Source: Kineothrix alysoides
Lineage (GTDB): Bacteria; Bacillota; Clostridia; Lachnospirales; Lachnospiraceae
NCBI RefSeq assembly: GCF_000732725.1
Contig: NZ_JPNB01000001.1
Span: forward strand, 2,046,001-2,110,000
DNA: 64,000 bases
Reading direction: 5' to 3'
Under the pieces are notes generated by a model that was not told where the DNA came from, searched no databases, and saw nothing but the letters and a program-made list of their open reading frames with translations. The translations under genes were made by a program, and so were the position numbers. Shown here one piece after another: positions 1-64,000 of this stretch; within the stretch, counting starts at the first letter, position 1, and every line of letters begins with the position of its first letter.

Positions 1-234
1 CGTATCGTGCTTATCCAACAGGAATGCCAGCTTTAACTTCGTCCCCACTCCGTCCGTTCCCGAAACCAGAGTAGGCTTCTCCATATTTTTAATTGCTGCA
101 AGGGAAAAAGCTCCTGAAAATCCACCCAGCCCCCCGAGTACCTCCGGTCTCATCGTTTCCTTCACATACTTTTTCATTAATTCTACCGACTGATAGCCCG
201 CCTCAATATCAACGCCAGCCTTCTTGTAATCCAT
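1..234 (-). CDS. purM: Phosphoribosylformylglycinamidine cyclo-ligase, N-terminal part (runs off left edge)
   Basis: AIR synthetase, the fifth step of purine biosynthesis: ATP-dependent closure of FGAM to AIR in the cytoplasm. Only the first 78 residues are in the window. They start [15 protein letters not shown], followed by [10 protein letters not shown] and the [14 protein letters not shown] loop, which is characteristic of the PurM N-terminal domain. The start at 232-234 has a GGGAGG ribosome-binding site just upstream. The gene lies 47 bp downstream of purE on the same strand, so the two are probably one purine operon. The C-terminal ATP-grasp-like half is outside the window. Confidence 0.95.
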
Positions 235-281
235 GATATTTCCTCCCTGATCGCTTTTTATAATGTATATATATTTTTGTG

Positions 282-785
282 CTATTTGTAGTTCTTATAG
301 CCAACTTCCTGAAGCTTCGCATCCTTTTTCTGAACGCTGGTCTCCAAAGTCTTGCTGTATTCTTTCAGTTTGGAAAGCAGTGCCTCGTCCGATGTCGCCA
401 GTATTTTTGCTGCCAGAATTCCGGCGTTGGCCCCGCCGTTAATCGCAACAGTAGCTACCGGAATACCGGAAGGCATCTGTACGATGGAATAAAGGGAATC
501 CACTCCTCCAAGGGATGTTGTGTGCATAGGAATACCGATGACTGGCATAGGGAAAATCGCCGCGCACATACCCGGTAAATGGGCTGCCATTCCCGCTCCT
601 GCAATAATTATCTTAAAGCCCTTCTCCTCCGCACTCTTTGCGTATTCAAAGAACACATCCGGCTCCCTGTGTGCAGAGATGATCTTCATTTCATAAGAAA
701 TTCCAAGCTCCTCCAAAATATCGGCAGCCTTCGCCATAATAGGCATGTCCGAGTCGCTTCCCATAACAATTCCAACTTTTGCCAT
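282..785 (-). CDS. purE: N5-carboxyaminoimidazole ribonucleotide mutase PurE
   Basis: Class I PurE (167 aa) moves the carboxyl group of N5-CAIR to C4, giving CAIR in purine synthesis. Visible motifs are [12 protein letters not shown] near residue 5, SAHREPD near residue 38 (the catalytic His loop) and [11 protein letters not shown]. Length matches the family. The reading frame is open further upstream, but the start at MAKVGIV is chosen because GAGGAG lies just ahead of it and homologues begin here. purM follows directly downstream. A separate purK is expected elsewhere because this is the class I form. Confidence 0.95.
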
Positions 786-885
786 CACAATTTCTCCTCT
801 TTTTTCTATATATTTCTTCTTTAAGTTTACTAAAATTACATTAAGCACGCAACCTATATTTTCTTAGATTTTTATAAGGTCCGGC

Positions 886-2946
886 TCAGTTGACGAGGGG
901 CCTGTTCAATTCCTCACAGCCTGGCAGAACGAACCTTCCGTTTAAAATGACAGGGATTACCTCTCCGTCTCCCGTTACCGCAGACAGCTCTCCTAACTCG
1001 TCATAGGGAATGGTAATGTCCGTATGGCAGTTGAAATACGCCTTTTTGCTGTCTGTTCTTCGAAGGGCAGAAACCTCGTTCTCCCGGGCGATAATAGCCT
1101 TGCCGTCGGGATTATACGTAATCATATCCTCTTCATGGGAATAGCAGGTATCTCCTACCGCGAAATGCGGCCCCATCTTTTCCGCAATCAAAATCGGCAG
1201 CTTATCTCCGATTCCGTATTTTAAAGCGGCCACATACGCGACCGTGTTTGTTCCTATGGCGAACTCTCCGACAGGAAGCGTATCGTGGTGGAACATAACG
1301 TTTTCCTTTATATACTTTTTGTTCTCCTCCTCCGTATCGAAGTTGGTACATCCGTAATCGGCTATCATGCCGTCCTTGAAGACAATTTCAAGATTCTTAT
1401 ATTCCAGTTCTCCCAAAAATACCCGGCTTACATGGAGCACACCCTCTGTTCCCGTAAGTCTCGGTGAGGTAAACACTTCTCCTACCGGAATATTCACATC
1501 CGCCACGCAGTTTTCGAAATTCGTCTCCTTCTCGGGATCTTTAAGCTCATGCAGATTTATTTTCAAATCGGTTTTGTTCTCTCCCATGCCTTTTATCGTT
1601 ACATACCGGGCTCGATCCAAAGTATCGATAATGACCTGCTGGATATCGCGATAAAGCTTATAATCCAATGTATTTATTTTAACAATTTCATCAAAGATTT
1701 CCTCGTATTTATCTCCGATAGGCGGTACCGGGAAGGAAATAATGGTAAAGCTTCTCTCTTCCCCCTTGATATATTCATTCTGCAGCTCTCCTGTCGCCGC
1801 CATCAGTTCCACGGATAGCTTCTGCTGTTTCTCAGAAAGACGAAGTGCCTCTTTTTTGGTCTCCGGTGCGAAGGGGCTTTCCCCGAATATTTCCACTACT
1901 GCAGGACCTCCAAGTAATCCTGCTTCTTCCTTCAGTGCCTCATATGCCTCCTTCAGTACCTCCAGCCTACGGTTCACATACTGCTTATCCAGGTAAAGAG
2001 CCTGATCGTCCTTGTGGTCATAGTCGTATTGCTTGTTTGCGCTGGTGCCGTAATAACCGATTTTATTTACGCCTTTGCCTTGAAAGACGCTGACTCCTGC
2101 CCGGTGTATGACTGACCTCATACCTATTTTCTCGAAATTGCGTACCGCCTCTCTTATCATCCGTTCAAAGCCTAAAGAGTATCTTATATTCACGCTCTTC
2201 TTCTTCGTAATGTCTTTGCCGCATACCTCAAAGCCTATACGGTATCCTTCCGTATAAGTATCCGCCATAAGCTTGATTTCGCTATCCGGCATATGATTCA
2301 GATGCCTTGCCGTCTCCAGCTCGCTGTCCGTCACATATTCTCCAAAATAATAAAGGTAGCGTAAATCCTCCAAGTCACTGTCCATAATGATTCTCAAAGC
2401 GAAGTCCTCTTCCGGACACAGTTGCTGCCTAAGTCTTTTTTCTGCTTCCGGCTCTGAATAATCGCTGATAAACCAATATACGATCTGCCTCAATTCCTCG
2501 TAAACCGGCTCCTTCTTCTCCTCGTATGCGCTGTAAAACGCATAATACATCTCCAGGAACAGTTCCATACGGATAACCATCTCGAACATATCCTGTTCAT
2601 AAGTAAATACGATCAAACTTCTCAGCTCCGCATACAAAAAAGATAGGAGCTGCCCATACTCCTCTCCAAATTCCTTTACCGCGTATGCCGGATTCGCATA
2701 GCTCGTCTCGTATGCTTCCGGCCGCACATCCGCATACAGCTTTCTGTTGTGCTCTTTCAATTCCTCCAAGGATGCTCTCTTAAGCTGCCCGCTCTTTACA
2801 TATTCGTAAGTATCCACCATCTCACATAAAAAGGAAGCTGTCTTGTTGAAGTATTTCCCATACCTCTCCTCTAAAGATCTATCCTCACGCAACTCCTTAA
2901 TTCTTTCTAACGAAAGCTCATATCGTTCCAATAAATTATCAATCAT
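886..2946 (-). CDS. M29-family aminopeptidase with long N-terminal extension
   Basis: Metal-dependent aminopeptidase of the thermophilic aminopeptidase/AmpS (M29) family, predicted cytosolic. The C-terminal half (roughly residues 280-686) carries recognisable family stretches: NIPVGEVFTSP, HVSRVFLG, DYGCTNFDTEEEN, VGEFAIGTNT, EKMGPHFAVGD and NCHTDI, supplying the Glu, His and Asp metal ligands. The usual family length is near 400-420 residues. This protein has 686, with about 270 extra residues that are acidic, rich in Tyr and Leu and predicted helical. The start overlaps the stop of the upstream membrane-protein gene by four bases (ATGA), so the two are translationally coupled. Substrate is unknown. 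Confidence 0.85.
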   Translation of the reverse strand: MIDNLLERYELSLERIKELREDRSLEERYGKYFNKTASFLCEMVDTYEYVKSGQLKRASLEELKEHNRKLYADVRPEAYETSYANPAYAVKEFGEEYGQLLSFLYAELRSLIVFTYEQDMFEMVIRMELFLEMYYAFYSAYEEKKEPVYEELRQIVYWFISDYSEPEAEKRLRQQLCPEEDFALRIIMDSDLEDLRYLYYFGEYVTDSELETARHLNHMPDSEIKLMADTYTEGYRIGFEVCGKDITKKKSVNIRYSLGFERMIREAVRNFEKIGMRSVIHRAGVSVFQGKGVNKIGYYGTSANKQYDYDHKDDQALYLDKQYVNRRLEVLKEAYEALKEEAGLLGGPAVVEIFGESPFAPETKKEALRLSEKQQKLSVELMAATGELQNEYIKGEERSFTIISFPVPPIGDKYEEIFDEIVKINTLDYKLYRDIQQVIIDTLDRARYVTIKGMGENKTDLKINLHELKDPEKETNFENCVADVNIPVGEVFTSPRLTGTEGVLHVSRVFLGELEYKNLEIVFKDGMIADYGCTNFDTEEENKKYIKENVMFHHDTLPVGEFAIGTNTVAYVAALKYGIGDKLPILIAEKMGPHFAVGDTCYSHEEDMITYNPDGKAIIARENEVSALRRTDSKKAYFNCHTDITIPYDELGELSAVTGDGEVIPVILNGRFVLPGCEELNRPLVN

Positions 2947-3287
2947 ACTCCGTACGCTCCTGCATATAAAATAATACTTATCATAGCTAATACCACGACA
3001 TTAAATCCAATTCCCAAATAAGAAAATAAATAATACCTGTCTTTTTCCATCCTGGAAAGTATTCCCAAAACCAATCCCGCCAGGGAAAAAAGGGTTACCA
3101 AAAAAACTGCCGCTCCATACTGTGTCACCGCCGCTCCTGCGTTTCGGTAAGACAAATACACTGCCGCAGCAATGGAAATGATAGAAATTATTCCCAAAGC
3201 AGTTGACATAATTCCCTTTTCCGGATGCTTCTTTGTCGTAAAGATATATCCGCCTTTACGGCTCGTTCTATAATTTCTGCGGTTCAT
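2943..3287 (-). CDS. Small integral membrane protein, DUF6142-like
   Basis: A 114-residue protein with a basic N-terminus (MNRRNYRTSRKGG) and three hydrophobic segments: about residues 27-45, 55-75 and 88-108. This resembles the DUF6142 family of Firmicutes membrane proteins, whose function is unknown. It overlaps the downstream M29 aminopeptidase gene by four bases, a strong sign of coupled expression. An AGGGG ribosome-binding site precedes the start. Just upstream is the hairpin that ends the pyrF/pyrE transcription unit, so this gene probably has its own promoter or receives read-through. Confidence 0.7.
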   Translation of the reverse strand: MNRRNYRTSRKGGYIFTTKKHPEKGIMSTALGIISIISIAAAVYLSYRNAGAAVTQYGAAVFLVTLFSLAGLVLGILSRMEKDRYYLFSYLGIGFNVVVLAMISIILYAGAYGV

Positions 3288-3301
3288 AATTACCCCTAAA
3301 A

Positions 3302-3324
3302 GGGCATTCTTTTTTCGAATGCCC
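3302..3324 (-). terminator. Hairpin after pyrE unit
   Basis: GGGCATTC and GAATGCCC form a perfect 8-bp stem around a 7-base loop. On the minus strand it is followed by TTTT. It lies between the small 50-residue gene downstream of pyrE and the DUF6142 gene, and fits a rho-independent terminator with a short U tract. Confidence 0.6.
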
Positions 3325-3331
3325 CTGTCAT

Positions 3332-3484
3332 TTAAAATAAGATTTTCGATTTGCCGGCTAAAAGCTTCGCCCCGCTTATAATAAGAAGAACTCCGCTCGC
3401 AATCCCTGCCACCAGAGCTACGACACCAATCGCGATGTTCAAAGCTCCTGAACCGCCCATAATCTTATAAATTCTTTCCTCCAT
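3332..3484 (-). CDS. Small (50 aa) hydrophobic membrane protein downstream of pyrE
   Basis: A 50-residue frame starting MEERIYKIMGGSG and ending AGKSKILF. It has one or two hydrophobic segments (ALNIAIGVVALVAGIASG, then VLLIISGAKLL) and is predicted to be a small inner-membrane protein. Support for its being real: a GAGGAG ribosome-binding site at ideal spacing before the ATG at 3482-3484, a position 14 bp after the pyrE stop, and a terminator hairpin right after its own stop. I do not recognise the family and assign no function. Confidence 0.65.
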   Translation of the reverse strand: MEERIYKIMGGSGALNIAIGVVALVAGIASGVLLIISGAKLLAGKSKILF

Positions 3485-3498
3485 AACCGCTCTCCTCT

Positions 3499-4173
3499 CT
3501 ACTTGGCACCATATGTTTCATAATATGTATCGATTGCCGTTTTACATTCATCATTAATATAGATTGTACCACGATATGGCTTATTATACAAATACTCTAC
3601 TACTTCTTCCATCGTTACGATAGCATTAGCCTCAAAGCCATACTTCTCTTTGATCTCACACAGCGCACTCTTATCCCCCTGGCCTTTTTCCATGCGATTC
3701 AGGGAAACGATCAGCCCTCTGATGTCCACATCAGCCTGCGCCTTTAATATGGGAAATGTCTCTTCGATGGATTTGCCGGAGGTGGTCACGTCCTCGATAA
3801 TCACTACCTTATCGCCATCCTTTAACTTGCTTCCCAGAAGGATACCCGTATCGCCGTGGTCTTTTTCTTCCTTTCTATTGGAGCAGTATCTGACATCTTT
3901 TCCGTAAAGCTCGCTGATCGCCATGGTCGTCGCCACGCTTAAGGGAATTCCCTTATAGGCCGGCCCGAACAGCACATCAAAGTCTAACCCGTAGTTATCG
4001 TGAATCGCCTTGGCATAATATTCTCCAAGCTTTCTAAGCTGTGTGCCTGTCACATAGCCTCCCGCATTCATAAAAAACGGAGACTTACGTCCACTTTTCA
4101 ATGTAAATTCTCCAAATTTAAGTACCTGACTGTCAACCATGAACTCAATAAACTCTTTTTTATAACTTTCCAT
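3499..4173 (-). CDS. pyrE: Orotate phosphoribosyltransferase
   Basis: Joins orotate to PRPP to give OMP, the fifth step of pyrimidine synthesis. The 224-residue protein shows KSGRKSPFFMNAGG near the N-terminus, LFGPAYKGIPLS, and the phosphoribosyltransferase signature VVIIEDVTTSGKSIEE near residue 125, which binds PRPP. It lies 42 bp downstream of pyrF on the same strand and shares a transcription unit with it and with the 50-residue membrane protein. No PyrR-binding attenuator was recognised nearby. Confidence 0.95.
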   Translation of the reverse strand: MESYKKEFIEFMVDSQVLKFGEFTLKSGRKSPFFMNAGGYVTGTQLRKLGEYYAKAIHDNYGLDFDVLFGPAYKGIPLSVATTMAISELYGKDVRYCSNRKEEKDHGDTGILLGSKLKDGDKVVIIEDVTTSGKSIEETFPILKAQADVDIRGLIVSLNRMEKGQGDKSALCEIKEKYGFEANAIVTMEEVVEYLYNKPYRGTIYINDECKTAIDTYYETYGAK

Positions 4174-4215
4174 AGTCCTGCACGTTCTCCTTATTCTTTC
4201 ACTATCTGTTTCAAA

Positions 4216-5136
4216 TTACTTAAGCGCCGAAGCGATGTCCTTTTGCATATCCTCTACCGCTGCACGAGATGCTGCCCCGAAATTCTCCGCTCCGAAACCT
4301 GCGTATTTTTCCTCTTTATATGCCGCAATGATGCCTCTGGAAGAATTCACGATGGCTCCAAGTCCGTCCTCGTTGAAAAAGTGCGCTAAATCGGCACCTT
4401 TTCCGCCCTGCGCGCCATAGCCCGGCACGAGGATATAAGCCTTCGGCATAATCTTTCTAAGGGCCTTCCCCATTTCAGGATAGGTCGCTCCTACCACTGC
4501 GCCTATATAGCTGTAAGACTCTCCCATATGCTGCGCTCCCCATTCGGCAACCTTTTCTCCTACGATTTCATAAAGCGGTCTGCCGTCAATCAGGCGGTCC
4601 TGAAATTCTCCGCTGCTGGGATTCGATGTCTTAACGAGTATAAAGATGCCTTTCTTTTCCTTTTTACATACATCGATGAAAGGCTCTACTCCGTCCGAGC
4701 CAAGGTAAGGATTTACCGTAGCTAAATCTTCATTGAAGCCATAACAGGACTTGCTTCCCACCTGAACCTTGCCCAAGTGTCCTACCGCATAAGCTTCCGA
4801 AGTAGAACCGATATCGCCTCTCTTAATATCGCCTATTACTACCAGCCCTTTTTCCTTGCAATAATCCACTGTCTTCTTAAAAGCTATCATTCCTTCCACA
4901 CCGAACTGCTCATACATCGCGATCTGCGGCTTTACCGCCGGAATCAAATCGTAGATATTGTCTACGATTTCTTTGTTGAACTGCCAGATTGCCTCGGCTG
5001 CGCCCTCAAGCGTCTCTCCGAATTCCTTATAAGCTTTCCCGGTAACATGTTCCGGAATGTATTTTAACATCGGGTCCAAGCCCACCACAATAGGCGCATT
5101 TGTCTTTTGAATTTTAGCTACCAATTCGTTAATCAT
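4216..5136 (-). CDS. pyrF: Orotidine-5'-phosphate decarboxylase (long, type 2 form)
   Basis: Removes the carboxyl group of OMP to form UMP. At 306 residues this is the longer type 2 form. Visible motifs are APIVVGLDPML near residue 14, the catalytic GDIKRGDIGST (DxKxxD type) and ILVPGYGAQGG in the phosphate-binding region. The frame is open 54 bases further upstream, but MINELVAKIQ is chosen as start because GGAGAGG lies just before it. pyrE follows downstream, giving the last two steps of UMP synthesis in one unit. Confidence 0.95.
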   Translation of the reverse strand: MINELVAKIQKTNAPIVVGLDPMLKYIPEHVTGKAYKEFGETLEGAAEAIWQFNKEIVDNIYDLIPAVKPQIAMYEQFGVEGMIAFKKTVDYCKEKGLVVIGDIKRGDIGSTSEAYAVGHLGKVQVGSKSCYGFNEDLATVNPYLGSDGVEPFIDVCKKEKKGIFILVKTSNPSSGEFQDRLIDGRPLYEIVGEKVAEWGAQHMGESYSYIGAVVGATYPEMGKALRKIMPKAYILVPGYGAQGGKGADLAHFFNEDGLGAIVNSSRGIIAAYKEEKYAGFGAENFGAASRAAVEDMQKDIASALK

Positions 5137-5190
5137 AATTTTTTCTTCCTCTCCTTCTTTCCCTCGTTCTCCCAAAACCGTAACGCACAA

Positions 5191-5218
5191 AAGGCGTTGT
5201 CTTAAAGTGCAACGCCTT
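5191..5218 (-). terminator. Hairpin overlapping the end of the Nudix-like gene
   Basis: AAGGCGTTG and CAACGCCTT form a perfect 9-bp stem around a 10-base loop. On the minus strand it is followed by TTG. It includes the last codons and stop of the Nudix-like gene and separates that gene from pyrF. Confidence 0.6.
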
Positions 5219-5606
5219 CTAAATCCTTTAGCACGTATATGTTTTCCACATAATCCGATACTTTATCTTTTTCTACCCAGTCCAATTCTCCGTATTCCTC
5301 CGACAATACAATGTTATCCTCGTCGTTCCCGTCGATACTGCATAGGTAAGCGATTCCCACACACTGTGAATCTCCTACCATCTGCGACCACGTATACACA
5401 ATACGGTCAATTTTGCCTTCCACGGATAAAAGTTCTCTGATTGCCCGTAAAACTGCATCATCAGGCGCCTCTCCGTAATTTACTTCAGCATCGATGAACT
5501 CCCATATAAAGGGGTCGGGAATACGGTCGTCCACCCATCTTTTTATCAGTAAATATTTATCGTCCTTTTTAATAATCCCCTTTACTCTTAAATAAATATT
5601 CTCCAT
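5202..5606 (-). CDS. Nudix-like hydrolase with a degenerate Nudix box
   Basis: A 134-residue protein with the overall Nudix layout: MENIYLRVKGIIKKDDKYLL forms the first strands, WEFIDAEVNYGE precedes the Nudix helix, and AVLRAIRELLSVEGKI occupies the helix. The canonical Nudix helix reads REuxEExGu. Here RE is kept but the paired glutamates are mostly replaced (RELLSVEGKI), so metal binding and hydrolysis are doubtful. GGGAGG precedes the ATG. It lies 22 bp downstream of nrdD, so a dNTP-related role is conceivable but unproven. Confidence 0.6.
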   Translation of the reverse strand: MENIYLRVKGIIKKDDKYLLIKRWVDDRIPDPFIWEFIDAEVNYGEAPDDAVLRAIRELLSVEGKIDRIVYTWSQMVGDSQCVGIAYLCSIDGNDEDNIVLSEEYGELDWVEKDKVSDYVENIYVLKDLEGVAL

Positions 5607-5628
5607 ACTGTCCTCCCGTTATGCTGTG

Positions 5629-8019
5629 CTATGCGATGACTGCCTCCCGGCTGTCCACATATTTTTTAATGTTGGATGCGTTTACGTATTTCTTATATTC
5701 ATCTCCGTTTGTTACTACCAGTGTAGGAGCCTGCATAATACCATATCTGCCGGCAAGTTCCATATTCTCCTCCGCATCGATAAGAACATACTTATCTTCT
5801 TTCAGATATTCCTTCGCCAATTTGCAATTAGGGCAAGTCTTCGTGGTAAAAAGATATTTTACCGCTTCCGGCTTCTCTACTTTTACGCTGATTTCCTTCT
5901 CATAATTCGACAGAGTGACCATACGGGTCATAGGTTTTTTTAAGGAAGACTGTGCTACACTGTATTCTGTTCTGTTGGCATATTCCTGAAGCTTGCCGTC
6001 ATTCCAGTTCTGTACCGGTCTGTAATATCCCGTAATACGGCTGTAGACCTCCGTAACCTTTCCGCAGTGAGGACACGCCTTCTGCTCCCCTGCCAGATAA
6101 CCGTGTTCACGGCAGATTGAGTAGGTAGGCGATAGTGTATAATAGGGCAGCTTGTAATTATCGGCAACTGTTTTTACCAATTTCGCCGCCGCCTTCCAGT
6201 CAGGAAGCTTCTCACCGAGGAACGCGTGAAATACGGTTCCTGATGTATATAAGGTCTGTAAGTCGTCCTGTATGTCCAAAGCATCGAAGACATCTATGGT
6301 ATAATCTACCGGCAGATGGGAGGAATTTGTATAATAAGGCGTATCCCCCGGATTGCCTGCAGTCTTGATCGCGGGCCATTTCTTCTTATCGTGCTTCGCC
6401 AGACGGTATGTGGTGCTTTCTGCCGGAGTTGCCTCCAGATTATACAAATCACCATATTTTTCCTGATAATCGGAAAGTCTGTTTCTCATGTGATTCAATA
6501 CTTCTTTGGTAAATTCCTGCGTTCCCTTATTGCTCATGTCCGCCCGCAGCCAGTTCGCATTCAATCCCACCTCATTCATGCCGATAAGGCCGATGGTGGA
6601 AAAATGGTTCTCGAAACTGCCAAGATAACGCTTGGTATAAGGATAAAGTCCTTCTTCCAACAGTCTGGAAATAACTCCTCTTTTTATCTTAAGAGATCTG
6701 GCCGCAATATCCATCATCTTATTCAGACGCTTGTAGAAGTCGTCCTTATTGGATGACAGATAAGCGATTCTTGGCATATTGATCGTCACTACGCCCACGC
6801 TTCCCGTACTTTCGCCCGAACCAAAAAAGCCGCCTGTCTTCTTGCGAAGCTCTCTTAAGTCCAGACGGAGGCGGCAGCACATACTGCGCACATCGCTGGG
6901 CTCCATATCGGAATTGATATAGTTGGAAAAATAAGGTGTCCCATATTTGGAGGTCATCTCGAATAAGAGTCTGTTGTTCTCCGTATCGGACCAATCGAAA
7001 TCCCGGGTAATGGAATAAGTCGGTATCGGATACTGGAAACCTCTTCCATTGGCATCGCCCTCAATCATCGTCTCGATAAATGCCTTGTTAATCATATCCA
7101 TTTCTTTTTTGCAGTCTTTATATTTGAAATTCACCTCTTTGCCGCCTATGATTGCCGGAAGCTCTGCTAAATCCTCCGGTACCGTCCAATCCAGCGTGAT
7201 ATTGGAAAAGGGAGCCTGTGTTCCCCAGCGGCTTGGTGTATTAACGCCATAAATAAATGCCTCGATGCATTTCTTCACTTCCGGATAAGTCAGATTATCT
7301 GCCTTGACAAAGGGAGCCAAATAAGTATCGAAGGAAGAAAATGCCTGTGCGCCTGCCCATTCATTCTGCATAATGCCCAAAAAGTTTACCATCTGGTTAC
7401 ATAATACGGAAAGATGTGATGCCGGGGCAGAAGTAATCTTGCCGGTAATGCCTCCCAGCCCTTCCTGAATAAGCTGCTTGAGAGACCAGCCCGCACAATA
7501 GCCGGTAAGCATGGACAAATCATGGATATGCAAATCCGCATTTCTATGAGCCTCTCCGATTTCCTGATCGTATATCTCAGAAAGCCAGTAATTAGCCGTT
7601 ACCGCGCCGGAATTGCTAAGAATAAGGCCACCCACCGAATAAGTTACGGTAGAGTTCTCCTTTACCCGCCAGTCCTCTATCTTTACATAGCTGTTGACTA
7701 CATCCTTATAATCGAGAATGGTAGATTTCATATTGCGCATCTTTTCTCTCTGCTTGCGGTAGAGAATAAACGCTTTGGCAGCCTCCGCATATCCGGTCTG
7801 CTCCAAGACTCTTTCCACGCTATCCTGAATGTCTTCCACATTCACCCTGTCTTCCTTCACTCTATTCTGAAACTCGGACGTAACGCGAAGCGCCAGCAAA
7901 TCAATAATATCATTGTTGTACTGCATGTCCGTAGCGTTGAAAGCCTTCATGATAGCATCACTAATCTTTGCCAATGTAAAATCTGTAGTTTCTCCATCCC
8001 TTTTAATTACTTGAAACAT
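5629..8019 (-). CDS. nrdD: Anaerobic ribonucleoside-triphosphate reductase fused to a thioredoxin/glutaredoxin-like domain
   Basis: Class III glycyl-radical enzyme reducing ribonucleoside triphosphates to dNTPs without oxygen. The N-terminus (about 1-95) is an ATP-cone (FQVIKRDGETTDFTLAKI). The catalytic barrel contains DLHIHDL, SHLSVLCNQM, NITLDW and NEVGLN. The zinc-binding CREHGYL...CPHCG lies at about 650-670, and the glycyl-radical loop is ITGYYRPVQNWNDG. Unlike a plain NrdD, the last 75 residues form a redox domain with YLFTTKTCPNCKLAKEYL (CPNC) and the cis-Pro loop MQAPTLVV, suggesting a built-in electron donor. Length is 796 residues. GGAGG precedes the start. No nrdG activase gene is adjacent. 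Confidence 0.93.
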   Translation of the reverse strand: MFQVIKRDGETTDFTLAKISDAIMKAFNATDMQYNNDIIDLLALRVTSEFQNRVKEDRVNVEDIQDSVERVLEQTGYAEAAKAFILYRKQREKMRNMKSTILDYKDVVNSYVKIEDWRVKENSTVTYSVGGLILSNSGAVTANYWLSEIYDQEIGEAHRNADLHIHDLSMLTGYCAGWSLKQLIQEGLGGITGKITSAPASHLSVLCNQMVNFLGIMQNEWAGAQAFSSFDTYLAPFVKADNLTYPEVKKCIEAFIYGVNTPSRWGTQAPFSNITLDWTVPEDLAELPAIIGGKEVNFKYKDCKKEMDMINKAFIETMIEGDANGRGFQYPIPTYSITRDFDWSDTENNRLLFEMTSKYGTPYFSNYINSDMEPSDVRSMCCRLRLDLRELRKKTGGFFGSGESTGSVGVVTINMPRIAYLSSNKDDFYKRLNKMMDIAARSLKIKRGVISRLLEEGLYPYTKRYLGSFENHFSTIGLIGMNEVGLNANWLRADMSNKGTQEFTKEVLNHMRNRLSDYQEKYGDLYNLEATPAESTTYRLAKHDKKKWPAIKTAGNPGDTPYYTNSSHLPVDYTIDVFDALDIQDDLQTLYTSGTVFHAFLGEKLPDWKAAAKLVKTVADNYKLPYYTLSPTYSICREHGYLAGEQKACPHCGKVTEVYSRITGYYRPVQNWNDGKLQEYANRTEYSVAQSSLKKPMTRMVTLSNYEKEISVKVEKPEAVKYLFTTKTCPNCKLAKEYLKEDKYVLIDAEENMELAGRYGIMQAPTLVVTNGDEYKKYVNASNIKKYVDSREAVIA

Positions 8020-8161
8020 CTCAATTCCTCCCTACATACATTATCGAACGCCGCACCCCCTGATGCAGACGCTCCCCCATATTCTTTTTAGGTTCACATA
8101 ACTCTATGTAAACACCGATTAGTAAAATTGTAACATCTTACCAGTGAAAAGTCAATAAAAA

Positions 8162-8209
8162 GCACAAGATATTATGTCAACATTTTTATGTCAACACAAC
8201 ATCTTGTGT
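8162..8209 (-). promoter_or_regulatory. nrdD promoter with two NrdR-type boxes
   Basis: Two 16-bp palindromic elements fit the NrdR box pattern. Box 1 at 8194-8209 reads ACACAAGATGTTGTGT on the minus strand, and box 2 at 8162-8177 reads ACATAATATCTTGTGC. Their centres are 32 bp apart, about three helical turns, as for known NrdR box pairs. A promoter overlaps them: -35 TTGACA at 8189-8194, a 17-bp spacer and -10 TATCTT at 8166-8171. Binding of NrdR with ATP/dATP would cover the -10, consistent with repression of nrdD when dNTPs are plentiful. Confidence 0.75.
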
Positions 8210-8291
8210 CTTTACGTTTTTATCTGCCTGACCATAAATCTCTATGACCGAGACAAAATACATACTCCAGTCATACTCTAATGCCTTAAAA

Positions 8292-9344
8292 TTATCTCGT
8301 CTGTAAGAAAGTATATTCTCTCTTCGCGGCTTCATCATCGGGATATGTAGATAGGTAGCTGTCCAAAAGCACTGCTGCCTTTTTATAATCTCCCAGATAC
8401 TCATAGGTAACGATTTCGTTGAATTTCAACGTCTGCATCATATTATTATTCTCGATATTCATTCCCGTCTGAAAGGCACTCAGCGCTTCCTCATACGCAC
8501 CCATATTCATCTTGCAAAGCCCCAGCTGGTTATAAACCTTGGCATTGGTCTGGTCGTCCGCGATAAAGCTATTATATACGCTTACCGCATAATTGTTATC
8601 TCCCAGTTCCTCATAGGTTTTCCCCAAAAGCAGCACCGCTTCATAGCCTGCCGTCTTTCGCGACTTTTCCAAATAATTCCTGGCATTATCGTAATCCTTC
8701 AAATAGTAATACATCCTGCCTCGCTCGTAATCGGTCATGGACTTCGAACCGCTCTCCAGGGCCGACTGCAAATACTCCTGCCCTACTTCCTTATAACCGT
8801 TTTCCTCCAGTACGAGGTAAATATCGATTAACTGAGTATAATCCTCCTTCGCCAGCGAAATCGCCTTGTCGAAATCTGCCTTCGCCTTATCGAAATCCGT
8901 ACCAATCCTCAGGCACCCCCGCAGGTAATATGCCACCTTATCCTTCGGCAAAAGAGCGATAATGGAATTATAGGCCTCTATGCTCTTATCGGTCTCTCCC
9001 ATCTTGTAATAAGCAGTAGCCAGATAATAATTGATATCATAATCGATTTCATCCACTTGTCCGTTGCTGTGACTAAGGGCCTTCTCAAAAGAAGCTGCCG
9101 CCTCCTCATACATTGTAAGCCCCATATAAGCCAGTCCCTGTCCTCTATATAAAAGACGTTGATTCTCACCGTCCACCATAGCTTTTTCAAAGGATTGAAG
9201 AGCCGCATTATAATCCAGAGCTTCCACCGCCGCCATACCTTCCTTGATGCTGGCGTTCTTATCCTTTTGACCGCAACCGGAAAGTATGCAGCACAAAACT
9301 GCCCCTGCCAAGATTATTTGAAAAATCCTCTTTTGTTCCTTCAT
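8292..9344 (-). CDS. TPR-repeat lipoprotein
   Basis: A 350-residue surface lipoprotein. The signal peptide KRIFQIILAGAVLCCILSGCGQK ends in the lipobox LSGC, so the mature protein would be lipid-anchored to the outer face of the membrane. The rest is a run of about eight to nine tetratricopeptide repeats, for example ALDYNAALQSFEKAM, LTMYEEAAASFEKAL and NMGAYEEALSAFQTG, which usually serve protein-protein contacts. The start is uncertain: the frame is also open at 9356 and 9395, and the upstream sequence is the tail of a repeat also found before the rubrerythrin gene. The partner is unknown. Confidence 0.8.
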   Translation of the reverse strand: MKEQKRIFQIILAGAVLCCILSGCGQKDKNASIKEGMAAVEALDYNAALQSFEKAMVDGENQRLLYRGQGLAYMGLTMYEEAAASFEKALSHSNGQVDEIDYDINYYLATAYYKMGETDKSIEAYNSIIALLPKDKVAYYLRGCLRIGTDFDKAKADFDKAISLAKEDYTQLIDIYLVLEENGYKEVGQEYLQSALESGSKSMTDYERGRMYYYLKDYDNARNYLEKSRKTAGYEAVLLLGKTYEELGDNNYAVSVYNSFIADDQTNAKVYNQLGLCKMNMGAYEEALSAFQTGMNIENNNMMQTLKFNEIVTYEYLGDYKKAAVLLDSYLSTYPDDEAAKREYTFLQTR

Positions 9345-9378
9345 GCCAATAACCATGCCCTTCTTCTCATTTTGCAGT
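9342..9378 (-). repeat. Repeat A tail, copy before the TPR lipoprotein gene
   Basis: On the minus strand this reads as a sequence around AATGAGAAGAAGGGCATGG, followed by TTATTGGCATG. It closely matches 10234-10268 before the rubrerythrin gene (AATGAGAAGAAAGGTATGG, then TGACTGTGATG). Both stretches end on the likely start codon of the downstream gene and contain the purine-rich region that would serve for ribosome binding. Confidence 0.6.
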
Positions 9379-9530
9379 CTTTCCGCCGCAAGCATAAATC
9401 TGCAGATTAAAAATCTTATTTCTGTGCAATAAGATCTTTGTTTTTATATCGGTATTTTATATTATACTACTATATTTTTTATCCTCCTACAACCCTTTAA
9501 AAGTCACAAACTTTTTCCGTTCATCAATTA

Positions 9531-9561
9531 CGTTACTGTTTACTCCGTTATCAGCAACGCA
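9531..9561. repeat. Repeat C, copy 1
   Basis: An approximately 30-bp stretch (GTTACTGTTTACTCCGTTAT, then CAGCAACGCA) that recurs with a few changes at 32981-33011. It lies between the rubrerythrin and TPR lipoprotein genes, in an otherwise featureless 289-bp gap. Confidence 0.5.
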
Positions 9562-9633
9562 AATACACCACGGGTAATCGCCAAAGATAAGCAAGCGTAT
9601 CCTTAACTCGTTTCTTTCACAAGAATTCCTTTA

Positions 9634-10236
9634 TTACTGCAAAGACTCATAAGGTGATAATTCAAAACGGATGAAGTAACCCCTGTCGTGGTCACATACC
9701 GGACAGTTCTTCGGCGCTTCCTCTCCTTCGTATACGAAACCGCAGTTTAAGCAGAACCATGCAGTCTTCACATCGGATATGAACAGCCTTTTTTCTTCTA
9801 AAAGCTGCGCAAACCTTCCGAAGCGGTCGCCGTGGAGCTTTTCTATCTGGGCAATCATATGGAAGGAAGCGGCTACCTTGTCAAAGCCCTCCTCCCTCGC
9901 CTTGTCTCCGAATGACTTATACACCGAATCATGTTCCTCATATTCGTTATGCTGAGCCATGCGCAGAAGCTCTGATACATCGTCTGTGATATCCACAGGA
10001 TAGCTGCCGTCCACATGAATATTTTCTCCTGACAGCTCCTTCAAATGATTATAGAAAACCTCGGCATGTTCCTTCTCCTGATTCGCCGTATATTCAAAAA
10101 TAGCGCTGATTACATATAAATTTTCCTTTTTGGCCCTGGAGGCCGCAAATGTATAGCGGTTTCTCGCCTGGCTTTCTCCCGCGAACGCCCTCATCAGATT
10201 ATCCTTCGTCTCACTGTTCTTAAAATCTGCTCCCAT
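9634..10236 (-). CDS. rbr: Rubrerythrin
   Basis: Non-haem di-iron peroxidase that protects anaerobes from hydrogen peroxide. This 200-residue protein has the ferritin-like four-helix domain first (NLMRAFAGESQARNRYTF, EYTANQEKEHAEVF, EEGFDKVAASFHMIAQIEKLHGDRF), giving the conserved Glu/His di-iron ligands. A C-terminal rubredoxin domain follows, with CLNCGFVYEG and CPVCDHDRGYF (two CxxC pairs binding one iron). MGADFKNSETK matches the usual rubrerythrin start; an in-frame ATG lies four codons earlier. The frame stays open upstream into an intergenic repeat. Confidence 0.93.
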   Translation of the reverse strand: MGADFKNSETKDNLMRAFAGESQARNRYTFAASRAKKENLYVISAIFEYTANQEKEHAEVFYNHLKELSGENIHVDGSYPVDITDDVSELLRMAQHNEYEEHDSVYKSFGDKAREEGFDKVAASFHMIAQIEKLHGDRFGRFAQLLEEKRLFISDVKTAWFCLNCGFVYEGEEAPKNCPVCDHDRGYFIRFELSPYESLQ

Positions 10237-10356
10237 CACAGTCACCATACCTTTCTTCTCATTCTGCTTCTTCTTCGCAGCAGGCACTGCTTTTGTTCCA
10301 CGCGTGCAACTGCGCATCGGCATTTTCCATAACAGGGGCGCTTTCCTATTACAGAA
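10234..10356 (-). repeat. Repeat A, copy 1 (with tail reaching the rubrerythrin start)
   Basis: The core lies at about 10284-10356: on the minus strand TTTTCTGTAATAGGAAAGCG, a GATGCGCAGTTGCACGCG palindrome-like segment, then GGAACAAAAGC. Other copies are at 12437-12513, 23275-23345 and 29815-29890. This copy starts in the U tract of the terminator at 10361-10387 and continues through the tail (10234-10268) to the rubrerythrin start codon. The reading frame of rubrerythrin is open through it (MRSCTRGTKAV...), though I do not think that extension is translated. Confidence 0.65.
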
Positions 10357-10360
10357 AATA

Positions 10361-10387
10361 CCGGCGGCAGTTACATCCTGCCGCCGC
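10361..10387 (-). terminator. Terminator after the kinase-like gene
   Basis: GGCGGCAG and CTGCCGCC pair as an 8-bp GC-rich stem (10363-10385) around a 7-base loop. On the minus strand it is followed by GGTATTTTCTG. It lies 29 bp past the stop of the kinase-like gene and abuts repeat A. Confidence 0.65.
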
Positions 10388-10413
10388 CTTAATATTCATT
10401 ATTTTCTATTTTA

Positions 10414-10944
10414 TTAAGCTTTATTCACATAATCCATGAATTCCTTCGTTTTTGACCAATACTTTATGCCCCAGTTTTCGAAATTCCACTCCTCCATATA
10501 TTCATTGCATTCAAAATCGATATACCAGATGAATCCGTCTGACGCCACGAAGTTCGTAGGAAAATAATCGATGTTCAGATTCAGAGGGTAAAGCAGGCCG
10601 CACATATGACGAATCTGCTCCCGATATCGCTCTTCCATTTTTCCCGTAAGAATCAGCTCATATACGGTAGGCCCGTCTATATACTCCTTTAAAATCCTTT
10701 CCTCTTTTTCATCTGATGCAAGGAGCTTTGGAATCCGTATACCGCTTTTTTCCAAGCGGGCGTAATCGCGCATTTCCGCTTCCAGCTTATTTCCAAATTG
10801 GTAGTAATCGCAGGGTTCATGATGAATTTGTTTTAGCACATACCTTCCGCTTTCATCCTCCGCCAGATAGGAATATCCTCCCTTGCCTTTTCCCAGAAGC
10901 CCTATTACCGTATATTCTTTACCGTTGACCCGCATTTGTTCCAT
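10414..10944 (-). CDS. Short protein-kinase-like protein
   Basis: A 176-residue protein with a protein-kinase-like fold pattern. A glycine-rich loop (GLLGKGKGGYSYLAED) is near residue 15 and a VLKQI lysine near 38. An EMRDYARLEK helix is followed by a hinge at ILKEYIDGP. The catalytic-loop-like NIDYFPTNFV keeps Asp and Asn, and YIDFE stands in place of DFG. It ends soon after this, so most of a normal C-lobe is missing, as in compact RIO/Bud32 or LPS-kinase-like proteins. It begins one base after the MATE gene stop, so the two are cotranscribed. Substrate is unknown. Confidence 0.6.
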   Translation of the reverse strand: MEQMRVNGKEYTVIGLLGKGKGGYSYLAEDESGRYVLKQIHHEPCDYYQFGNKLEAEMRDYARLEKSGIRIPKLLASDEKEERILKEYIDGPTVYELILTGKMEERYREQIRHMCGLLYPLNLNIDYFPTNFVASDGFIWYIDFECNEYMEEWNFENWGIKYWSKTKEFMDYVNKA

Positions 10945-10945
10945 A

Positions 10946-12298
10946 CTATTTTTCCTCTCTTCCTTTCCACTGTGAGAAACGCACCTTAATCCACCAGCCC
11001 AGCATGATGTCCGCTCCTATCCACGCCAGAACCTCCCCGTAAAACACTCCGCTTTCACCGATGAAAAGCGGCAGTGTCAGCGCACAACCGCATCGCATCA
11101 CAAGTTGTACTCCGCTGGAAAACATAGGAAGTATCGAATTGCCCATACCCTGCACACAGGCACGCGTTATATACAGCAAATATAAGAGCGGGAAAAAGCA
11201 TGCCAGCACGATGAGAAAATGATAGCCTGTCCCTATGGCTGCATTCACATCTGCCACATCTCCTGCCAGGAAAAGGCGCAGAATCTTCTTTCCAAGTACC
11301 AGCATAATGGTTGACATAAGTAACGCTGTCACTATCCCTATCGCACTTGCTGCCCGCAGTCCCTTCCTTATTCTGTCATAAAGCCCTGCACCTAGATTCT
11401 GTCCAGTGTAAGTAGACATTCCGTAGCCATAGGAAGAAGCAGCGATTTCCAACAGTCCATACAGCTTATTGGCTGCCGTATATCCTGCAATAAAGAGTAC
11501 TCCGAAGCCGTTGATCACAGACTGCACCACCATTCCTCCAACCGCCGTTATCATATTTTGCAGTCCCATAGGTATGCCGAGCCTGCACTGCTCCAAAAGC
11601 ATCGGCATTTCCATCCTGCACTCTTCCCCCGTAAATCTCAGTATCTCTATTTTATGCAGCTGCACGAAACAAAGAACTGTTGCCAAAAGCTGGGCCAGCA
11701 CGGTTCCCAAGGCCGCACCTTCCATTCCCCAGCCGAATCCGAACACGAACAATATATCCAGTACGATATTGCAAAGAGAGGCCGCCGTCATAGCCCGAAG
11801 GGGCGTGCGACTGTTTCCAAGTGCCCGAAGAATGGCTGAAAATAAATTGTATGCCATGGTAATCGGTAACCCGGCATATAAAATCCGCAAGTAGCCATGG
11901 GAAAGTCCGATAATTTCATCCGGCGTATGTAATAATCGAAGAACCGGATAAATAAGCGCTAATCCTGCCAAAGTGAATAGTACCGCTCCCGCTGCTGACA
12001 GATATACCGCGCTTATGACGGCCTTTTTCACCCCTTTATAATCGGCAGCCCCAAAACGCTGGGCAATTGCCACCGAAAAGCCTTGCGTCAGACCCTGAAT
12101 AAATCCAAACAGTAAAAAAATCATCCACTCCACTGCGCCTACTGCTGCAAGGGCCTTTACTCCCAGTGCCTGTCCCACTATAATCGTGTCAGCAAAGGTA
12201 TAAAGCTGCTGAAACACATTACCGATAAGAAGCGGCACAGCAAAACCAAGCATCAGTCTGCCCGGGCTTCCTACCGTCATATCCCTCGTTGTCTGCAT
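10946..12298 (-). CDS. MATE-family efflux transporter
   Basis: Multidrug/toxin extrusion type secondary transporter that exports drugs or metabolites using an Na+ or H+ gradient. The 450-residue protein has about twelve hydrophobic segments and family stretches: TVGSPGRLMLGFAVPLLIGNVFQQLY near the N-terminus, ADTIIVGQALG, GFSVAIAQRFGA, and the internally repeated ANKLYGLLEI and YTGQNLGAG in the second half. The start codon at 12296-12298 reads MQTTRDMTVG. The kinase-like gene follows with a one-base gap. Confidence 0.9.
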   Translation of the reverse strand: MQTTRDMTVGSPGRLMLGFAVPLLIGNVFQQLYTFADTIIVGQALGVKALAAVGAVEWMIFLLFGFIQGLTQGFSVAIAQRFGAADYKGVKKAVISAVYLSAAGAVLFTLAGLALIYPVLRLLHTPDEIIGLSHGYLRILYAGLPITMAYNLFSAILRALGNSRTPLRAMTAASLCNIVLDILFVFGFGWGMEGAALGTVLAQLLATVLCFVQLHKIEILRFTGEECRMEMPMLLEQCRLGIPMGLQNMITAVGGMVVQSVINGFGVLFIAGYTAANKLYGLLEIAASSYGYGMSTYTGQNLGAGLYDRIRKGLRAASAIGIVTALLMSTIMLVLGKKILRLFLAGDVADVNAAIGTGYHFLIVLACFFPLLYLLYITRACVQGMGNSILPMFSSGVQLVMRCGCALTLPLFIGESGVFYGEVLAWIGADIMLGWWIKVRFSQWKGREEK

Positions 12299-12436
12299 AA
12301 CCTTTTTTCAAGTCTCCTGTCCTGCCTGTGAACAATTTCATCGTTCCATCTGTTTACGACATAATATATATCTCAGATTTTATCATATTTTCTTCCATTT
12401 ATATATCTTTATATCTGTCTTCTGCATATTGAACCT

Positions 12437-12513
12437 GCCACAGCTTTTATTCCGCGCGCGTAGCTGTGCATCCATTCTTTCTGCAACAGGTGCTCTTTCC
12501 TAATTATAGAACA
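12437..12513 (-). repeat. Repeat A, copy 2
   Basis: On the minus strand it reads TTTTGTTCTATAATTAGGAA, then AGAGCACC, a GGATGCACAGCTACGCGCG segment, and GGAATAAAAGCTGTGG. It starts within the U tract of the terminator at 12518-12549 and lies upstream of the MATE gene. It is the same family as 10284-10356 and 29815-29890. Confidence 0.65.
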
Positions 12514-12517
12514 AAAT

Positions 12518-12549
12518 GCAGGCAGATATTATTTTTCCTATCTGCCTGC
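12518..12549 (-). terminator. Terminator after the AraC/GyrI regulator
   Basis: GCAGGCAGATA and TATCTGCCTGC form a perfect 11-bp stem around a 10-base loop. On the minus strand it is followed by ATTTTGTTC. It lies just past the stop of the regulator at 12566. Confidence 0.75.
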
Positions 12550-12565
12550 GCTTTGTTTCCTTCTT

Positions 12566-13441
12566 CTATTCACATTTTCTTATCGGAATCCATATTTCGC
12601 TTAAATACGAGTCACTGTTCATATCTTCTTCCGAGTACCATTCCAGTTCCGGCGCTTCCACTTGCTCATAGCCGGAGTTCGGGAACCATTCCGTAAAAAT
12701 CCGCTTCCATATATTCTGCTGTGCCTCAGGCAGTTTGCCGCGGCACTCGAATTTCACGTACTCCTGTTCCTTGATAATAAGCTCCTTCATGCCCTCCAAT
12801 AACGGTGCATCGGACTCTACAGCTATCATGTAGTCGAACTCCTCTCCTTTTGGATTATAGCAGACTCCGTAAAATTCCGGCCTTCCTTCCTTGCAGGTAT
12901 CCATCATCTTTTCCATGATTCCGTCTTCACATGCATCCTGCCACATCTGCGGAATAACCCTGAAGTTTTCTCCGTTTACCGTAGTAATCGTTTTCACGGT
13001 TCCTGCCAACCGAAATCCTTGCACTTTTTCAATACGATATTTCATTTCACTCACTCCTTTGATTGTGATCTTAAAAGAAATCTTGGGATACAAAGTAAGA
13101 AGAACACCTTTTTCTCTCGCTTCCTTCGGCGTAATTCCGTGCAGATTCTGAAATGCTCTCGCAAAAGATACCGGCGAATCATAGCCATATTTTAACGCGA
13201 TATCGAGCACATTTTCCCCACCCTTTTGAAAGTCCAGTGCCGCCAGGGTCAGCCTTCTTCTGCGGATATATTCCGCCAGGGGAACATCCGCGATAAAGGA
13301 AAACATCCGTTGAAAATTATAAGAAGAGGAGCATGCTCTTTTTGCCGCTTCCGTATAATCAATCTCTTCTGTCAGATTGTCTTCTATATAATTCAGCGCA
13401 GCATTCATTTTGTCCAGCCATTCCATCTCTTTGTCCCTCAT
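12566..13441 (-). CDS. AraC-family regulator with GyrI-like effector domain
   Basis: A 291-residue transcription factor of the Rob/SoxS-like group found with drug-response genes. Residues 1-105 hold the two helix-turn-helix units (DYTEAAKRACSSSYNFQRMF; VLDIALKYGYDSPVSFARAF; LHGITPKEAREKG). Residues 130-290 form a GyrI-like ligand-binding domain (MKYRIEKVQGFRLAGTVKTI at its start; the family is known to bind hydrophobic cations). It sits upstream of the MATE exporter gene on the same strand but is separated from it by a terminator and a repeat. It may control that exporter, which is inference. Confidence 0.85.
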   Translation of the reverse strand: MRDKEMEWLDKMNAALNYIEDNLTEEIDYTEAAKRACSSSYNFQRMFSFIADVPLAEYIRRRRLTLAALDFQKGGENVLDIALKYGYDSPVSFARAFQNLHGITPKEAREKGVLLTLYPKISFKITIKGVSEMKYRIEKVQGFRLAGTVKTITTVNGENFRVIPQMWQDACEDGIMEKMMDTCKEGRPEFYGVCYNPKGEEFDYMIAVESDAPLLEGMKELIIKEQEYVKFECRGKLPEAQQNIWKRIFTEWFPNSGYEQVEAPELEWYSEEDMNSDSYLSEIWIPIRKCE

Positions 13442-13526
13442 TTCCTTATTGATTGTTACAATACAATCATAGGATAGCTTTGCTTTTCATGCGCAACTTT
13501 TTCTGCCCGAAAAAATAAAAGTTTAT

Positions 13527-14312
13527 TTAAATAGTTTTATCAGGCTGCTTAACAAATACATAGGCAGCGGAGTCTGACATCGCCTCCTCATAACAGTATC
13601 CAAGGCGGTCAAAGGCTTTCAGACCTTCCGCATCCTCTACGCTTCTTTCCGCCATAAAACGTACCATCTCCCCCCTGGCCATCTTTGCCTCGGTTCCCTT
13701 GGTCACCAGCTTTCTTCCGCCTTTTTTATCCTCCCTGTAAGTAACAAACTGACAAGTGATAAACGCTGTCTCCGGCGGCAGATGCGCTTCCACCGCTTTA
13801 CTGTATTCCTTTGATGCAAGATTTACAATGAATTTTTCTTCCCGGGCAAGCTTCCGGGCGATGAGCTCTCCCCAAAAATCATATAGACTATTATAGGTAA
13901 CACCGTTTTGTCCCATATCGATTTTCGCCTGCATCTCCAACCGATAGGGTACGATTCCGTCAGCCGCCCGAAGCAGTCCGTAAAAACCGGACAATATGTA
14001 CAAATGCTCTTTCACATATTCCCACTGCCTGTCATCAAAGACAGATGGTGACATGTGAAGATATTGGAGCCCCTCGTAACTTAGCACCGCAGGGGTCAGA
14101 CATTTCGTCAAGTCCATCGTCTTAAGCCGTCTCTCGTTCAAATCAGCGATAGCATCGTTACATTTCCACATTTGCTGGAGTGTTTTCCTATCCAATGTTT
14201 TCAAATAAATCTTCAAAGTTTCGGCCTGCTCCAAAAAGAATGGGAGGGTTTCATAGGGGAGTAAATCCTCTCTTACATTCATCTTTTTAGCAGGAGAAAT
14301 AATAATTTTCAT
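13527..14312 (-). CDS. yaaA: Peroxide stress protein YaaA
   Basis: Member of the UPF0246/DUF328 family; YaaA in Escherichia coli limits intracellular iron during peroxide stress and can bind DNA. The 261-residue protein starts MKIIISPAKKMN and contains YEGLQYLHMSP, LSGFYGLLRAADGIVPYRLEM, YDFWGELIA and NLASKEYSKAV, all typical family stretches at the expected spacing. Near full family length. The gene is probably monocistronic, with rubrerythrin as another peroxide defence gene a few kilobases away. Confidence 0.9.
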   Translation of the reverse strand: MKIIISPAKKMNVREDLLPYETLPFFLEQAETLKIYLKTLDRKTLQQMWKCNDAIADLNERRLKTMDLTKCLTPAVLSYEGLQYLHMSPSVFDDRQWEYVKEHLYILSGFYGLLRAADGIVPYRLEMQAKIDMGQNGVTYNSLYDFWGELIARKLAREEKFIVNLASKEYSKAVEAHLPPETAFITCQFVTYREDKKGGRKLVTKGTEAKMARGEMVRFMAERSVEDAEGLKAFDRLGYCYEEAMSDSAAYVFVKQPDKTI

Positions 14313-14385
14313 ACTTATAGCCTTGCTCTTTCCGGTGTCCGCAGACTTTGCCGCAGAGTAATCCTTTCATTAAAGTTTCCCCTTT

Positions 14386-14760
14386 TCAGAGTTCCCCTTT
14401 TATATGATACCCTTTCATCTTCAGAGCATTTAACGCCTTTTCAAAGTTTTCTTCTTTTACCAATATGTAGTCCGTATTATAAGTAGAGATTGCAAAGATT
14501 CCAATTTTTTCTCCGGCCAGAACTCCCGATATTTCCGAAAGGATTCCTGTTAATGAAAAATCCAGAACGCCTTCAATCCGAAACGCTCTCCATCCATCCT
14601 CCCGCTGCGTTGTATTCTGAGGCACGAACTGCGTGCTGCAAACGAACGAAAGCTCTTCGTCCGTCTTGCCAAGAAAGCAAAATTCATCCTCAAAATTTAT
14701 CCCTTTCATATTCTCCAGCTTACACACACTAAACGCTCTGTCAATTATTTTTATATCCAT
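14386..14760 (-). CDS. ACT-domain protein
   Basis: A 124-residue protein of the COG3603/CASTOR-like ACT group. The N-terminal part (AFSVCKLENM) is followed by an ACT fold: WRAFRIEGVLDFSLTGILSEISGVLAGEKIGIFAISTYNTDYILVKE. This pattern, with the IGIFAISTYNTDYIL strand, is typical of proteins that bind amino acids as allosteric sensors. No catalytic domain is attached. It has its own ribosome-binding site and no clear operon partner, so its target is unknown. Confidence 0.8.
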   Translation of the reverse strand: MDIKIIDRAFSVCKLENMKGINFEDEFCFLGKTDEELSFVCSTQFVPQNTTQREDGWRAFRIEGVLDFSLTGILSEISGVLAGEKIGIFAISTYNTDYILVKEENFEKALNALKMKGYHIKGEL

Positions 14761-14864
14761 ATCCTATCCTTTCACAGCTCTCTGTTTTCTTTATAACTTC
14801 TTCTTTCTGCCAAATCACCGAACACTTGCCGCTCCTTTATTTTTCGCCTTCATGTATGCGATAA

Positions 14865-14888
14865 AGCCTCCGTTCACACTCGGAGGCT
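14865..14888 (-). terminator. Hairpin downstream of the ABC exporter pair
   Basis: AGCCTCCG and CGGAGGCT form a perfect 8-bp stem around an 8-base loop. On the minus strand it is followed by TTTAT, a weak U tract; on the plus strand an AGCTTTTTT run follows 14 bp later. It probably ends the minus-strand transporter operon that stops at 15132. Confidence 0.5.
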
Positions 14889-14933
14889 CAATCCAAAAAG
14901 CTTTTTTAATTATAACTGATTTCTTATAAAAAG

Positions 14934-15018
14934 TATACCTTGTCCGCAAGCGGACAAAGTATGTTTATGCACACTCGCTCTGCTCGGCGCAGTATAATAT
15001 TGTTAAAATATTATACCT
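14934..15018. repeat. Repeat B, copy 1
   Basis: An 85-bp sequence that recurs in the same orientation at 48123-48206 with only a handful of mismatches. It contains two perfect inverted repeats: TTGTCCGC/GCGGACAA around two bases, and GTATAATATT/AATATTATAC around GTTAA. Between them is a conserved segment reading GCACACTCGCTCTGCTCGGC. The layout suggests a structured RNA or a small mobile palindromic element. Confidence 0.7.
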
Positions 15019-15131
15019 TCCATCTCTTCTGCAAGCTCCATTCTTTCTTAATCCAGCCTGCGGCTTCATGGCAGCAATTCATACACAGAAATGCTGAGTA
15101 AAATGCTATAAGGTTTGAAAAACATATGATT

Positions 15132-16880
15132 TTACGCCAGCTTCCACCCTTCTGCTTTCTCCCGCAGCCCTACAAAACGCTTATATAACCCGTCCTGTGC
15201 GATTAGCTCCTCGTGGGTTCCTTTCTGTATAATTTTCCCTTCGTCCAGCACAAGTATCTGCTGTGCGTTCTCGATAGTGGCAAGCCGGTGTGCAATAACA
15301 ATCATCGTCTTGCCTTTAGACAAGGCAGAAATCGCCCGTTGGATCAAATGTTCGTTTTCAGGGTCTACGCTGGCGGTAGCTTCATCCAGAATAATAACAG
15401 GCGCATCTTTTAAAATCGCTCTGGCAAGGGAAATACGCTGCTTCTCTCCGCCGGAAAGGGAAGAACCGCCTTCTCCGACCACCGTATGATACCCATCCGG
15501 AAGCTTTTCGATAAAATCGTGACAGCATGCCTTCTTTGCTGCCGTAATAATTTCCTCCATAGATGCCTCCGGCTTTCCGAAGCGGATATTATTTAATACC
15601 GTATCATGAAACAAATAGACATTCTGAAATACCATACTGATATTGCTGAGCAGGCTGTCACAAGCCAAATCCCGAATATCTGTTTCTCCAAGGCAGATAC
15701 GGCCTTTGTTCACGTCGTAAAACCGGGCCAGAAGGTTACAGACGGTAGTCTTGCCGGAGCCGGACGGACCTACAATAGCCGTAGTGGTACCCTGCGGGAT
15801 TTCAAATGAAATATTATCCAATACCTTCCTCTTATCGTATCCGAAGGAAACTCCCTCAAACCCCACCGAAAAATTAAGAAGCGGCTTATGAACAGAGTCC
15901 TCGTCGATAAAACGGGCTTTTTCAATCTCTTCAATTTTATTCATAGCCGTCTCCATAAGCTCCATGGTATGCGCCGCATTATTGACCTGTTCTACCTGGG
16001 AGAACAACTCGAAGGAAAAAATAGCCATCATAAGAAAAACGGGCAGCGGCAAGAAGCCGTCTACAGTCATTAAGGCCGTCACTAATACGACAGCGACAGA
16101 GGCAAGCTTTAAACATAGTTGATGCATTGCATTGCAGCCCACATAATCCAGTTCGATTTTAATATTTATTTTTCTATGGGAACAGTAAGCATCCCGGATG
16201 CCCTGCACTGCCACCCCCTCCTGCCCATACGCTTTGACCACGGCAATTCCCCGGATATACTCGATTACCGCTGTAATCAGCTCGTTTTGGGCTTTCTGAT
16301 GTACTATAGCATTTTTATGGCTTCCTTTACTGAGAAGATACAAAAAGAAGCCTGAGCCCGTAATTCCCAAAATGCAAATGAGTGCAGCCTGCCAGCAGAA
16401 GAAGCCAAGACATGCAATCATTGCTGCCGCATGAATGTACGCTCCCACCAAAGTATCCGTCATCTTCATGGCATACATTTCAAAAACAGACAAATCGGTA
16501 GTGACCGCACCGCTGATTTCTCCCGTGTTATTCTTATCGAAAAAGCCCAGGGATACCCTTTTTAAAATGTCGCCGATACGAATACGCTCTTCTGCGGTTT
16601 TTTCATAAGCGATGCTCTCCTGAAAGGTCGCCCTCAAATAGGAAAACAAGAAACGCCCCAAAATGACTACGATCATAAATACAAGCGCCCACAGTGCCAA
16701 AACAGGTGATAATTCTATTTCATCCCGACTATCCTTGATCATAAGGTCCAGAAAGTAAGCCGCCCCCATAATCGGCATCGCCGTAAACATCGTTTGAAGA
16801 AAGGAAAAAAGGAATCCCCAATATAAGCGCCTCTTACGCCCGCCGGTCCACCGGATAATACGTTTCATCGTTCTAAACAT
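15132..16880 (-). CDS. Exporter-fold ABC transporter subunit (YbtQ-like half)
   Basis: A 582-residue half transporter: six membrane segments (about residues 15-300), then a nucleotide-binding domain with Walker A GPSGSGKTTVC, signature LSGGEKQRISLARAI, Walker B VIILDEATASVDPENE and switch His IAHRL. The ATG of MFRTMKR is chosen because GGGAGG precedes it and it overlaps the upstream partner gene by 8 bp. The pair would form a heterodimer. Its sequence character (YIRGIAVVKAYG, VNNAAHTMELMETAMNKI) and the AraC/ECF neighbours resemble YbtPQ-type siderophore importers, but a drug or peptide exporter is possible. Confidence 0.82.
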   Translation of the reverse strand: MFRTMKRIIRWTGGRKRRLYWGFLFSFLQTMFTAMPIMGAAYFLDLMIKDSRDEIELSPVLALWALVFMIVVILGRFLFSYLRATFQESIAYEKTAEERIRIGDILKRVSLGFFDKNNTGEISGAVTTDLSVFEMYAMKMTDTLVGAYIHAAAMIACLGFFCWQAALICILGITGSGFFLYLLSKGSHKNAIVHQKAQNELITAVIEYIRGIAVVKAYGQEGVAVQGIRDAYCSHRKINIKIELDYVGCNAMHQLCLKLASVAVVLVTALMTVDGFLPLPVFLMMAIFSFELFSQVEQVNNAAHTMELMETAMNKIEEIEKARFIDEDSVHKPLLNFSVGFEGVSFGYDKRKVLDNISFEIPQGTTTAIVGPSGSGKTTVCNLLARFYDVNKGRICLGETDIRDLACDSLLSNISMVFQNVYLFHDTVLNNIRFGKPEASMEEIITAAKKACCHDFIEKLPDGYHTVVGEGGSSLSGGEKQRISLARAILKDAPVIILDEATASVDPENEHLIQRAISALSKGKTMIVIAHRLATIENAQQILVLDEGKIIQKGTHEELIAQDGLYKRFVGLREKAEGWKLA

Positions 16881-18657
16881 GATATAATTCCTCCCTTCCC
16901 GCACTCGAGGCAGACCAATTCTTAGCTCCTATGTGCGACTTCCACATTTCCTTATATAAGGAACAGGTGTTAAGAAGTTCCTGCTGCTTCCCCTGTGCTT
17001 CGACCCTTCCGTCCTTTAAAACAATGATATTGTCTGCCTCCTTAATCGTTGAAAGCCGATGCGCAATTACCAGCAGGGTTTTTCCCTCGGTAAGAGCCGC
17101 TATGGAAGCCTGAAGCTGTGCCTCATTCTCCGGATCTGTAAATGCGGTCGCTTCATCCAGTATAACAATCGGTGCATTCTTTAATATAGCACGGGCAATG
17201 GCAATCCTTTGCCGCTCACCGCCGGAAAGTCTGCCCCCCGCTTCTCCTGCGGTTGTGTTCCAGCCTTTTTCGAAGCGGCCGATAAATTCATCGCAGCAAG
17301 CTGCTTTTCCGGCCGCAAACACCTCCTCGTCCGAGGCCGCCGGATTCCCCAGTCTGATATTCTCCATCAGAGAACAGTTGAATAGAAAATTCTCCTGCGA
17401 TACAAAGCTGACCGCCTCAGAAAGCTGCGAAAAAGGAATCCTTCTAATATCCTCTCCGCCTATCGATATGTAACCTTTCGATACATCCCAGAATCTGGCT
17501 ATCAGCCGCGCTACCGTCGATTTGCCGCTGCCGGAAGGACCTACAAGAGCGGTGAAGCTGCCCTGTGGAATCGTCAGGCTTATTTCCTGCAGGACATCTC
17601 CGTGCTTATCGTTATAGGCAAAGGATATATCCTGAATCTGTATGTCATATCCTCTTAACTTAACAGGCTCTTCTGCTTCCGGGAGCTCCGGCATATCCAG
17701 TATTTCATTCACATCACCGATTGCATACTGAATGGACTTGAAATCGTTCACTGCAACGGTAAACCAGCTTGCGGGACCGATGATGCTCATGGAAAGAATC
17801 ATTGCAAGAGTTATCTGCGCGGGCGTAAGCGCGCCGTTTAAATACAGCAGAATCCCCACCGGCAGCACCCCCAGCATTGTGGCGGGTAAAATAGCGTTGC
17901 CCAGATTCATCAGCCCCCACGTAGAGCGAAACCAGTCGAGAGTAAATTCCTTAAAGCTTTTTACCGCCTCCTCATACTTCCGATAGGACCCGGCAGACCG
18001 GTTAAAGGCCTTGATTACCTGAATGCCCTCCGTATACTCGATAATTACGCTGTTGACATGATTAGATGCCTTCATATACTTATCGTATTGTGACCCGTAA
18101 CTTCGCATCATAACGGCATACACCGCCCCGCCAAGGGGGACGCAGGCGAGGGCTGCCAATGCGATTCTCCAATCCATGAATAGCATATAGCCAAACACGC
18201 ATACAGGCAGAAGCAGTCTGGAAATTCCTTCCGGAATCATGTGGGCCAGCGGAAGCTCGATGGTCTCCACTCTGTCCATAATAATATTCTTTAGATTTCC
18301 CGCCGTTTGGGACAATACATTTCCAAGCGGTGCCCTCATCAGCTTACGGGACAGTTCCAGCCGTATGCTTTCCAGAATCCGGTAAGCGGACACATGCGAG
18401 AAGCTCGTAGATATACCATGAAATAATAGCTTTACCACATACCCTCCGGCAGAAACACCCGACCATAAAAGAATCGTCCGGGGAGCAGCGTTTCCTCCAA
18501 AAAACAACAGGATAATCTCGTATACCCCAAGATAAGGAACCAATCCGCCCGCCACACTGATAACAGCGAAAAAGACAGATAATATCATTTTTCCTCGGCA
18601 CTCGCTGGCAAAGGAAAGCACCGATGTAAACGTACCTTTTTTCTTACTTTTCTTCAT
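16873..18657 (-). CDS. Exporter-fold ABC transporter subunit (YbtP-like half)
   Basis: A 594-residue half transporter and partner of the next gene. The membrane domain covers about residues 15-310. The ATPase has Walker A GPSGSGKSTVARL, signature LSGGERQRIAIARAI, Walker B IVILDEATAFTDPENE and H-loop IAHRLS. The frame is open upstream, but MKKSKKKGTF is preferred because of GGAGGT just before it. An 8-bp overlap couples it to the downstream half. It lies 180 bp downstream of the AraC gene. I place it in the YbtP/IrtA-like branch from the membrane-domain style and context, not by a search. Confidence 0.82.
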   Translation of the reverse strand: MKKSKKKGTFTSVLSFASECRGKMILSVFFAVISVAGGLVPYLGVYEIILLFFGGNAAPRTILLWSGVSAGGYVVKLLFHGISTSFSHVSAYRILESIRLELSRKLMRAPLGNVLSQTAGNLKNIIMDRVETIELPLAHMIPEGISRLLLPVCVFGYMLFMDWRIALAALACVPLGGAVYAVMMRSYGSQYDKYMKASNHVNSVIIEYTEGIQVIKAFNRSAGSYRKYEEAVKSFKEFTLDWFRSTWGLMNLGNAILPATMLGVLPVGILLYLNGALTPAQITLAMILSMSIIGPASWFTVAVNDFKSIQYAIGDVNEILDMPELPEAEEPVKLRGYDIQIQDISFAYNDKHGDVLQEISLTIPQGSFTALVGPSGSGKSTVARLIARFWDVSKGYISIGGEDIRRIPFSQLSEAVSFVSQENFLFNCSLMENIRLGNPAASDEEVFAAGKAACCDEFIGRFEKGWNTTAGEAGGRLSGGERQRIAIARAILKNAPIVILDEATAFTDPENEAQLQASIAALTEGKTLLVIAHRLSTIKEADNIIVLKDGRVEAQGKQQELLNTCSLYKEMWKSHIGAKNWSASSAGREELYHV

Positions 18658-18836
18658 ATCGAAGCACCTCCAATGTTTAATCAGAAAAATACGCAATGCG
18701 TACTTTTTTGATTTTATTAATAAAGACGCCCCCCAATTTCGCCAGACTTTTAAGGTCAGGACATATTGAGGCACGTCTCTTATTATATTCTGTCCAATTT
18801 TCTCCGTCTGCTCCGGACACGCATTATGCGCTCCAT

Positions 18837-19787
18837 TCAGACAGCGCTTTTCCTGTACTCCGACGGACTCATTCCGATAACCGATTGAAAAGCCGACGCA
18901 AATTTGCTCGCATTCTCATAACCAACCCTCCCGGCAATCATCACGACGGAATCCTCCGTATTTTTCAGCATCAGCGCGGCAGCGTTCATGCGGTAGGATT
19001 TCATATATGCGTAGATAGACGTTCCATACACACCTTTAAAGCATAGCTTCATCGATGTGAGCGGAAAGTTGAAACGCTCTGATAAGTCGTCAAGGGTATA
19101 CCGCTGCTCCAAATCGTCAGTGAGCAGTGACACAATATCTTTTACCTTTTCTACCTGCGACCTGTAGAAATACGGACGTTCACCGCCTTCCTCCGCCACC
19201 TCCGCCGCATCCAAAAATAAAAGAAGCTCCAGCACCTTTATCCTGAAATATTGCATTCTCACATGGTCCGCCAAATGATACAGCTCTGAGAAAACATGCT
19301 CGATCTGTTTGCCTGCACGCATGATAAAGGCCTTGTTCTCCGGGCAGAACTTCTCCTTCAGCTTTCTGATATCCACAGAAAATCCATCCATCACATAACG
19401 CAGGGATTCTCCTGCTTCATCAATGCAAAAACCGATGGTAAGGCCATGATAATGTTTCAGCGGAAAACGAAAATCCTGGCAGTGATAGGTTCTTGAATTA
19501 ATCTGTACATCTCCGGCTTCAATATAAACATATTTATTCTGCTCTACCTTCCACTCAATCCTGCCCTCGCGGCAATGATCGATGCAGAACATTTCCGTCT
19601 TCGGCCGAAAGCCTGAAAAGCAATGCTCCATATGAAAATCGTTATACAAAAGATACACACCGGGAAATACATCGTAAACAGTCATGATGCCTTCTCCTCC
19701 CTCATCTCTAAGGCGGAATACGGCACAGTCATCATTTTCACAGACCTTGCATACATTATCTCCCATATCTTTCGCATCAAAAATCAT
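18837..19787 (-). CDS. AraC-family regulator (YbtA/RhpR-like context)
   Basis: A 316-residue regulator. The N-terminal half is a sensing domain with several Cys and His residues (CKVCENDDC, MEHCFSGF, FCIDHCREGRIEW). The C-terminal 100 residues hold the AraC DNA-binding domain (YTLDDLSERFNFPLTSMKLCFKGVYGTSIYAYMKSYRM; VVMIAGRVGYENASKFASAF; IGMSPSEYRKS). The start overlaps the upstream ATPase gene by 11 bp, placing it inside the transporter operon, and AGAGG precedes it. AraC regulators next to siderophore transporters (YbtA) usually sense the cargo; that is inferred here. Confidence 0.85.
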   Translation of the reverse strand: MIFDAKDMGDNVCKVCENDDCAVFRLRDEGGEGIMTVYDVFPGVYLLYNDFHMEHCFSGFRPKTEMFCIDHCREGRIEWKVEQNKYVYIEAGDVQINSRTYHCQDFRFPLKHYHGLTIGFCIDEAGESLRYVMDGFSVDIRKLKEKFCPENKAFIMRAGKQIEHVFSELYHLADHVRMQYFRIKVLELLLFLDAAEVAEEGGERPYFYRSQVEKVKDIVSLLTDDLEQRYTLDDLSERFNFPLTSMKLCFKGVYGTSIYAYMKSYRMNAAALMLKNTEDSVVMIAGRVGYENASKFASAFQSVIGMSPSEYRKSAV

Positions 19788-21270
19788 AGCACACCTCTTT
19801 TCCCAACAAGTCTCCGGCAAAAAACTCCATCATCTTTGCCCGTCCCACTTCATCAAGAGGGTAGTTGCCCCATATCCGCCCTTTTTCGATATGCAAAATA
19901 TGGGTGGTACAGGAGAGAATCAGTTCAGGGTCGTGAGTTACAATAAAAATAGTTTTGCCTTGCTTTTGCAGCTCTCTGATACTTTCCGCCACCTCTTCCA
20001 TATGCCGAAGATCCAAACCGCTGGTAGGCTCATCGAATACAAGGATACTGCGTCTTGATGCTAACGCCGAAGCGATTGCAATACGCTGCTTCTGTCCGCC
20101 GGACAGCGCCATGGGATGGGTCTGCTTAAAGGATAGCAAATCGAGGGCTTCCAAAATGCTCTCTGCCGATTTCTCATCTTGCTTTTCCATAGACATCAGT
20201 ACTTCGTCCAGCACGCTTTCGGAAAAAAGCTGGTGATTCACATCCTGCATGACCATATAGCATGAATCGAGTCGTTTTCTCGCCTTACAGATATCCCCCT
20301 GATATTCAAGTATGCTTCTGTCCTTTCTCAAGAGTCCGCAAAGACTTCTTACAAAGGTAGTTTTGCCTGCCCCGTTGTGACCGATTACGGCAATCACTCC
20401 ATTTTCGGGCAGTTCGGCAAATGGGATATCCAAAAGCCGTTCTCCCCTGGAATAAGAAAACTGAACATTTTTAACAGTCAGCCATTTCTTTTCGGAATCA
20501 GCACATGCACCGCAGCCGTTCAGTCTGGTAAGAGCCAAACTCCTAAGCCCCCTCTCACGAAAGAAAGAAGGCGGCATTTTATAGAATTCTTCTCCCGTAT
20601 ATTCTTCACGGATTTCACCGTCTCTCATATAGAGTACCCTGTCTGCGATTCCCTGCATAAAATAAAGGCGGTGCTCGGCAATCAGTATCGTCTTTCCCTC
20701 CGCCTTCCATCCGGCTATAATGCTCTGAAGGTCATTCACGCTCCGCATATCCAGATTGGAGGTGGGTTCATCCAGCACGATGATGCCCGGTCCCAATGCG
20801 CTGACGCAGCCACAGGCGATTTTCTGCTTTTCTCCGCCGGAAAGCTTAAAAATGCTTCTGCCTAACAGCGGCTTAAGGGAAAGCTCGTCTGCAGTCTGCG
20901 CAACGCGTTTAAGCACCTCCCCTTCCCTCATGCCGAGATTTTCACAGCCGAAGGCCAGCTCGCTGGTAGTATCTACATTGAAAAACTGGGAACGAGGATT
21001 CTGAAAAACAGAGCCTACCGTTTTCGCCAAATCATACAGCGGAGTGTCCTGTATACTCTCGCCGCATACTCTCATCTCCCCGGACAGAGTTCCCTCATAA
21101 TAGTGGGGAATCAGGCCGTTTACCAATCTGGTCAGGGTCGTTTTTCCACAGCCGGATTCGCCGCACAAGAGAACAGCCTCCCCTTTCCTTATATGTAAAT
21201 TGATTCGTTTTAACCCGGAAGTACCGTCTTCACCTGTATAGCAAAACCGGAGGTCTTTAAACTCTATCAT
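19777..21270 (-). CDS. Energy-coupling factor ATPase with two fused nucleotide-binding domains
   Basis: A 497-residue cytoplasmic ATPase powering an ECF-type importer. Domain 1 (about 1-250) has Walker A GESGCGKTTLTR, signature KLSGGEKQKIACG and Walker B IIVLDEPTSNLD. Domain 2 (about 265-497) has GHNGAGKTTFVRS, ALSGGQKQRIAIA and ILVFDEPTSGLD. Fused EcfA1/A2 arrangements are common in the Trep_Strep/MptD transporter group. The start at MIEFKDLRFCY is chosen because GGGAG is five bases upstream. It lies between the T subunit gene and the overlapping AraC gene. Confidence 0.88.
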   Translation of the reverse strand: MIEFKDLRFCYTGEDGTSGLKRINLHIRKGEAVLLCGESGCGKTTLTRLVNGLIPHYYEGTLSGEMRVCGESIQDTPLYDLAKTVGSVFQNPRSQFFNVDTTSELAFGCENLGMREGEVLKRVAQTADELSLKPLLGRSIFKLSGGEKQKIACGCVSALGPGIIVLDEPTSNLDMRSVNDLQSIIAGWKAEGKTILIAEHRLYFMQGIADRVLYMRDGEIREEYTGEEFYKMPPSFFRERGLRSLALTRLNGCGACADSEKKWLTVKNVQFSYSRGERLLDIPFAELPENGVIAVIGHNGAGKTTFVRSLCGLLRKDRSILEYQGDICKARKRLDSCYMVMQDVNHQLFSESVLDEVLMSMEKQDEKSAESILEALDLLSFKQTHPMALSGGQKQRIAIASALASRRSILVFDEPTSGLDLRHMEEVAESIRELQKQGKTIFIVTHDPELILSCTTHILHIEKGRIWGNYPLDEVGRAKMMEFFAGDLLGKEVCYDF

Positions 21271-21284
21271 TTTTGCTCCCATCT

Positions 21285-21300
21285 GCCCGCTTTAGCGGGC
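21285..21300 (-). other. Short GC-rich hairpin between EcfT and EcfA genes
   Basis: GCCCGC and GCGGGC pair around TTTA, 15 bp upstream of the ATPase start. There is no U tract, so it may act as an mRNA processing or stabilising stem rather than a terminator. Confidence 0.4.
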
Positions 21301-21322
21301 GTACAAGTCACGGAGAGTAATA

Positions 21323-22009
21323 TTACGTCACTTTTTCCAAAAGCAGGGCGATCACGCTGACTGCACAAATAAGCATTGCCGCAGCGTCATATCCCTTAAA
21401 GCCTATTTTGCATATATTGGTACGTCCTATCGGTGCTCCCAGACCTCTGGTTAAAGCTGCAGCCGATAGTTCTTCTCCGATTTTCACGCAGGAGACCATC
21501 AGAGGAACCATGCGATATTCCAGCATTTTAGCAGGCTTACCTCCGCCGAAACGGATTCCCCGCATACGCATGGCATCGCCAATTGCGCCATACTCCTGCG
21601 TAACTGTAGGGAAAAAGCGGAACATGACGGAAAGCGGAATGGACAGCTTCTGCGGAAGCTTCATCCTCTCCATGGCCGCCATAAATTCACTTACCGTAGT
21701 GGTGTTTACAAGATAACTGCCCATAGCGATTCCCGGCATAAACCGGGCGAACATACCGCAGCAGGCTATAACGATAAAGTTCACAAAGCCGGTGGTCACG
21801 GGAACTAAAAATATTTCTCCTGCAAAAGCAAATGTATATACTGTCGTATAGATGACTGCCGCTTTCCACTTTCCCGAACACAAAAACAAGAGAAGAGGAA
21901 CCGCGGTAAGCACCGGCTTTATTACATTCATCGCACCGCCGCTTCCGCCTCCTATCAGCACGGAGGCGCTTGTCACTACCAAGAGCATTTTTGTACGTGG
22001 ATCCAGCAT
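21323..22009 (-). CDS. ECF transporter transmembrane (T) subunit, CbiQ-like
   Basis: A 228-residue membrane protein that couples the ATPase to the substrate-binding S subunit. It shows several hydrophobic segments, then the cytoplasmic coupling-helix region with RFFPTVTQEYGAIGDAMRMRGIRFGG and AAALTRGLGAP, whose ARG/RGL-type motifs are typical of EcfT/CbiQ. MLDPRTKMLLVV is chosen as start since GGGAGGAGG lies just upstream; longer starts up to 22057 are possible and would overlap the S gene. Confidence 0.85.
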   Translation of the reverse strand: MLDPRTKMLLVVTSASVLIGGGSGGAMNVIKPVLTAVPLLLFLCSGKWKAAVIYTTVYTFAFAGEIFLVPVTTGFVNFIVIACCGMFARFMPGIAMGSYLVNTTTVSEFMAAMERMKLPQKLSIPLSVMFRFFPTVTQEYGAIGDAMRMRGIRFGGGKPAKMLEYRMVPLMVSCVKIGEELSAAALTRGLGAPIGRTNICKIGFKGYDAAAMLICAVSVIALLLEKVT

Positions 22010-22053
22010 TGATCCTCCTCCCTTTTGTGAGCTTTGCATCAATTCTTTCTCCA

Positions 22054-22635
22054 TCACGCAATTCCCGCCCTAATAAAATGCTTTTTCAAAAGCGATCTGC
22101 CGAGAAGTGCCCCTAACAATCCTGAGATGAAGCTGGCAGCAAGCAGCGGCAAAAGACTCCAGTCCGGAATATAGCCCATAAGAGTATCCGCATACTCCTG
22201 ACCATACCCTGAAATCAGCATATCGTAATAATTACCGCGGGTTATGACAATGGGAATAAAATTGCCGATTACCCACATGGAAAATATGCCATATCCGAAA
22301 ATGCTCTTTTTTACGCTTGAATAGCTCCCGGATTTCAGTATGAGGTCTGCAAGAACACCGAACAATGGTGCCGTGAAAATCACCCATACTCCCATGCCCA
22401 TCAATGCTATGACGATTCCGATCAATACTGCCATAATAGTAACCAGTCCAAACTTTTTTACCTTCGTAAGAAAAAGCATGAACGGGATGCCTCCGATTAC
22501 CGGAACCAACACGGATAAAAGCGGGATAAAAATAGGAATATAGCCAAGCATGGCTACCGCCATAGTGACGACAAACATAATTGCCGTAAAAATTCCGACA
22601 TTAATTAAATCCTTTGCTTGTATCTTTTGCTTCAT
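22054..22635 (-). CDS. ECF transporter S component, MptD/Trep_Strep-like
   Basis: A 193-residue integral membrane substrate-capture protein with five to six hydrophobic segments. The start MKQKIQAKDLINVGIFTAIMF, then GYIPIFIPLL and SFISGLLGALLGRSLLKKHF, match the MptD/Trep_Strep family, whose substrates are not firmly known. AGGAGG precedes the ATG at 22633-22635. It is the first gene of the S-T-A-AraC series. An operator-like palindrome lies 20 bp upstream of the start. Confidence 0.8.
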   Translation of the reverse strand: MKQKIQAKDLINVGIFTAIMFVVTMAVAMLGYIPIFIPLLSVLVPVIGGIPFMLFLTKVKKFGLVTIMAVLIGIVIALMGMGVWVIFTAPLFGVLADLILKSGSYSSVKKSIFGYGIFSMWVIGNFIPIVITRGNYYDMLISGYGQEYADTLMGYIPDWSLLPLLAASFISGLLGALLGRSLLKKHFIRAGIA

Positions 22636-22654
22636 AAAATAATTCCTCCTCATT

Positions 22655-22674
22655 TGGTTAGATACAACTAACCA
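22655..22674 (-). promoter_or_regulatory. Operator-like element before the ECF operon
   Basis: On the minus strand this reads TGGTTAGTTGTATCTAACCA, with 7-bp arms TGGTTAG/CTAACCA. A near copy, TGGTTAGTTGTAACTAATTA, lies at 24123-24142 before the divergent ABC pair. The match of 17 of 20 bases in the two orientations that face the two operons suggests one shared regulator. Confidence 0.6.
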
Positions 22675-22808
22675 TAGATTTATTTGAAAGGCCCTGCCGA
22701 AGCCAAGCCTTTCATGAAGCGAGTATATCACCCTGCCCGCACTTTCTCTGCCCCAAAAGGCCGCGAGCAATCCAAAAAGACATAAAGTGTCTAAGTGGAG
22801 CATAATCG

Positions 22809-23066
22809 TTACTTGCGTAACGCAGAAAAAATCCTTTTTTTCTCATAAGGAGCTTTATCGACAGCTACTGCCTGATAGCCTGTATTCTCTATCACGCTTT
22901 TCAGCTTCTCTTCGTCAATATCCTGCTCGGCGAGAATGACCATACGTCCTTTACTATGGGAGGACGTAACTTTTTTTACAGAAAAAGCTCCTCTTACCGC
23001 GTCGTTTAGATGAGCTTCACACATGCCGCATTGCATGCCTTCTATTTTTATTGTAATTTCAATCAT
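22809..23066 (-). CDS. Heavy-metal-associated (HMA) domain protein
   Basis: An 85-residue soluble protein with the ferredoxin-like HMA fold: IEITIKIEGMQCGMCEAHLNDAVRG carries the GMxCxxC metal-binding motif near residue 10, and EEKLKSVIENTGYQAVAV forms the last helix and strand. Such CopZ/MerP-like proteins carry Cu(I) or other soft metals. The C-terminus has a short basic extension (KKRIFSALRK). It lies upstream of the ECF operon on the same strand with a 173-bp gap holding the operator-like element, so it may be a separate unit. Confidence 0.85.
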   Translation of the reverse strand: MIEITIKIEGMQCGMCEAHLNDAVRGAFSVKKVTSSHSKGRMVILAEQDIDEEKLKSVIENTGYQAVAVDKAPYEKKRIFSALRK

Positions 23067-23274
23067 TTCTGCACTTCCTTTTTACCTTATCTAAGTACCA
23101 CCAAATTACTTTTATGTACTTTTTTTATATGCGCCTGAAAAATCACATACCGGCATATGTTCGTTCTTAATTATAGATTTACAATAGTTAGTTTTTGCTA
23201 ATCTATTGAAGAAGAATAGCACCGTTACCATCACTTTGTCAATATGAAAACTCAATTTCATAGGGATATTTGCC

Positions 23275-23345
23275 CTTTTGCCTAGCGTGCGCAGCTGCGC
23301 ATCCATTTTTATGTAATAGATACACTTCCCTATTTACATGAAGAG
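23275..23345 (-). repeat. Repeat A, copy 3 (divergent copy)
   Basis: It contains TGCGCAGCTGCGCA, a perfect 14-bp palindrome, with flanks ATAGGGAAGTG and GGCAAAAGGGC on the minus strand matching repeat A more loosely. It lies in the 424-bp gap between the HMA gene and the TetR gene. Apart from this copy and the TetR promoter, the gap shows nothing I can name. Confidence 0.5.
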
Positions 23346-23405
23346 AACATTCGACCTTTGTTCCTCCTCTTTAAAGTACAAAAATTATCATTTAGCCATA
23401 AATCC

Positions 23406-23459
23406 TTGACAATCGTCCTCTCTTTTGCTTAAACTATAACAGCGTTATATAACATTGTT
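23406..23459 (+). promoter_or_regulatory. Promoter and dyad operator of the TetR gene
   Basis: -35 TTGACA at 23406-23411 and, 18 bp on, a weak -10 TAAACT at 23430-23435. Immediately downstream is a dyad centred on GTTATATAAC, with outer AACA/TGTT arms (about 23438-23459). This is a typical place for a TetR repressor to control its own gene. Confidence 0.5.
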
Positions 23460-23490
23460 ACATACCATCTTACTACCTAGAGGAGAACAA

Positions 23491-24102
23491 ATGGGCGAAA
23501 CGAATACTTTGCAGAATATTTTAAATGCCGGCATGGCTGAATTCATGGAGAAGGGGTTTAAATCAGCTTCTCTGCGAAACATCGTAAAAAATGCAGGCGT
23601 TACTACCGGTGCCTTCTATGGCTATTATGCCAGCAAAGAGGAATTATTCGACGCATTGGTTTCTGAGCCGGCCGACTATTTCATGAAAGAATACAAAAAG
23701 GTGCAGTATGATTTCAAAAAGCTCCCTCCTGCGGAGCAAGAGGAAAGCATGGGCAAAGAATCCGGCAACTGGATGCTTTGGATTACCGATTATATTTATG
23801 ACCACCTCGAGGCATTTCAGCTAATTATCAGCCATTCTGAGGGTACGAAATATGAACATTTTATACATGAAATGGTAGAAATCGAAGTGGAAGCCACCCA
23901 TGACTTCATTACCGTTATGCGAGACAAAGGGAAAAATCTCCGGCATATCGACCCGCAGTTGGAACATATTCTGGTCAGCGGAATGTTCACCGCCTTCTTC
24001 GAGGTAGTCGTTCACAACATGCCAAAAGAACAAGCCAAGGAATATATCAACGAACTTCGGGAATTTCAGACGGCAGGATGGATCAAAATCATGGGGTTTT
24101 AA
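23491..24102 (+). CDS. TetR-family regulator
   Basis: A 203-residue repressor. The N-terminal helix-turn-helix reads LQNILNAGMAEFMEKGFKSASLRNIVKNAGVTTGAFYGYYASKEELFDAL. The rest is a helical ligand-binding domain. GAGGAG precedes the chosen ATG at 23491. It is transcribed toward the ABC pair that starts 72 bp downstream and probably controls that pair, and perhaps the divergent ECF operon, through the shared operator-like elements. Confidence 0.88.
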   Translation: MGETNTLQNILNAGMAEFMEKGFKSASLRNIVKNAGVTTGAFYGYYASKEELFDALVSEPADYFMKEYKKVQYDFKKLPPAEQEESMGKESGNWMLWITDYIYDHLEAFQLIISHSEGTKYEHFIHEMVEIEVEATHDFITVMRDKGKNLRHIDPQLEHILVSGMFTAFFEVVVHNMPKEQAKEYINELREFQTAGWIKIMGF

Positions 24103-24122
24103 TGCCCCCTTTTTTTGCTCTT

Positions 24123-24142
24123 TGGTTAGTTGTAACTAATTA
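24123..24142 (+). promoter_or_regulatory. Operator-like element before the second ABC pair
   Basis: TGGTTAGTTGTAACTAATTA contains TTAGTT/AACTAA arms and matches the element at 22655-22674 (opposite strand) in 17 of 20 positions. TATAAT follows at its right end, so binding here would block a promoter for the ABC genes. Confidence 0.6.
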
Positions 24143-24173
24143 TATAATCAACAATATTTAAGGAGGTATCGAT

Positions 24174-25943
24174 TTGAAAACACAATCGAATTTATCACGA
24201 TTAATGGGGTATGCAGGAAGTTACCGCTATCTCACTTATTCTTCATGGGTTCTTTCCGCACTGAGCGCGCTCATTGCACTCGTACCGTTTTGGTATCTTT
24301 GGAAAATCATTAAAGAGGTACTGACGGCCCTTCCTGATTTTTCCCAGGCAACAGACCTTACCCATAATGGTTGGATGGCTGTATTATACGCGATTTTGTC
24401 CATGTGCATTTATATTGCCGGACTGATGTGCTCCCATCTGGCGGCCTTTCGCGTAGCGTCAAATCTTCGTACGGAAACGATGCACCATATTGTCAAGCTG
24501 CCCCTGGGCTTTGCCGAAAGCTTCGGCAGCGGAAAACTAAGAAAAATTGTAAACGAATCCAGCGGAGCCACGGAGACCTATCTCGCCCATCAGCTCCCTG
24601 ACAAAGCGGGAGCAATTGCGACCCCCTTGGGCCTCTTGGTTCTTTTGTTCGCCTTCGACTGGCGGCTTGGACTTTTAAGCCTGCTGCCCGTTCTGCTTGG
24701 CTTTCTCATCATGATGAGCATGACCGGTTCCAGAATGCGGAAGAAAATGGTGGAATATCAGAATGCACTGGGCGACATGTCCAACGAAGCTGTGGAATAT
24801 GTCCGCGGCATTCCCGTCGTTAAGACTTTCGGCCAGACAGTGTTTTCCTTCAAACGCTTTAAGGACTCCATCGACCGCTACAGCGTATGGGTCACCGCTT
24901 ATACCAAAAGCTGCAGACTGCCTATGCTCTTTTATACTACCTCAATTAACAGCGTATTCGCCTTTTTAATTGCGGCAGGGCTTCTTTTTACAAGAAACGG
25001 CGTAACCGAAGAATTTCTTCTGAATCTCCTTTTCTACATTATCATCACACCGGTCATCTCCGTAACCCTGACTAAAATCATGTTTCAGAGTGAAAATGCC
25101 TTGATTGTGGACGATGCATTACGGCGAATAGACAGCGTACTCGATTTGCAGCCGCTCTCCCGCACAAACCATTCCAAGCATCCTGCCTCCAACTCGGTGG
25201 AGCTTCAGGACGTTACATACAGCTACGACGGAACAAAAAATGCTCTGGAACATATATCCTTAAAAATCGAGGCCGGGCAGACCGTAGCCTTCGTAGGTCC
25301 ATCCGGAGGCGGCAAGACTACGTTAGCCAATGTCATCAGCCGTTTCTTCGATCCCCAAAACGGCAGGGTATTGATCGGCGGAGTGGATGTAAAGGACATC
25401 GATAAAAAGGAATTAATGAACACGGTATCCTTCGTCTTTCAGAACAGCCGCCTCATCAAGGCTTCCATTCTGGAAAATGTGAAAATGAGCAGACCGGAGG
25501 CTACCCGTGAAGAGGTCATGACGGCCCTTCGAAACGCGCAGTGTATGGATATCATTGAAAAGCTTCCCAACGGGGTGGATACGGTCATCGGCACAAAGGG
25601 CATTTACCTCTCCGGCGGAGAACAGCAGCGTATCGCTATCGCCAGAACTCTTCTTAAGAATTCTCCTATTGTTCTGCTGGACGAAGCTACTGCCTTTGCC
25701 GATCCGGACAACGAAAGCCGTGTTCAGGCAGCATTTTCCGCCTTGGCAAAGGGACGGACAGTTATTATGATCGCTCACCGCCTTTCAACAATTGCAGATG
25801 CCGACCGCATTTTTGTTGTCAAGGATGGGCATATCGTTCAAAGCGGCTCCGGCGAAGAGCTTGCCCGGATAGACGGTCTGTTCCGACAGATGTGGAATGA
25901 CTATCAGACCTCCATACAGTGGAAGGTCGCAAAGGAGGTATAA
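24174..25943 (+). CDS. Exporter-fold ABC transporter subunit, second pair, first half
   Basis: A 589-residue half transporter. The membrane domain (residues 1-310) includes ASNLRTETMHHIVKLPLGF and YVRGIPVVKTFGQ. The ATPase has Walker A GPSGGGKTTLAN, signature LSGGEQQRIAIARTL, Walker B IVLLDEATAFADPDNE and H-loop IAHRLS. The start codon is TTG at 24174, supported by AAGGAGG seven bases upstream. The second half follows with a 5-bp gap. It resembles the YbtP-like half of the 15-19 kb pair, so the two pairs may carry related substrates. Confidence 0.84.
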   Translation: MKTQSNLSRLMGYAGSYRYLTYSSWVLSALSALIALVPFWYLWKIIKEVLTALPDFSQATDLTHNGWMAVLYAILSMCIYIAGLMCSHLAAFRVASNLRTETMHHIVKLPLGFAESFGSGKLRKIVNESSGATETYLAHQLPDKAGAIATPLGLLVLLFAFDWRLGLLSLLPVLLGFLIMMSMTGSRMRKKMVEYQNALGDMSNEAVEYVRGIPVVKTFGQTVFSFKRFKDSIDRYSVWVTAYTKSCRLPMLFYTTSINSVFAFLIAAGLLFTRNGVTEEFLLNLLFYIIITPVISVTLTKIMFQSENALIVDDALRRIDSVLDLQPLSRTNHSKHPASNSVELQDVTYSYDGTKNALEHISLKIEAGQTVAFVGPSGGGKTTLANVISRFFDPQNGRVLIGGVDVKDIDKKELMNTVSFVFQNSRLIKASILENVKMSRPEATREEVMTALRNAQCMDIIEKLPNGVDTVIGTKGIYLSGGEQQRIAIARTLLKNSPIVLLDEATAFADPDNESRVQAAFSALAKGRTVIMIAHRLSTIADADRIFVVKDGHIVQSGSGEELARIDGLFRQMWNDYQTSIQWKVAKEV

Positions 25944-25948
25944 CGGAT

Positions 25949-27682
25949 ATGGTAAAAAAATTACAAAGAAAATTCGCTCTGTCCGAGCAGGGTGCAAAAG
26001 ATTTAATCAAGGGAATTCTCGCCGGTACCCTGCAAAATATCGCATTCATGTTCCCTGTCGGACTTCTGTATTATTTGGTAGGAGATTTGCTCCGAGGAGG
26101 CGTTTCCGGTAGCCGGGCATGGTTTTACGGCATCGGCAGCCTTTTATGTCTGCTGCTCATTTTGGGAATCACAAGACTTCATTACGACACTACCTACCTC
26201 GCTACCTACGTGGAGAGCGGAGTTCGCAGAATATCCCTGGCAGAAAAGCTGAGGCAGATTCCTCTTTCCTTCTTCGGCAAAAAGGACCTCGCTGATTTGA
26301 CCAGCACCATCATGGCAGACTGTACCTTTTTGGAAACTGCTTTTTCTCACTTTATTCCCGAACTGTTCGGTTCCATGATATCTACAGTTCTCATCTGTAT
26401 CAGTCTCTTTTTCTTTGACTGGCGCATGGCGCTTGCCGCACTCTGGGTCGCTCCTGTTTCTTTTGCAATCGTAGCTTTCTCTGCGAAGGTTCAAGAAAGG
26501 CTGAGCCAAAAGTCTATGGACGCAAAAATGGCCTGTGCCGACGGAATTCAGGAATGTCTAGAGACGGTACAGGATTTGAAGGCGAATAATGCGGAAGAAT
26601 ATTATTTAAGCGGGCTGGATGAAAAAATCAAAGCAGTGGAAAAAAGGGCTGTAATCAATGAATTCGTCACTGCAGCCTTCGTAACCTCCGCTATGCTGAT
26701 TTTGAAGCTAGGCATAGCTACCGTGGCTCTTGCAGGCTCAGCGCTGTTAATAAACGGCTCTTTGGATGTAATGACTTTCTTCTTATTCCTGCTTGTGGCT
26801 TCGCGTCTATATGATCCCCTTCAGAGTGCATTGCAAAATCTGGCGGCTGTCATTTCTACCCGTGCGAACATCGCCCGTATGAATGAAATACTCGACCATC
26901 CTGTTCAGGAAGGTGTCAACGGCTTGACCAATGATGGATATGACATTTCATTTGAAAACGTATCTTTTGCATACAATACGGGAGATACTATTTTGAACGG
27001 AGTTTCCTTTACTGCCAGACAGGGCGAAGTTACCGCTTTAGTCGGTCCTTCCGGCGGCGGCAAAACCACCGTTTCCAGATTGGCTTCCCGCTTCTGGGAT
27101 GCAGATAAGGGAAGAATAACAGTCGGCGGCATGGACATATCGAAGGTAGAACCTGAAACGCTGTTATCCCTGTTTTCTATCGTATTCCAGGACGTAACCC
27201 TATTCAATAATACGATTATGGAAAATATCCGTATCGGGAAAAAGGATGCCTCCGACGAGGAAGTGCTTGCAGCAGCAAAACTCGCCAACTGCGACGAATT
27301 CGCCCTAAAGCTTCCTAACGGGTATCACTCCGACATCGGAGAAAACGGCTGTGAATTATCTGGCGGAGAACGTCAGCGCATTTCTATCGCAAGGGCATTT
27401 TTAAAAAATGCACCCATTATTCTGTTGGACGAAGCCACAGCCTCTTTAGATGTGGAAAACGAAACCTCCATCCAGACAGCGTTGTCCAGACTGATAAAAA
27501 GCAAAACTGTCCTCATTATCGCTCATAGAATGAGAACAGTTGCCGGAGCGGATAAAATCATCGTACTATCCGAAGGACGCGTCGCCGAACAAGGCAGCCC
27601 CGACGCTTTGTTAAACCAAAAAGGCATCTTCAGTCACATGGTCAAACTGCAAACGGAAAATCAGCACTGGACTCTGACTTAA
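25949..27682 (+). CDS. Exporter-fold ABC transporter subunit, second pair, second half
   Basis: A 577-residue half transporter with a membrane domain up to about residue 310 and an ATPase domain: Walker A GPSGGGKTTVSRL, signature LSGGERQRISIARAF, Walker B IILLDEATASLDVENE and H-loop IAHRMR. The ATG at 25949 has AAAGGAGG upstream inside the end of the previous gene. Together with the preceding subunit it forms a heterodimer. The transcription unit ends at the hairpin at 27691-27732. Confidence 0.84.
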   Translation: MVKKLQRKFALSEQGAKDLIKGILAGTLQNIAFMFPVGLLYYLVGDLLRGGVSGSRAWFYGIGSLLCLLLILGITRLHYDTTYLATYVESGVRRISLAEKLRQIPLSFFGKKDLADLTSTIMADCTFLETAFSHFIPELFGSMISTVLICISLFFFDWRMALAALWVAPVSFAIVAFSAKVQERLSQKSMDAKMACADGIQECLETVQDLKANNAEEYYLSGLDEKIKAVEKRAVINEFVTAAFVTSAMLILKLGIATVALAGSALLINGSLDVMTFFLFLLVASRLYDPLQSALQNLAAVISTRANIARMNEILDHPVQEGVNGLTNDGYDISFENVSFAYNTGDTILNGVSFTARQGEVTALVGPSGGGKTTVSRLASRFWDADKGRITVGGMDISKVEPETLLSLFSIVFQDVTLFNNTIMENIRIGKKDASDEEVLAAAKLANCDEFALKLPNGYHSDIGENGCELSGGERQRISIARAFLKNAPIILLDEATASLDVENETSIQTALSRLIKSKTVLIIAHRMRTVAGADKIIVLSEGRVAEQGSPDALLNQKGIFSHMVKLQTENQHWTLT

Positions 27683-27690
27683 TTATAAAA

Positions 27691-27732
27691 AACGGCACCG
27701 CAGAACTAACCATGGTTAGACTGCGTGCCGTT
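27691..27732. terminator. Bidirectional terminator hairpin
   Basis: AACGGCA/TGCCGTT and inner CGCAG/CTGCG pair as a long stem, topped by CTAACC/GGTTAG. The plus side is followed by CTCTTTTC and the minus side by TTTTTTATAATT. It serves both the plus-strand ABC operon and the minus-strand GH43-like gene that converge here. The apical CTAACC/GGTTAG resembles the operator-like arms at 22655 and 24123. Confidence 0.75.
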
Positions 27733-27741
27733 CTCTTTTCA

Positions 27742-28677
27742 TTATTCGAACTCAAAGTGCTTGATTCTCTCATACTCTTCCATGGTAATTTCCAGCACTG
27801 TTCCGTGCTTGAAGCCATAAGGAAAGGCAAACTGAGCGTCCGAGCGCTTAAAAATTCCCTTGGAAATATCCTCGCACAAGAATGGTACATATCCCTGCCC
27901 TTTTCCCGGCACTCCGTAATAATCTAACATCAGACACCATCTGCCGTCTTCCAGCCGGAACGCAGTAGGCGCTTCATATACCCCCTCCTGCAGCTTGCTC
28001 ATCTCCTCATCAAAAGACTCCATCCGTTCAAAGGGACCGGTAGGGCTTATACTCTTCAACAAGATAATCGTGGCCGGATTCTTCTCACTTTTTACAAATA
28101 AATAATAAACGCCGGATTCTTCTACCATGCAGGAGTCGATAATCCCACAGTCCTCCTTGCGATACAAAAGCTTCGGCTCAGAGAATTTCTCAAAGTCCTT
28201 CGTCCGCGTATAATAAATCGCTTTATCCCCATAATCGTTACATACGTGGGGAGAGGACCAGTGCAAAATATAATCCTCCTTCTCTCTATCCCGAATAATA
28301 TCCGGCGCCCATCGACAGCCGAATTCCCCGCCGCCAAGCGTAATCATCTTCTGCCATGACCAGTGAATCAAATCTTCGGATTCCCACATGACAAGCTCCC
28401 GGCTTCCATTTCTTCCGATTTCCTCCCAAGAATTATGGTACTGTCCGGGCATCCCGTAAGCCAGACTTAAATCTGTGGCAAAAATACGGAATTTATCATC
28501 CCGTGCCCTTACGACCGTGAAATCCCGTACTCCTTTATCGCCTTCATAACTCCAAAGCACCGGGGCTCCTCCGTTCACTTCTTCCCAGGTAAACCCGTCT
28601 TTACTCAATCCAAAATATACCTGCTCGCCATCCGGCGTCTTCTTTTCCTTAAAATGCACAAATAAATATGCTTTCAT
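27742..28677 (-). CDS. GH43-like five-bladed beta-propeller glycosidase
   Basis: A 311-residue protein without signal peptide, so cytoplasmic. Stretches such as VYFGLSKDGFTWEEVN, ELVMWESEDLIHWSWQ, RWAPDIIRDREKEDYILHWSS, IDSCMVEESGVYYLFVKSE and GVYEAPTAFRLEDGRWCLMLDYYG fit the GH43/GH117-type propeller, including a W-AP-D pattern and an EAP segment that commonly carries the general acid Glu. It would act on imported arabinose- or xylose-containing oligosaccharides, though the substrate is not readable from sequence. Probably single-gene unit. Confidence 0.75.
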   Translation of the reverse strand: MKAYLFVHFKEKKTPDGEQVYFGLSKDGFTWEEVNGGAPVLWSYEGDKGVRDFTVVRARDDKFRIFATDLSLAYGMPGQYHNSWEEIGRNGSRELVMWESEDLIHWSWQKMITLGGGEFGCRWAPDIIRDREKEDYILHWSSPHVCNDYGDKAIYYTRTKDFEKFSEPKLLYRKEDCGIIDSCMVEESGVYYLFVKSEKNPATIILLKSISPTGPFERMESFDEEMSKLQEGVYEAPTAFRLEDGRWCLMLDYYGVPGKGQGYVPFLCEDISKGIFKRSDAQFAFPYGFKHGTVLEITMEEYERIKHFEFE

Positions 28678-28773
28678 TCGTTTTATACCTCATTTCTGAT
28701 TATGTTTGTTTTATTCCTTCTCTTATTGTATTTAAAATTATCTTCATCATTCTTCACGTCACAGTTGCGGCCG

Positions 28774-29703
28774 CTATATGCCTTCGTTATTATACAGACG
28801 GAAAATTTCCTCAGACTTTTCCTTCAACCTCGCCCTTAACTCCTTGGGCTCCAAGACTTCTACCTCATTTCCAAATCCAAGCAGCAAAGAAAACCACATT
28901 CTTTCGTTTTCAGGCACTGCAAAGGAATAAATGAAGTCTCCGTTCGAATGCTCTTCTATGACCTTTCCTTTCAGGTATTCCCCCACGGCCGTCCGAACGT
29001 TTCCTTCACATTTTAATTTTATTTTATACTGCTTTCTGTCATCTTCGCTCCACTTTTTTTCCAGAAGTGCCTCGACGTTAGAATGAATCTTTTCAAAGCT
29101 GCTTTCCAACGTCTTCAAATTTTGGATACGGCTCAGCTTGAATATACGGTAATCTTTTTTATATTTACAATATGCGAGCAAATACCATGCATACCATTTA
29201 TAAGATAAGGCCACCGGTTCAGCCTCGCGGGCGTTGCATACGTTATCCGCACCGGTATAATCGAATCCGATTACCCGCCCATCAGCAATGGCCTGCTCGA
29301 TGGTTTTCAAATACACATCCGTGTTTTCCCCTTCACGGCAAACGCTCAAATCCAGAAATATACTTTGATTTTCCGTCGTATTTCCTGCTGCCATGACCTT
29401 TTCCAGTGTCGCCTCTATCTTCTTATTTTCATAGGCGGAGCACATACCCTTCAGGGAAGAGATGACATTGAGATAATCCTCCGCCGTCACGATACTTTTG
29501 TTTAACTTATAAGTGTCCAGAATAGCATAGCCGCCCTTTACTCCCACATCCGAAACCACGGGTATACCTGCAAGACCAAGGGCATCTATATCTCTTATAA
29601 TCGTGCGGGTTGATACCTCGAACCTTTCGGCAAGTTCCTTCGCCGTCACCTTGTCCCGGTTCAGAAGATACATTATTATTCCGATAAGACGGTCTATTTT
29701 CAT
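28774..29703 (-). CDS. HTH/WYL-domain transcriptional regulator
   Basis: A 309-residue DeoR/YafY-type regulator. The N-terminal winged helix is KIDRLIGIIMYLLNRDKVTAKELAERFEVSTRTIIRDIDAL. The middle WYL domain has VALSYKWYAWYLLAYCKYKKDYRIFKLSRI, and a C-terminal WCX extension ends in EIFRLYNNEG. WYL domains bind small ligands or nucleic acids. MKIDRLIGI is taken as start although the frame is open to 29775. No cognate target is evident; GH43 lies downstream on the same strand. Confidence 0.87.
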   Translation of the reverse strand: MKIDRLIGIIMYLLNRDKVTAKELAERFEVSTRTIIRDIDALGLAGIPVVSDVGVKGGYAILDTYKLNKSIVTAEDYLNVISSLKGMCSAYENKKIEATLEKVMAAGNTTENQSIFLDLSVCREGENTDVYLKTIEQAIADGRVIGFDYTGADNVCNAREAEPVALSYKWYAWYLLAYCKYKKDYRIFKLSRIQNLKTLESSFEKIHSNVEALLEKKWSEDDRKQYKIKLKCEGNVRTAVGEYLKGKVIEEHSNGDFIYSFAVPENERMWFSLLLGFGNEVEVLEPKELRARLKEKSEEIFRLYNNEGI

Positions 29704-29814
29704 GCTGCCCATAACCTTTCTTAATATTCTTTTATAGATTTCATAAATCGCTATCCTATCGTTCATGCAGAACAAAAGTGTGCTTCTCGCACTCTCGCAA
29801 CCAAGTACTTTGAC

Positions 29815-29890
29815 AGCACAGCTTTTGTTCCGTGCGCGCAGCTGCGCATCTATCTTTCTTTAATAGGAGCACTTTCCTGTTACAGAAAAA
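29815..29890 (-). repeat. Repeat A, copy 4
   Basis: On the minus strand it starts TTTTTCTGTAACAGGAAAGT, then GCTCC, and carries GCGCAGCTGCGC (perfect 12-bp palindrome) and GGAACAAAAGCTGTGC. It begins at the U tract of a hairpin (GCGGCATAATC/GATTATACCGC, 29890-29918) that ends the ABC ATPase gene. It is the copy most similar to 10284-10356. Confidence 0.68.
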
Positions 29891-29918
29891 GCGGCATAAT
29901 CTAAAATGATTATACCGC
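29890..29918 (-). terminator. Terminator after the TrpXYZ-type operon
   Basis: GCGGCATAATC and GATTATACCGC pair with one mismatch around TAAAAT. On the minus strand the stem is followed by TTTTTCTG, a good U tract shared with repeat A. It lies about 40 bp past the ATPase stop. Confidence 0.65.
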
Positions 29919-29960
29919 CCATGTACAAAAACTTCCAGAAACATTTTTCTAATTATATTA

Positions 29961-30755
29961 CTACGCAAGAATCGCTTTATCGCTGGTGAATTCCTCACCG
30001 GAAACGTGCTCGAACTGGTGCAGCAAATCCGCTACCGTAAGCTTCTTCTTCTCTTCTCCTGAAATATTCAAGATTACTCTTCCGTCGTGCATCATAATCA
30101 GGCGGTTGCCGTGAGCTATGGCATCCTTCATATTGTGAGTGACCATCAGCGCTGTGAGATGATTCTCTTCAATAATCTGGTCAGTCACGCGAAGTACCTT
30201 TTCCGCTGTTTTGGGGTCCAACGCCGCAGTATGCTCGTCTAAAAGCAATAAATTCGGTTGCTGCAAGGTCGCCATGAGTAAAGTAAGCGCCTGACGCTGT
30301 CCGCCGGACAGTAGACCTACCTTGGAAGTCATACGATCCTCAAGGCCTAAATCAAGGACTTTCAAAAGTTCCCTGTATCTTTCCTTTTCCTGTCTGGTAA
30401 TTCCCCAGCTCAGCTTCCGGCTTTTCCCTCTGCGGGATGCCAATGCCAGATTTTCCTCAATTTCCATGCTGGCTGCTGTTCCGGTCATCGGATCCTGAAA
30501 TACGCGGCCAAGAAAGCCCGCTCTTTTATGCTCCGGCAACCCGGTAATGTTCTTCCCGTTTAAAAGTATCGCACCCTTATCCACCGGCCATACGCCTGCA
30601 ACAGCATTCAGCATGGTAGATTTACCGGCTCCGTTTCCTCCGATAATTGTGCAGAAATCACCTTTATCCAGATGAAGGTCCGCTCCGTTCAAAGCTGCTT
30701 TTTCGTTGATGGTACCGAGATTGAAGGTTTTATGGATATCTATGATATTTAACAT
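29961..30755 (-). CDS. ABC transporter ATP-binding protein (TrpXYZ-type importer)
   Basis: A 264-residue ATPase with Walker A GGNGAGKSTMLN, signature LSGGQRQALTLLMA and Walker B LLLLDEHTAALDPK. The DEHTAALDP form is typical of this importer group, annotated in databases as putative tryptophan/tyrosine or ABC.X4 transporters. It follows the permease gene by 4 bp and works with it and the binding lipoprotein. Confidence 0.88.
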   Translation of the reverse strand: MLNIIDIHKTFNLGTINEKAALNGADLHLDKGDFCTIIGGNGAGKSTMLNAVAGVWPVDKGAILLNGKNITGLPEHKRAGFLGRVFQDPMTGTAASMEIEENLALASRRGKSRKLSWGITRQEKERYRELLKVLDLGLEDRMTSKVGLLSGGQRQALTLLMATLQQPNLLLLDEHTAALDPKTAEKVLRVTDQIIEENHLTALMVTHNMKDAIAHGNRLIMMHDGRVILNISGEEKKKLTVADLLHQFEHVSGEEFTSDKAILA

Positions 30756-30759
30756 ATGC

Positions 30760-31728
30760 TTAGTCCTCCTTATCCTTTCTCGCTTCTAATGCGGCAAGAG
30801 AAGCCTTTGCGGTACGGGCGAAGGAATTCTTACGCCTGCCCTGAAGATAAGGAACCGCAAGGAATACTGCTACTATAATAGCGGTAAACAGCTTTAAGTC
30901 ATTGGAATTTAACTTCAACCAAAGCACAATTCCGACTACCACATAATAAATAATGCCGCCCATAACGACGAATACAAGGCGAAGGGCAAAATTCAAGCGC
31001 TTTCCTAAAATACTCTCGCCAAGCACCTCACCGATAATAACCGCAGCCAGACCGATAACGATAGCTCCGCGTCCCATATTAATGTCGGAAAAGCCCTGAT
31101 ATTGTGCCATAAGACCTCCTGCAAGCCCTACAAGACCATTAGATAACGCAAGCGCAAGCACCTTCGTAAAATTGATGTTGATTCCGTTCGCCTTGCTCAT
31201 GGACTGATTGCATCCGGTAGCCCGTATGGAACAGCCCTGCTCAGTGCCGAAATACCAATACAGAAGGGCAATCAAAGCCGCCGCAAAAAGACCGCCTACT
31301 AAAATCGATTTCGATATATTCATCAGAGAAACGAGCAGGTTATATTTTTGAGAGCTCAAAGCCATATTCGCCGCCATACCCATAATATGGAGATTGACGG
31401 AATACAACGCGATCTGCGTCAGAATTCCCGAAAGAATCGGCGGAATACCGAGCGTAGTATGCAGCAGTCCTGTAACCAGGCCTGCCAGCAAGCCGGCAAA
31501 TATTGCCACCAGCAATGCTGCCGGTATCGGAACTCCGGCTAACGTCAGCATTACGGTAACTGCGCCGCCGGTCGCAAAGGATCCGTCAACCGTCAGATCC
31601 GCAAAGTCCAGCAACCGGAAGGTAACATAGACACCAAGGGCCATGATTCCCCATATAACACCTTGGGCAATACAGCCCGGAAGGGCATTCACCAAATTCA
31701 TCGGATTAAGGGCAGCGAAATAACTCAT
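30760..31728 (-). CDS. ABC transporter permease (TrpXYZ-type importer)
   Basis: A 322-residue membrane protein of the branched-chain-type permease superfamily with about nine hydrophobic segments. LPGCIAQGVIWGIMALGVYVTFRLLDFADLTVDGSFATGG at the N-terminus and LGESILGKRL, GLAGGLMAQYQGFSDINMGRGAIVIGLAAVIIGE later are characteristic. The C-terminus is basic. It sits between the binding-protein gene (69 bp upstream) and the ATPase gene. Confidence 0.88.
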   Translation of the reverse strand: MSYFAALNPMNLVNALPGCIAQGVIWGIMALGVYVTFRLLDFADLTVDGSFATGGAVTVMLTLAGVPIPAALLVAIFAGLLAGLVTGLLHTTLGIPPILSGILTQIALYSVNLHIMGMAANMALSSQKYNLLVSLMNISKSILVGGLFAAALIALLYWYFGTEQGCSIRATGCNQSMSKANGININFTKVLALALSNGLVGLAGGLMAQYQGFSDINMGRGAIVIGLAAVIIGEVLGESILGKRLNFALRLVFVVMGGIIYYVVVGIVLWLKLNSNDLKLFTAIIVAVFLAVPYLQGRRKNSFARTAKASLAALEARKDKED

Positions 31729-31797
31729 TTTTATCCTCCTTACAATTTAAGGGGTGCCTGATGGAAAGACACCCCTTAGTACACATCCATTTGTTGA

Positions 31798-32862
31798 TTA
31801 TTCAGCCTCTATAGCGGTATAGTTGTCAGGAATAGTAACACCCAGCGCCTCCGCACGGTCAGCCATATATTTATAAGTAATATTCGGGGAATACTGAATC
31901 TCCATGGCAGATACATCAGCACCATTTGCCAGGACTTCATAAGCCATCTCTCCGGTAGCATAGCCCAGATCATAATAGCTGATAGACAAGGTTGCAACGC
32001 CGCATCCCTTGCAAATACCTTCTTCACCGGTGACGATGGGAACTCCTGCCGGTTCCGCAACATTATTAATCGCTTCTGTGCAGGAAGCTGCAGTGTTATC
32101 GGTCGGGATGAAAATCACATCGCTTCCGGAGCATGCCGTCTGTGTAACAGAAGCCACGTCATTGGTATCTGCAAAAGTATATTCCGTACATGTATAGCCC
32201 ATCTCTGTCAAATATCCCTGAATGGTAGAGGACTGATATTTAGAATTAGGTTCTGCCGAACAGTAAAGGATACCTATGTTCTTTGCATCGGGGAACAGCT
32301 CCTTGATCATCTCAGCCTGCTTATCCAAAGGTGCAAGGTCAGCGGTTCCTGATACGTTCCTGCCGGTTACGCCCGCCCAGTTATCGATATCCAGAGCGGT
32401 GGCATAGTCTGTAACAGAGGTTCCAAGAACCGGAATCGTACCTGTCGCAGAAGCAGCAGCCTGAAGAGCAGGTGTTGCATTTGCCATAATCAAATTATAA
32501 TTGCTGGAAACAAACTGGTTTACGATGGTAGCGCAGGTCGCAGAATCTCCCGCCGCATTCTGCTCATCGAAGACCACCTGATCTCCCAGCTTCTCGCTGA
32601 GTGCATCCTTAAATCCCTGAGTCGCTGCATCCAGTGCCGGATGCTGAACTAACTGGCAAATACCCACGTTGTATACTGCTCCGGTATCGGCCTGACTCTC
32701 TTTAGCGGGAGCCTGTGCGTCTGTCCCGGCTGCCGCATCTTCAGTCTGTGTTGTTTCCGCAGTATCTGCGGTACTTGCAGAATCCGTCGTATTCGTACTG
32801 CCGCAAGCGGTAAAGCTAAACGCCATGAATATCGTCAGCATAAGTATAATAATCTTTTTCAT
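31798..32862 (-). CDS. ABC transporter substrate-binding lipoprotein (TrpX-like)
   Basis: A 354-residue extracellular lipoprotein. The signal peptide MKKIIILMLTIFMAFSFTACG has lipobox FTAC, then a low-complexity Ser/Thr/Ala linker to about residue 65. The ligand-binding part (VYNVGICQLVQHPALDAATQGF; ATPALQAAASATGTIPVLGTSVTD; NIGILYCSAEPNSKYQ; VPIVTGEEGICKGCG) matches the ABC_sub_bind family of putative tryptophan/tyrosine importers. AGGAGG precedes the start. It is the first gene of the operon; the substrate is not proven. Confidence 0.9.
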   Translation of the reverse strand: MKKIIILMLTIFMAFSFTACGSTNTTDSASTADTAETTQTEDAAAGTDAQAPAKESQADTGAVYNVGICQLVQHPALDAATQGFKDALSEKLGDQVVFDEQNAAGDSATCATIVNQFVSSNYNLIMANATPALQAAASATGTIPVLGTSVTDYATALDIDNWAGVTGRNVSGTADLAPLDKQAEMIKELFPDAKNIGILYCSAEPNSKYQSSTIQGYLTEMGYTCTEYTFADTNDVASVTQTACSGSDVIFIPTDNTAASCTEAINNVAEPAGVPIVTGEEGICKGCGVATLSISYYDLGYATGEMAYEVLANGADVSAMEIQYSPNITYKYMADRAEALGVTIPDNYTAIEAE

Positions 32863-32927
32863 ATTTTTCCTCCTCGAAATATAAATGTAAAAATTTAACA
32901 CATCAAAGTGCTAAAATATAATACTGT

Positions 32928-32955
32928 ATTATATCATTTATAAGGAGAAAGTCAA
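32928..32955 (-). promoter_or_regulatory. Promoter of the TrpXYZ-type operon
   Basis: On the minus strand -35 TTGACT (32950-32955), a 16-bp spacer and a perfect -10 TATAAT (32928-32933). It lies about 66 bp before the lipoprotein start. I looked for a T-box or trp leader here and saw none. Confidence 0.65.
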
Positions 32956-32980
32956 CTATTTTCATGCGTAACACCTTTAT

Positions 32981-33011
32981 TATTACTGTTCACTCCGTTC
33001 TCGGCAACGCA
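32981..33011. repeat. Repeat C, copy 2
   Basis: It reads TATTACTGTTCACTCCGTTC, then TCGGCAACGCA, matching 9531-9561 with a few differences and in the same orientation. It abuts the stop of the ABC-2 permease gene. Confidence 0.5.
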
Positions 33012-33866
33012 TTATTTCTGCTTCTTCCTCGTGAGAAAAAAGGCCAAAAGATAACAAACCACTGCTGTCACTATTATGAAACTCATGCTTCCTGTAAAGG
33101 TCATTATCTCTTCACCGAATTTATATACTACTCCGAACTGCTCCTTAATATCCAGCACTATATCCGCAGGAACCCCGTCAAAGCTCGTCTCCATCACGTC
33201 TCCCATCATAATTCTCCGAAAAAGGGATGCGGCGTGAGAAACAGGAAATAAGCGGATAAGCCATTGCACGCCTTCCGGATACATTCCGATAGGAAGATAA
33301 ATTCCAGTCAAAAAACCGATCAAGGTCCCAAGTATCGTATTGGCCGCGGAAAAGGCGCTGTTCGTTTTAAAGCATGCTACAAAAAGAAGCATAAGGGCGG
33401 TACTCATCAGATTCGTAACAAATAAAAGAAGAATGAGCGTAAGGCATGCCTTAGGCTTTATCAGGCTTCCTCCGTCCCAGACAATATAAGCCTGTGCGAT
33501 AGCGAGCGTAATCAGGCTCATAAGCATTCCAATAACATAAGCGGCAATCCAGTATCCCATAAGAATTTTTGAATTTTTTACCGGGGCAGCTACAAAGTCT
33601 TTTATTTTTTTGTATTCTTTATCCCTTACAATATTTCCCAATACGACCAGGCTGGTAGTCACTCCCGTCGTAGCGAGCACTCCCGCCATTACCCAGTTAT
33701 CCATCATCTCTCTGGCTCCGTCAAACATGGAGACATCCTTCGTCCATACATCTCCTAAAAACAGCACATATAATCCAATCTCTATGAGTATCGCCAGCAG
33801 TGAGAAAAACACCGCACCCTTATCCCTAAAATATAATTTTAAATTCCTTATGGCAAATGCTATCAT
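33012..33866 (-). CDS. ABC-2 type permease
   Basis: A 284-residue membrane protein of the ABC-2 exporter family with six hydrophobic segments. MIAFAIRNLKLYFRDKGAVFFSLLAILIEIGLYVLFLG is a typical N-terminus, and GTLIGFLTGIYLPIGMYPEGVQWLIRLFPVSHAASLFRRI is the conserved core. It overlaps the ATPase gene upstream by four bases and would form a homodimeric or paired exporter with it, for a lipid, drug or peptide cargo that is not readable. Confidence 0.88.
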   Translation of the reverse strand: MIAFAIRNLKLYFRDKGAVFFSLLAILIEIGLYVLFLGDVWTKDVSMFDGAREMMDNWVMAGVLATTGVTTSLVVLGNIVRDKEYKKIKDFVAAPVKNSKILMGYWIAAYVIGMLMSLITLAIAQAYIVWDGGSLIKPKACLTLILLLFVTNLMSTALMLLFVACFKTNSAFSAANTILGTLIGFLTGIYLPIGMYPEGVQWLIRLFPVSHAASLFRRIMMGDVMETSFDGVPADIVLDIKEQFGVVYKFGEEIMTFTGSMSFIIVTAVVCYLLAFFLTRKKQK

Positions 33867-34777
33867 TCTCTTAACTCCTTTCCTGTAATTCCGATAAACA
33901 CATCATCCATAGAACCCCTGATTACCGAAAAATCTCCTATCAGTTCCCTGCATTCATTTAAAATAGGCAGTGCCTCCATAGTGTTTGCCAGGCACACCTC
34001 CAGAAGTTCACCCTTTTTCTCAAAAGAAATGCCTCTTTCCAGCAGCTTTTCCTTTACCTTCTCTTCCTCCCTGCACTTTACACGCAGCTTATCCTTTGCA
34101 TATTTCGCTTTCAGCGAAAATGGTGTTCCCCTTGCTGCAATCTTGCCGTCATCCACTACCATACAGTAGTCCGCATCCTCCGCCTCTTCCAGATAATGCG
34201 TTGTCAGAAACACCGTCATTTCCTGCTCCTCTTTAAGCCTTTTTATCGTATCCCACACACTCTTCCTCGTCTGGGAATCCAGGCCCGTGGTAGGTTCGTC
34301 CAGAAAAAGGACTTTCGGCGTATGAAGAAGAGCCCGCGCAATATCTGCCCTGCGCTTCTGTCCGCCGGAGAGCCTTCCGTAATAGCGGTTCATGATTCCG
34401 GTAATTTCCGTAACCTCCGCCGCCCGCTTCACCGCAGCTATGCGCTCCTTCTTTTTCATCGGGTAAAATCTGGCACGAAGCATCAGGTTTTCTTCCACTG
34501 TCAGCAACTCATCCATCAGACTTTCCTGAAAAACAATGCCGATACTCTCTCTTATTCTATCGTCCTCCTTGCCCAGTACATAGCCGTCCACCTCTACCAC
34601 TCCCGCATCCGGCATAAGAAAGGTACATATGCTGTTAATTGTCGTGGATTTTCCCGCCCCGTTGGGACCGAGAAAAGCAAACAGCTTTCCCTTCTCCACA
34701 TAAAAGCTTAAGTCCTTTACTGCCGGAATGTTTCCATAGGATTTTTTTAACCCTTTTACCTCAATGATATGTTCCAT
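33863..34777 (-). CDS. ABC-2 type exporter ATP-binding protein
   Basis: A 304-residue ATPase of the DrrA/CcmA-like group. Walker A GPNGAGKSTTINS, signature RLSGGQKRRADIARALL and Walker B VLFLDEPTTGLDSQTR are present, followed by the C-terminal extension usual in this group (GSMDDVFIGITG). Its promoter region holds a long inverted repeat at 34852-34888. The permease gene follows with a 4-bp overlap. Confidence 0.9.
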   Translation of the reverse strand: MEHIIEVKGLKKSYGNIPAVKDLSFYVEKGKLFAFLGPNGAGKSTTINSICTFLMPDAGVVEVDGYVLGKEDDRIRESIGIVFQESLMDELLTVEENLMLRARFYPMKKKERIAAVKRAAEVTEITGIMNRYYGRLSGGQKRRADIARALLHTPKVLFLDEPTTGLDSQTRKSVWDTIKRLKEEQEMTVFLTTHYLEEAEDADYCMVVDDGKIAARGTPFSLKAKYAKDKLRVKCREEEKVKEKLLERGISFEKKGELLEVCLANTMEALPILNECRELIGDFSVIRGSMDDVFIGITGKELRE

Positions 34778-34851
34778 TTTACATCCTCCATAATCATCAC
34801 ACTTCTTATTTTTCTGTTCTTTCCGATTATATTCCCTACCTTTTCATAAGG

Positions 34852-34888
34852 AAAGTATCTGGAAAGCGACCTGCTTTCCATGTACTTT
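34852..34888 (-). promoter_or_regulatory. Long inverted repeat upstream of the ABC-2 exporter operon
   Basis: Sixteen-base arms, AAAGTATCTGGAAAGC and GCTTTCCATGTACTTT, pair at 14 of 16 positions around GACCT. It is placed 75 bp before the ATPase start and has no U tract. I read it as an operator for an unknown dimeric regulator, or less likely an mRNA stem. Confidence 0.5.
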
Positions 34889-34943
34889 AAGATGTAAAAA
34901 AAGAACAGTAAGTGGAGCATCCTTTTTCATTTGAACGGCACGA

Positions 34944-34985
34944 CAAAGACCTTCCCTTAACTCTGATGAGTTGGGAAGGTCTTTG
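34944..34985. terminator. Long hairpin after the type VII secretion operon
   Basis: CAAAGACCTTCCC and GGGAAGGTCTTTG form a perfect 13-bp stem with a 16-base loop. It lies 53 bp past the last gene of the type VII locus (minus strand). The U tract is poor, so it may be a terminator or a protective 3-prime stem. Confidence 0.5.
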
Positions 34986-35037
34986 CTTAAAGGGATTTTT
35001 ATGATGCTTTACACTTTGGGAAATCCAATTCTTATGG

Positions 35038-35808
35038 TTAGGATTCGTCTTCTTCCAGCATGTGCACGCGTTCAAGTGCCGCTGCCAGCTCTATCTCAGG
35101 ATCATAAGTGTCACCACTGCCGGAATTAGCCTTATCCGTCTCCTCTGCCTTTTTCTTTTTATGCTCCTCATGTAGATACTTCGCGCCCAACAAGGCTCCG
35201 CCGCCGACCGCTCCGGCCACACTTCCGACTCCTACCGCCATTCCTGCCATAGCCTCCATACCGGAATCAGTTGCTGCGGAAGCTCCTGCGGGGCCGGAGA
35301 GTGGAACTGCCGTTTGTACAGGCTCCGTCGTTACCTCCACCGTCGAAGTCGTTACTGTGGTTTCCGAATAGGATACTACTTCCACACTTTGGACACCTAT
35401 GGAACTGTCGGTATCGTTGACCGTCGCAGTTGCAGGCTGTGCAGCGGCCGCTCCTGCCCCTCCTGCCGCACCTCCTGCTGAGGCTACCGTCACCGGATTC
35501 TTATAAAAGTCTCGGTTATGCGCTTTTAAGTTATCCACCTTTTTCACTTGCCGCGTCTCCGTACCGGTATAGGTTTCCACCGTTTTGCTCAGCAGTTCCC
35601 CTGCCGTATTCAGTACCATGCGCGATTCTCCAAGCTGAGTGTTTAACTTTTGCAGGTTATTGCGCACCTCGGCAAGCATCTCATCCTGCCCTAATTTACC
35701 GCGCACCTGATTCACACGTTCCGCGTAGCCATCCACCAGCTTAGCTACCGCCTTCAGTTCTTCTCCCTGTTTCGCAAGCATTTTGTATGAAACCTTATAG
35801 TTTGCCAC
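35038..35808 (-). CDS. Type VII locus membrane-associated protein with WXG-like helical N-terminus
   Basis: A 256-residue protein, last gene of the type VII locus. Residues 1-95 are predicted helical with heptad-like spacing (YKMLAKQGEELKAVAKLVDGY; EVRNNLQKLNTQLGESRMVL), like a WXG100-type hairpin. Residues 105-180 are low complexity, rich in Ala, Gly, Thr and Val. A glycine-rich hydrophobic segment (MAGMAVGVGSVAGAVGGGALLGA, about 188-210) could cross the membrane. The C-terminus is charged (HEEHKKKKAEE) with a helical end. The start is GTG with a GGGGGAGG ribosome-binding site. I do not recognise the family; it could be a substrate or part of the secretion machine. Confidence 0.6.
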   Translation of the reverse strand: MANYKVSYKMLAKQGEELKAVAKLVDGYAERVNQVRGKLGQDEMLAEVRNNLQKLNTQLGESRMVLNTAGELLSKTVETYTGTETRQVKKVDNLKAHNRDFYKNPVTVASAGGAAGGAGAAAAQPATATVNDTDSSIGVQSVEVVSYSETTVTTSTVEVTTEPVQTAVPLSGPAGASAATDSGMEAMAGMAVGVGSVAGAVGGGALLGAKYLHEEHKKKKAEETDKANSGSGDTYDPEIELAAALERVHMLEEDES

Positions 35809-35820
35809 CGTACCTCCCCC

Positions 35821-36147
35821 TTACCTCATCATGTTATTGGGCAGCTTCGGCAGTTTAGATGCCTCATTCTGCACGGCTTTTTCGTTGCGTTCATAGGAAT
35901 CTGCCGATTCATACAATGCATTCTCCAGCTTTGCCACTGTTTTCAGACTCTCATCACATTTGTCCAGCAGTTTCTGAAAGCTTGAGGAAAAGGTTGTCGC
36001 CGCCTCGCCGGTCCATACTCCTTTTAGAGAATCCACCTGACTCTTGGAAGATTGCAGGTTGTTAAGCAGGTTTTTATGGCAACTGCCCACATCTCCGGCT
36101 ATCTTGCGGAGCTTGGCAGGATCCGCCTGTATTTGCATTTCAGCCAT
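35821..36147 (-). CDS. WXG100-family protein (EsxA-like)
   Basis: A 108-residue protein with the helix-turn-helix hairpin of ESX secretion substrates. The turn motif is SLKGVWTGEAATTFSSSF (W-T-G near residue 45), and a C-terminal YERNE fits the YxxxD/E secretion signal. It is directly adjacent to the preceding WXG gene (stop and start touching), with GGGAGGG as ribosome-binding site. It would be exported by the EssC machine as a homodimer or a heterodimer with a neighbour. Confidence 0.85.
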   Translation of the reverse strand: MAEMQIQADPAKLRKIAGDVGSCHKNLLNNLQSSKSQVDSLKGVWTGEAATTFSSSFQKLLDKCDESLKTVAKLENALYESADSYERNEKAVQNEASKLPKLPNNMMR

Positions 36148-36459
36148 TTATTTTCGCCCTCCCATCTTGGATTTGATCGCATCAGCGGCTGCTGTATCCG
36201 CTTTGTTATAAGTAGTAGCAATGGTTGTCAGGGACGAGGAGCAGCTATTGATTGCTTCCGCGAGCTGCAGGAAATTAGTAGTATTCTGCTTATAAGCGTT
36301 TTGATACGCCTGTGCAGCTTCTCCTTTCCAAAGCTGCTGGAGATTTCCCACCGCTTCATCCAGCTTTTTAATCTGATTCATCATATTGGCATAGATCTTA
36401 TCCAGTTCTCCCGCCACATTTTTCATTTTCTGCAAATCTACCGTAGTTGCCGTTGACAT
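36148..36459 (-). CDS. WXG100-family protein
   Basis: A 103-residue helical-hairpin protein starting MSTATTVDLQKMKNVAGELD. It has the motif NLQQLWKGEAAQAYQNAY near residue 43 and a C-terminal YNKAD that fits YxxxD. Typical size for the family. It is one of five consecutive paralogue-like genes between the ubiquitin-like protein gene and the end of the type VII locus. Confidence 0.85.
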   Translation of the reverse strand: MSTATTVDLQKMKNVAGELDKIYANMMNQIKKLDEAVGNLQQLWKGEAAQAYQNAYKQNTTNFLQLAEAINSCSSSLTTIATTYNKADTAAADAIKSKMGGRK

Positions 36460-36472
36460 GCTTTACCCTCCT

Positions 36473-36769
36473 TTATATTTTTTGTGCCATTTGCTTTGCC
36501 GCCTCTTCAGCTTCTTTCATCCTTTTGGCAGCATTTCGCAGGAATTCTGCAGTGTCCTTCAGATATTTCGCCTTTTTTCCCAGATCATCCTGTACCCCGC
36601 GTATATACTTAACGTATGCCTTCGCAGCATTGCCGGTCCATGCAGCCTCAACGTTACCTGAAATTTCATTCATTTTCTTTATGCAGGAATTCTGCATATC
36701 GCTGGCGATATCTTCCAGCTCCTTGGCTTGATTGATTGTCTTATTATAATCGAATTTGATTCCAGCCAT
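36473..36769 (-). CDS. WXG100-family protein
   Basis: A 98-residue helical-hairpin protein with the turn NVEAAWTGNAAKAYVKYI near residue 41. The C-terminal helix is rich in Lys, Glu and Ala (NAAKRMKEAEEAAKQMAQKI) and lacks a clear YxxxD/E signal, so it may need a partner for export. Gaps to its neighbours are 13 and 11 bp. Confidence 0.82.
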   Translation of the reverse strand: MAGIKFDYNKTINQAKELEDIASDMQNSCIKKMNEISGNVEAAWTGNAAKAYVKYIRGVQDDLGKKAKYLKDTAEFLRNAAKRMKEAEEAAKQMAQKI

Positions 36770-36780
36770 ATTTCACCCCC

Positions 36781-37104
36781 TTACCGCATGGTCCGCTCGA
36801 ACTTGAGGGATTTGCCTGTTTCCTGTGTGTTTTTCTCCGTCTTGTCATAGATTCCGGCAATCTCCTTAAGAGTTCCCGAATATCCTCCAAGCGCTGTACC
36901 AAGATCGGCGGAGCTCTTCTGTACCTGCTCTACCGTATTCTTGATGTCGTCAGACACATCTCCCTGCCAGCTGCCGCGCAAAGAATTCATCGTCTTGTTC
37001 CAATCGCCGAACAGACGGCTAAGCTCCTTCGCCGCATTTGCTATCGTATCTGCCGTAGAAGCAAACAGCTTCGTATCAATTTTACTTTCATTTCCCGTCG
37101 CCAT
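36781..37104 (-). CDS. WXG100-like protein
   Basis: A 107-residue protein with WXG-like turn MNSLRGSWQGDVSDDIKNTV and C-terminal YDKTE matching YxxxD/E. The ATG of MATGNESK is chosen because GAGGTG is six bases upstream; an in-frame GTG three codons earlier is an alternative. It belongs to the same hairpin-fold series as its neighbours. Confidence 0.78.
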   Translation of the reverse strand: MATGNESKIDTKLFASTADTIANAAKELSRLFGDWNKTMNSLRGSWQGDVSDDIKNTVEQVQKSSADLGTALGGYSGTLKEIAGIYDKTEKNTQETGKSLKFERTMR

Positions 37105-37114
37105 ACCTATCACC

Positions 37115-37414
37115 TCACTTCAATGCCGAAACGCTGCTGACAATTTCATTTTCTGTTTTATCGAAATCGGCGGCAGTTTCCTTCAGCTGCTCGCTGATTT
37201 CGCTGTACTGGCTAATCATTTCGTTCATCGCCTCTTCATCCTTTTGATACCTGCTCATGAATTCCGCCTTAACGGGTGATATCCAGCCTTTGTCAAGACC
37301 AGCAACGGCATCCGCTATTTTACGCATCTGCGCTTGAATAGAAGTAACGATACCATCCAGCTGATTGACCGTGGAAAGGATTTTTTCCGAATCCACATTG
37401 CTCATGTCTGCCAT
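37115..37414 (-). CDS. WXG100-like protein (divergent turn)
   Basis: A 99-residue helical protein: SEKILSTVNQLDGIVTSIQAQMRKIADAVAGLDKGWISPVKAEFMSRY. The turn reads W-I-S instead of W-X-G, so it is divergent, but FDKTE near the C-terminus fits the export signal. It is the first WXG-type gene after the ubiquitin-like gene, 30 bp downstream, with GAGGAGG before its ATG. Confidence 0.72.
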   Translation of the reverse strand: MADMSNVDSEKILSTVNQLDGIVTSIQAQMRKIADAVAGLDKGWISPVKAEFMSRYQKDEEAMNEMISQYSEISEQLKETAADFDKTENEIVSSVSALK

Positions 37415-37444
37415 AAATAAACCTCCTCTCAGTAAATTGTTGCC

Positions 37445-37699
37445 TTATAGCAGGATGATGGTATCGCCGCTGCGAACCCCCACTTCACCGAGGATCTCCC
37501 CATCCTGTAAAAGTCCTTCCAACCCTTTTGAGCAGAATAACACCTGCCCCGGGTCTGCAAAAATTTCTCTTCCTTCCACTGCGGAAATCTGAGCAATAAA
37601 CTGTTTTTTTACCTTACTTACGCTCATGGCACTATCGGCGGCAAATTCATAGGTTTTGGCATTACCCGGTACCTGAACCTCTAAATATATTTTGCTCAT
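37445..37699 (-). CDS. Ubiquitin-like type VII protein (YukD/EsaB-like)
   Basis: An 84-residue protein with a beta-grasp pattern: KIYLEVQVPGNAKTYEFAADSAMSVSKVKKQFIAQI, VLFCSKGLEGLLQDGEILGEVGVRSGDTIIL. YukD and EsaB are small ubiquitin-like components of Firmicutes type VII systems that interact with the ATPase and adjust secretion. The start overlaps the EssC stop by four bases. It is slightly longer than EsaB but otherwise typical. Confidence 0.82.
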   Translation of the reverse strand: MSKIYLEVQVPGNAKTYEFAADSAMSVSKVKKQFIAQISAVEGREIFADPGQVLFCSKGLEGLLQDGEILGEVGVRSGDTIILL

Positions 37700-40600
37700 A
37701 CGTCAGCTTCCTCCTTTTTTGCAGATTCCTTTATCATAGGAGTAATAATCTTCACTGCTCCTGCGCTGCTTCCGGCCACATAGCCTACTCCTGCCGGAAG
37801 CTGGCGGACATAATCGGCCGACGACATCTCAAAACGCAGGATGCTCTGCTGATCGAACATACCTCCAAGATGTATGCCGCGTCCGTATCCCGCAAAGATG
37901 CGCATGCAGGCATAACGTGCCATATCGGCATGATCGTCAGGCGTTACAGCCGCTATAAATTGAATCTTATGATGCTTTCCTTTTTCCAGCGCAATTTCCA
38001 TGAAGCTGCTCATATCCATATCCGGACTATACACTGCACTCATAAAAGCAGTCATATCATTGATCAGGAAAATAATACGGTCAAATTGTTCGGTAGCCTT
38101 TCGAACATCCTGTCCGGCATCCCTCGCATCTGCAACAACACCATTGCGGGAAGAGAATTCGGACACGATCACTTCCTCCATCAGGGAAAATAATTCCGCC
38201 GCATCGTGCACGGTCCTGTCTGCCGATATATGTTTCTCCAGCAGACTGTCCTCGCTATCGAACAGAAATACTCTTGCTCCCTTTTGTTTTGTCTGCTTTG
38301 CTATGGAAGCCAGAAGGTTCGTCTTACCCGAACCGCCACAGCCGCTGATGGCATAGCAGAATTCATCATCCAGATCGATCTCTGCGAGCTTTCCTTCTTC
38401 CACATCAAGACCGAGGGCGATGCAATGATCCGGCAGCGCTTTCACATCATCTCTATCCATTAGAGTTTCGAAGCTCAGGCTATCAAGCTTATTTCCGATC
38501 TTACGCACTCCTTCTCCCTGACTTGGCTGCATGGAAGCAAAGCGGCGGCGAAGGGTCTGTGCCTGCGACAATCCTTCGTCTTCCTTGAGGCAAAGAGCCA
38601 CCTGAAATTCCACCGGCTGCGGAGCTTTCATCAGTCCGCGGCCCGATGTACGGCCTTCCGGTATGATTTCAGTACGGTCACCGATGACAGCCTCGTACTC
38701 GAAGCGATCCGGCATCTGTAAAGCAATACCGTTTATAAAGTTTTGACGAATGCGGCTTCTCAGCTCGCCGGAATTGTTCATGGTCAAAACGAGATAAATA
38801 CCGTAGCTTGCCGCTTCTCTGGACAATTGAGCAAGGGTATCCTCGTACTGGTCATAACCCTCGATAAACGCCACATAGTTATCAATGATAAAGAGGATTG
38901 CAGGACAGTCGTCCTTCTGGGTCACATATTCTTTATAAGAGCCGATCCCCTGACGTGAGAACTCGCTCTTGCGCTGCGCCAGCGTATTCTGCATCAGTGC
39001 AAATACTTCACTGATCTTCTCATCATCGCCTTCAAACAAAACACCGCCTACATGAGGAAGGCTTCCGAAGACCGCCATAGTACGGCTGGAGAAATCCGCT
39101 ATGTAGATATTGACCTCTTTTGCCGTATAGCGCTGTGCCGCACTGTATATGAGCGTCTGCAGCAGCGTCGTTTTTCCTGCTCCTCCGGCTCCGCATATGA
39201 GCAGATGTCCGTCGTTTAAGAAATCCACCGCCACAGGATACTGGTTCTGTCCTTCCGGATTGTCTGCCAGACCGATGGGCAGCAGCAGCGAAAAGCCCTG
39301 AGGTTTTGCAATTGTTTCCAGCTCCTCCAGGTAAAGCCTGGCAGGGAGCGGAGGCATCCATATCTGTTTGATCGCCGGAATGCTGTTCTCCTGCGCAATT
39401 TGGGCAGCATACTTCACCACCGCATCCAGCTGGGTTACTTTTGCGATATTATCGCTCTTTTTCTTCTTTTTCTGCTTGGGTACGTCATTTTTACCGATGA
39501 GGTTGATAAGCTCCACCTTTGCATTTTTGTCATCGGTGAAAGGAATGCCCGGCTCATATTCCGCTCCCGACCATCCGGATTGGAATTCTTCAAAAATTTC
39601 ATCGTTGCCTACTTGGAAATAGCCCCGTCCTGTACCTGTTATAAAGGCGGCATCCGGGCGCTTTAGCATCTCGCTGGAATCTTGTTTATCCGCTACGCGC
39701 AGACAAAGGCGGAAGCGTGTGTTGGACCAGATTTCGTCATCTACCACACCGCTGGGCTTCTGGGTAGCGAGGATTAGATTCACTCCCAGCGAACGTCCGA
39801 CGCGGGCTGCGGAAACCAGGGCGCGCACAAATTCAGGCTGTTCCTTTTTAAGTTCTGCAAACTCATCGGCAATGATAAGCAAATGGGGCATTGGTTCGTT
39901 AGCCACACCGGAACGGTACAATTCGATATAGGCATCGATATGTTTTACCTTATAGTCATTGAAGATACGCTGTCTGGATTTAATTTCTGCATTAATGGAC
40001 AAAAGCGCCCGATTCGTAGCATTTCCCCCAAGGTTGGTAATAACGCCGGAAAGATGGGGCAGGCCTAAAAAGCTCTGAGCCATACCGCCGCCCTTATAGT
40101 CGATAAGGATAAATGCGACTTCATGAGGATGATAATTGACCACTAACGACAATATATAGCTTTGCAGCGTTTCCGACTTTCCGGAGCCTGTAGTACCCGC
40201 TACCAGACCGTGAGGGCCGTGGTATTTCTCATGGATATCCAGAAACAGCGGCTGGTTGCCGGATTTATAGCCTACCATGGACTTCATGCTCTCATAGGTA
40301 CGGTTTTCTAACCATTTATGGAGCATATCCAGATCCTCCACACGAGAGATTTTATACATATCGAGGAAGGTAAGCACATCGGGAATCGCTGTGGAGACAC
40401 CGAGCTCTCGGATTTTGTAATTGGAAAGGCTTCTGGCAAATTGCTGGATTTCTTCTGCAGAAACTTCATCATAGTCCACGTTCTCCTGCTGCCGGAAGGA
40501 GCCTGTTGTGGAATAGAAACTGCAATTTTTCTCATCATCCTGTACAATTGCAGTACATCCCGAGGGCAGCTTATCAATCGCATCGGTAAGGTATATTACC

Positions 40601-42327
40601 GTCATTCCCAGCTCCGGAGTCGGATTCATAAGATATTTGGCAATCGGCTCCTCCTCTACCAGCGACCAATCCGCCACTACAACCACATAATGTGGCAGAA
40701 TCCTGGCATTCTCGTCATCCTTCCCCTCCGTTTCTTTTTCCAGCCGTTCTCTGATCACTCCCGAGAGATGATACATTACGTCACCCACCGTATTTTTATC
40801 ACTGGCCAGCATACGAAGTTTGCCGTCCGGCGTCCATACATGAGGCAGGAAGTGCGTATAGTTCCAGCTATCTGTCTCCCGCAGGGGATAGACATAGCAA
40901 AGACGAACATCGGTATATGGATGAAGCCCGGCAACTTGAGTTGCCAGCAGTCTTCCCATATTCAACACCTTTTCCCGGCTTTTGCTGACAACACCGACCA
41001 TACGGTTATCATACAAAGAAAGCCCTACCGGAACATTTTTAAGCATCGACATGGCAGCCTGTATTTCTTCTACCTTATCATTCAAAGGGTCATGCTCTGC
41101 CATCAGCTGTTCCTTAGGTACCGCAATGCTGTTAGGCGAAGGAATATCTCCCTTTCCAAGCCTGACGGTCAGGAAATCCTCATGAACATTGCTCTTTTCC
41201 CACAGTCTTGGACTTCCATCCATGGCAAATGAGACAGCCTCCTTGCCGGAAGGCAGCATACGGGATAATATTCCTCTGTTATATTCAATCTTATCCTTAA
41301 TCCGATCGGCCGTCTTGGCAATGTACGTGGTATAGCTGGCAACGCGGCTCGCCTCTGTTTCCGCTTCTTCCTTGTTCTGATATCGAATATTTAAAATTGC
41401 CCACATTGCGCCTATAAGCGCAGCGCCGACGGACATGATCAATCCTCCAAGTGCACCCTGACCTTCCCCGCTCATCATCATAACACCCGCTATCATAGGA
41501 ATCATCATTGTAAAAGCAGGTCCGATGGTAAAGATGACCGGCTGCTTTTTCTGGCGGTTTCTGGCCGGGCATTTTTCTATCGTGAAGGTTTCGTTATCCA
41601 GAGCCTCCAGCTTGCGGGGTGTACGCAGAAAATAAATCTCCTCCGCTTCATATTCGCTTCCCTCCTCTTCTCCGGAAGACGCAATTGAGATACGCTTCAG
41701 TTTCAAATCATCCACCACGCAATCGCCGCCCGGATTATTAATAGCGAGCACATTGCCCAGATAGACAATTTTAAGTCCAATAATATAAATTACATCACCG
41801 TAGTGCAGCTGCTTCTCTCCGGTCAATGTTCTGCCATTAACGAAAGTACCGTTTACACTGCCCAGATCCTTAACCTTAGCTATACTGCCTTCTATTATGA
41901 TTTCCGCATGTTTGGGAGAACAGAACTGGTTTCCGTAGCGAATCACGTTGTCTTCTGCGCTGCCGATCTTTACCCATGGGCAGCCTGCCGCATCCAGAAA
42001 GTATTTATCGAAGTGAGTATTTCCATCATTTACTTTGTTTACCGTGATGGAAAAAACCGTATCCTCATCATCCTTCATCACGCAGTTAAGAAGCAATCCC
42101 GGCGTCAGGTTTACCTTAGAAACCGGGCGCTCATTCTGTGTAATCACAAACTGTCTGGAATCGCTCATACTCCAAATATTATCCCATACCTCCAGGGGCA
42201 GGGTAATGTCTCCCCGCCATCCGCTGATGTGCGGCCGTATGTCGGTCGGAACCGTCTTATTGTTTACTGCCGGCAAATAAATCTCCTGAAAGCCGTTTTC
42301 AAAAACAATTGTCATTAACAGGCTCAT
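37696..42327 (-). CDS. essC: Type VII secretion FtsK/SpoIIIE ATPase EssC with FHA domain
   Basis: The 1543-residue motor of the secretion system, at the membrane. Residues 1-200 are FHA-like; the clear second FHA domain reads VIRYGNQFCSPKHAEI and DLGSVNGTFVNGRTL. Two membrane segments lie at about 264-286 and 293-313. Three ATPase domains follow: D1 Walker A GTTGSGKSE (711-719) with LLIIADEFAEL (817-826), D2 GAGGAGKTT (1046-1054) with LFIIDNYVAF, and D3 GCGGSGKTN (1329-1336) with FLINDMTAF. D1 keeps the Asp-Glu Walker B, D2 and D3 look degenerate, as in known EssC. AAGGAGG precedes the ATG. Downstream genes encode its likely substrates. Confidence 0.93.
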   Translation of the reverse strand: MSLLMTIVFENGFQEIYLPAVNNKTVPTDIRPHISGWRGDITLPLEVWDNIWSMSDSRQFVITQNERPVSKVNLTPGLLLNCVMKDDEDTVFSITVNKVNDGNTHFDKYFLDAAGCPWVKIGSAEDNVIRYGNQFCSPKHAEIIIEGSIAKVKDLGSVNGTFVNGRTLTGEKQLHYGDVIYIIGLKIVYLGNVLAINNPGGDCVVDDLKLKRISIASSGEEEGSEYEAEEIYFLRTPRKLEALDNETFTIEKCPARNRQKKQPVIFTIGPAFTMMIPMIAGVMMMSGEGQGALGGLIMSVGAALIGAMWAILNIRYQNKEEAETEASRVASYTTYIAKTADRIKDKIEYNRGILSRMLPSGKEAVSFAMDGSPRLWEKSNVHEDFLTVRLGKGDIPSPNSIAVPKEQLMAEHDPLNDKVEEIQAAMSMLKNVPVGLSLYDNRMVGVVSKSREKVLNMGRLLATQVAGLHPYTDVRLCYVYPLRETDSWNYTHFLPHVWTPDGKLRMLASDKNTVGDVMYHLSGVIRERLEKETEGKDDENARILPHYVVVVADWSLVEEEPIAKYLMNPTPELGMTVIYLTDAIDKLPSGCTAIVQDDEKNCSFYSTTGSFRQQENVDYDEVSAEEIQQFARSLSNYKIRELGVSTAIPDVLTFLDMYKISRVEDLDMLHKWLENRTYESMKSMVGYKSGNQPLFLDIHEKYHGPHGLVAGTTGSGKSETLQSYILSLVVNYHPHEVAFILIDYKGGGMAQSFLGLPHLSGVITNLGGNATNRALLSINAEIKSRQRIFNDYKVKHIDAYIELYRSGVANEPMPHLLIIADEFAELKKEQPEFVRALVSAARVGRSLGVNLILATQKPSGVVDDEIWSNTRFRLCLRVADKQDSSEMLKRPDAAFITGTGRGYFQVGNDEIFEEFQSGWSGAEYEPGIPFTDDKNAKVELINLIGKNDVPKQKKKKKSDNIAKVTQLDAVVKYAAQIAQENSIPAIKQIWMPPLPARLYLEELETIAKPQGFSLLLPIGLADNPEGQNQYPVAVDFLNDGHLLICGAGGAGKTTLLQTLIYSAAQRYTAKEVNIYIADFSSRTMAVFGSLPHVGGVLFEGDDEKISEVFALMQNTLAQRKSEFSRQGIGSYKEYVTQKDDCPAILFIIDNYVAFIEGYDQYEDTLAQLSREAASYGIYLVLTMNNSGELRSRIRQNFINGIALQMPDRFEYEAVIGDRTEIIPEGRTSGRGLMKAPQPVEFQVALCLKEDEGLSQAQTLRRRFASMQPSQGEGVRKIGNKLDSLSFETLMDRDDVKALPDHCIALGLDVEEGKLAEIDLDDEFCYAISGCGGSGKTNLLASIAKQTKQKGARVFLFDSEDSLLEKHISADRTVHDAAELFSLMEEVIVSEFSSRNGVVADARDAGQDVRKATEQFDRIIFLINDMTAFMSAVYSPDMDMSSFMEIALEKGKHHKIQFIAAVTPDDHADMARYACMRIFAGYGRGIHLGGMFDQQSILRFEMSSADYVRQLPAGVGYVAGSSAGAVKIITPMIKESAKKEEADV

Positions 42328-42386
42328 TTTGTGCCTCCTTCTTTTTCATATTTCTTTATGGAAAATGTATCATCCGGTACCGGTGC

Positions 42387-43349
42387 TTACCATACCTCAA
42401 CGGAGCCAATAATTACATCAATATATTTCGTATCATCCTCGCCTACCGTTACTACAACTGTCCCTGCTGCCACGCTCCGGTCTTCATATACCGCCAGTGC
42501 CGCGAAACCGCTTGCCCCGCTGGAAAAACTCCATATCGCATTGTATTGTATGGAACCGTCCACATTCTGCTGAACAGGAAGATATTCCAGATCAAGCAGA
42601 TCGCTCATCTTATAATGTGCGAGCAATCCGGAATCTACTATCAAAGCTTCTACTAATGCGTTGCCGTCAGTTCCTCCGCCATCAATATAGCTGTTGTATT
42701 TCGCAGAATAATTACAATTCATGATAAGAGTCTGCTGCTCGCTCTCAGGTGCTACCAATACAAAGTCACACTGCGGATTTCCGCCGCCGGCTTTATAGAA
42801 TTCAGCGATCCACTGGCTGGGATAAGTGAATGCAAGACCTATGGTATCATCAGAAAAACGCTGCATCCCGGCCGGGGCTCCGCCCATATCCTCCAGCGTG
42901 ATTATCGCACCAGCTTCCGCATTTGCTATCGTCACTTCTTTTGGTCTGGTCCCGATTACAACAGCCACGATAATTACAACAATGAGCACTGCGGCCGCTG
43001 CCCCGCCGATAATAAACAGCTTCTTATTCAGGAGCGCTTTATTTATACCTTTCCCCTTTTTCGATGGGGTACCGAGCACTGTATCCGGATTAGCCGCAGC
43101 TTTCTCCTTTTTCGTGTGTGCCCCTTCCTCTACCTGACGAGCTTCTTCTTCCGCTTTGCGCTTACGCTCTAATACCTCCTGCTCCAGACGCTGGACCTCT
43201 GCTTCCGCCGCAAGACGCTGATCCTCTTTTTCCTTTGCGCGGCGTTCCGCTTCCTGCTGCTCCAGCTGTTTTTTACGCGCCGATACAAACAGCGCCGATG
43301 TGGTGTCGGAGGAGGGGGCTCCATTCTTATTTTTTGTATCTTGTTCCAC
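42387..43349 (-). CDS. Type VII locus bitopic membrane protein with charged coiled coil
   Basis: A 320-residue protein. Residues 25-90 form a highly charged predicted coiled coil (ARKKQLEQQEAERRAKEKED and following Glu/Lys/Arg-rich stretch). After a Lys-rich linker comes one membrane segment (LFIIGGAAAAVLIVVIIVAVVIG, about 110-133), then a roughly 185-residue extracytoplasmic domain containing DTIGLAFTYPSQWIAEFYKAGG. The cytoplasm-to-outside layout recalls EssB in position, but no kinase-like fold is visible and I do not claim homology. The start is GTG with AAAGGAG upstream. It lies 59 bp before essC. Confidence 0.6.
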   Translation of the reverse strand: MEQDTKNKNGAPSSDTTSALFVSARKKQLEQQEAERRAKEKEDQRLAAEAEVQRLEQEVLERKRKAEEEARQVEEGAHTKKEKAAANPDTVLGTPSKKGKGINKALLNKKLFIIGGAAAAVLIVVIIVAVVIGTRPKEVTIANAEAGAIITLEDMGGAPAGMQRFSDDTIGLAFTYPSQWIAEFYKAGGGNPQCDFVLVAPESEQQTLIMNCNYSAKYNSYIDGGGTDGNALVEALIVDSGLLAHYKMSDLLDLEYLPVQQNVDGSIQYNAIWSFSSGASGFAALAVYEDRSVAAGTVVVTVGEDDTKYIDVIIGSVEVW

Positions 43350-43391
43350 AGTCGTTACTCCTTTCTTAATTGCTTATTGCATTCTACTTGC

Positions 43392-43799
43392 TTACTTGTC
43401 GTCATCCGGGTTTCTGATCGTCATGTGCTTTGCCAGAACAATATACTCTCCGCTGCTTTCCGTATGATGGACATACAGCCGGTTTCCCCTTCGGTACATA
43501 TTCTCCAGAAAAACATCATCTGCGTCACAATCCTCGTATAGTCTGGCTGCTGCCGCCTCATACCTGGGCTTCCTTAATTCCCGGAGGCCTATCTCCTCAA
43601 TCAGTGTAAGGATTATTCCTTCCGATCGGTGGTCAAACTGACTGTAATACATCTCTTCATAAATAATTTCTTTTTCCTTCTTGTCGTCAAATAATACACG
43701 GACGATAAGTTCCCCTTCTGCTTCATCGGAAGTAATCCGTACAATCCAGGCAGAGACATAATGAATACCATCCGCAGGTTTACTGATAGGCCAAAGCAT
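43392..43799 (-). CDS. Hypothetical protein, first gene of the type VII structural operon
   Basis: A 135-residue soluble, acidic protein (MLWPISKPADGIHYVSAWIV at the start; RITSDEAEGELIVRVLFDDKK; LYEDCDADDVFLENMYRRGNRLYVHHTESSGEYIVLAKHM). No signal peptide or membrane segment. I do not recognise its family. It is encoded on the same strand 42 bp upstream of the membrane protein and downstream of a structured leader, so it is part of the same secretion operon; chaperone or regulator roles are guesses. Confidence 0.55.
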   Translation of the reverse strand: MLWPISKPADGIHYVSAWIVRITSDEAEGELIVRVLFDDKKEKEIIYEEMYYSQFDHRSEGIILTLIEEIGLRELRKPRYEAAAARLYEDCDADDVFLENMYRRGNRLYVHHTESSGEYIVLAKHMTIRNPDDDK

Positions 43800-43898
43800 A
43801 AAAAAACCACCTTTCTCTTTACGGCAACTACATCCTTAACTACCTTCGTTAAGGTTACCATAATGAGAAAGGTGCGCATAGTTACTATCAGTAACCTA
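43800..43898 (-). promoter_or_regulatory. Structured leader before the type VII structural genes
   Basis: Three nested or adjacent inverted repeats fill this gap: CACCTTTCTC/GAGAAAGGTG (43808-43817 with 43865-43874), CCTTAAC/GTTAAGG inside it (43834-43854), and GTTACT/AGTAAC (43881-43895), which ends at the stop of the response regulator gene. The GGTGG that precedes the downstream ATG lies in the long stem, so folding could limit translation. The outer palindrome could be a regulator site. Confidence 0.5.
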
Positions 43899-44519
43899 TT
43901 GAAACAGTTTTTTCAAATCGCTGCGTCTATTCACATTTTTCTTTTCATATATAATTCCTACAACCTTTTTAACATAATTATAGGAATAGGATAATTCTTC
44001 TCCAATCTCCTGATTCGTGTAGCCCAGCACGATCAGACGCAATACTTTCTTTTCCGTATCATTCAAATCATCGGAAATACGCCGGAACTTTTCCTCGTCA
44101 ATTCCTCCCTCTCTGCCTGTATTTACGTTTTGAAGCCACCTCTTGCTATTCTCCAGGTGTATCTTCAACCGTGCCAGCAATACCTCCCCGACAAAAGGCT
44201 TTCGTATGTAATCCACGCCCCCGCAGGACAGTCCTGTAAGTTCAGCCTCCGTTCTCGTTACACCTGTCAGGAATATTACCGGCACATCCTTTGTTTTTTC
44301 CTGCCTGTGCAGTTCCTGACAAGTATCGAAGCCGCTCAGACACGGCATATCCACATCCAGTAAAATAATATCCGGCTCATAGTCCGTCTGCAGCAGCTGC
44401 AGAGCCGCCTGACCGGATTTAACACAGCTGACCGCATAATCCTTTCTAAGCAGCTCTCCGGTCATCTTTAGCAGCACCGGATCATCATCTACAATTAAAA
44501 CAGAATACTTATCGGCCAT
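43896..44519 (-). CDS. LuxR-type response regulator
   Basis: A 207-residue regulator. The receiver domain has VLIVDDDPVLL, the phosphoacceptor Asp in IILLDVDMPCLSG, Thr in VIFLTGVTR and Lys in YIRKPF. The C-terminal DNA-binding region, LNDTEKKVLRLIVLGYTNQEIGEELSYSYNYVKKVVGIIYEKKNV, is of the LuxR/NarL type. MADKYS is taken as start since GGAGGGG lies six to seven bases before it. It overlaps the histidine kinase gene by 11 bp and lies just upstream of the type VII genes, its likely targets. Confidence 0.88.
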   Translation of the reverse strand: MADKYSVLIVDDDPVLLKMTGELLRKDYAVSCVKSGQAALQLLQTDYEPDIILLDVDMPCLSGFDTCQELHRQEKTKDVPVIFLTGVTRTEAELTGLSCGGVDYIRKPFVGEVLLARLKIHLENSKRWLQNVNTGREGGIDEEKFRRISDDLNDTEKKVLRLIVLGYTNQEIGEELSYSYNYVKKVVGIIYEKKNVNRRSDLKKLFQ

Positions 44520-46932
44520 TATCATCCCCTCCTAGCATAGTGGAAAGAATACGCTTCGCCTGTTCAAACTCCACTTCCTCCACCAGTTCCCATACTTCCT
44601 TCAGCCGCGCGGTAATTTCCGGATCCTGTGCTTCGGCAATCAGATGATCCAATGCTTCCAGCGCGTCCGGATGCCGGTGATGATCGAGCAGCTTCATCAA
44701 ACCCTCCAGATTAGAAAGATTGGAACTGTGCGCCTCAGCCGTCTCCGGCATTAACTCCTCCAAGCGTCCGTTAAGCAAATCCAAACCTTCCCTTGCTCGC
44801 GACCACTCATAATAAAGTAAGGGCAGAACAGCTTCCATGTGCCTGTTATCTTTTTCCGCACATAAGCGTTCCAGTTTGGCGGCCGTATCCGAAAGGTCGT
44901 TAGCACCGACTGCCTTTGCCTTGCTCTTAAGAGAGTGCACACAATATTTCATGTTTTCCCAGCCCCCTTCGGCGGAAAAGCTTCTTATTTCTTCTTTTGC
45001 AGAACTGTAGTTTTCAATAAAAAACTGGGCCAGCTTTCCATACTGCCTCATATCTCCGCCCAAATAGTGAAGTCCATCTTCCAATCTGATTCCGTATGGC
45101 GGAAGTTCCAAAGCAAGCTTATTTTTCAAATCGGCAGGAAACGCTTCTCTTTCGCTTGCTTTATTTTCGGTTACCAGTTCCTTTGGCAGCAATTCCCGCA
45201 GAACACTCTCTATCTCATTCCACATGATTGGTTTGGATAAATATCTGCAAAAGCCGGCCTCCAATAGCTTTTCCCTGACACCCGATATTACATTGGCAGT
45301 GAGAGCCACCACCGGAGTATGAAAACCGGGCAGCTCAAGGAGCTGCCCAAGTGTCTCCATCCCATCCATTTCCGGCATCATATAATCCATGAAAATCATA
45401 TCATATCGCATGTGCTTTGCCTCTTCAAGAGCTTTCGCGCCGCTGTTTACGGTATCCACTCTAAGCATCGTACGTGAAAGCAGCGATCGGATGACCTGCA
45501 GATTTTCCTTACTGTCATCTACCACCAGAATAGAAGCATCCGGTGCAATAAAGCTATGCGTTTCCTTCTCCAGCTCTCCCGCAGCCCGGCGTTTCTGTTT
45601 GCAGATTGGAGTAGAATCCGCTATCCTTTGGGGGATTTTGGCTGAGAAAGTACTTCCTTTTCCCCATTTACTCTCCACATGAATGCATCCATCCATTAAC
45701 TGCATCAGTTCCCTTGCAATGGTTAGCCCCAGCCCGGTACCCTCTACCCCATGATTCACAGACATATCCACTCTGGTAAAAGCATCGAACAGAACAGGGA
45801 TATCGTCCTCCTTAATGCCAATACCCGTATCGGAAACAGATATACACAGGAACATTTTATCCTCCTGCTCCCCCGGACGTCCGGATACGCGCAGTACCAC
45901 GTCTCCGTGCTTCGTGTACTTAGCGGCATTGCTCAAAAAATTAGCTGCCACCTGCTTAATGTGAATCCAGTCTCCTGTCAGCATACTGGGCAATGCTTCA
46001 TCAACCTCCGTCCAAAAGGCAAGCCCATTGCGTCCGGCAAGCTCTGTACCGATCACGGAAAGCTCTTCAATCAAGCTTGCCGTCTGATAGCTTTCCTCCA
46101 CCACCTCGAGCTTCCCTGCTTCTATCTTGGATACATCCAGAATATTGTTGATCAAAAGGAGTAATGTTTTACCCGCATTCTGTATATTTCTTCCATATTC
46201 CCTGATTTGCCTGGAATCGCTCTCCCGCAGAACCATCTCATTCATACCGAGCATCACATTGATAGGTGTGCGGATCTCATGACTCATATTGGCAAGAAAA
46301 TTACTCTTTGCCTCACTTAGATGCAGAGCCTTCTCTTTTCCCGCCTCCAGCTCCCGCTGCTGTTGTTTATACATGCCAAATTGCTGATACATGGTTGCAC
46401 CTAAGATAAGACTGACCGCCCAAAATCCAGTCATTACTTCCAAAAGCTTATAAAACTCCGTATCAATATCCGAAACACTATCCGGGAAAAAATAGGCAAG
46501 CAGACAAAGCCCTGTATAATATATAAGTTCCGCTCCTGCAATGAGGATCGCCTGTTTCCCCTCAAGCATATATATGGTAAATACAATTGCCAAAATGTAG
46601 AAAAACGGCATAGCTCCATGATAGCCGCCTCCTACCATAAAGATAAAAGTAAAACAGAAAAAAAAGACTGCCATAATGGCAATGATGTAGCATAGCTGAT
46701 ATTTTCCGCTTTTAGAAGCATAGCACATAAGCGTATAGGCAACAAACGCCGCCGTAAGGCTGACCAGAAAACTAACTAAGCCTTCACTGTTCACAATACT
46801 TGCCATGGCGGAAATAAAACTGACTATGATACCTGCTATCGCCAATACATTAAACATCCGTACGCGAACGTCCAGTTCCCTGCTGAAAAACTTATCAAGA
46901 AAGTTCCTTTTATTTGTCATATTTATACCCAT
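44509..46932 (-). CDS. Hybrid sensor histidine kinase with receiver and Hpt domains
   Basis: An 807-residue membrane sensor. About six membrane segments fill residues 20-190, with no extracellular sensor domain of size. Then come a HisKA domain (NFLANMSHEIRTPINVMLG, phosphoacceptor His), an HATPase (FLSNAAKYTKHGD; GTGLGLTIARELM), a receiver (ILVVDDSKENL; MIFMDYMMPEMDG) and a C-terminal Hpt domain (YCVHSLKSKAKAVGANDL). The layout implies a His-Asp-His relay to the overlapping response regulator. Start choice is uncertain: a TTG at 47019 with AGGAA upstream would add 29 residues. Confidence 0.88.
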   Translation of the reverse strand: MGINMTNKRNFLDKFFSRELDVRVRMFNVLAIAGIIVSFISAMASIVNSEGLVSFLVSLTAAFVAYTLMCYASKSGKYQLCYIIAIMAVFFFCFTFIFMVGGGYHGAMPFFYILAIVFTIYMLEGKQAILIAGAELIYYTGLCLLAYFFPDSVSDIDTEFYKLLEVMTGFWAVSLILGATMYQQFGMYKQQQRELEAGKEKALHLSEAKSNFLANMSHEIRTPINVMLGMNEMVLRESDSRQIREYGRNIQNAGKTLLLLINNILDVSKIEAGKLEVVEESYQTASLIEELSVIGTELAGRNGLAFWTEVDEALPSMLTGDWIHIKQVAANFLSNAAKYTKHGDVVLRVSGRPGEQEDKMFLCISVSDTGIGIKEDDIPVLFDAFTRVDMSVNHGVEGTGLGLTIARELMQLMDGCIHVESKWGKGSTFSAKIPQRIADSTPICKQKRRAAGELEKETHSFIAPDASILVVDDSKENLQVIRSLLSRTMLRVDTVNSGAKALEEAKHMRYDMIFMDYMMPEMDGMETLGQLLELPGFHTPVVALTANVISGVREKLLEAGFCRYLSKPIMWNEIESVLRELLPKELVTENKASEREAFPADLKNKLALELPPYGIRLEDGLHYLGGDMRQYGKLAQFFIENYSSAKEEIRSFSAEGGWENMKYCVHSLKSKAKAVGANDLSDTAAKLERLCAEKDNRHMEAVLPLLYYEWSRAREGLDLLNGRLEELMPETAEAHSSNLSNLEGLMKLLDHHRHPDALEALDHLIAEAQDPEITARLKEVWELVEEVEFEQAKRILSTMLGGDDNGR

Positions 46933-47066
46933 ACCTGTATCCACTTTAGAAAACTCAAAATCAATGGTTGAAAAGATTCTGTCTATTCTTACATTATCAT
47001 TGTCATTATGATATTTCAATAAAAATTCCTATTAATAATATATTATGATACCACATGACTATGAAA

Positions 47067-47105
47067 GCCAATTAACGTACCTATATCATGGAAACGTTAA
47101 TCGGC
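47067..47105 (-). terminator. Hairpin between DUF3021 and histidine kinase genes
   Basis: GCCAATTAACGT and ACGTTAATCGGC pair with one mismatch around a 15-base loop. On the minus strand it is followed by TTTCAT. It is probably a terminator isolating the LytTR/DUF3021 unit from the kinase. Confidence 0.5.
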
Positions 47106-47111
47106 TCTTCT

Positions 47112-47552
47112 CTACTTACCGTTCTTATGCTCTTTTTTTCTTTCCTGAAGCCGCGCATTCAGTTGCTTTGCCAGTTGCAGATCCTTTCGAAAGCCGATGA
47201 AGCGTACCATCATGTATACACCCAATATTACCAGCAATAAAACGGCGCCTTCCATCACTCCCTGAAACATCCCCGCCTGATAGGCCGCCGTTAGCAGTAC
47301 AATTTCCAGCAAAAGTATTTGAACAGTCTGGCGCACCAGCAATTGCTTCTCCGTCAGTTCCTTTCTGGAATAAAATACCAGCATCGTAAGGTCACCCAGC
47401 AAGGCATAAACAAGCATCCATGTGAAATAGCCCAGCCCAAACGTCTCATCGGGATAAAATATGGTGCAGAAAACCAGTGTACCGAACATAGATCCTCCAT
47501 ATATGACGGCATACAGCGATATCATTTTTTTCATTAATATTCCTAAATCCAT
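47112..47552 (-). CDS. DUF3021-family membrane protein
   Basis: A 146-residue protein with four hydrophobic segments (about 12-32, 42-60, 75-92 and 98-118) and a charged C-terminal tail (LQERKKEHKNGK). DUF3021 proteins are encoded next to LytTR regulators across Firmicutes and are thought to modulate them at the membrane. AGGAGG precedes the start. The LytTR gene lies 10 bp upstream on the same strand. A second such pair is at 57416-58269. Confidence 0.8.
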   Translation of the reverse strand: MDLGILMKKMISLYAVIYGGSMFGTLVFCTIFYPDETFGLGYFTWMLVYALLGDLTMLVFYSRKELTEKQLLVRQTVQILLLEIVLLTAAYQAGMFQGVMEGAVLLLVILGVYMMVRFIGFRKDLQLAKQLNARLQERKKEHKNGK

Positions 47553-47562
47553 TCAGCACCTC

Positions 47563-48000
47563 CTACATTCCTAAAAGCTTCTTCAAGTCGTTCACATACT
47601 GTCTCGATACCATCACCGTTTCCTGATTACCAAGCACCACCTCAAATCTTCCGCTCAAGGAAGGCCTGATAAAATCTATCTTGTCCGAATTAAGGACAAC
47701 GGACTTGGATGCCCGGAAAAATCTCGTTCCCGCACAGAGCTCCTCGAACTCATAGAGCTTTAGTTTGGATTCATACACCTTATTCTCGCAATAAAAAAAG
47801 GACTTGTTATCCACCACCTCGAAGTAGTAAATTTCATGGAAGTGCAGCCTGTGTATTTCCTCTCCCGAGATTCCGGTCAGGCTGCTTTGCTGTGCCTTGA
47901 GCTTTTGGACAAGATTTAACATATCCTCATCTATTTCATGGCATCGAATAATTACCTCTTCCTCTTCTTCTGCCGAAATCTCTTTTATCGATACCTTCAA
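47563..48000 (-). CDS. LytTR-type DNA-binding regulator
   Basis: A 145-residue regulator without a receiver domain. The N-terminal part is acidic (ISAEEEEEVIIRCHEID). The LytTR domain spans about residues 45-145 (EEIHRLHFHEIYYFEVVDNKSFFYCENKVYESKLKLYEFEEL; RFFRASKSVVLNSDKIDFIRPSLSGRFEVVLGNQETVMVSRQYVNDLKKLLG). The start is TTG at 47998-48000 with GAGGG upstream. It is paired with the DUF3021 gene downstream and likely controls its own operon. Confidence 0.85.
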   Translation of the reverse strand: MKVSIKEISAEEEEEVIIRCHEIDEDMLNLVQKLKAQQSSLTGISGEEIHRLHFHEIYYFEVVDNKSFFYCENKVYESKLKLYEFEELCAGTRFFRASKSVVLNSDKIDFIRPSLSGRFEVVLGNQETVMVSRQYVNDLKKLLGM

Positions 48001-48386
48001 GCCGTCACCCTCTTTCCTTAAGTTTCATAGGATGCCCGATTACGATTCACAAATTCTTCATCCCATTATCTTCTATATCCTCTTTTTCCAACACCGTCAT
48101 AGGTAAATAAAACGGAAAAATATATACCTTGTCCGCCAGCGGCCAAAGTATGTTTATGCACACTCGCTCTGCTCGGTGCAGTATAATGTTGTTAAGATAT
48201 TATACTTACATCATAATTATGCCTCCATAATCAGTCAAGCGATTTTGCAATATACCATTTCACTTTAAACAATTCCCCATAGAGTGCGAAACCCCGGAAG
48301 GCCGTCAAGGCTCGCATTATCATTTGCTTTCTTCTTCCCTTTTTACTATAATACAACTAAATAAAAAACAGGAGCCGTACGGAATA
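48001..48386. other. Gene-free stretch with repeat B copy 2
   Basis: No gene is evident. It contains repeat B (48123-48206), the upstream region of the TTG-start LytTR gene and the upstream region of the pentapeptide protein gene. Confidence 0.6.
48123..48206. repeat. Repeat B, copy 2
   Basis: It matches 14934-15018 almost base for base: TTGTCCGC/GCGGCCAA stem with one change, identical GCACACTCGCTCTGCTCGG segment, and GTATAAT/ATTATAC arms. Changes fall in the loops and once in each stem. Confidence 0.7.
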
Positions 48387-48971
48387 ATGGACGAGAAATA
48401 TTATGAAAATCAACGATTCGAAAATATAAAGATGTCTGAGGAGACGCTGGAAGGCTATGAGTTTTATGACTGCGAATTCATAAACTGCACTCTTGAAGAA
48501 TGCACCCTAGAAAAATGCCACTTTATGGGATGTAAATTCCATGGGTGCACTATCATAAGCCTTCAGGCGGAATATACTCAGATGAAAAATGGGGAATTCA
48601 CAGGATGCAATCTGGTGGGCATTCACTGGACGGAAGTTTTACCCGTCGGGAAAATCGCCGATCCTATTCATAAGCTGACCGATTGCCTTTTGAAGTACAA
48701 TACTTTTATCAATATGAACTTTATGAAGTTTAACTTTTCCGGAAACATCATACAAGATTCGGCATTCGACGAATGCAACTTAAAAGAAAGCGACTTTAAA
48801 GGATGTAAACTGAACGCGACCCAGTTTTCCAAATGCGATATGCAAAAAGCCGATTTCCGCGAAGCGGCAGGATATTTAATAGACATTTCCTCAAATAAAA
48901 TGAGAGAGGCGAAATTCTCGTTTCCCGAAGTTTTGAGTTTGCTGAATGAGCTGGGAATAGAGGTAAGTTAA
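48387..48971 (+). CDS. Pentapeptide-repeat protein
   Basis: A 194-residue protein built of pentapeptide repeats with A(D/N)LXX-like spacing: YEFYDCEFINCTLEECTLEKCHFMGCKFHGCTI, then NFSGNIIQDSAFDECNLKESDFKGCKLNATQFSKCDMQKADFREA. These form a right-handed quadrilateral helix. Many repeats carry Cys at the outward position, which is unusual. The family includes gyrase-protecting Qnr proteins, but nothing here shows that role. Transcribed alone; a GGAG motif lies upstream. Confidence 0.85.
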   Translation: MDEKYYENQRFENIKMSEETLEGYEFYDCEFINCTLEECTLEKCHFMGCKFHGCTIISLQAEYTQMKNGEFTGCNLVGIHWTEVLPVGKIADPIHKLTDCLLKYNTFINMNFMKFNFSGNIIQDSAFDECNLKESDFKGCKLNATQFSKCDMQKADFREAAGYLIDISSNKMREAKFSFPEVLSLLNELGIEVS

Positions 48972-48988
48972 TTTATTTTTATATTCCC

Positions 48989-49050
48989 TTGACTTCTTGA
49001 ACATTGTTCAGTATCATTTATATTGAACAATGTTTTATACTGTGTTCAAT
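48989..49050 (+). promoter_or_regulatory. Promoter with two palindromic operators for the TetR gene
   Basis: -35 TTGACT (48989-48994), a 17-bp spacer and -10 TATCAT (49012-49017). TGAACATTGTTCA, a 13-bp palindrome (48998-49010), fills the spacer. A second site with arms ATTGAACA/TGTTCAAT lies downstream (49022-49050). These fit autoregulation by the TetR protein encoded at 49094. Confidence 0.65.
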
Positions 49051-49093
49051 ATAAATGATTTTGGGCGGACAAACAGAAAGGTTGGAAATTCAT

Positions 49094-49690
49094 ATGAAAA
49101 ATTCCTCCGACATAAAAGAATCTATCATAACCGCTGCCACCGGGCTGATTCAGCAAAGCAGCGGAAATATTTCAGAAATTACCACTCGTGCCATTGCCGG
49201 GAAAGCGAATGTAGGTATCGGATTGATCAATTATCACTTCCAAAGCAAGGACAATTTGATTACCATATGTGTTCAGCGAATCATTCAGCAAGTGATCCTG
49301 AGCTTTTCGATGGAAGGAAAAACTTATACAGACGATAAAGAGCGCCTGACCGACTGGGCTGTTCATGTATTTGATTTTCTTTTCGAAAATCCTGCCATAT
49401 CCCGGATTTCCATACTGGGAGACTTGTCGGATTATCGGTCCGATTGCAATTCGGTAAAGACACAGAAAGGCTTTATGTTCGCTCTGGATGATAAAGTGCC
49501 GGAAGCTGACAAACAAATGCTGTCATTTATTCTTACTGCTGCTATGCAAACGGCATTCTTAAGCAGGCAGATAACGAAAGAACTGTTAGGATATGATTTG
49601 GATCACGCATCACACAGAAAGGTTTTTATTACGAAATTGGTAAAAGTGTTGTTTAATGAAGCAAAAAAAGAAGAAGGAGATCTCATATGA
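49094..49690 (+). CDS. TetR-family regulator
   Basis: A 198-residue regulator with N-terminal DNA-binding domain SSDIKESIITAATGLIQQSSGNISEITTRAIAGKANVGIGLINYHFQSKDNLI, then a helical ligand domain. The start at 49094 follows AAAGG. It overlaps the membrane-protein gene downstream by four bases, which suggests the pair is coexpressed and that the membrane protein is under this repressor. The operators at 48998-49050 support autoregulation. Confidence 0.87.
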   Translation: MKNSSDIKESIITAATGLIQQSSGNISEITTRAIAGKANVGIGLINYHFQSKDNLITICVQRIIQQVILSFSMEGKTYTDDKERLTDWAVHVFDFLFENPAISRISILGDLSDYRSDCNSVKTQKGFMFALDDKVPEADKQMLSFILTAAMQTAFLSRQITKELLGYDLDHASHRKVFITKLVKVLFNEAKKEEGDLI

Positions 49691-50295
49691 ATAAAAAAAT
49701 TGGTATTTGTGCCGCTGCGGTTAACTTGCTCTCAGTAATTGGTTTTCTCGTTTCCATGCTGGTATCCTCTCCTTACGCAAGCTATTTTACAAGTATAGGC
49801 ATCGCCTTTAGCTTTGTTGCAATGATTTCTGTCTTTGCCTATTATGCAGAAGAAACTGCAAAGGCGGCAGGCTTTGCAGCGGCTGCCTTCGGCGGGATGT
49901 ATGCCCTTTGCAATTCCATCGTTTATTTCATACAGCTCACCAGCGTTCGAAGCGGCAAGCTGACAGGGCAGGCTGCGGTTTTATTGGACTTTAGCCACTT
50001 TGATATGATGTTCAATCTGGATATGCTCGGTTATTGCCTTATGGCTGTTTCTACCTTTTTTGCCGGCTTAACAATTCAGGCGAAAGATCTTGCTGAAAAA
50101 TGGCTGAAATGGCTGTTGATCATTCACGGCGTATTTGCCGTCACCTGCTTTATCGTACCTCTTCTCGGTTTATTCGATACGGCTGTAAAAGGAAGCGATG
50201 CCACAGGCACTTTTATATTAGTATTCTGGTGCGTTTATTTTGCTCCGATAAGCGCCTTATCTATTCGGTTCTTTTTAAAAAGAGGCAATGCATGA
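49687..50295 (+). CDS. Six-segment membrane protein coupled to TetR
   Basis: A 202-residue integral membrane protein with about six hydrophobic segments (for example ICAAAVNLLSVIGFLVSMLV, SIGIAFSFVAMISVFAYY, AAAFGGMYALCNSIVYFI, LDMLGYCLMAVSTFFAGL, LIIHGVFAVTCFIVPLLG). It has no recognised transport motif; I assign no function. The four-base overlap with the TetR gene indicates an induced or self-limiting unit. Confidence 0.65.
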   Translation: MNKKIGICAAAVNLLSVIGFLVSMLVSSPYASYFTSIGIAFSFVAMISVFAYYAEETAKAAGFAAAAFGGMYALCNSIVYFIQLTSVRSGKLTGQAAVLLDFSHFDMMFNLDMLGYCLMAVSTFFAGLTIQAKDLAEKWLKWLLIIHGVFAVTCFIVPLLGLFDTAVKGSDATGTFILVFWCVYFAPISALSIRFFLKRGNA

Positions 50296-50343
50296 AAATA
50301 TTTGCAAAAATAAGTATAGGAGATTATATAAATGCGGGCGCAT

Positions 50344-51015
50344 TTATATAATGCTCCCGCCGTGAAAATAACATTCATATATTTTTACACCTTCATACAG
50401 TATTTCCTCATACCCTTGATACCAATCAAAAACGCCCGCTGTCCTGCAATGGTAGGTATAGGCACCGGATTGGAACAGGGACGGTCCCCTATAGGGCATA
50501 TCACGAGGCACCGCCATTAAAGCTTCCTTGAGAAAGTCACCGCTGAAATGCTCGCCGGTCACGCGTCCGCAATAATTCATACACCAAATCGGTACGCCGC
50601 CTTTCCATACGGCCTCTTCTCCGCCAAAGCGCTCCCCGCCTAAATAGGTATCATAATAATACAGCTCCCCCTCCTCGTATTCCAAATCATGGGAGCATTT
50701 CCTCGACGCATCCAGCTCTTCTCCATGTCCGGCATAACAAGCCCTTTTCGCTCTGATCAAAAACCCGGCAATGTCTTCTTTTTCCCCATCCCTCTCTTCT
50801 ATTCGCAAGTTACAGTCATCGGTATCCTTGATAAGTCTATCGAGGGATATGGAATACAGCTCGCCGAGCTGCACCAGCTTGTCTATATCGGGATAGAACT
50901 TTCCGGCCTCCCACTTTCCCACCGCCTGTCTTGAAACGCCTATCAAATCAGCCAGTTCTTCCTGGGACAATCCTTTGTTCTTTCTCAACAACTGCAATTT
51001 CTCCGCCATATTCAT
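50344..51015 (-). CDS. XRE-family regulator with DUF5680 domain
   Basis: A 223-residue regulator. Residues 5-65 are a Cro/C1 helix-turn-helix (LQLLRKNKGLSQEELADLIGVSRQAVGKWEAGKFYPDIDKLVQLGELYSISLD). The C-terminal domain, FLIRAKRACYAGHGEELDASRKCSHDLEYEEGELYYYDTYLGGERFGGEEAVWKGGVPIWCMNYCGRVTGE, matches DUF5680, found in Firmicutes proteins of unknown role. The start MNMAEKL is chosen from the GGAGG spacing, with 51024 as the longer alternative. It is probably monocistronic. Confidence 0.85.
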   Translation of the reverse strand: MNMAEKLQLLRKNKGLSQEELADLIGVSRQAVGKWEAGKFYPDIDKLVQLGELYSISLDRLIKDTDDCNLRIEERDGEKEDIAGFLIRAKRACYAGHGEELDASRKCSHDLEYEEGELYYYDTYLGGERFGGEEAVWKGGVPIWCMNYCGRVTGEHFSGDFLKEALMAVPRDMPYRGPSLFQSGAYTYHCRTAGVFDWYQGYEEILYEGVKIYECYFHGGSII

Positions 51016-51024
51016 CTCTTTCAT

Positions 51025-51357
51025 CCTCCTTCAAAATTTCATGCTTTCTCAAACATAAGCAGACAGAAAACTCTTTTCTCTATCCAATCCTATGATAGCA
51101 TATGAAACTTCTCTCCTCTACCAACCGGTTATATACAAAAAGGCAACCTTAAGTTGCCCCGCGTCTCTATATCCGGTTCATCCGCCTGCATCCGACCATT
51201 CATCCATTCATCCATTCATCCATTCATCCATTCATCCATTCATCCAAACAGCAATTTTATACAATACACTCTATCCGAATAAGAGTATCTTTATTACATT
51301 AAAGTTTATGCCTGCATTAACAAAACGGCAGATAATGAGAAAGGATTGATTATTATT
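51025..51357. other. Divergent intergenic region with tandem octamers
   Basis: It carries the promoter region of the XRE gene and the upstream region of the cupin gene, with the ATTCATCC array at 51198-51245. No gene is supported; a frame running through the octamers is composed of the repeat itself. Confidence 0.5.
51198..51245. repeat. Tandem octamer ATTCATCC, six perfect units
   Basis: Six exact copies of an 8-bp unit in a row, flanked by partial units. They lie 113 bp before the cupin start and 183 bp from the XRE start. Unit length is not a multiple of three and the array is between promoters, so slippage could change spacing of regulatory elements. Confidence 0.85.
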
Positions 51358-51750
51358 ATGGAACATGAAAAAACCTTCGAACAATTCAACAAAGGAAAAC
51401 TGTGTCTTGCTTCTGATACCCGCAGCTTCTCCAATATTCCCTGGTCAAAGCACCCGGTCTTCGACGGAGTGGAATTAAAGCATATCGTCACCTCCGCCGA
51501 TACCGGAAACAGGTTCAGCTATCATTTAGTAAAAATTGCACCTAATAAAAAAATCGGGCTGCACATTCATAAAACACAATTGGAAACCCACGAAGTCATA
51601 GAAGGAAAAGGAGTTTGCCTGAATGACAGCAGGGAAATTCCCTATGAACCCGGCGTGCTTACCATTCTGGAGGCGGGAAGCGAGCATGAGGTGACTGCCG
51701 GAGAATCCGGACTATATCTCTTCGCCAAGTTCATTCCCCCCCTTTGCTGA
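51358..51750 (+). CDS. Cupin-domain protein
   Basis: A 130-residue single-domain cupin. [75 protein letters not shown] shows the cupin motif 1 pattern HIHKTQLETHEVIEG and motif 2 PGVLTILEAGSEHEVTA, so a metal site may form from His residues. Similar proteins bind sugars or small aromatics. The start at 51358 follows GAGAAAGGA. Its last 39 bases overlap the convergent AraC gene. Confidence 0.8.
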   Translation: MEHEKTFEQFNKGKLCLASDTRSFSNIPWSKHPVFDGVELKHIVTSADTGNRFSYHLVKIAPNKKIGLHIHKTQLETHEVIEGKGVCLNDSREIPYEPGVLTILEAGSEHEVTAGESGLYLFAKFIPPLC

Positions 51751-52407
51751 ACCGTCCCCGGCGAAACAATCGGGATTGCAATTTGCATGCACGCTGGCGG
51801 CTTTATACTCCATAGGCGTTATTCCCAGCCAATATTTAAATTGCTTATTAAAGTGGCTCTGATCGTAAAAGCCTGCGTCAAAAGCCACCGCTGCCGGCGG
51901 ACACCCATTTTCCAGCAAACGCTGTGCCTTCCTTATGCGCCTTTGCATAAGGAAGCGGTGCGGCGTCAATCCGACCGTCTCCTTGAATACCCTTATAAAG
52001 TGATACTCGCTCATAAAGACTTCTTTCGCCAGCTCCTCTATGGTTATCTCCTGCTCCGGATTTTCCCTGATTCGCCTTTCCAAATCATAAAATAAAGATT
52101 TCTCTCCCGCATTTTTATCAACACCCTTCTCCAAAAACTTCTTGTCGATACATACGGTTAATAGCTCATGCTCTTTTTCCGATTTCAAGGAATGGAGTTC
52201 GTAGGGAGGAAAAGCAAAACACATCCCCTTCGTATAGGTTCCGTTTTTTCCTTTTCTGCTTACCATAACTTCTCCGTCTAAAACAATTCCCACAGTATAA
52301 ATGGAAGTATGATTATGAGGCGGATAGTAAAGCTCTTTCCCCCTTCTGTAAATGAACTCCATTCCATCCAAACGATAATAATAAATCTTTCTATCAAAAC
52401 TGCTCAT
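51712..52407 (-). CDS. AraC-family regulator
   Basis: A 231-residue regulator. The N-terminal part is a cupin-like AraC sensing domain ([36 protein letters not shown]). The C-terminal two-HTH domain is [80 protein letters not shown]. It overlaps the GNAT gene upstream by 14 bp and converges with the cupin gene. Its target is unknown. Confidence 0.85.
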
Positions 52408-52927
52408 AATCTTCTTTTCCCATGATATAAATGTTATCTCCCTGCTTCTTTCCGTCATAGCTGGTAAAGCCTTCCGGAATATACCTTAAAAAGCGGAAGC
52501 CGAGCTTTTGTATTACGCGCTTCGACTGCATATTATCCGAAAAATGGGCGACTGCAAGCCGGGTAACATTCATTTTCTCAAATGCATAGGTGACAGCCGC
52601 TTTTGCCGCTTCTGCCGCGATTTGCCGTCCCCAATATTCTTCCGACAACACATATCCCAGCTCCGCATCATAAGAAATCCCGTGCCTCTTAGTGCGGTGA
52701 AGTCCGACCGAGCCTATAACGGCATGATTCTCCTTCCATTCAATCGCCCATGTATCATCATTTTTCCGAAACATATTTATAATCTGCACGGACTCTTCTA
52801 TATTTTCATGCGGTTTCCATCCTGCCATCGGCCCGACCTTATCTCCTGATGCGTATGTATATAGATCTTCGGCGTCAGCGTCAGACCACTCCCTCAAAAT
52901 TAATCGTTCCGTCTCCAAACGTTCCAT
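52394..52927 (-). CDS. GNAT-family N-acetyltransferase (RimJ/RimL-like)
   Basis: A 177-residue acetyltransferase. Start [22 protein letters not shown] is typical of the RimJ/RimL and SpeG-like group. [69 protein letters not shown] gives the acetyl-CoA P-loop region (GRQIAAEA in place of the usual RGxGxG/A) and the beta5-alpha4 block. Substrate is unknown. It overlaps the AraC gene at its 3-prime end. Confidence 0.88.
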
Positions 52928-52985
52928 AATAGTCCTCCATGTTTTCGACGCCTGCGAATTTGGGTGAGGGCAGATAGCATCCCTG

Positions 52986-53405
52986 CTATCTGCCCTTATG
53001 TTTTTCTTTTTTCTTCTGCTGCTTTAACTCAAATAGCTTTTGCTTCTCCTCTTCCCGACGCTTGGCATGAACGTTCTTCTTCTCAGCTTTTTTCTGCTCC
53101 TGCCAGAGCTTCAGCGCTTGCTGGGATTTGGTCCCGTTTCCCACATCCGCAAGTTGTTTCTTCACTTCTCTTTGTCTTCTTTTGGGGTTCACATGGCCTT
53201 TAATCTTTGCCTGCGAATCGATGCTCGGACTAAATATGAGCTTATAATAGTTTTCCAATATAAACTGCCATATTTCATAATCCTTGGGTTCCGCCCCGAA
53301 TACGATTCTGCAAGCCGTATAGCTGCCGGCTTCCTCCCGTTCAAACAATCCTACCCAGAACGGTTCCTCAAAAAATACCTTTAGACTTCCTGTTGCTTTG
53401 TTCAT
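52986..53405 (-). CDS. yjdF: YjdF family protein
   Basis: A 139-residue protein of the YjdF family. The start, [42 protein letters not shown], and a basic lysine-rich tail ([22 protein letters not shown]) match. In Bacillus and relatives, yjdF is controlled by an azaaromatic-sensing riboswitch, which is seen just upstream here (about 53440-53520). The protein likely helps counter toxic heterocyclic aromatics, a role inferred from the family. Confidence 0.87.
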
Positions 53406-53439
53406 AAAACTTCCTCCTTTAACTGCAATATGAACAAAG

Positions 53440-53520
53440 AACGGACAACCAAGGAGGCAGGTTACTGAGGAATTATATCTGTCGATATATCGTTCCCGGC
53501 CGGACTACCAACCGACCTGT
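53440..53520 (-). ncRNA. yjdF riboswitch (azaaromatic-sensing)
   Basis: On the minus strand the segments ACAGGTCGGTTGGTAGTCCG, GCCGGGAACG, CCTCAGTAACCTG and CCTCCTTGGTTGTCCG match what I remember of the yjdF motif. The CCTCCTT segment is complementary to the AAGGAGG ribosome-binding site before the yjdF start, so ligand binding could free or mask it, giving translational control. Placed 35 bp before the ATG. It is a recognition from memory, not a covariance search. Confidence 0.78.
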
Positions 53521-53577
53521 GTTTTTATCTTTATATTTTTTATATTAGCTTTTCATCCTATGGCTGTCAAGCAATAC

Positions 53578-55053
53578 CTATCTCTTCCTCATTGCCTGCG
53601 CCGCAAACTTTCCGCTGGTTACTGCAAGGGGAAGACCGCCGTTTAACTGTAACCACTGGCTCGCTATGAATACATTGTCCAGACCCGCCGCTTTGTTTTT
53701 GGCATAAAGGCTTTTGTAGCCCTTCTGACCGAAAAAGCTCATGTATGCACCCTTATAGGCACCACACCAGCGTTCAAAGGTAATGGGAGAATAAGTCCCA
53801 AGAAGTACCAACCTCCCCTCGAGCGCAGGAAATTTTAAGATTATCTGCTTCATAACAGTATCGGCAATTCTCTGTTTCTCAGCCTCGTATCGATCGGAAT
53901 CTTCATATAGTTCCTTCCAGTATTCATAATCTCTCTCGTCCTGAAGGATATTGCACTGAATAACCCTCTTTTCCTTGGGAAAAAGGCTTTCATCATAATC
54001 ATAGAGCCTAATCGCCTGAAAAGTAAGCTTTTGCCTTCCTACCTCGAAGCTATCACAAGGAAACATTACCGATCCGCCTGGAACGCCGCAATCCTCAGCG
54101 CCGAGAATTCCGAAAGCCGCCTGAAAAGACGAAGTTACTGGGTACCCCTCCTTACAGCCATACATCTTTTTCAGCTTCTTATCCATATATTTTTTATCCA
54201 GCAAGCTGCCGAAGGTAACCGATGTATCCGCAGCGCTGATTATATAATCGCCTGCGGCCTGACTGCCATCATTAAACGTAACGGATACCGCCTTTTTTCC
54301 CTCGATATTGATTCCGGTAACAGGCATATTCTGATGAAGCTTTCCTCCCAGCGCTTGATACACTTTTGCCATCCGCTGCGCCATCTCTTTCGAGCCTCCC
54401 ATAGGAATTGCAGCTGTTTCCCCCGTAAAGAAAGCGTAGGAGCTTATGAGGGTGACTGCCATGAACTTTTCGTTATAATATCCCCCCATCATTTTCCGCA
54501 GGAAGGGATTCTTAAATCTTTGTGCCAGCTCGACAACCGTTTCTTTTCCATACTCCTTCATGACCCTGCCCATCTGCGGCATACTCATTCCAAATTTTAT
54601 AAACTCGATAAAGTTCATATCCGCAGGAGACTTTTCACAAGGTATTTTTAAACTCTCCGCAAGCTTCACACTATCGAAAAACTTATGTATTTCTACGCCG
54701 TCGTCCGGCGCCAACACGAGAAATTCCTTCCGCGCTTTCTCCAAATCAATCCAGAAATGAAGCTGTCTGCCTTCCATATCCAGCATATAAAAATATGGTT
54801 CTCTGTAAAACTTCGTACTTTCATCCAATGCACCCACGTTCTTCCAAATCTCCCAAAGTCCATCGCCCTTCCGGCATCCCGTAAGCCAATGAATGCAATT
54901 ATCGATGTGATAGCCCTTCCTGTTCCATCCGGTACATTCCCCGCCGACTTCCGGATTTTTTTCATAAATTTCTGTACGAAAACCGTTTTGCTGCGCGTAG
55001 ATTCCTGCTGATAAGCCAGCGATTCCACCACCTATAATGATTACTTTATTCAT
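53578..55053 (-). CDS. FAD-dependent oxidoreductase (phytoene desaturase/carotene isomerase-like)
   Basis: A 491-residue flavoprotein. The N-terminus KVIIIGGGIAGLSAGIYAQQNGFRTEIYEKNPEVGGECTGW has the GxGxxG dinucleotide loop and the following Glu, and GGSKEMAQRMAKVYQALGGKL plus the C-terminal LDNVFIASQWLQLNGGLPLAVTSGKFAAQAM (second FAD motif) fit the CrtI/NAD(P)-dependent amine oxidase-like family. The substrate is not known. It overlaps the TetR gene by four bases, so the regulator likely controls it. Confidence 0.85.
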   Translation of the reverse strand: MNKVIIIGGGIAGLSAGIYAQQNGFRTEIYEKNPEVGGECTGWNRKGYHIDNCIHWLTGCRKGDGLWEIWKNVGALDESTKFYREPYFYMLDMEGRQLHFWIDLEKARKEFLVLAPDDGVEIHKFFDSVKLAESLKIPCEKSPADMNFIEFIKFGMSMPQMGRVMKEYGKETVVELAQRFKNPFLRKMMGGYYNEKFMAVTLISSYAFFTGETAAIPMGGSKEMAQRMAKVYQALGGKLHQNMPVTGINIEGKKAVSVTFNDGSQAAGDYIISAADTSVTFGSLLDKKYMDKKLKKMYGCKEGYPVTSSFQAAFGILGAEDCGVPGGSVMFPCDSFEVGRQKLTFQAIRLYDYDESLFPKEKRVIQCNILQDERDYEYWKELYEDSDRYEAEKQRIADTVMKQIILKFPALEGRLVLLGTYSPITFERWCGAYKGAYMSFFGQKGYKSLYAKNKAAGLDNVFIASQWLQLNGGLPLAVTSGKFAAQAMRKR

Positions 55054-55646
55054 CCTTTACTCCTTATAACATCGATGAGCCATTCCGTCTCAGGCAAAGG
55101 CATATCAGGCGTAACCGCAAGCTGTTCCATAATTCCTTGCACGCTGCACCAAAAAGCCGCTGAAAGAGCATACGGATCACCATCACGAAAAACGCCCTCA
55201 GACTGCCCCATTCGGATTATTTCTGCCGATTGTTCCATCTGGTCCACTTCCATCGCAAGCGCTTTAATATGTGCAGGGACCCCGTCACTTCTGCGCGTCT
55301 GCGCCATGAGTACGAACAGCAGAAATACCCAGGGCTGTTGTGAGGAAAAGAGAAATAAGGCATCGAGAAACCCGGTAAAAAACTCCAGCGGATTCGAAAA
55401 TTCCATCTTCTGCGGCTCCTTCGTCCCCTCCACGCCCATTCTGATCAGCTCCTCATAAAGCTGCTCCTTTGATTCGAAATAATGAAACAGCAATCCTACG
55501 CTCATATCTGCCGCTCTGGCGATATCGTTTATCTTGGTTTCGGCATATCCGTTTTTTACGAACAGCTCCAGTGCCTTCCAAAGAATAAGCTGTCTGCGCT
55601 TTTCTTTTTGTTCATTTCTTGTTGTCAAACTCATCACTCTTTTCAT
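55050..55646 (-). CDS. TetR-family regulator of the flavoprotein gene
   Basis: A 198-residue regulator with DNA-binding helices RRQLILWKALELFVKNGYAETKINDIARAADMSVGLLFHYFESKEQLYEELI. The alternative start MSLTTRNEQ at 55634 is equally possible; neither has a strong ribosome-binding site. Its promoter region contains a 14-bp palindrome. It is cotranscribed with the FAD oxidoreductase. Confidence 0.87.
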   Translation of the reverse strand: MKRVMSLTTRNEQKEKRRQLILWKALELFVKNGYAETKINDIARAADMSVGLLFHYFESKEQLYEELIRMGVEGTKEPQKMEFSNPLEFFTGFLDALFLFSSQQPWVFLLFVLMAQTRRSDGVPAHIKALAMEVDQMEQSAEIIRMGQSEGVFRDGDPYALSAAFWCSVQGIMEQLAVTPDMPLPETEWLIDVIRSKG

Positions 55647-55661
55647 TGATTTTTAATTCAC

Positions 55662-55709
55662 TGAATTTAAATTCAACTAAATTTTATCTTATTCAATGAG
55701 ATTTGTCAA
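55662..55709 (-). promoter_or_regulatory. Promoter and palindrome of the TetR/oxidoreductase unit
   Basis: -35 TTGACA (55704-55709), a 17-bp spacer and -10 TAAAAT (55681-55686) on the minus strand. TGAATTTAAATTCA, a perfect 14-bp palindrome (55662-55675), lies just downstream of the -10 and is a likely operator. Confidence 0.65.
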
Positions 55710-55793
55710 GGTTCTTTATTCATAGATTCTTTATTCTTAATCATAGGTTTTTACTTGCAATTATGCCGCAGATAATCCGGTATCGGTATTCTC

Positions 55794-56558
55794 TTATAAT
55801 GCCAGCCCGCACTCGAAGGCCAGTGCCATATATTTCTCCACCCTGCTTAAATCCGGACAGAGCAGCCCTCTCGGCTCCCATTCCCGTGAGTCCAGATTGT
55901 CTTCACCATATAGAAACTGAACAAAGGGAATATTTCTAAATTCGGTTACGGCGGCAGCGGCAGCAAATTCCATTTCTACCGCAATACAGCCCTGTGCCTT
56001 TCTGTCAGCAATTGCCTTTCTCGTCTCACGGTAAATACCGTCCGTCGTCCATACTCTTCCCTTCACATAGGGATAACCGCATTTCTCCAAGCAGTCACAT
56101 ACTTTGTCAATCCCGGCTTTCCCTACTTTTACCTCCTCGGAAGAAGGCAGATAGTGATAGCTCGTTCCTTCATCCCGCACTGCCGAAACGGGAACTATTA
56201 TCCTGCCGTCCGCCGCCTCCTTATCTAAGATGCCGCAGCTCCCGAACAGTACAATTTTTTCTGCTCCCATCGCGATAACTTCTTCCAGTCCGCATGTGCA
56301 GGCAGGGGCTCCGACTCTGGATAGAAAAAAAGCAATTTCTTTTCCGCCGTACTTTATTTTATATATAGGAATGACTCCGTTGACAGAATAGAGGCTGGCG
56401 ATAACCTCTACTCCCTCCATTTCGGCAAACTTCTTAATCACTCCCTCTGAAAACGTAGATACACAGATTTCCGGAAATCCCTCCACTCCCTTTTGCCAGT
56501 CCTTCGGATTGAAAAAAGCCTCTTTTGTATCGTCAAAATCCTTAAATATTGTATTCAT
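55794..56558 (-). CDS. Nucleoside phosphorylase (PNP/UDP family)
   Basis: A 254-residue phosphorylase that splits nucleosides with phosphate. IPIYKIKYGGKEIAFFLSRVGAPACTCGLEEVIAMGAEKIVLFGSCGILD gives the family N-terminal strands and the G-x-G-I/L-x pattern, and GCIAVEMEFAAAAAVTEFRNIPFVQFLY carries the EME motif that holds the ribose. Which base is used is not clear. It overlaps the TetR gene upstream by four bases. Confidence 0.85.
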   Translation of the reverse strand: MNTIFKDFDDTKEAFFNPKDWQKGVEGFPEICVSTFSEGVIKKFAEMEGVEVIASLYSVNGVIPIYKIKYGGKEIAFFLSRVGAPACTCGLEEVIAMGAEKIVLFGSCGILDKEAADGRIIVPVSAVRDEGTSYHYLPSSEEVKVGKAGIDKVCDCLEKCGYPYVKGRVWTTDGIYRETRKAIADRKAQGCIAVEMEFAAAAAVTEFRNIPFVQFLYGEDNLDSREWEPRGLLCPDLSRVEKYMALAFECGLAL

Positions 56559-57124
56559 AGCAACATCTCCTTTATTTGTTTTACTATTCGCTCTGGTATA
56601 TTTTCATCTATGGGCATCATCTTACTATACATTCGAACTCCCTGATAAGAAAATACGATAACGTCATAGACAGCCTCTGCGTCCACCCGGCGAAATTCTC
56701 CGCGCTCCATACCATAGGCAATCAGCCTTTGCCACATCCTCTTGGAGGCACCATAGCGCATGAGTAAAGCGTTGTTTTCCCGTTTCTCTGCGGTATAATA
56801 CTCATAAATAGCGACACTAAGCGATGTCCCGCTGTCTTTCATCTCGCTTTTATAACGGGAAAGCACCTCCTCCAATATCCGGGTTGCCGGAACGCCATTT
56901 TCTATTCTGTCGGCAAATTCATCCTCTTGTTTTTGCATGAATTCGTTGATGATCTCCTCAAAAATCTCCTCTGTTCCCGGATAATGCCTGTATAAACCGC
57001 CTCTGCTTAGTTCTGCCTTCTCGCATATATCCTTCATCGTAACGGCTTTAAAGCCTTTTTCAGCAAAAAGACCGTAGGCGACTTTGCGTATGTGCTGCTT
57101 TGTCTCTTCTCCCTTTTTTCCCAT
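56555..57124 (-). CDS. TetR-family regulator of the phosphorylase gene
   Basis: A 189-residue regulator: TKQHIRKVAYGLFAEKGFKAVTMKDICEKAELSRGGLYRHYPGTEEIFEEII is its helix-turn-helix, followed by a helical ligand domain. It is the first gene of a two-gene unit with the phosphorylase. GGAGG lies upstream of the ATG. Two palindromes in its promoter point to autoregulation. Confidence 0.87.
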   Translation of the reverse strand: MGKKGEETKQHIRKVAYGLFAEKGFKAVTMKDICEKAELSRGGLYRHYPGTEEIFEEIINEFMQKQEDEFADRIENGVPATRILEEVLSRYKSEMKDSGTSLSVAIYEYYTAEKRENNALLMRYGASKRMWQRLIAYGMERGEFRRVDAEAVYDVIVFSYQGVRMYSKMMPIDENIPERIVKQIKEMLL

Positions 57125-57158
57125 GTTACCTCCGACGTTGTTTATGACAAATTATATT

Positions 57159-57211
57159 TGCGACACTATTGTCTCTTTTTATATTATGCGACATATGCGT
57201 CGCTTTGTCAA
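57159..57211 (-). promoter_or_regulatory. Promoter with two TetR-type palindromes
   Basis: On the minus strand -35 TTGACA (57206-57211), a 17-bp spacer and -10 CATAAT (57183-57188). Two sites share the pattern GxGAC-N6-GTCxC: GCGACGCATATGTCGCA (57187-57203) within the spacer, and GAGACAATAGTGTCGCA (57159-57175) downstream. Confidence 0.62.
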
Positions 57212-57415
57212 GCATAAACTTTGCATTTAAATTCACTCTGCGAAGCAGAAATCACCTCTTGAATCACATGCTTACGCTGCTTAACAAAAAGCGTTAAACT
57301 ATCGTATGAACAGTAACAGATATACTATTGTAAATAAGGTATCTCATTTTGTAACCAGGTAGGAATTTGTTGAAAAATAATCCTTCAGCAGATATGATAT
57401 ATACGGAGGAATGAA

Positions 57416-57862
57416 ATGAAACTGATCGTAAAAGAAAATCGTGAAAAAGAACTGACTGTAACAGTAGAATACCCGGAACAAAATAATCAGGTATTACGAA
57501 TTATCAATAAAATGAAATCCGAAGGAAAATTCTTGATAGGAAACGAAAGCGGACGCAGCTATAAAGTCCTAATACCAGAAATTTATTATATAGAAAGTAT
57601 AGATAAGCGTACTTTCGTTTATACCAAAGATGCGGTGTTCAGAACCGATAAGCGTCTCTATCAACTTGAAAAAGAACTGAAAGAATATAGCTTTGTCAAA
57701 GTAAGCAGAAATTGTCTGCTTAATGCAGGTGAGCTCACACATTTGGAAGCTCTGACGAACAGCCGGTTAGAAGCAAATCTTACCAATGGTGAAAAAATAA
57801 TTATATCGAGGACATATATTCCAGAAATAAAAAAAGTTGTTTTTAGGGGGGATTTGATATGA
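57416..57862 (+). CDS. LytTR-type DNA-binding regulator (second pair)
   Basis: A 148-residue protein without receiver domain. Its LytTR domain reads RSYKVLIPEIYYIESIDKRTFVYTKDAVFRTDKRLYQLEKELKEYSFVKVSRNCLLNAGELTHLEALTNSRLEANLTNGEKIIISRTYIPEIKK. It has the same layout as the protein at 47563-48000. It overlaps the DUF3021 gene by four bases. The three-gene unit (57416-59101) is visibly more AT-rich than its neighbours, which may mean recent transfer. Confidence 0.86.
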   Translation: MKLIVKENREKELTVTVEYPEQNNQVLRIINKMKSEGKFLIGNESGRSYKVLIPEIYYIESIDKRTFVYTKDAVFRTDKRLYQLEKELKEYSFVKVSRNCLLNAGELTHLEALTNSRLEANLTNGEKIIISRTYIPEIKKVVFRGDLI

Positions 57863-58269
57863 AAAAATATATACAAAGCTCATTGCTATTGTCATCGATA
57901 ATCATTATTGTTGTAACCTTTATATCCTTTTTGTGTTTTGACTATACGCAGGACATGAAATTTATTTTTCAAATCGTGCTCATAGCATTTCTCGGTATGG
58001 CTGTCCATTATGCTGTAGCTTATATTTTTTATGATAGCTTTCTTAAGGAACTTATATGTGAGTACGTTGTTATTGAAATAACCGTTCTTATTGTCGGATG
58101 CATTAACGGTTGGTTCATACGGTCGAATTGGTGGATGTCATTTATATATATTACACCGATTTTTCTATTGGCCTATCTATTAGGAATAACTCATATAAAA
58201 AAAGAAATTCTATCCATAAACAAAAAACTTACGGAGAAAACAGAGGTGCCCGATGAAGAAAATAAATGA
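57859..58269 (+). CDS. DUF3021-family membrane protein (second pair)
   Basis: A 136-residue protein with four hydrophobic segments (SSLLLSSIIIIVVTFISFLCF, FQIVLIAFLGMAVHYAVAYIF, YVVIEITVLIVGCIN, MSFIYITPIFLLAYLLG). DUF3021 members accompany LytTR regulators. It overlaps both neighbours (4 bp and 17 bp), so the three genes are one operon. Confidence 0.8.
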   Translation: MKKYIQSSLLLSSIIIIVVTFISFLCFDYTQDMKFIFQIVLIAFLGMAVHYAVAYIFYDSFLKELICEYVVIEITVLIVGCINGWFIRSNWWMSFIYITPIFLLAYLLGITHIKKEILSINKKLTEKTEVPDEENK

Positions 58270-59101
58270 TAGTGAAAGAAATATATATCCCTTTTTTATC
58301 ATAACTTTGTTATGGACATGGGGGATGGGCTTTTCTCCTGTCATACTGGGATTGCAAGGGACGCCGCTGGGGACCTTTTTGTTTTACTTCGGCGGCGGTG
58401 CTCCTTCTGTTGTTGGGCTTTTCTTCGTATTTTTTACCTATTCCAAAGAGAAGAGAAGAAATTATTTTTATAGATGCTTCAATTTTAAACAAATGGGACT
58501 TAAATGCTTATTCGCTTTGCTGCTGTTTTTTTCTATCATTGCAATAATAGGAATATTTATTGGTATTTCTTTTTTTCATTCTCCGATACCGGAAATGACA
58601 TTCATAAAAATGCTTATTAAAAGGCCATATATACTGCCGCTTATCATATTTATAAGCATTATTTCCGGCCCTCTGAACGAAGAATTCGGCTGGCGGGGCT
58701 TTGCTCTCGATATACTATTAAAAAAGTGGGGGTTTTGGAGTGCGTCTGCAATCTTAGGTTTCATTTGGGCCATTTGGCATTTGCCATGGTACTTTATGCC
58801 GGGGCAGGCACAATATGATTTATTGCAAAGATCATTATTCGATGCTTTCTTATTTATTCCATCCACCATGCTTTTCAGCTTTGTTGTAAGCTTCGTATAT
58901 ATCAAAACCAACCGAAGTGTGTTAGCCGGTGCAATTACTCATATGCTGAGCAACCTGATTACCAGTCAGCTTCTTGCACCCTGCACGGTTGAAATGAGTA
59001 CAGTCATCCGATATACAAGTATGTTTTTTTGTACAGTAATTATCGTTTATAGTATTGTTTCCAAAAACTTCAAAAAAGAGCTTGCCCAAATACAATTTTA
59101 A
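58253..59101 (+). CDS. CPBP-family intramembrane metalloprotease
   Basis: A 282-residue membrane protease of the CAAX/Abi (CPBP) family with seven or eight hydrophobic segments. The conserved motifs are GPLNEEFGWRGFALDILLKKW (EExxxR, catalytic Glu pair) near residue 140, FIWAIWHLPWYF (His ligand) near residue 163 and TNRSVLAGAITHMLSN (His) near residue 222. Such proteases cleave signal peptides or serve in peptide immunity and maturation. The ATG lies inside the DUF3021 gene. It converges with the radical SAM gene, only 75 bp away, so a role in the neighbouring peptide locus is possible but unproven. Confidence 0.85.
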   Translation: MKKINDSERNIYPFFIITLLWTWGMGFSPVILGLQGTPLGTFLFYFGGGAPSVVGLFFVFFTYSKEKRRNYFYRCFNFKQMGLKCLFALLLFFSIIAIIGIFIGISFFHSPIPEMTFIKMLIKRPYILPLIIFISIISGPLNEEFGWRGFALDILLKKWGFWSASAILGFIWAIWHLPWYFMPGQAQYDLLQRSLFDAFLFIPSTMLFSFVVSFVYIKTNRSVLAGAITHMLSNLITSQLLAPCTVEMSTVIRYTSMFFCTVIIVYSIVSKNFKKELAQIQF

Positions 59102-59129
59102 GAAGTTCTTTTAACCCTCTATTACATAA

Positions 59130-59172
59130 AAACTGCGAGAAGACCGGTGAACGCGTCTGTCTTCCCGCAGTT
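59130..59172. terminator. Bidirectional terminator between CPBP and radical SAM genes
   Basis: AACTGCG(A)GAAGAC and GTCTTCCCGCAGTT pair with one mismatch around a 14-base loop. Flanks are TTTACTTATTT on the plus side and TTTTTATG on the minus side. Both convergent genes end here. Confidence 0.7.
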
Positions 59173-59175
59173 TAC

Positions 59176-60603
59176 TTATTTATCGATACACTCCATCATC
59201 CTCAGATCTTCCATCAAATCCACATCCGCATACGAGGTGAACGCCACGGCTTTTCTCATTTTAACAAGTGCTTCCTCTTTGTTGCCAAGGCGGAAAACAG
59301 CAATTGCATATCCCCGAAGCGCATAAGCATCTTCTTCATTCATCGCGATTGCCTTTTTATTATCCTCTTTGCAAATTTCATAATTGCCGCACATGTACTC
59401 CGCGTATGCCTTTGCCTTTAATATCTGTGCATTCTTACTATCTAACTTTGCTGCCCTTCTCAGCGCGAACGCTGCCTCTGAAAAGACCTCCTGTTTTATC
59501 AAGCCTTCTCCTAACAGGAGCAGTTCCTTCGCATCTTCATAAGACGAATATTTCGCTTCTATCTTCTCCATTTCCAGATGATAGGCACAGTATTGATTTT
59601 CGGAATAAATATCTCCGTTCATCGTTAGTCTCGTATTGGGGCAGCCCCCCAGGCATTTGCTGCCATAGGAACAGGTTTTGCAGGAGCCCTCCAATTTATC
59701 TTTTGTAAAGTTCCTCCGCCATGAAAAAGCATTTTCATCTTCCCATATTTCCCTGAGCGGACGTTCCCGCAAGCTTCCTTCAATATATTCCCTGTTTCGA
59801 ATAGAGGTGCATCCCAGGATTTCTCCGTTATGTAATATTCCAAATCCCCTTATACCCGCATTACAGCCATCCCACATCGATACCATATCCGTCTCGTAAG
59901 AAATCTTTTTTACTTCCATTTCTTTCTTCGTATAGTAGCCGATGCAGTCTGCCGGGTAAATCTTGATCCTACCCTCTTTAGCCGTATCATAGCAAAAATC
60001 AATGATATCCTTTACCTGCTCCGGTTCGAGAAGCCAGTCCGGCCTCTCCTTCAGATTACCCATCGGCAAGCCTAACTGTACCTGCCATGTATCCACGCCC
60101 ATCCGTATCAGTTCTTCCTTCAGAGAGCTTAGAATATCCATATTCTGCTTCGTTATTGTCGTGACCGCGCCGGTCTTTATTTTCAGTTCCTTCAAATTCC
60201 CAAAGGCCTGCTCGGCGTGCTCAAATGCTCCCTTCATTCGAATCTTATCATGAATCTCTTTCGTTCCATCAATACTGATGGCAACCGTGCCTACTCCGCT
60301 TTCTTTTAGCGTACAAGCCATGTCCATATCCAAAAGCCATCCGTTAGTAATGATATTTACAGAGACACCCCGCTCCGATAAGCGCCTGATCAGTGAGGTA
60401 ATATCCTTTCTCGTAAGAGGCTCTCCTCCTGATAGTGTAACCCATTTCAGTCCCATGTCGGCAATCTGCCCGCAAACGTCCAACGCCTCGTCCGTATTCA
60501 ATTCGTCCGGCAGCGGATTCGTACAAGAAGACCCGCAATGTCCGCATCTCATGTTGCATCCCATCGTCACTTCCCATACACAGGTAATCGGTCGATAATC
60601 CAT
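59176..60603 (-). CDS. Radical SAM/SPASM peptide-modifying enzyme with C-terminal TPR region
   Basis: A 475-residue iron-sulfur enzyme. The [4Fe-4S] SAM-binding motif CNMRCGHC (Cys16, 20, 23) and the downstream GGEP (LSGGEPLTRKD) are intact. The SPASM region contains WDGCNAGIRGFGILHNGEILGCTS and CKTCSYGSKCLGGCPNTR then YCAYH, which would hold two auxiliary clusters. Residues about 360-475 are TPR-like (EAAFALRRAAKLDSKNAQ; ALRGYAIAVFRLGNKEEALVKMRKA) and may bind the substrate. SPASM enzymes install thioether or C-C crosslinks in ribosomal peptides. It starts 16 bp after the repeat-protein gene. The exact reaction is not inferable. Confidence 0.88.
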   Translation of the reverse strand: MDYRPITCVWEVTMGCNMRCGHCGSSCTNPLPDELNTDEALDVCGQIADMGLKWVTLSGGEPLTRKDITSLIRRLSERGVSVNIITNGWLLDMDMACTLKESGVGTVAISIDGTKEIHDKIRMKGAFEHAEQAFGNLKELKIKTGAVTTITKQNMDILSSLKEELIRMGVDTWQVQLGLPMGNLKERPDWLLEPEQVKDIIDFCYDTAKEGRIKIYPADCIGYYTKKEMEVKKISYETDMVSMWDGCNAGIRGFGILHNGEILGCTSIRNREYIEGSLRERPLREIWEDENAFSWRRNFTKDKLEGSCKTCSYGSKCLGGCPNTRLTMNGDIYSENQYCAYHLEMEKIEAKYSSYEDAKELLLLGEGLIKQEVFSEAAFALRRAAKLDSKNAQILKAKAYAEYMCGNYEICKEDNKKAIAMNEEDAYALRGYAIAVFRLGNKEEALVKMRKAVAFTSYADVDLMEDLRMMECIDK

Positions 60604-60618
60604 ATGTTCTCTTCCTCC

Positions 60619-61455
60619 TTAGCAATTGGGAAATCCGTAAGGTCTCGCATCTTTCGTCCACTCCATGCACGGATAGCCATATTTTAAATTTGCATCCTGT
60701 ACACCGCATGGATAGCCATACTTCAAATTCGCTTCCTGCACTCCGCAGGGGTAACCATACTTCAAATTCGTCATCTCCTGCACTCCGCAGGAATAACCAT
60801 ATTTCAGATTCGCTTCCTGCACTCCGCAGGGATATCCGTACTTCAAGTTCGCTTCCTGCACTCCGCAGGGATATCCATATTTCAAGTTCGCTTCCTGCAC
60901 TCCGCAGGGATATCCGTATTTCAAGTTCGCTTCCTTCGCTCCGCAAGAATAGCCATACATTAAGTTCGCTTCCTTCACTCCGCATGGATAGCCGTATTTC
61001 ACCGTTGCTTCAAGCTCATCGGCAGGATATCCGTACTTTGCATTCACAGCCTGTGCTTCGCAAGGATAACCGTACTTCATCACAGCCTCTCCGCCATACA
61101 CAAAGCCGTACGGCATCGCTGCATTCGCCGCATTTTCGCTGAACGTCACGAATTCCTCCGAGTCGCTTTGTACGATTCTCACCTTTAAGGTATATTCGTT
61201 TTCAACCTTCGTCAAATCGCTCAAACAGGCGAGTATAAATTTGATCTCCACATTCGGCTGCTCTCCCGATGTTGCCTGAAAATAAAATTTCTGGATAACC
61301 GGACCCATCCGTAAAGACGGTTCATTTTCCGTTCCCATGAGAACGATTCCCTCTGGCATGGAAGAAACACACCACCCATAATTTGTCGAACCTAACATCG
61401 ACTGAAGCGCCACTGTAAAAGCCTTTCCTTGCAATACTACAAATTCCTGTTCCAT
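60619..61455 (-). CDS. Candidate multi-core RiPP precursor with 13-residue KYGYPC repeats
   Basis: A 278-residue protein. Residues 1-113 form a predicted beta-rich leader domain (LQGKAFTVALQSMLGSTNYGWCVSSM; NVEIKFILACL; ENEYTLKVRIVQ), faintly like the chagasin/I42 inhibitor fold. Residues 127-270 hold eleven near-identical 13-residue units of type KYGYPCGVQEANL; the end ones are degenerate (KYGYPADELEATV) and one has a one-residue insertion. A final PYGFPNC closes it. Each unit has one Cys except one, and a K/M-Y-G motif. MEQEFVV is the start by GGGG spacing (open to 61533). It is cotranscribed with the radical SAM enzyme. Confidence 0.75.
   Translation of the reverse strand: MEQEFVVLQGKAFTVALQSMLGSTNYGWCVSSMPEGIVLMGTENEPSLRMGPVIQKFYFQATSGEQPNVEIKFILACLSDLTKVENEYTLKVRIVQSDSEEFVTFSENAANAAMPYGFVYGGEAVMKYGYPCEAQAVNAKYGYPADELEATVKYGYPCGVKEANLMYGYSCGAKEANLKYGYPCGVQEANLKYGYPCGVQEANLKYGYPCGVQEANLKYGYSCGVQEMTNLKYGYPCGVQEANLKYGYPCGVQDANLKYGYPCMEWTKDARPYGFPNC
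60646..61077 (-). repeat. Eleven tandem 39-bp coding repeats
   Basis: In-frame copies of a 39-bp unit with no gaps except one 3-bp insertion. The central three encode identical protein and differ at a few bases, so the array has expanded recently by slippage or unequal crossing. Unrelated frames on the other strands also look repetitive because of it. Confidence 0.9.
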
Positions 61456-61531
61456 TTTGCATATCCCCTTTCTCTGCTTCCCATATCGTATTTTCACTGT
61501 TTTGCCGGTAAAACTTCTACCAGTCCTTTTC

Positions 61532-61602
61532 ATTTTATCACAAATGGACCGGCACTCTATAGTTTGGCGCTAAAACACAATATTTTGGCTTTAAAAGTTG
61601 AA
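61532..61602. promoter_or_regulatory. Divergent control region with LytTR-type direct repeats
   Basis: TTTGGCGCTAAAA (61563-61575) and TTTGGCTTTAAAA (61584-61596) are direct repeats 21 bp apart, two helical turns, as AgrA/LytTR regulators use. Leftward, the precursor operon has an extended -10 TGATAAAAT (61532-61540, minus strand) with no good -35, typical of an activated promoter. Rightward, the regulator operon has -35 TTGAAA (61598-61603), a 17-bp spacer and -10 TATGAT (61621-61626). The repeats abut both. Confidence 0.6.
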
Positions 61603-61657
61603 AAATGATTTTTCCTATAGTATGATGTTATATAATAAACATAGGGGAACTTAACAT

Positions 61658-62392
61658 ATGAATATAGCGATTATTGATGACCTGAATACAGACAGGAAGA
61701 CCATTACGAAGCATCTGCATACATATTTCTCCAAACACTACTCCGGCATAGCGCTTTTTATTCATACCTTTGAAAGCGGTGAAGCCTTTTTACGCGTGTT
61801 CCAGCAGGATTCCTTCGATTTTATTTTTATAGACTATTACATGGACGGGCTGTCCGGGCTGGATACCGCGCGGGCTATCCGCGCCGTCGATTCCAGTGTT
61901 ATTTTAATTTTCACCACCGCCAGCAGAGACTATGCCGTAGACAGCTATAAGGTCAAGGCCTCAGGTTATCTGGTCAAACCTATTCTCTACGGAGACTTTT
62001 CGGAGATTCTCTCCCTGATAGATTTACATCAAATACGAAACAGACGCTTCATCGAGATTATAAACGGATATGAAAAAGTGAAGATTCTTCTGAAAGACAT
62101 TATATTCTGTGATATCTCAGGACACTACGTACAGATTCATACGGAAAGCCTCGGGCTGCAGCGCACTCGCATGACATTCTCGGAATTGGTTCGTTTGTTA
62201 AAAGCTTACCGCGAATTTCTCGTCTGTTACCGCGGGTGCCTTATCAATATGAATCAAGTCCATCATATCGACGATTTCACGTTCTTTATGAACGGAGGAG
62301 AGCGGATTCCTCTTCGCAAAAAGGAACAGCACGAGATTCTCGAGGCTTATTCCCGATTTCTGTTTGAGAAAGCGAGGGAACAATACTTATGA
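61658..62392 (+). CDS. LytTR-type (AgrA-like) response regulator
   Basis: A 244-residue regulator. The receiver (residues 1-120) has IAIIDDLNTDR, the phosphoacceptor FIDYYMDGLSG, and SGYLVKPIL. The LytTR DNA-binding domain (about 138-240) includes NGYEKVKILLKDIIFCDISGHYVQIHTESLGLQRTRMTFSELVRLLKAYREFLVCYRGCLINMNQVHHIDDFTFFMNGGERIPLRKKEQHEILEAYSRFL. It overlaps the kinase gene by four bases. Its direct-repeat binding pattern occurs in the shared promoter region with the RiPP precursor. Confidence 0.88.
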   Translation: MNIAIIDDLNTDRKTITKHLHTYFSKHYSGIALFIHTFESGEAFLRVFQQDSFDFIFIDYYMDGLSGLDTARAIRAVDSSVILIFTTASRDYAVDSYKVKASGYLVKPILYGDFSEILSLIDLHQIRNRRFIEIINGYEKVKILLKDIIFCDISGHYVQIHTESLGLQRTRMTFSELVRLLKAYREFLVCYRGCLINMNQVHHIDDFTFFMNGGERIPLRKKEQHEILEAYSRFLFEKAREQYL

Positions 62393-63711
62393 GTCTTTTT
62401 CGTCTGCTCGAAATATCGGTTTACCAGCTCTTTGATCTTTTCCCGAACCTTATATTGGCAATCGTCCCCTTCCGGGATTCCATGCGATTTTCCAAAAGAA
62501 ATACCACAATTATCGTTCTGGTTCTTTATGCTCTGCTGGTCTGCAGCAGAATACTCGCTCTTAAGGGCATTTCAGTTGCTGCGTTTATGACCACTCTATG
62601 GATCATTTTATATCTTTGCTTCTATATGATCTGCATACGCGCCCAGCTCACCAAGCTTCTTTTCGTTCTATTGACCGTTTTAAATTACGGAAGCTTTGTA
62701 GCAATTATTTACAGCCACTTCGCCTTCCAGCGGTTTCCTTTAGCCATAGCCAGACCGTATTCTTTTTTCTCCACCGGAATTCTTCTTTTGACCTACTCTG
62801 TCAGCTATCCTATCCTTTATCGGATGGTGAACCGCAAGCTTAAGATCCTCATCACATTCCCTGAGAACAACAAGTTCTGGCGTTACTTATGGCTTGTTCC
62901 TGCCACCTTCTGTCTTTCTTATTATTACAATCTGTATGCCAATGGGGGAATTATCTCTTTTTCTACCGAACTTAATAACGTCCTGTTTGCGGCATTTTTT
63001 AATTTAGGAGCACTCTTTGTTACCTATCTCGTCATGCATCTGCTGGGAGAAAGCAACGCTAACCTCAAGCTGAAAGCGGAGAACTATCAGCTGGGCATGC
63101 AGTCCATGCAGTATGAGAACTTAAAAGGACGCATGGAAGATGCCCGCAGGGCAAAACACGATTTGCGCCAGATCCTGGCAGTTGTTCAGTCTTATTTAAA
63201 GGACGATGACAAGGAGGGATTGTCGGAATACATGCACCGGTACGAGATATCTCTCCCTTCCGCTTCTCCCATTTCTTATTGCGGGGACTACGCGCTCAAT
63301 GCCCTTATCGTTTACTACGCAGACATGGCGGAGGCCAAACACATCTCCTTTGACGCAAAGGTGCAATATCCTGACAGTCTGGATATCACCGATACCGATG
63401 CCGCTGTTTTGTTTGGAAATCTTCTTGAAAATGCAATAGAAGCGTGCATACGCCAAACACAAGAGAGGCGCTTCATCTTGCTGCGCACGAAAGCAATACA
63501 AGGCATGCTGGTCATAACTTTGGATAATTCCTATTCGGGCTCTATAGAAAGGCTGGGAGATATTTTCCTTTCTTCCAAATCAAAAAGAGAAGGAATCGGA
63601 ACTTCTTCCATACAAAAAATAGCAAAAAAATATAACGGAACGGCACAATTTCACTTCGATGATACAAGTTTCCACGCATCGGTTATATTGAACACGCATA
63701 TACACTATTAA
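62389..63711 (+). CDS. GHKL (AgrC-like) sensor histidine kinase
   Basis: A 440-residue membrane sensor: about six hydrophobic segments in residues 1-220, a linker helix (MQSMQYENLKGRMEDARRAKHDLRQI with phosphoacceptor His) and a GHKL ATPase domain (LFGNLLENAIEACI; ITLDNSYSG; SKREGIGTSSIQKIAKKYNGT). This is the architecture of peptide-pheromone receptors of the AgrC/ComD type. It is coupled to the LytTR response regulator and could sense the neighbouring repeat-peptide product, which is inference. Confidence 0.86.
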   Translation: MSLFRLLEISVYQLFDLFPNLILAIVPFRDSMRFSKRNTTIIVLVLYALLVCSRILALKGISVAAFMTTLWIILYLCFYMICIRAQLTKLLFVLLTVLNYGSFVAIIYSHFAFQRFPLAIARPYSFFSTGILLLTYSVSYPILYRMVNRKLKILITFPENNKFWRYLWLVPATFCLSYYYNLYANGGIISFSTELNNVLFAAFFNLGALFVTYLVMHLLGESNANLKLKAENYQLGMQSMQYENLKGRMEDARRAKHDLRQILAVVQSYLKDDDKEGLSEYMHRYEISLPSASPISYCGDYALNALIVYYADMAEAKHISFDAKVQYPDSLDITDTDAAVLFGNLLENAIEACIRQTQERRFILLRTKAIQGMLVITLDNSYSGSIERLGDIFLSSKSKREGIGTSSIQKIAKKYNGTAQFHFDDTSFHASVILNTHIHY

Positions 63712-63816
63712 TGAGACAACGTTCTATATGTCTAAAGGAGGATTAGGTTGAAAAATAAAAGCTTTTTTCAACATCCTGATTTATACGTGTGCCAAAGCAC
63801 ACAGATAGGAGTCAAT

Positions 63817-64000
63817 ATGAATTATAATTTTAAAAAAGGTGATATTGTTGTTTTCAAAGCGGAGGACGACCCGCTTAGCAAAGCGATTGCATGGTTTACT
63901 AAGAGCGATGTCTCTCATGCCGCAATGGTTTACTCCGAGGATTCCATCGTAGAGATGGGTGCCGGCGGTATCGGCGTACACGAAATTGGGATATCGGAGG
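63817..64000 (+). CDS. YiiX-like permuted NlpC/P60 hydrolase, N-terminal part (runs off right edge)
   Basis: The visible 61 residues, MNYNFKKGDIVVFKAEDDPLSKAIAWFTKSDVSHAAMVYSEDSIVEMGAGGIGVHEIG, contain the GDIV-F and S-HAAMVY patterns of permuted papain-like hydrolases (YiiX/DUF830-type), where the His is catalytic. The frame is also open from a TTG at 63748 preceded by AAAGGAGG, which would add 23 residues; AGGAG five bases before the ATG favours 63817. It follows the kinase gene on the same strand by about 36-105 bp and may belong to its operon. Confidence 0.6.
   Translation, partial: MNYNFKKGDIVVFKAEDDPLSKAIAWFTKSDVSHAAMVYSEDSIVEMGAGGIGVHEIGISE

Follow-up and report, generated by a model that had tools for sequence, protein, structure and literature searches.

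Organization of the locus

The 64,000-nucleotide stretch of Kineothrix alysoides DNA analysed here (the window) ends in a locus in which the gene for a tandem-repeat precursor protein is followed on the minus strand by the gene for a radical SAM/SPASM enzyme, and in which a response regulator, a sensor kinase and a YiiX-like protein are encoded on the plus strand. The features are as follows.

59130..59173, minus strand: terminator-like hairpin after the enzyme gene (15-nt arms, 93% complementary; -22.2 kcal/mol, z -5.0)
59176..60603, minus strand: radical SAM/SPASM enzyme with a TPR-like tail, 475 aa, proposed to be of splicease type (Pfam, NCBIfam, alignment, AlphaFold2, tree)
60619..61455, minus strand: multi-site precursor protein, 278 aa (ORF and homologous precursors at related enzyme loci)
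60646..61077, minus strand: array of eleven [K/M]YGY[P/S] units (TRF and unit reading), with further XYG sites on both sides
61141..61455, minus strand: leader, predicted beta domain of chagasin type (I42), roughly residues 1-105 (profile and alignment in common with relatives that pass PF09394; AlphaFold2 model)
61563..61589, minus strand: direct repeat GCCAAAA-N14-GCCAAA with 21-bp spacing, with a -10-like box downstream; candidate site for the response regulator
61658..62392, plus strand: LytTR response regulator, divergent (Pfam)
62389..63711, plus strand: GHKL (AgrC-like) sensor kinase (Pfam)
63748..64000, plus strand: YiiX/C92-like protein, possibly a permuted papain-like one, truncated where the window ends (its counterpart at locus L119 has 333 aa)

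Both open reading frames of the pair lie on the minus strand where the sequence-only reading of this DNA had placed them, and the 15-nt gap from precursor to enzyme holds an AGGAGG ribosome site. We placed the precursor start at 61455, since the ATG further upstream, at 61533, is covered by a GATAAAAT -10-like box. The protein consists of a folded N-terminal domain of about 105 residues, XYG-rich sequence, the eleven units and a last PYGFPNC. The tandem array (TRF scores 405 and 431) is not a product of chance. Its eleven YGY units make ten steps, nine being 13 residues long and one 14, which agrees with the eleven 13-residue units described earlier; the accompanying statement that most units share one sequence was too strong, since exact KYGYPCGVQEANL occurs in four of the eleven. 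One unit lacks Cys and one has Met first. Tyr-Gly-Tyr is invariant in all eleven, its codons vary synonymously, and the XYG sites that flank the array are PYGF, VYGG and the terminal PYGFPNC. A PF21403 (OTU1_UBXL) match of the precursor exceeded its cut-off, yet its best stretch (162-183 of the 304-aa frame) falls inside the repeat, and we judged it a repeat artefact. The precursor had no match in a PDB sequence search, and positions 57000-64000 had none in Rfam.

Conservation of the precursor and enzyme

When used alone as a query against the genome contigs, the precursor found no relative. Among 299 family genomes searched, three contain a true relative besides the genome of origin (G189, G148 and G054), with the enzyme adjoining in each; L005, L006 and L007, considered as precursor relatives, turned out to be other tandem-repeat ORFs. 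An alignment of the four enzymes (own plus three relatives) recovered 460 relatives, the best 80 of which were kept. At 40 of these best 80 loci, which are not all independent (L024, L041 and L092 are seed genomes again, and L025/L031 and L028/L030 are near copies), we observed a homologous precursor with an I42-type leader, always on the enzyme's strand and in 38 cases within 240 nt upstream; the two exceptions, L042 and L047, both come from a single Spirochaetaceae bin. Few genomes match the leader profile, and their distribution is patchy: it matches five of 397 family genomes, one of them weakly; the match in G358 has E 3.6e-4. The one further member of the genus that was sampled had no match. 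Three loci labelled Fibrobacter or Bacteroides (L022, L026 and L034) sit within Lachnospiraceae- or Clostridiales-like branches of our first tree, and these labels may be binning errors.

The co-conservation of the repeat protein with the radical SAM gene, on which the sequence-only reading had let its proposal depend, is thus borne out by half of the best 80 relatives, and we are nearly certain that the two genes form a true precursor/enzyme pair. That the repeat protein is no substrate, the genes being mere neighbours or the enzyme acting on something else, is scarcely credible: same-strand coupling within 240 nt holds in 39 of 41 loci, window included, and the core motif is kept across unrelated leader types.

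The leader domain

PF09394 (chagasin family inhibitor I42) exceeded its cut-off in eight of the ten relatives scanned from among the 40, with a best E of 5.9e-14; L021 had no match and L088 fell below the cut-off. The window precursor itself has no Pfam match to this family, and its leader shares an alignment and a profile with the relatives that pass. The AlphaFold2 model of the leader (pLDDT 82.5) ranked EhICP2 (3m86), an amoebic cysteine protease inhibitor, first in Foldseek (TM 0.62/0.70, E 4.4e-4), followed by an adhesin (rank 2), amebosin (3), chagasin (10 for 2nqd and from 34 for 2h7w) and PbICP-C (33); unrelated Ig-like and beta folds are interspersed in this list, in which only four matches have E 0.001 or less. 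We take EhICP2, amebosin and PbICP-C to be members of the chagasin family. The folded leader already recognized in the first reading can therefore be named: on the Pfam matches of its relatives and its predicted structure, it is a putative chagasin-type (I42) domain, with the fold of a cysteine protease inhibitor. Two leader segments, GSTxYGW and APW(R/K), presumably correspond to the chagasin NPTTGYxW and RPW loops, which they resemble. The APW(R/K) segment is present in several more distant leaders and is lost in those of Lachnospiraceae; inhibition by the leader itself is therefore doubtful, and the window domain may now serve mainly as a docking leader.

The radical SAM enzyme

Pfam assigns the enzyme to Radical_SAM (7.7e-26) and SPASM (1.4e-8), and ten cysteines (C16, C20, C23, C247, C265, C308, C311, C317, C321 and C339) are invariant in 39 aligned sequences, in agreement with the earlier description of a radical SAM/SPASM enzyme directly downstream, with intact CxxxCxxC and SPASM cysteines. 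As to the TPR tail of that description, AlphaFold2 predicts a helical-repeat tail with a block-mean pLDDT of 90 or more, and the TPR matches fall below their curated Pfam cut-offs. PqqE is the nearest solved fold, and the peptide-crosslinking SuiB and SkfB are among the nearest.

Among NCBIfam models, TIGR04103 scores highest, at 221 bits against a cut-off of 725, followed by TIGR03913, at 200 bits against 591.75. Against heme b synthase AhbD, the enzyme scores 196 bits; sequence score alone thus barely discriminates, and a tree with named outgroups was therefore made from 25 of the 81 family enzymes, hand-picked for spread, six references and ten outgroups. The TIGR04103 (Nostoc), GDL-type and TPR-tailed enzymes form one clade at 98/95, in a tree in which several outgroups are on long branches and the two rows named as root are not on one side of a branch; TIGR04133 also lies inside this clade, and AhbC, AhbD, TIGR04053, PqqE, MftC and L134 fall outside. 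The enzyme-family claim rests on the second tree, the first, with very long outgroups, being weakly rooted. These sequence comparisons place the enzyme together with 'nif11 maturase 3' enzymes (TIGR04103).

TIGR04103 is presumably the same family as IPR026482. The splicease PlpX has been placed in IPR026482, with the RRE partner PlpY, in PMC11002830, and PMC10533398 gives PIRPLYGLPI as contained in published PlpXY tags. In Nostoc, the TIGR04103 enzyme gene is flanked by a 71-aa gene and by a Nif11 precursor whose ending, ALYGLPPELF, resembles this tag, a likeness that we count in favour of splicease chemistry. Of eight GDL-type partners examined (DUF1843 peptides), six carry XY(G/A) near the start, such as KPYGVAI and QVLYAAGI; the other two (MYMAT) read YM. 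No PlpY-like gene stands beside the window enzyme, the 15 nt between the two genes leaving no room for one, and none of the 25 neighbour clusters shown is a small gene that recurs in the I42 loci.

The core motif

The 41 distinct precursors with an I42 leader contain 376 Tyr-Gly/Ala sites (81% Gly, about one-fifth YA), against about 136 expected from composition (656 Tyr, 550 Gly and 642 Ala in 5764 core residues). Pro stands at +3 in 262 of these sites (70%), Lys precedes Tyr in 57%, and the +2 residue varies across the precursor family (Y, A, V, F, I), being Tyr in 50%. Y(G/A)xP occurs in 39 of the 41 precursors, the exceptions being L064 (Y(G/A) without Pro) and L067; Desulfoluna-type cores read KYAAP or LYAAP. 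The constant core feature across the family is X-Tyr-(Gly/Ala)-x-Pro, in which X is usually Lys, and XY(G/A) is quite probably the site of enzyme action.

A different Tyr-centred change at YGxP, in which the enzyme would form a C-C or C-O crosslink (cyclophane-like, at Tyr-Gly-Tyr) or modify a beta-carbon with no excision, would suit the proximity of SuiB and SkfB and the frequent second Tyr. We consider it rather improbable: +2 varies in the family whereas Tyr, Gly/Ala and mostly Pro are kept, and relatives have LYGxP-like cores that correspond to the splicease tag.

Cys stands at +4 in 159 of the 376 sites and is absent there in ten of the 41 precursors. Nine of the ten have XY(G/A) sites without it, including L041 (Lachnospiraceae), L042, L047, L055, L056, L057, L060 and L066; L067, the remaining one, has no in-frame site. 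The majority of precursors without the +4 Cys carry Cys elsewhere. At +8, the residue is D in 27% and E in 10% of sites. PapB crosslinks reportedly have a Cys-x3-Asp spacing. A thioether formed from the regular Cys had been thought equally suitable at the outset. It could make the product a sactipeptide or ranthipeptide, with the acidic residue of CGVQE or CGVQD (Cys-x3-Glu/Asp) as one possible acceptor, and the frequent +4 Cys, the acidic +8 residues and the precedent of PapB, which joins Cys to Asp or Glu, speak for it. This suggestion lost support, as the regular Cys is lineage-specific, being missing at +4 in those ten precursors; we reject the thioether as a family-wide function and regard such chemistry as very unlikely.

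Enzyme relatives with other leaders

Of the best 80 loci, 40 have no I42 precursor; many of these encode short peptides in which a leader of ELMEMTGG type precedes a LYGIxP or KYGVxP core. At L072, L078, L081, L082, L089 and L094 the leader is NHLP-like and the core AYGVP, AYGVRP, VYGVP or MYAVRP, and PYGFP occurs at L044 and L045 in SLH proteins and at L048 in a dockerin protein, the domains being assigned by Pfam. A strict rule, written after the loci had been read, found an XY(G/A) partner at 21 of these 40 loci, compared with 0-2 of 40 in 20 shuffles of the ORFs. By reading, we count a partner at 32 of the 40: L043, L046, L049, L072, L078, L081, L089, L093 and L094 were accepted beyond the strict rule, and ORFs of 18-60 aa added partners at L079 (QPLYGIPPVEY) and L090 (PVMYGTGVRM). 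Eight of the 40 have no clear XYG partner (L033 and L063, at contig ends, and L065, L086, L087, L096, L098 and L100); L086 reads LYDIPP behind an MTGG leader. The initial remark that the X-Tyr-Gly pattern recalls tyramine-excising spliceases has gained support, with XY(G/A) kept both across the I42 family and behind other leader types.

In the one large neighbour cluster of ABC-transporter type, a member of which was Pfam-checked, the long proteins (550-900 aa) accompany 17 of the 40 non-I42 loci and no I42 locus; the five I42 loci in the cluster hold only 218-319-aa members. This distribution is a hint that the I42 proteins do not share the export route of the short peptides. The absence of a visible transporter, noted from the start, holds within the window.

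Regulators and neighbouring genes

Homologues of the LytTR regulator, the GHKL kinase and the YiiX-like protein occur at 15, 14 and 10 of the 40 I42 loci, respectively, versus 1, 1 and 0 of the 40 others (tblastn, E 1e-3); the I42 loci in which they recur are a set from Lachnospiraceae. The LytTR homologue is directly divergent in 12 of the 40, plus the window; the matches in L034, L039 and L041 are weak or elsewhere. The pattern GCC(A/G)-N17-G(C/T)C, which was written after the repeat had been seen, lies upstream of the precursor and before a -10-like box in all 13 loci with a divergent regulator, with frequencies of 0-6% each in 300 shuffles. Strict GCCAAAA-N14-GCCAAA has one match in the 4.68-Mb genome of origin and the reversed control none; with two mismatches, there are seven matches in the window, one of them exact, against 3.0 expected. 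LytTR sites such as those of AgrA typically show a 21-bp period. We consider it very likely that the adjacent regulator controls expression of the precursor and enzyme.

These regulators bear on another reading of the function, one compatible with splicing, in which the modified repeat would be cut into many short pheromone copies sensed by the adjacent AgrC-like kinase. The recurrence of kinase and regulator, the multi-copy repeats and the dedicated promoter repeat fit such a signal, against which stand the lack of a linked processing protease or long ABC exporter in the window and the 25 of 40 I42 loci without a regulator homologue (some contigs end near the locus); on balance it seems unlikely.

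The YiiX-like protein scores 15.0 bits with PF05708 (cut-off 27; E 0.026), and its relative in L099 has no C92 match. His57 and Cys172 are invariant in 11 sequences, and this His-then-Cys pair fits C92. Of the two flanking genes first pointed out, a CPBP protease and this YiiX-like hydrolase, the latter recurs at the I42 loci; the CPBP gene lies beyond the terminator-like hairpin in the opposite direction, and, with homologues at a single I42 locus out of 40 and at none of the 40 others, it was rejected as a partner. No leader protease is linked to the locus in the window.

Proposed mechanism and function

We propose, with moderate confidence, that the locus is best explained as a spliceotide-like system of two genes. 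The LytTR/GHKL two-component system next to them would switch on the precursor and enzyme through the dedicated promoter repeat. The chagasin-type leader would act as a docking domain, and possibly as a protease-binding domain as well, and the TPR tail would stand in for the PlpY partner in substrate binding, holding the enzyme on the leader. The enzyme would then remove a tyramine equivalent at the X-Tyr-Gly of each unit, mostly Lys-Tyr-Gly, with the chain rejoined. Such tyramine excision at XYG sites, as read from motif and enzyme family, we hold to be somewhat more probable than any outcome without it. At its maximum, the outcome would be eleven or more alpha-keto-beta-amino ketoamides, mainly Lys-derived, in one protein. 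Speaking against splicing are the YA in place of YG at about one-fifth of sites, the Lys at X, which differs from the natural PlpXY sites named in PMC10533398, the lack of an adjacent PlpY-like gene and an enzyme score far under the TIGR04103 cut-off.

A ketone beside an amide is a well-established warhead that binds serine and cysteine proteases covalently but reversibly, X then occupying P1. If splicing takes place, we speculate that the product would most likely be a multi-warhead protease inhibitor with Lys at P1; protease inhibition as the function is a tentative suggestion that falls short of an even chance. Spliceotide ketoamides are described as protease inhibitors in PMC10373908 and PMC11117315. 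No papain C1 or clostripain C11 family match was found in the genome of origin, which makes the YiiX-like protein, or a protease of foreign or host origin, the likelier target. In its fullest form, the proposal is of a many-headed covalent inhibitor, in which a chagasin-fold domain binding a papain-like target is joined to up to fourteen ketoamide warheads (mainly Lys at P1). The radical SAM-TPR splicease that makes these warheads would work by itself and need no PlpY, the two-component system would induce expression, and the permuted papain-like hydrolase would be target or activator; taken whole, this is a conjecture that we put forward as a minority possibility.

If the proposal is true, a protease-inhibitor fold as leader would be explained, docking and warhead chemistry serving one purpose, and the enzyme, possibly in no need of a partner protein, would install many ketoamides in a single protein. 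Ribosomal beta-amino acid chemistry would gain a large branch, many of whose members come from gut and rumen, to judge by record names, and uses in protein labelling and in Lys-specific protease inhibitors could follow. Additionally, spliceotide function would become testable via the linked sensor kinase and dedicated promoter.

Relation to known systems

In open-licence PMC papers, we found no prior description of a YGYP core with a radical SAM enzyme or of chagasin/I42 with a radical SAM enzyme; the TPR-type branch may already be listed in the main splicease survey (Scott 2022). PMC10533398 reports 939 predicted splicease systems and a mass loss of 135.08 Da per spliced site, and the natural PlpXY sites named there are MYG and LYG, Lys at X not being among them.

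The thioether-forming ranthipeptide and sactipeptide systems (CteB, PapB, SkfB) share with this locus a SPASM radical SAM fold and, in many units, a regular Cys with an acidic residue four positions on, but the Cys is not conserved in our precursor family. Chagasin I42 (PF09394) is matched by the leader in fold and by distant members of the precursor family in sequence; unlike chagasin, the window domain has no Pfam match and no APW(R/K), and it bears a repeat tail. TIGR04103 and the TIGR03913 GDL-peptide maturase are the best NCBIfam matches, belong to the same clade and have precursors that mostly carry XY(G/A), whereas those precursors are short and the window enzyme is far under both cut-offs. 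The PlpX/PlpY spliceotides of Pleurocapsa likewise have a SPASM radical SAM enzyme, XYG core sites (LYGLP-like in relatives of the window locus) and the possibility of several sites per precursor. The system described here differs from them in its TPR tail, the lack of an adjacent PlpY-like gene, its putative chagasin-type leader in place of Nif11/NHLP, its eleven-fold repeat with Lys at X and its LytTR/GHKL neighbours, and splicing is in this case read from sequence.

Discussion

At related loci in other genomes, proteins that contain PYGFP sites and were assigned with Pfam lie next to the enzyme gene:

L044, 7032-7982: SLH protein with PYGFP sites
L045, 6392-7183: SLH protein with PYGFP sites
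L048, 7406-8011: dockerin protein with PYGFP sites

These SLH and dockerin proteins are possible candidates for spliced proteins that are bound to the surface.

The precursor of Faecalicatena faecalis (L024:175-1098) carries, C-terminal to its KYGYP units, a second repeat type, NQPFLRNSCAPD, which lacks the X-Tyr-Gly (XYG) core site. In Anaerobacterium, the ORF with the chagasin-type I42 leader (L067:7241-7854) is devoid of YG, and an overlapping frame (7648-7854) is rich in VYG/IYG repeats; a frame change and a sequencing error are candidate readings of this mismatch between leader and repeats.

The GDL-type maturases (TIGR03913) may be spliceases as well, because six of the eight DUF1843 peptides adjoining them begin with an XY(G/A) site. 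Such maturase/DUF1843 loci include the following:

L113, 3055-3770
L114, 3159-3872
L143, 787-1242

The TIGR04133 maturase (L115:211-1287), which adjoins a putative lipoprotein, falls into one clade with the splicease-like enzymes; its branch is long. On a Tropicibacter plasmid (L142:1174-3982), two peptidase genes, one for a trypsin-like enzyme and one for an M23 enzyme, come directly after a related radical SAM gene.

Close to the precursor/enzyme locus lies a LytTR/DUF3021 pair (window 57416-58269), and a pair of similar appearance is located past the window end on the opposite strand (L119:1719-2611). The window also contains short tandem repeats:

51196-51246: CCATTCAT, 6.4 copies, 100% matches
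57152-57206: 28-bp unit, two copies

Upstream of the tail-less enzyme in Blautia caecimuris, a 35-aa ORF (L090:7797-7904) ends in PVMYGTGVRM, and a near-identical ORF is present on an Agathobacter rectalis plasmid (L112, upstream of 3986). MYG is also among the sites in the natural substrates of the published splicease system PlpXY.
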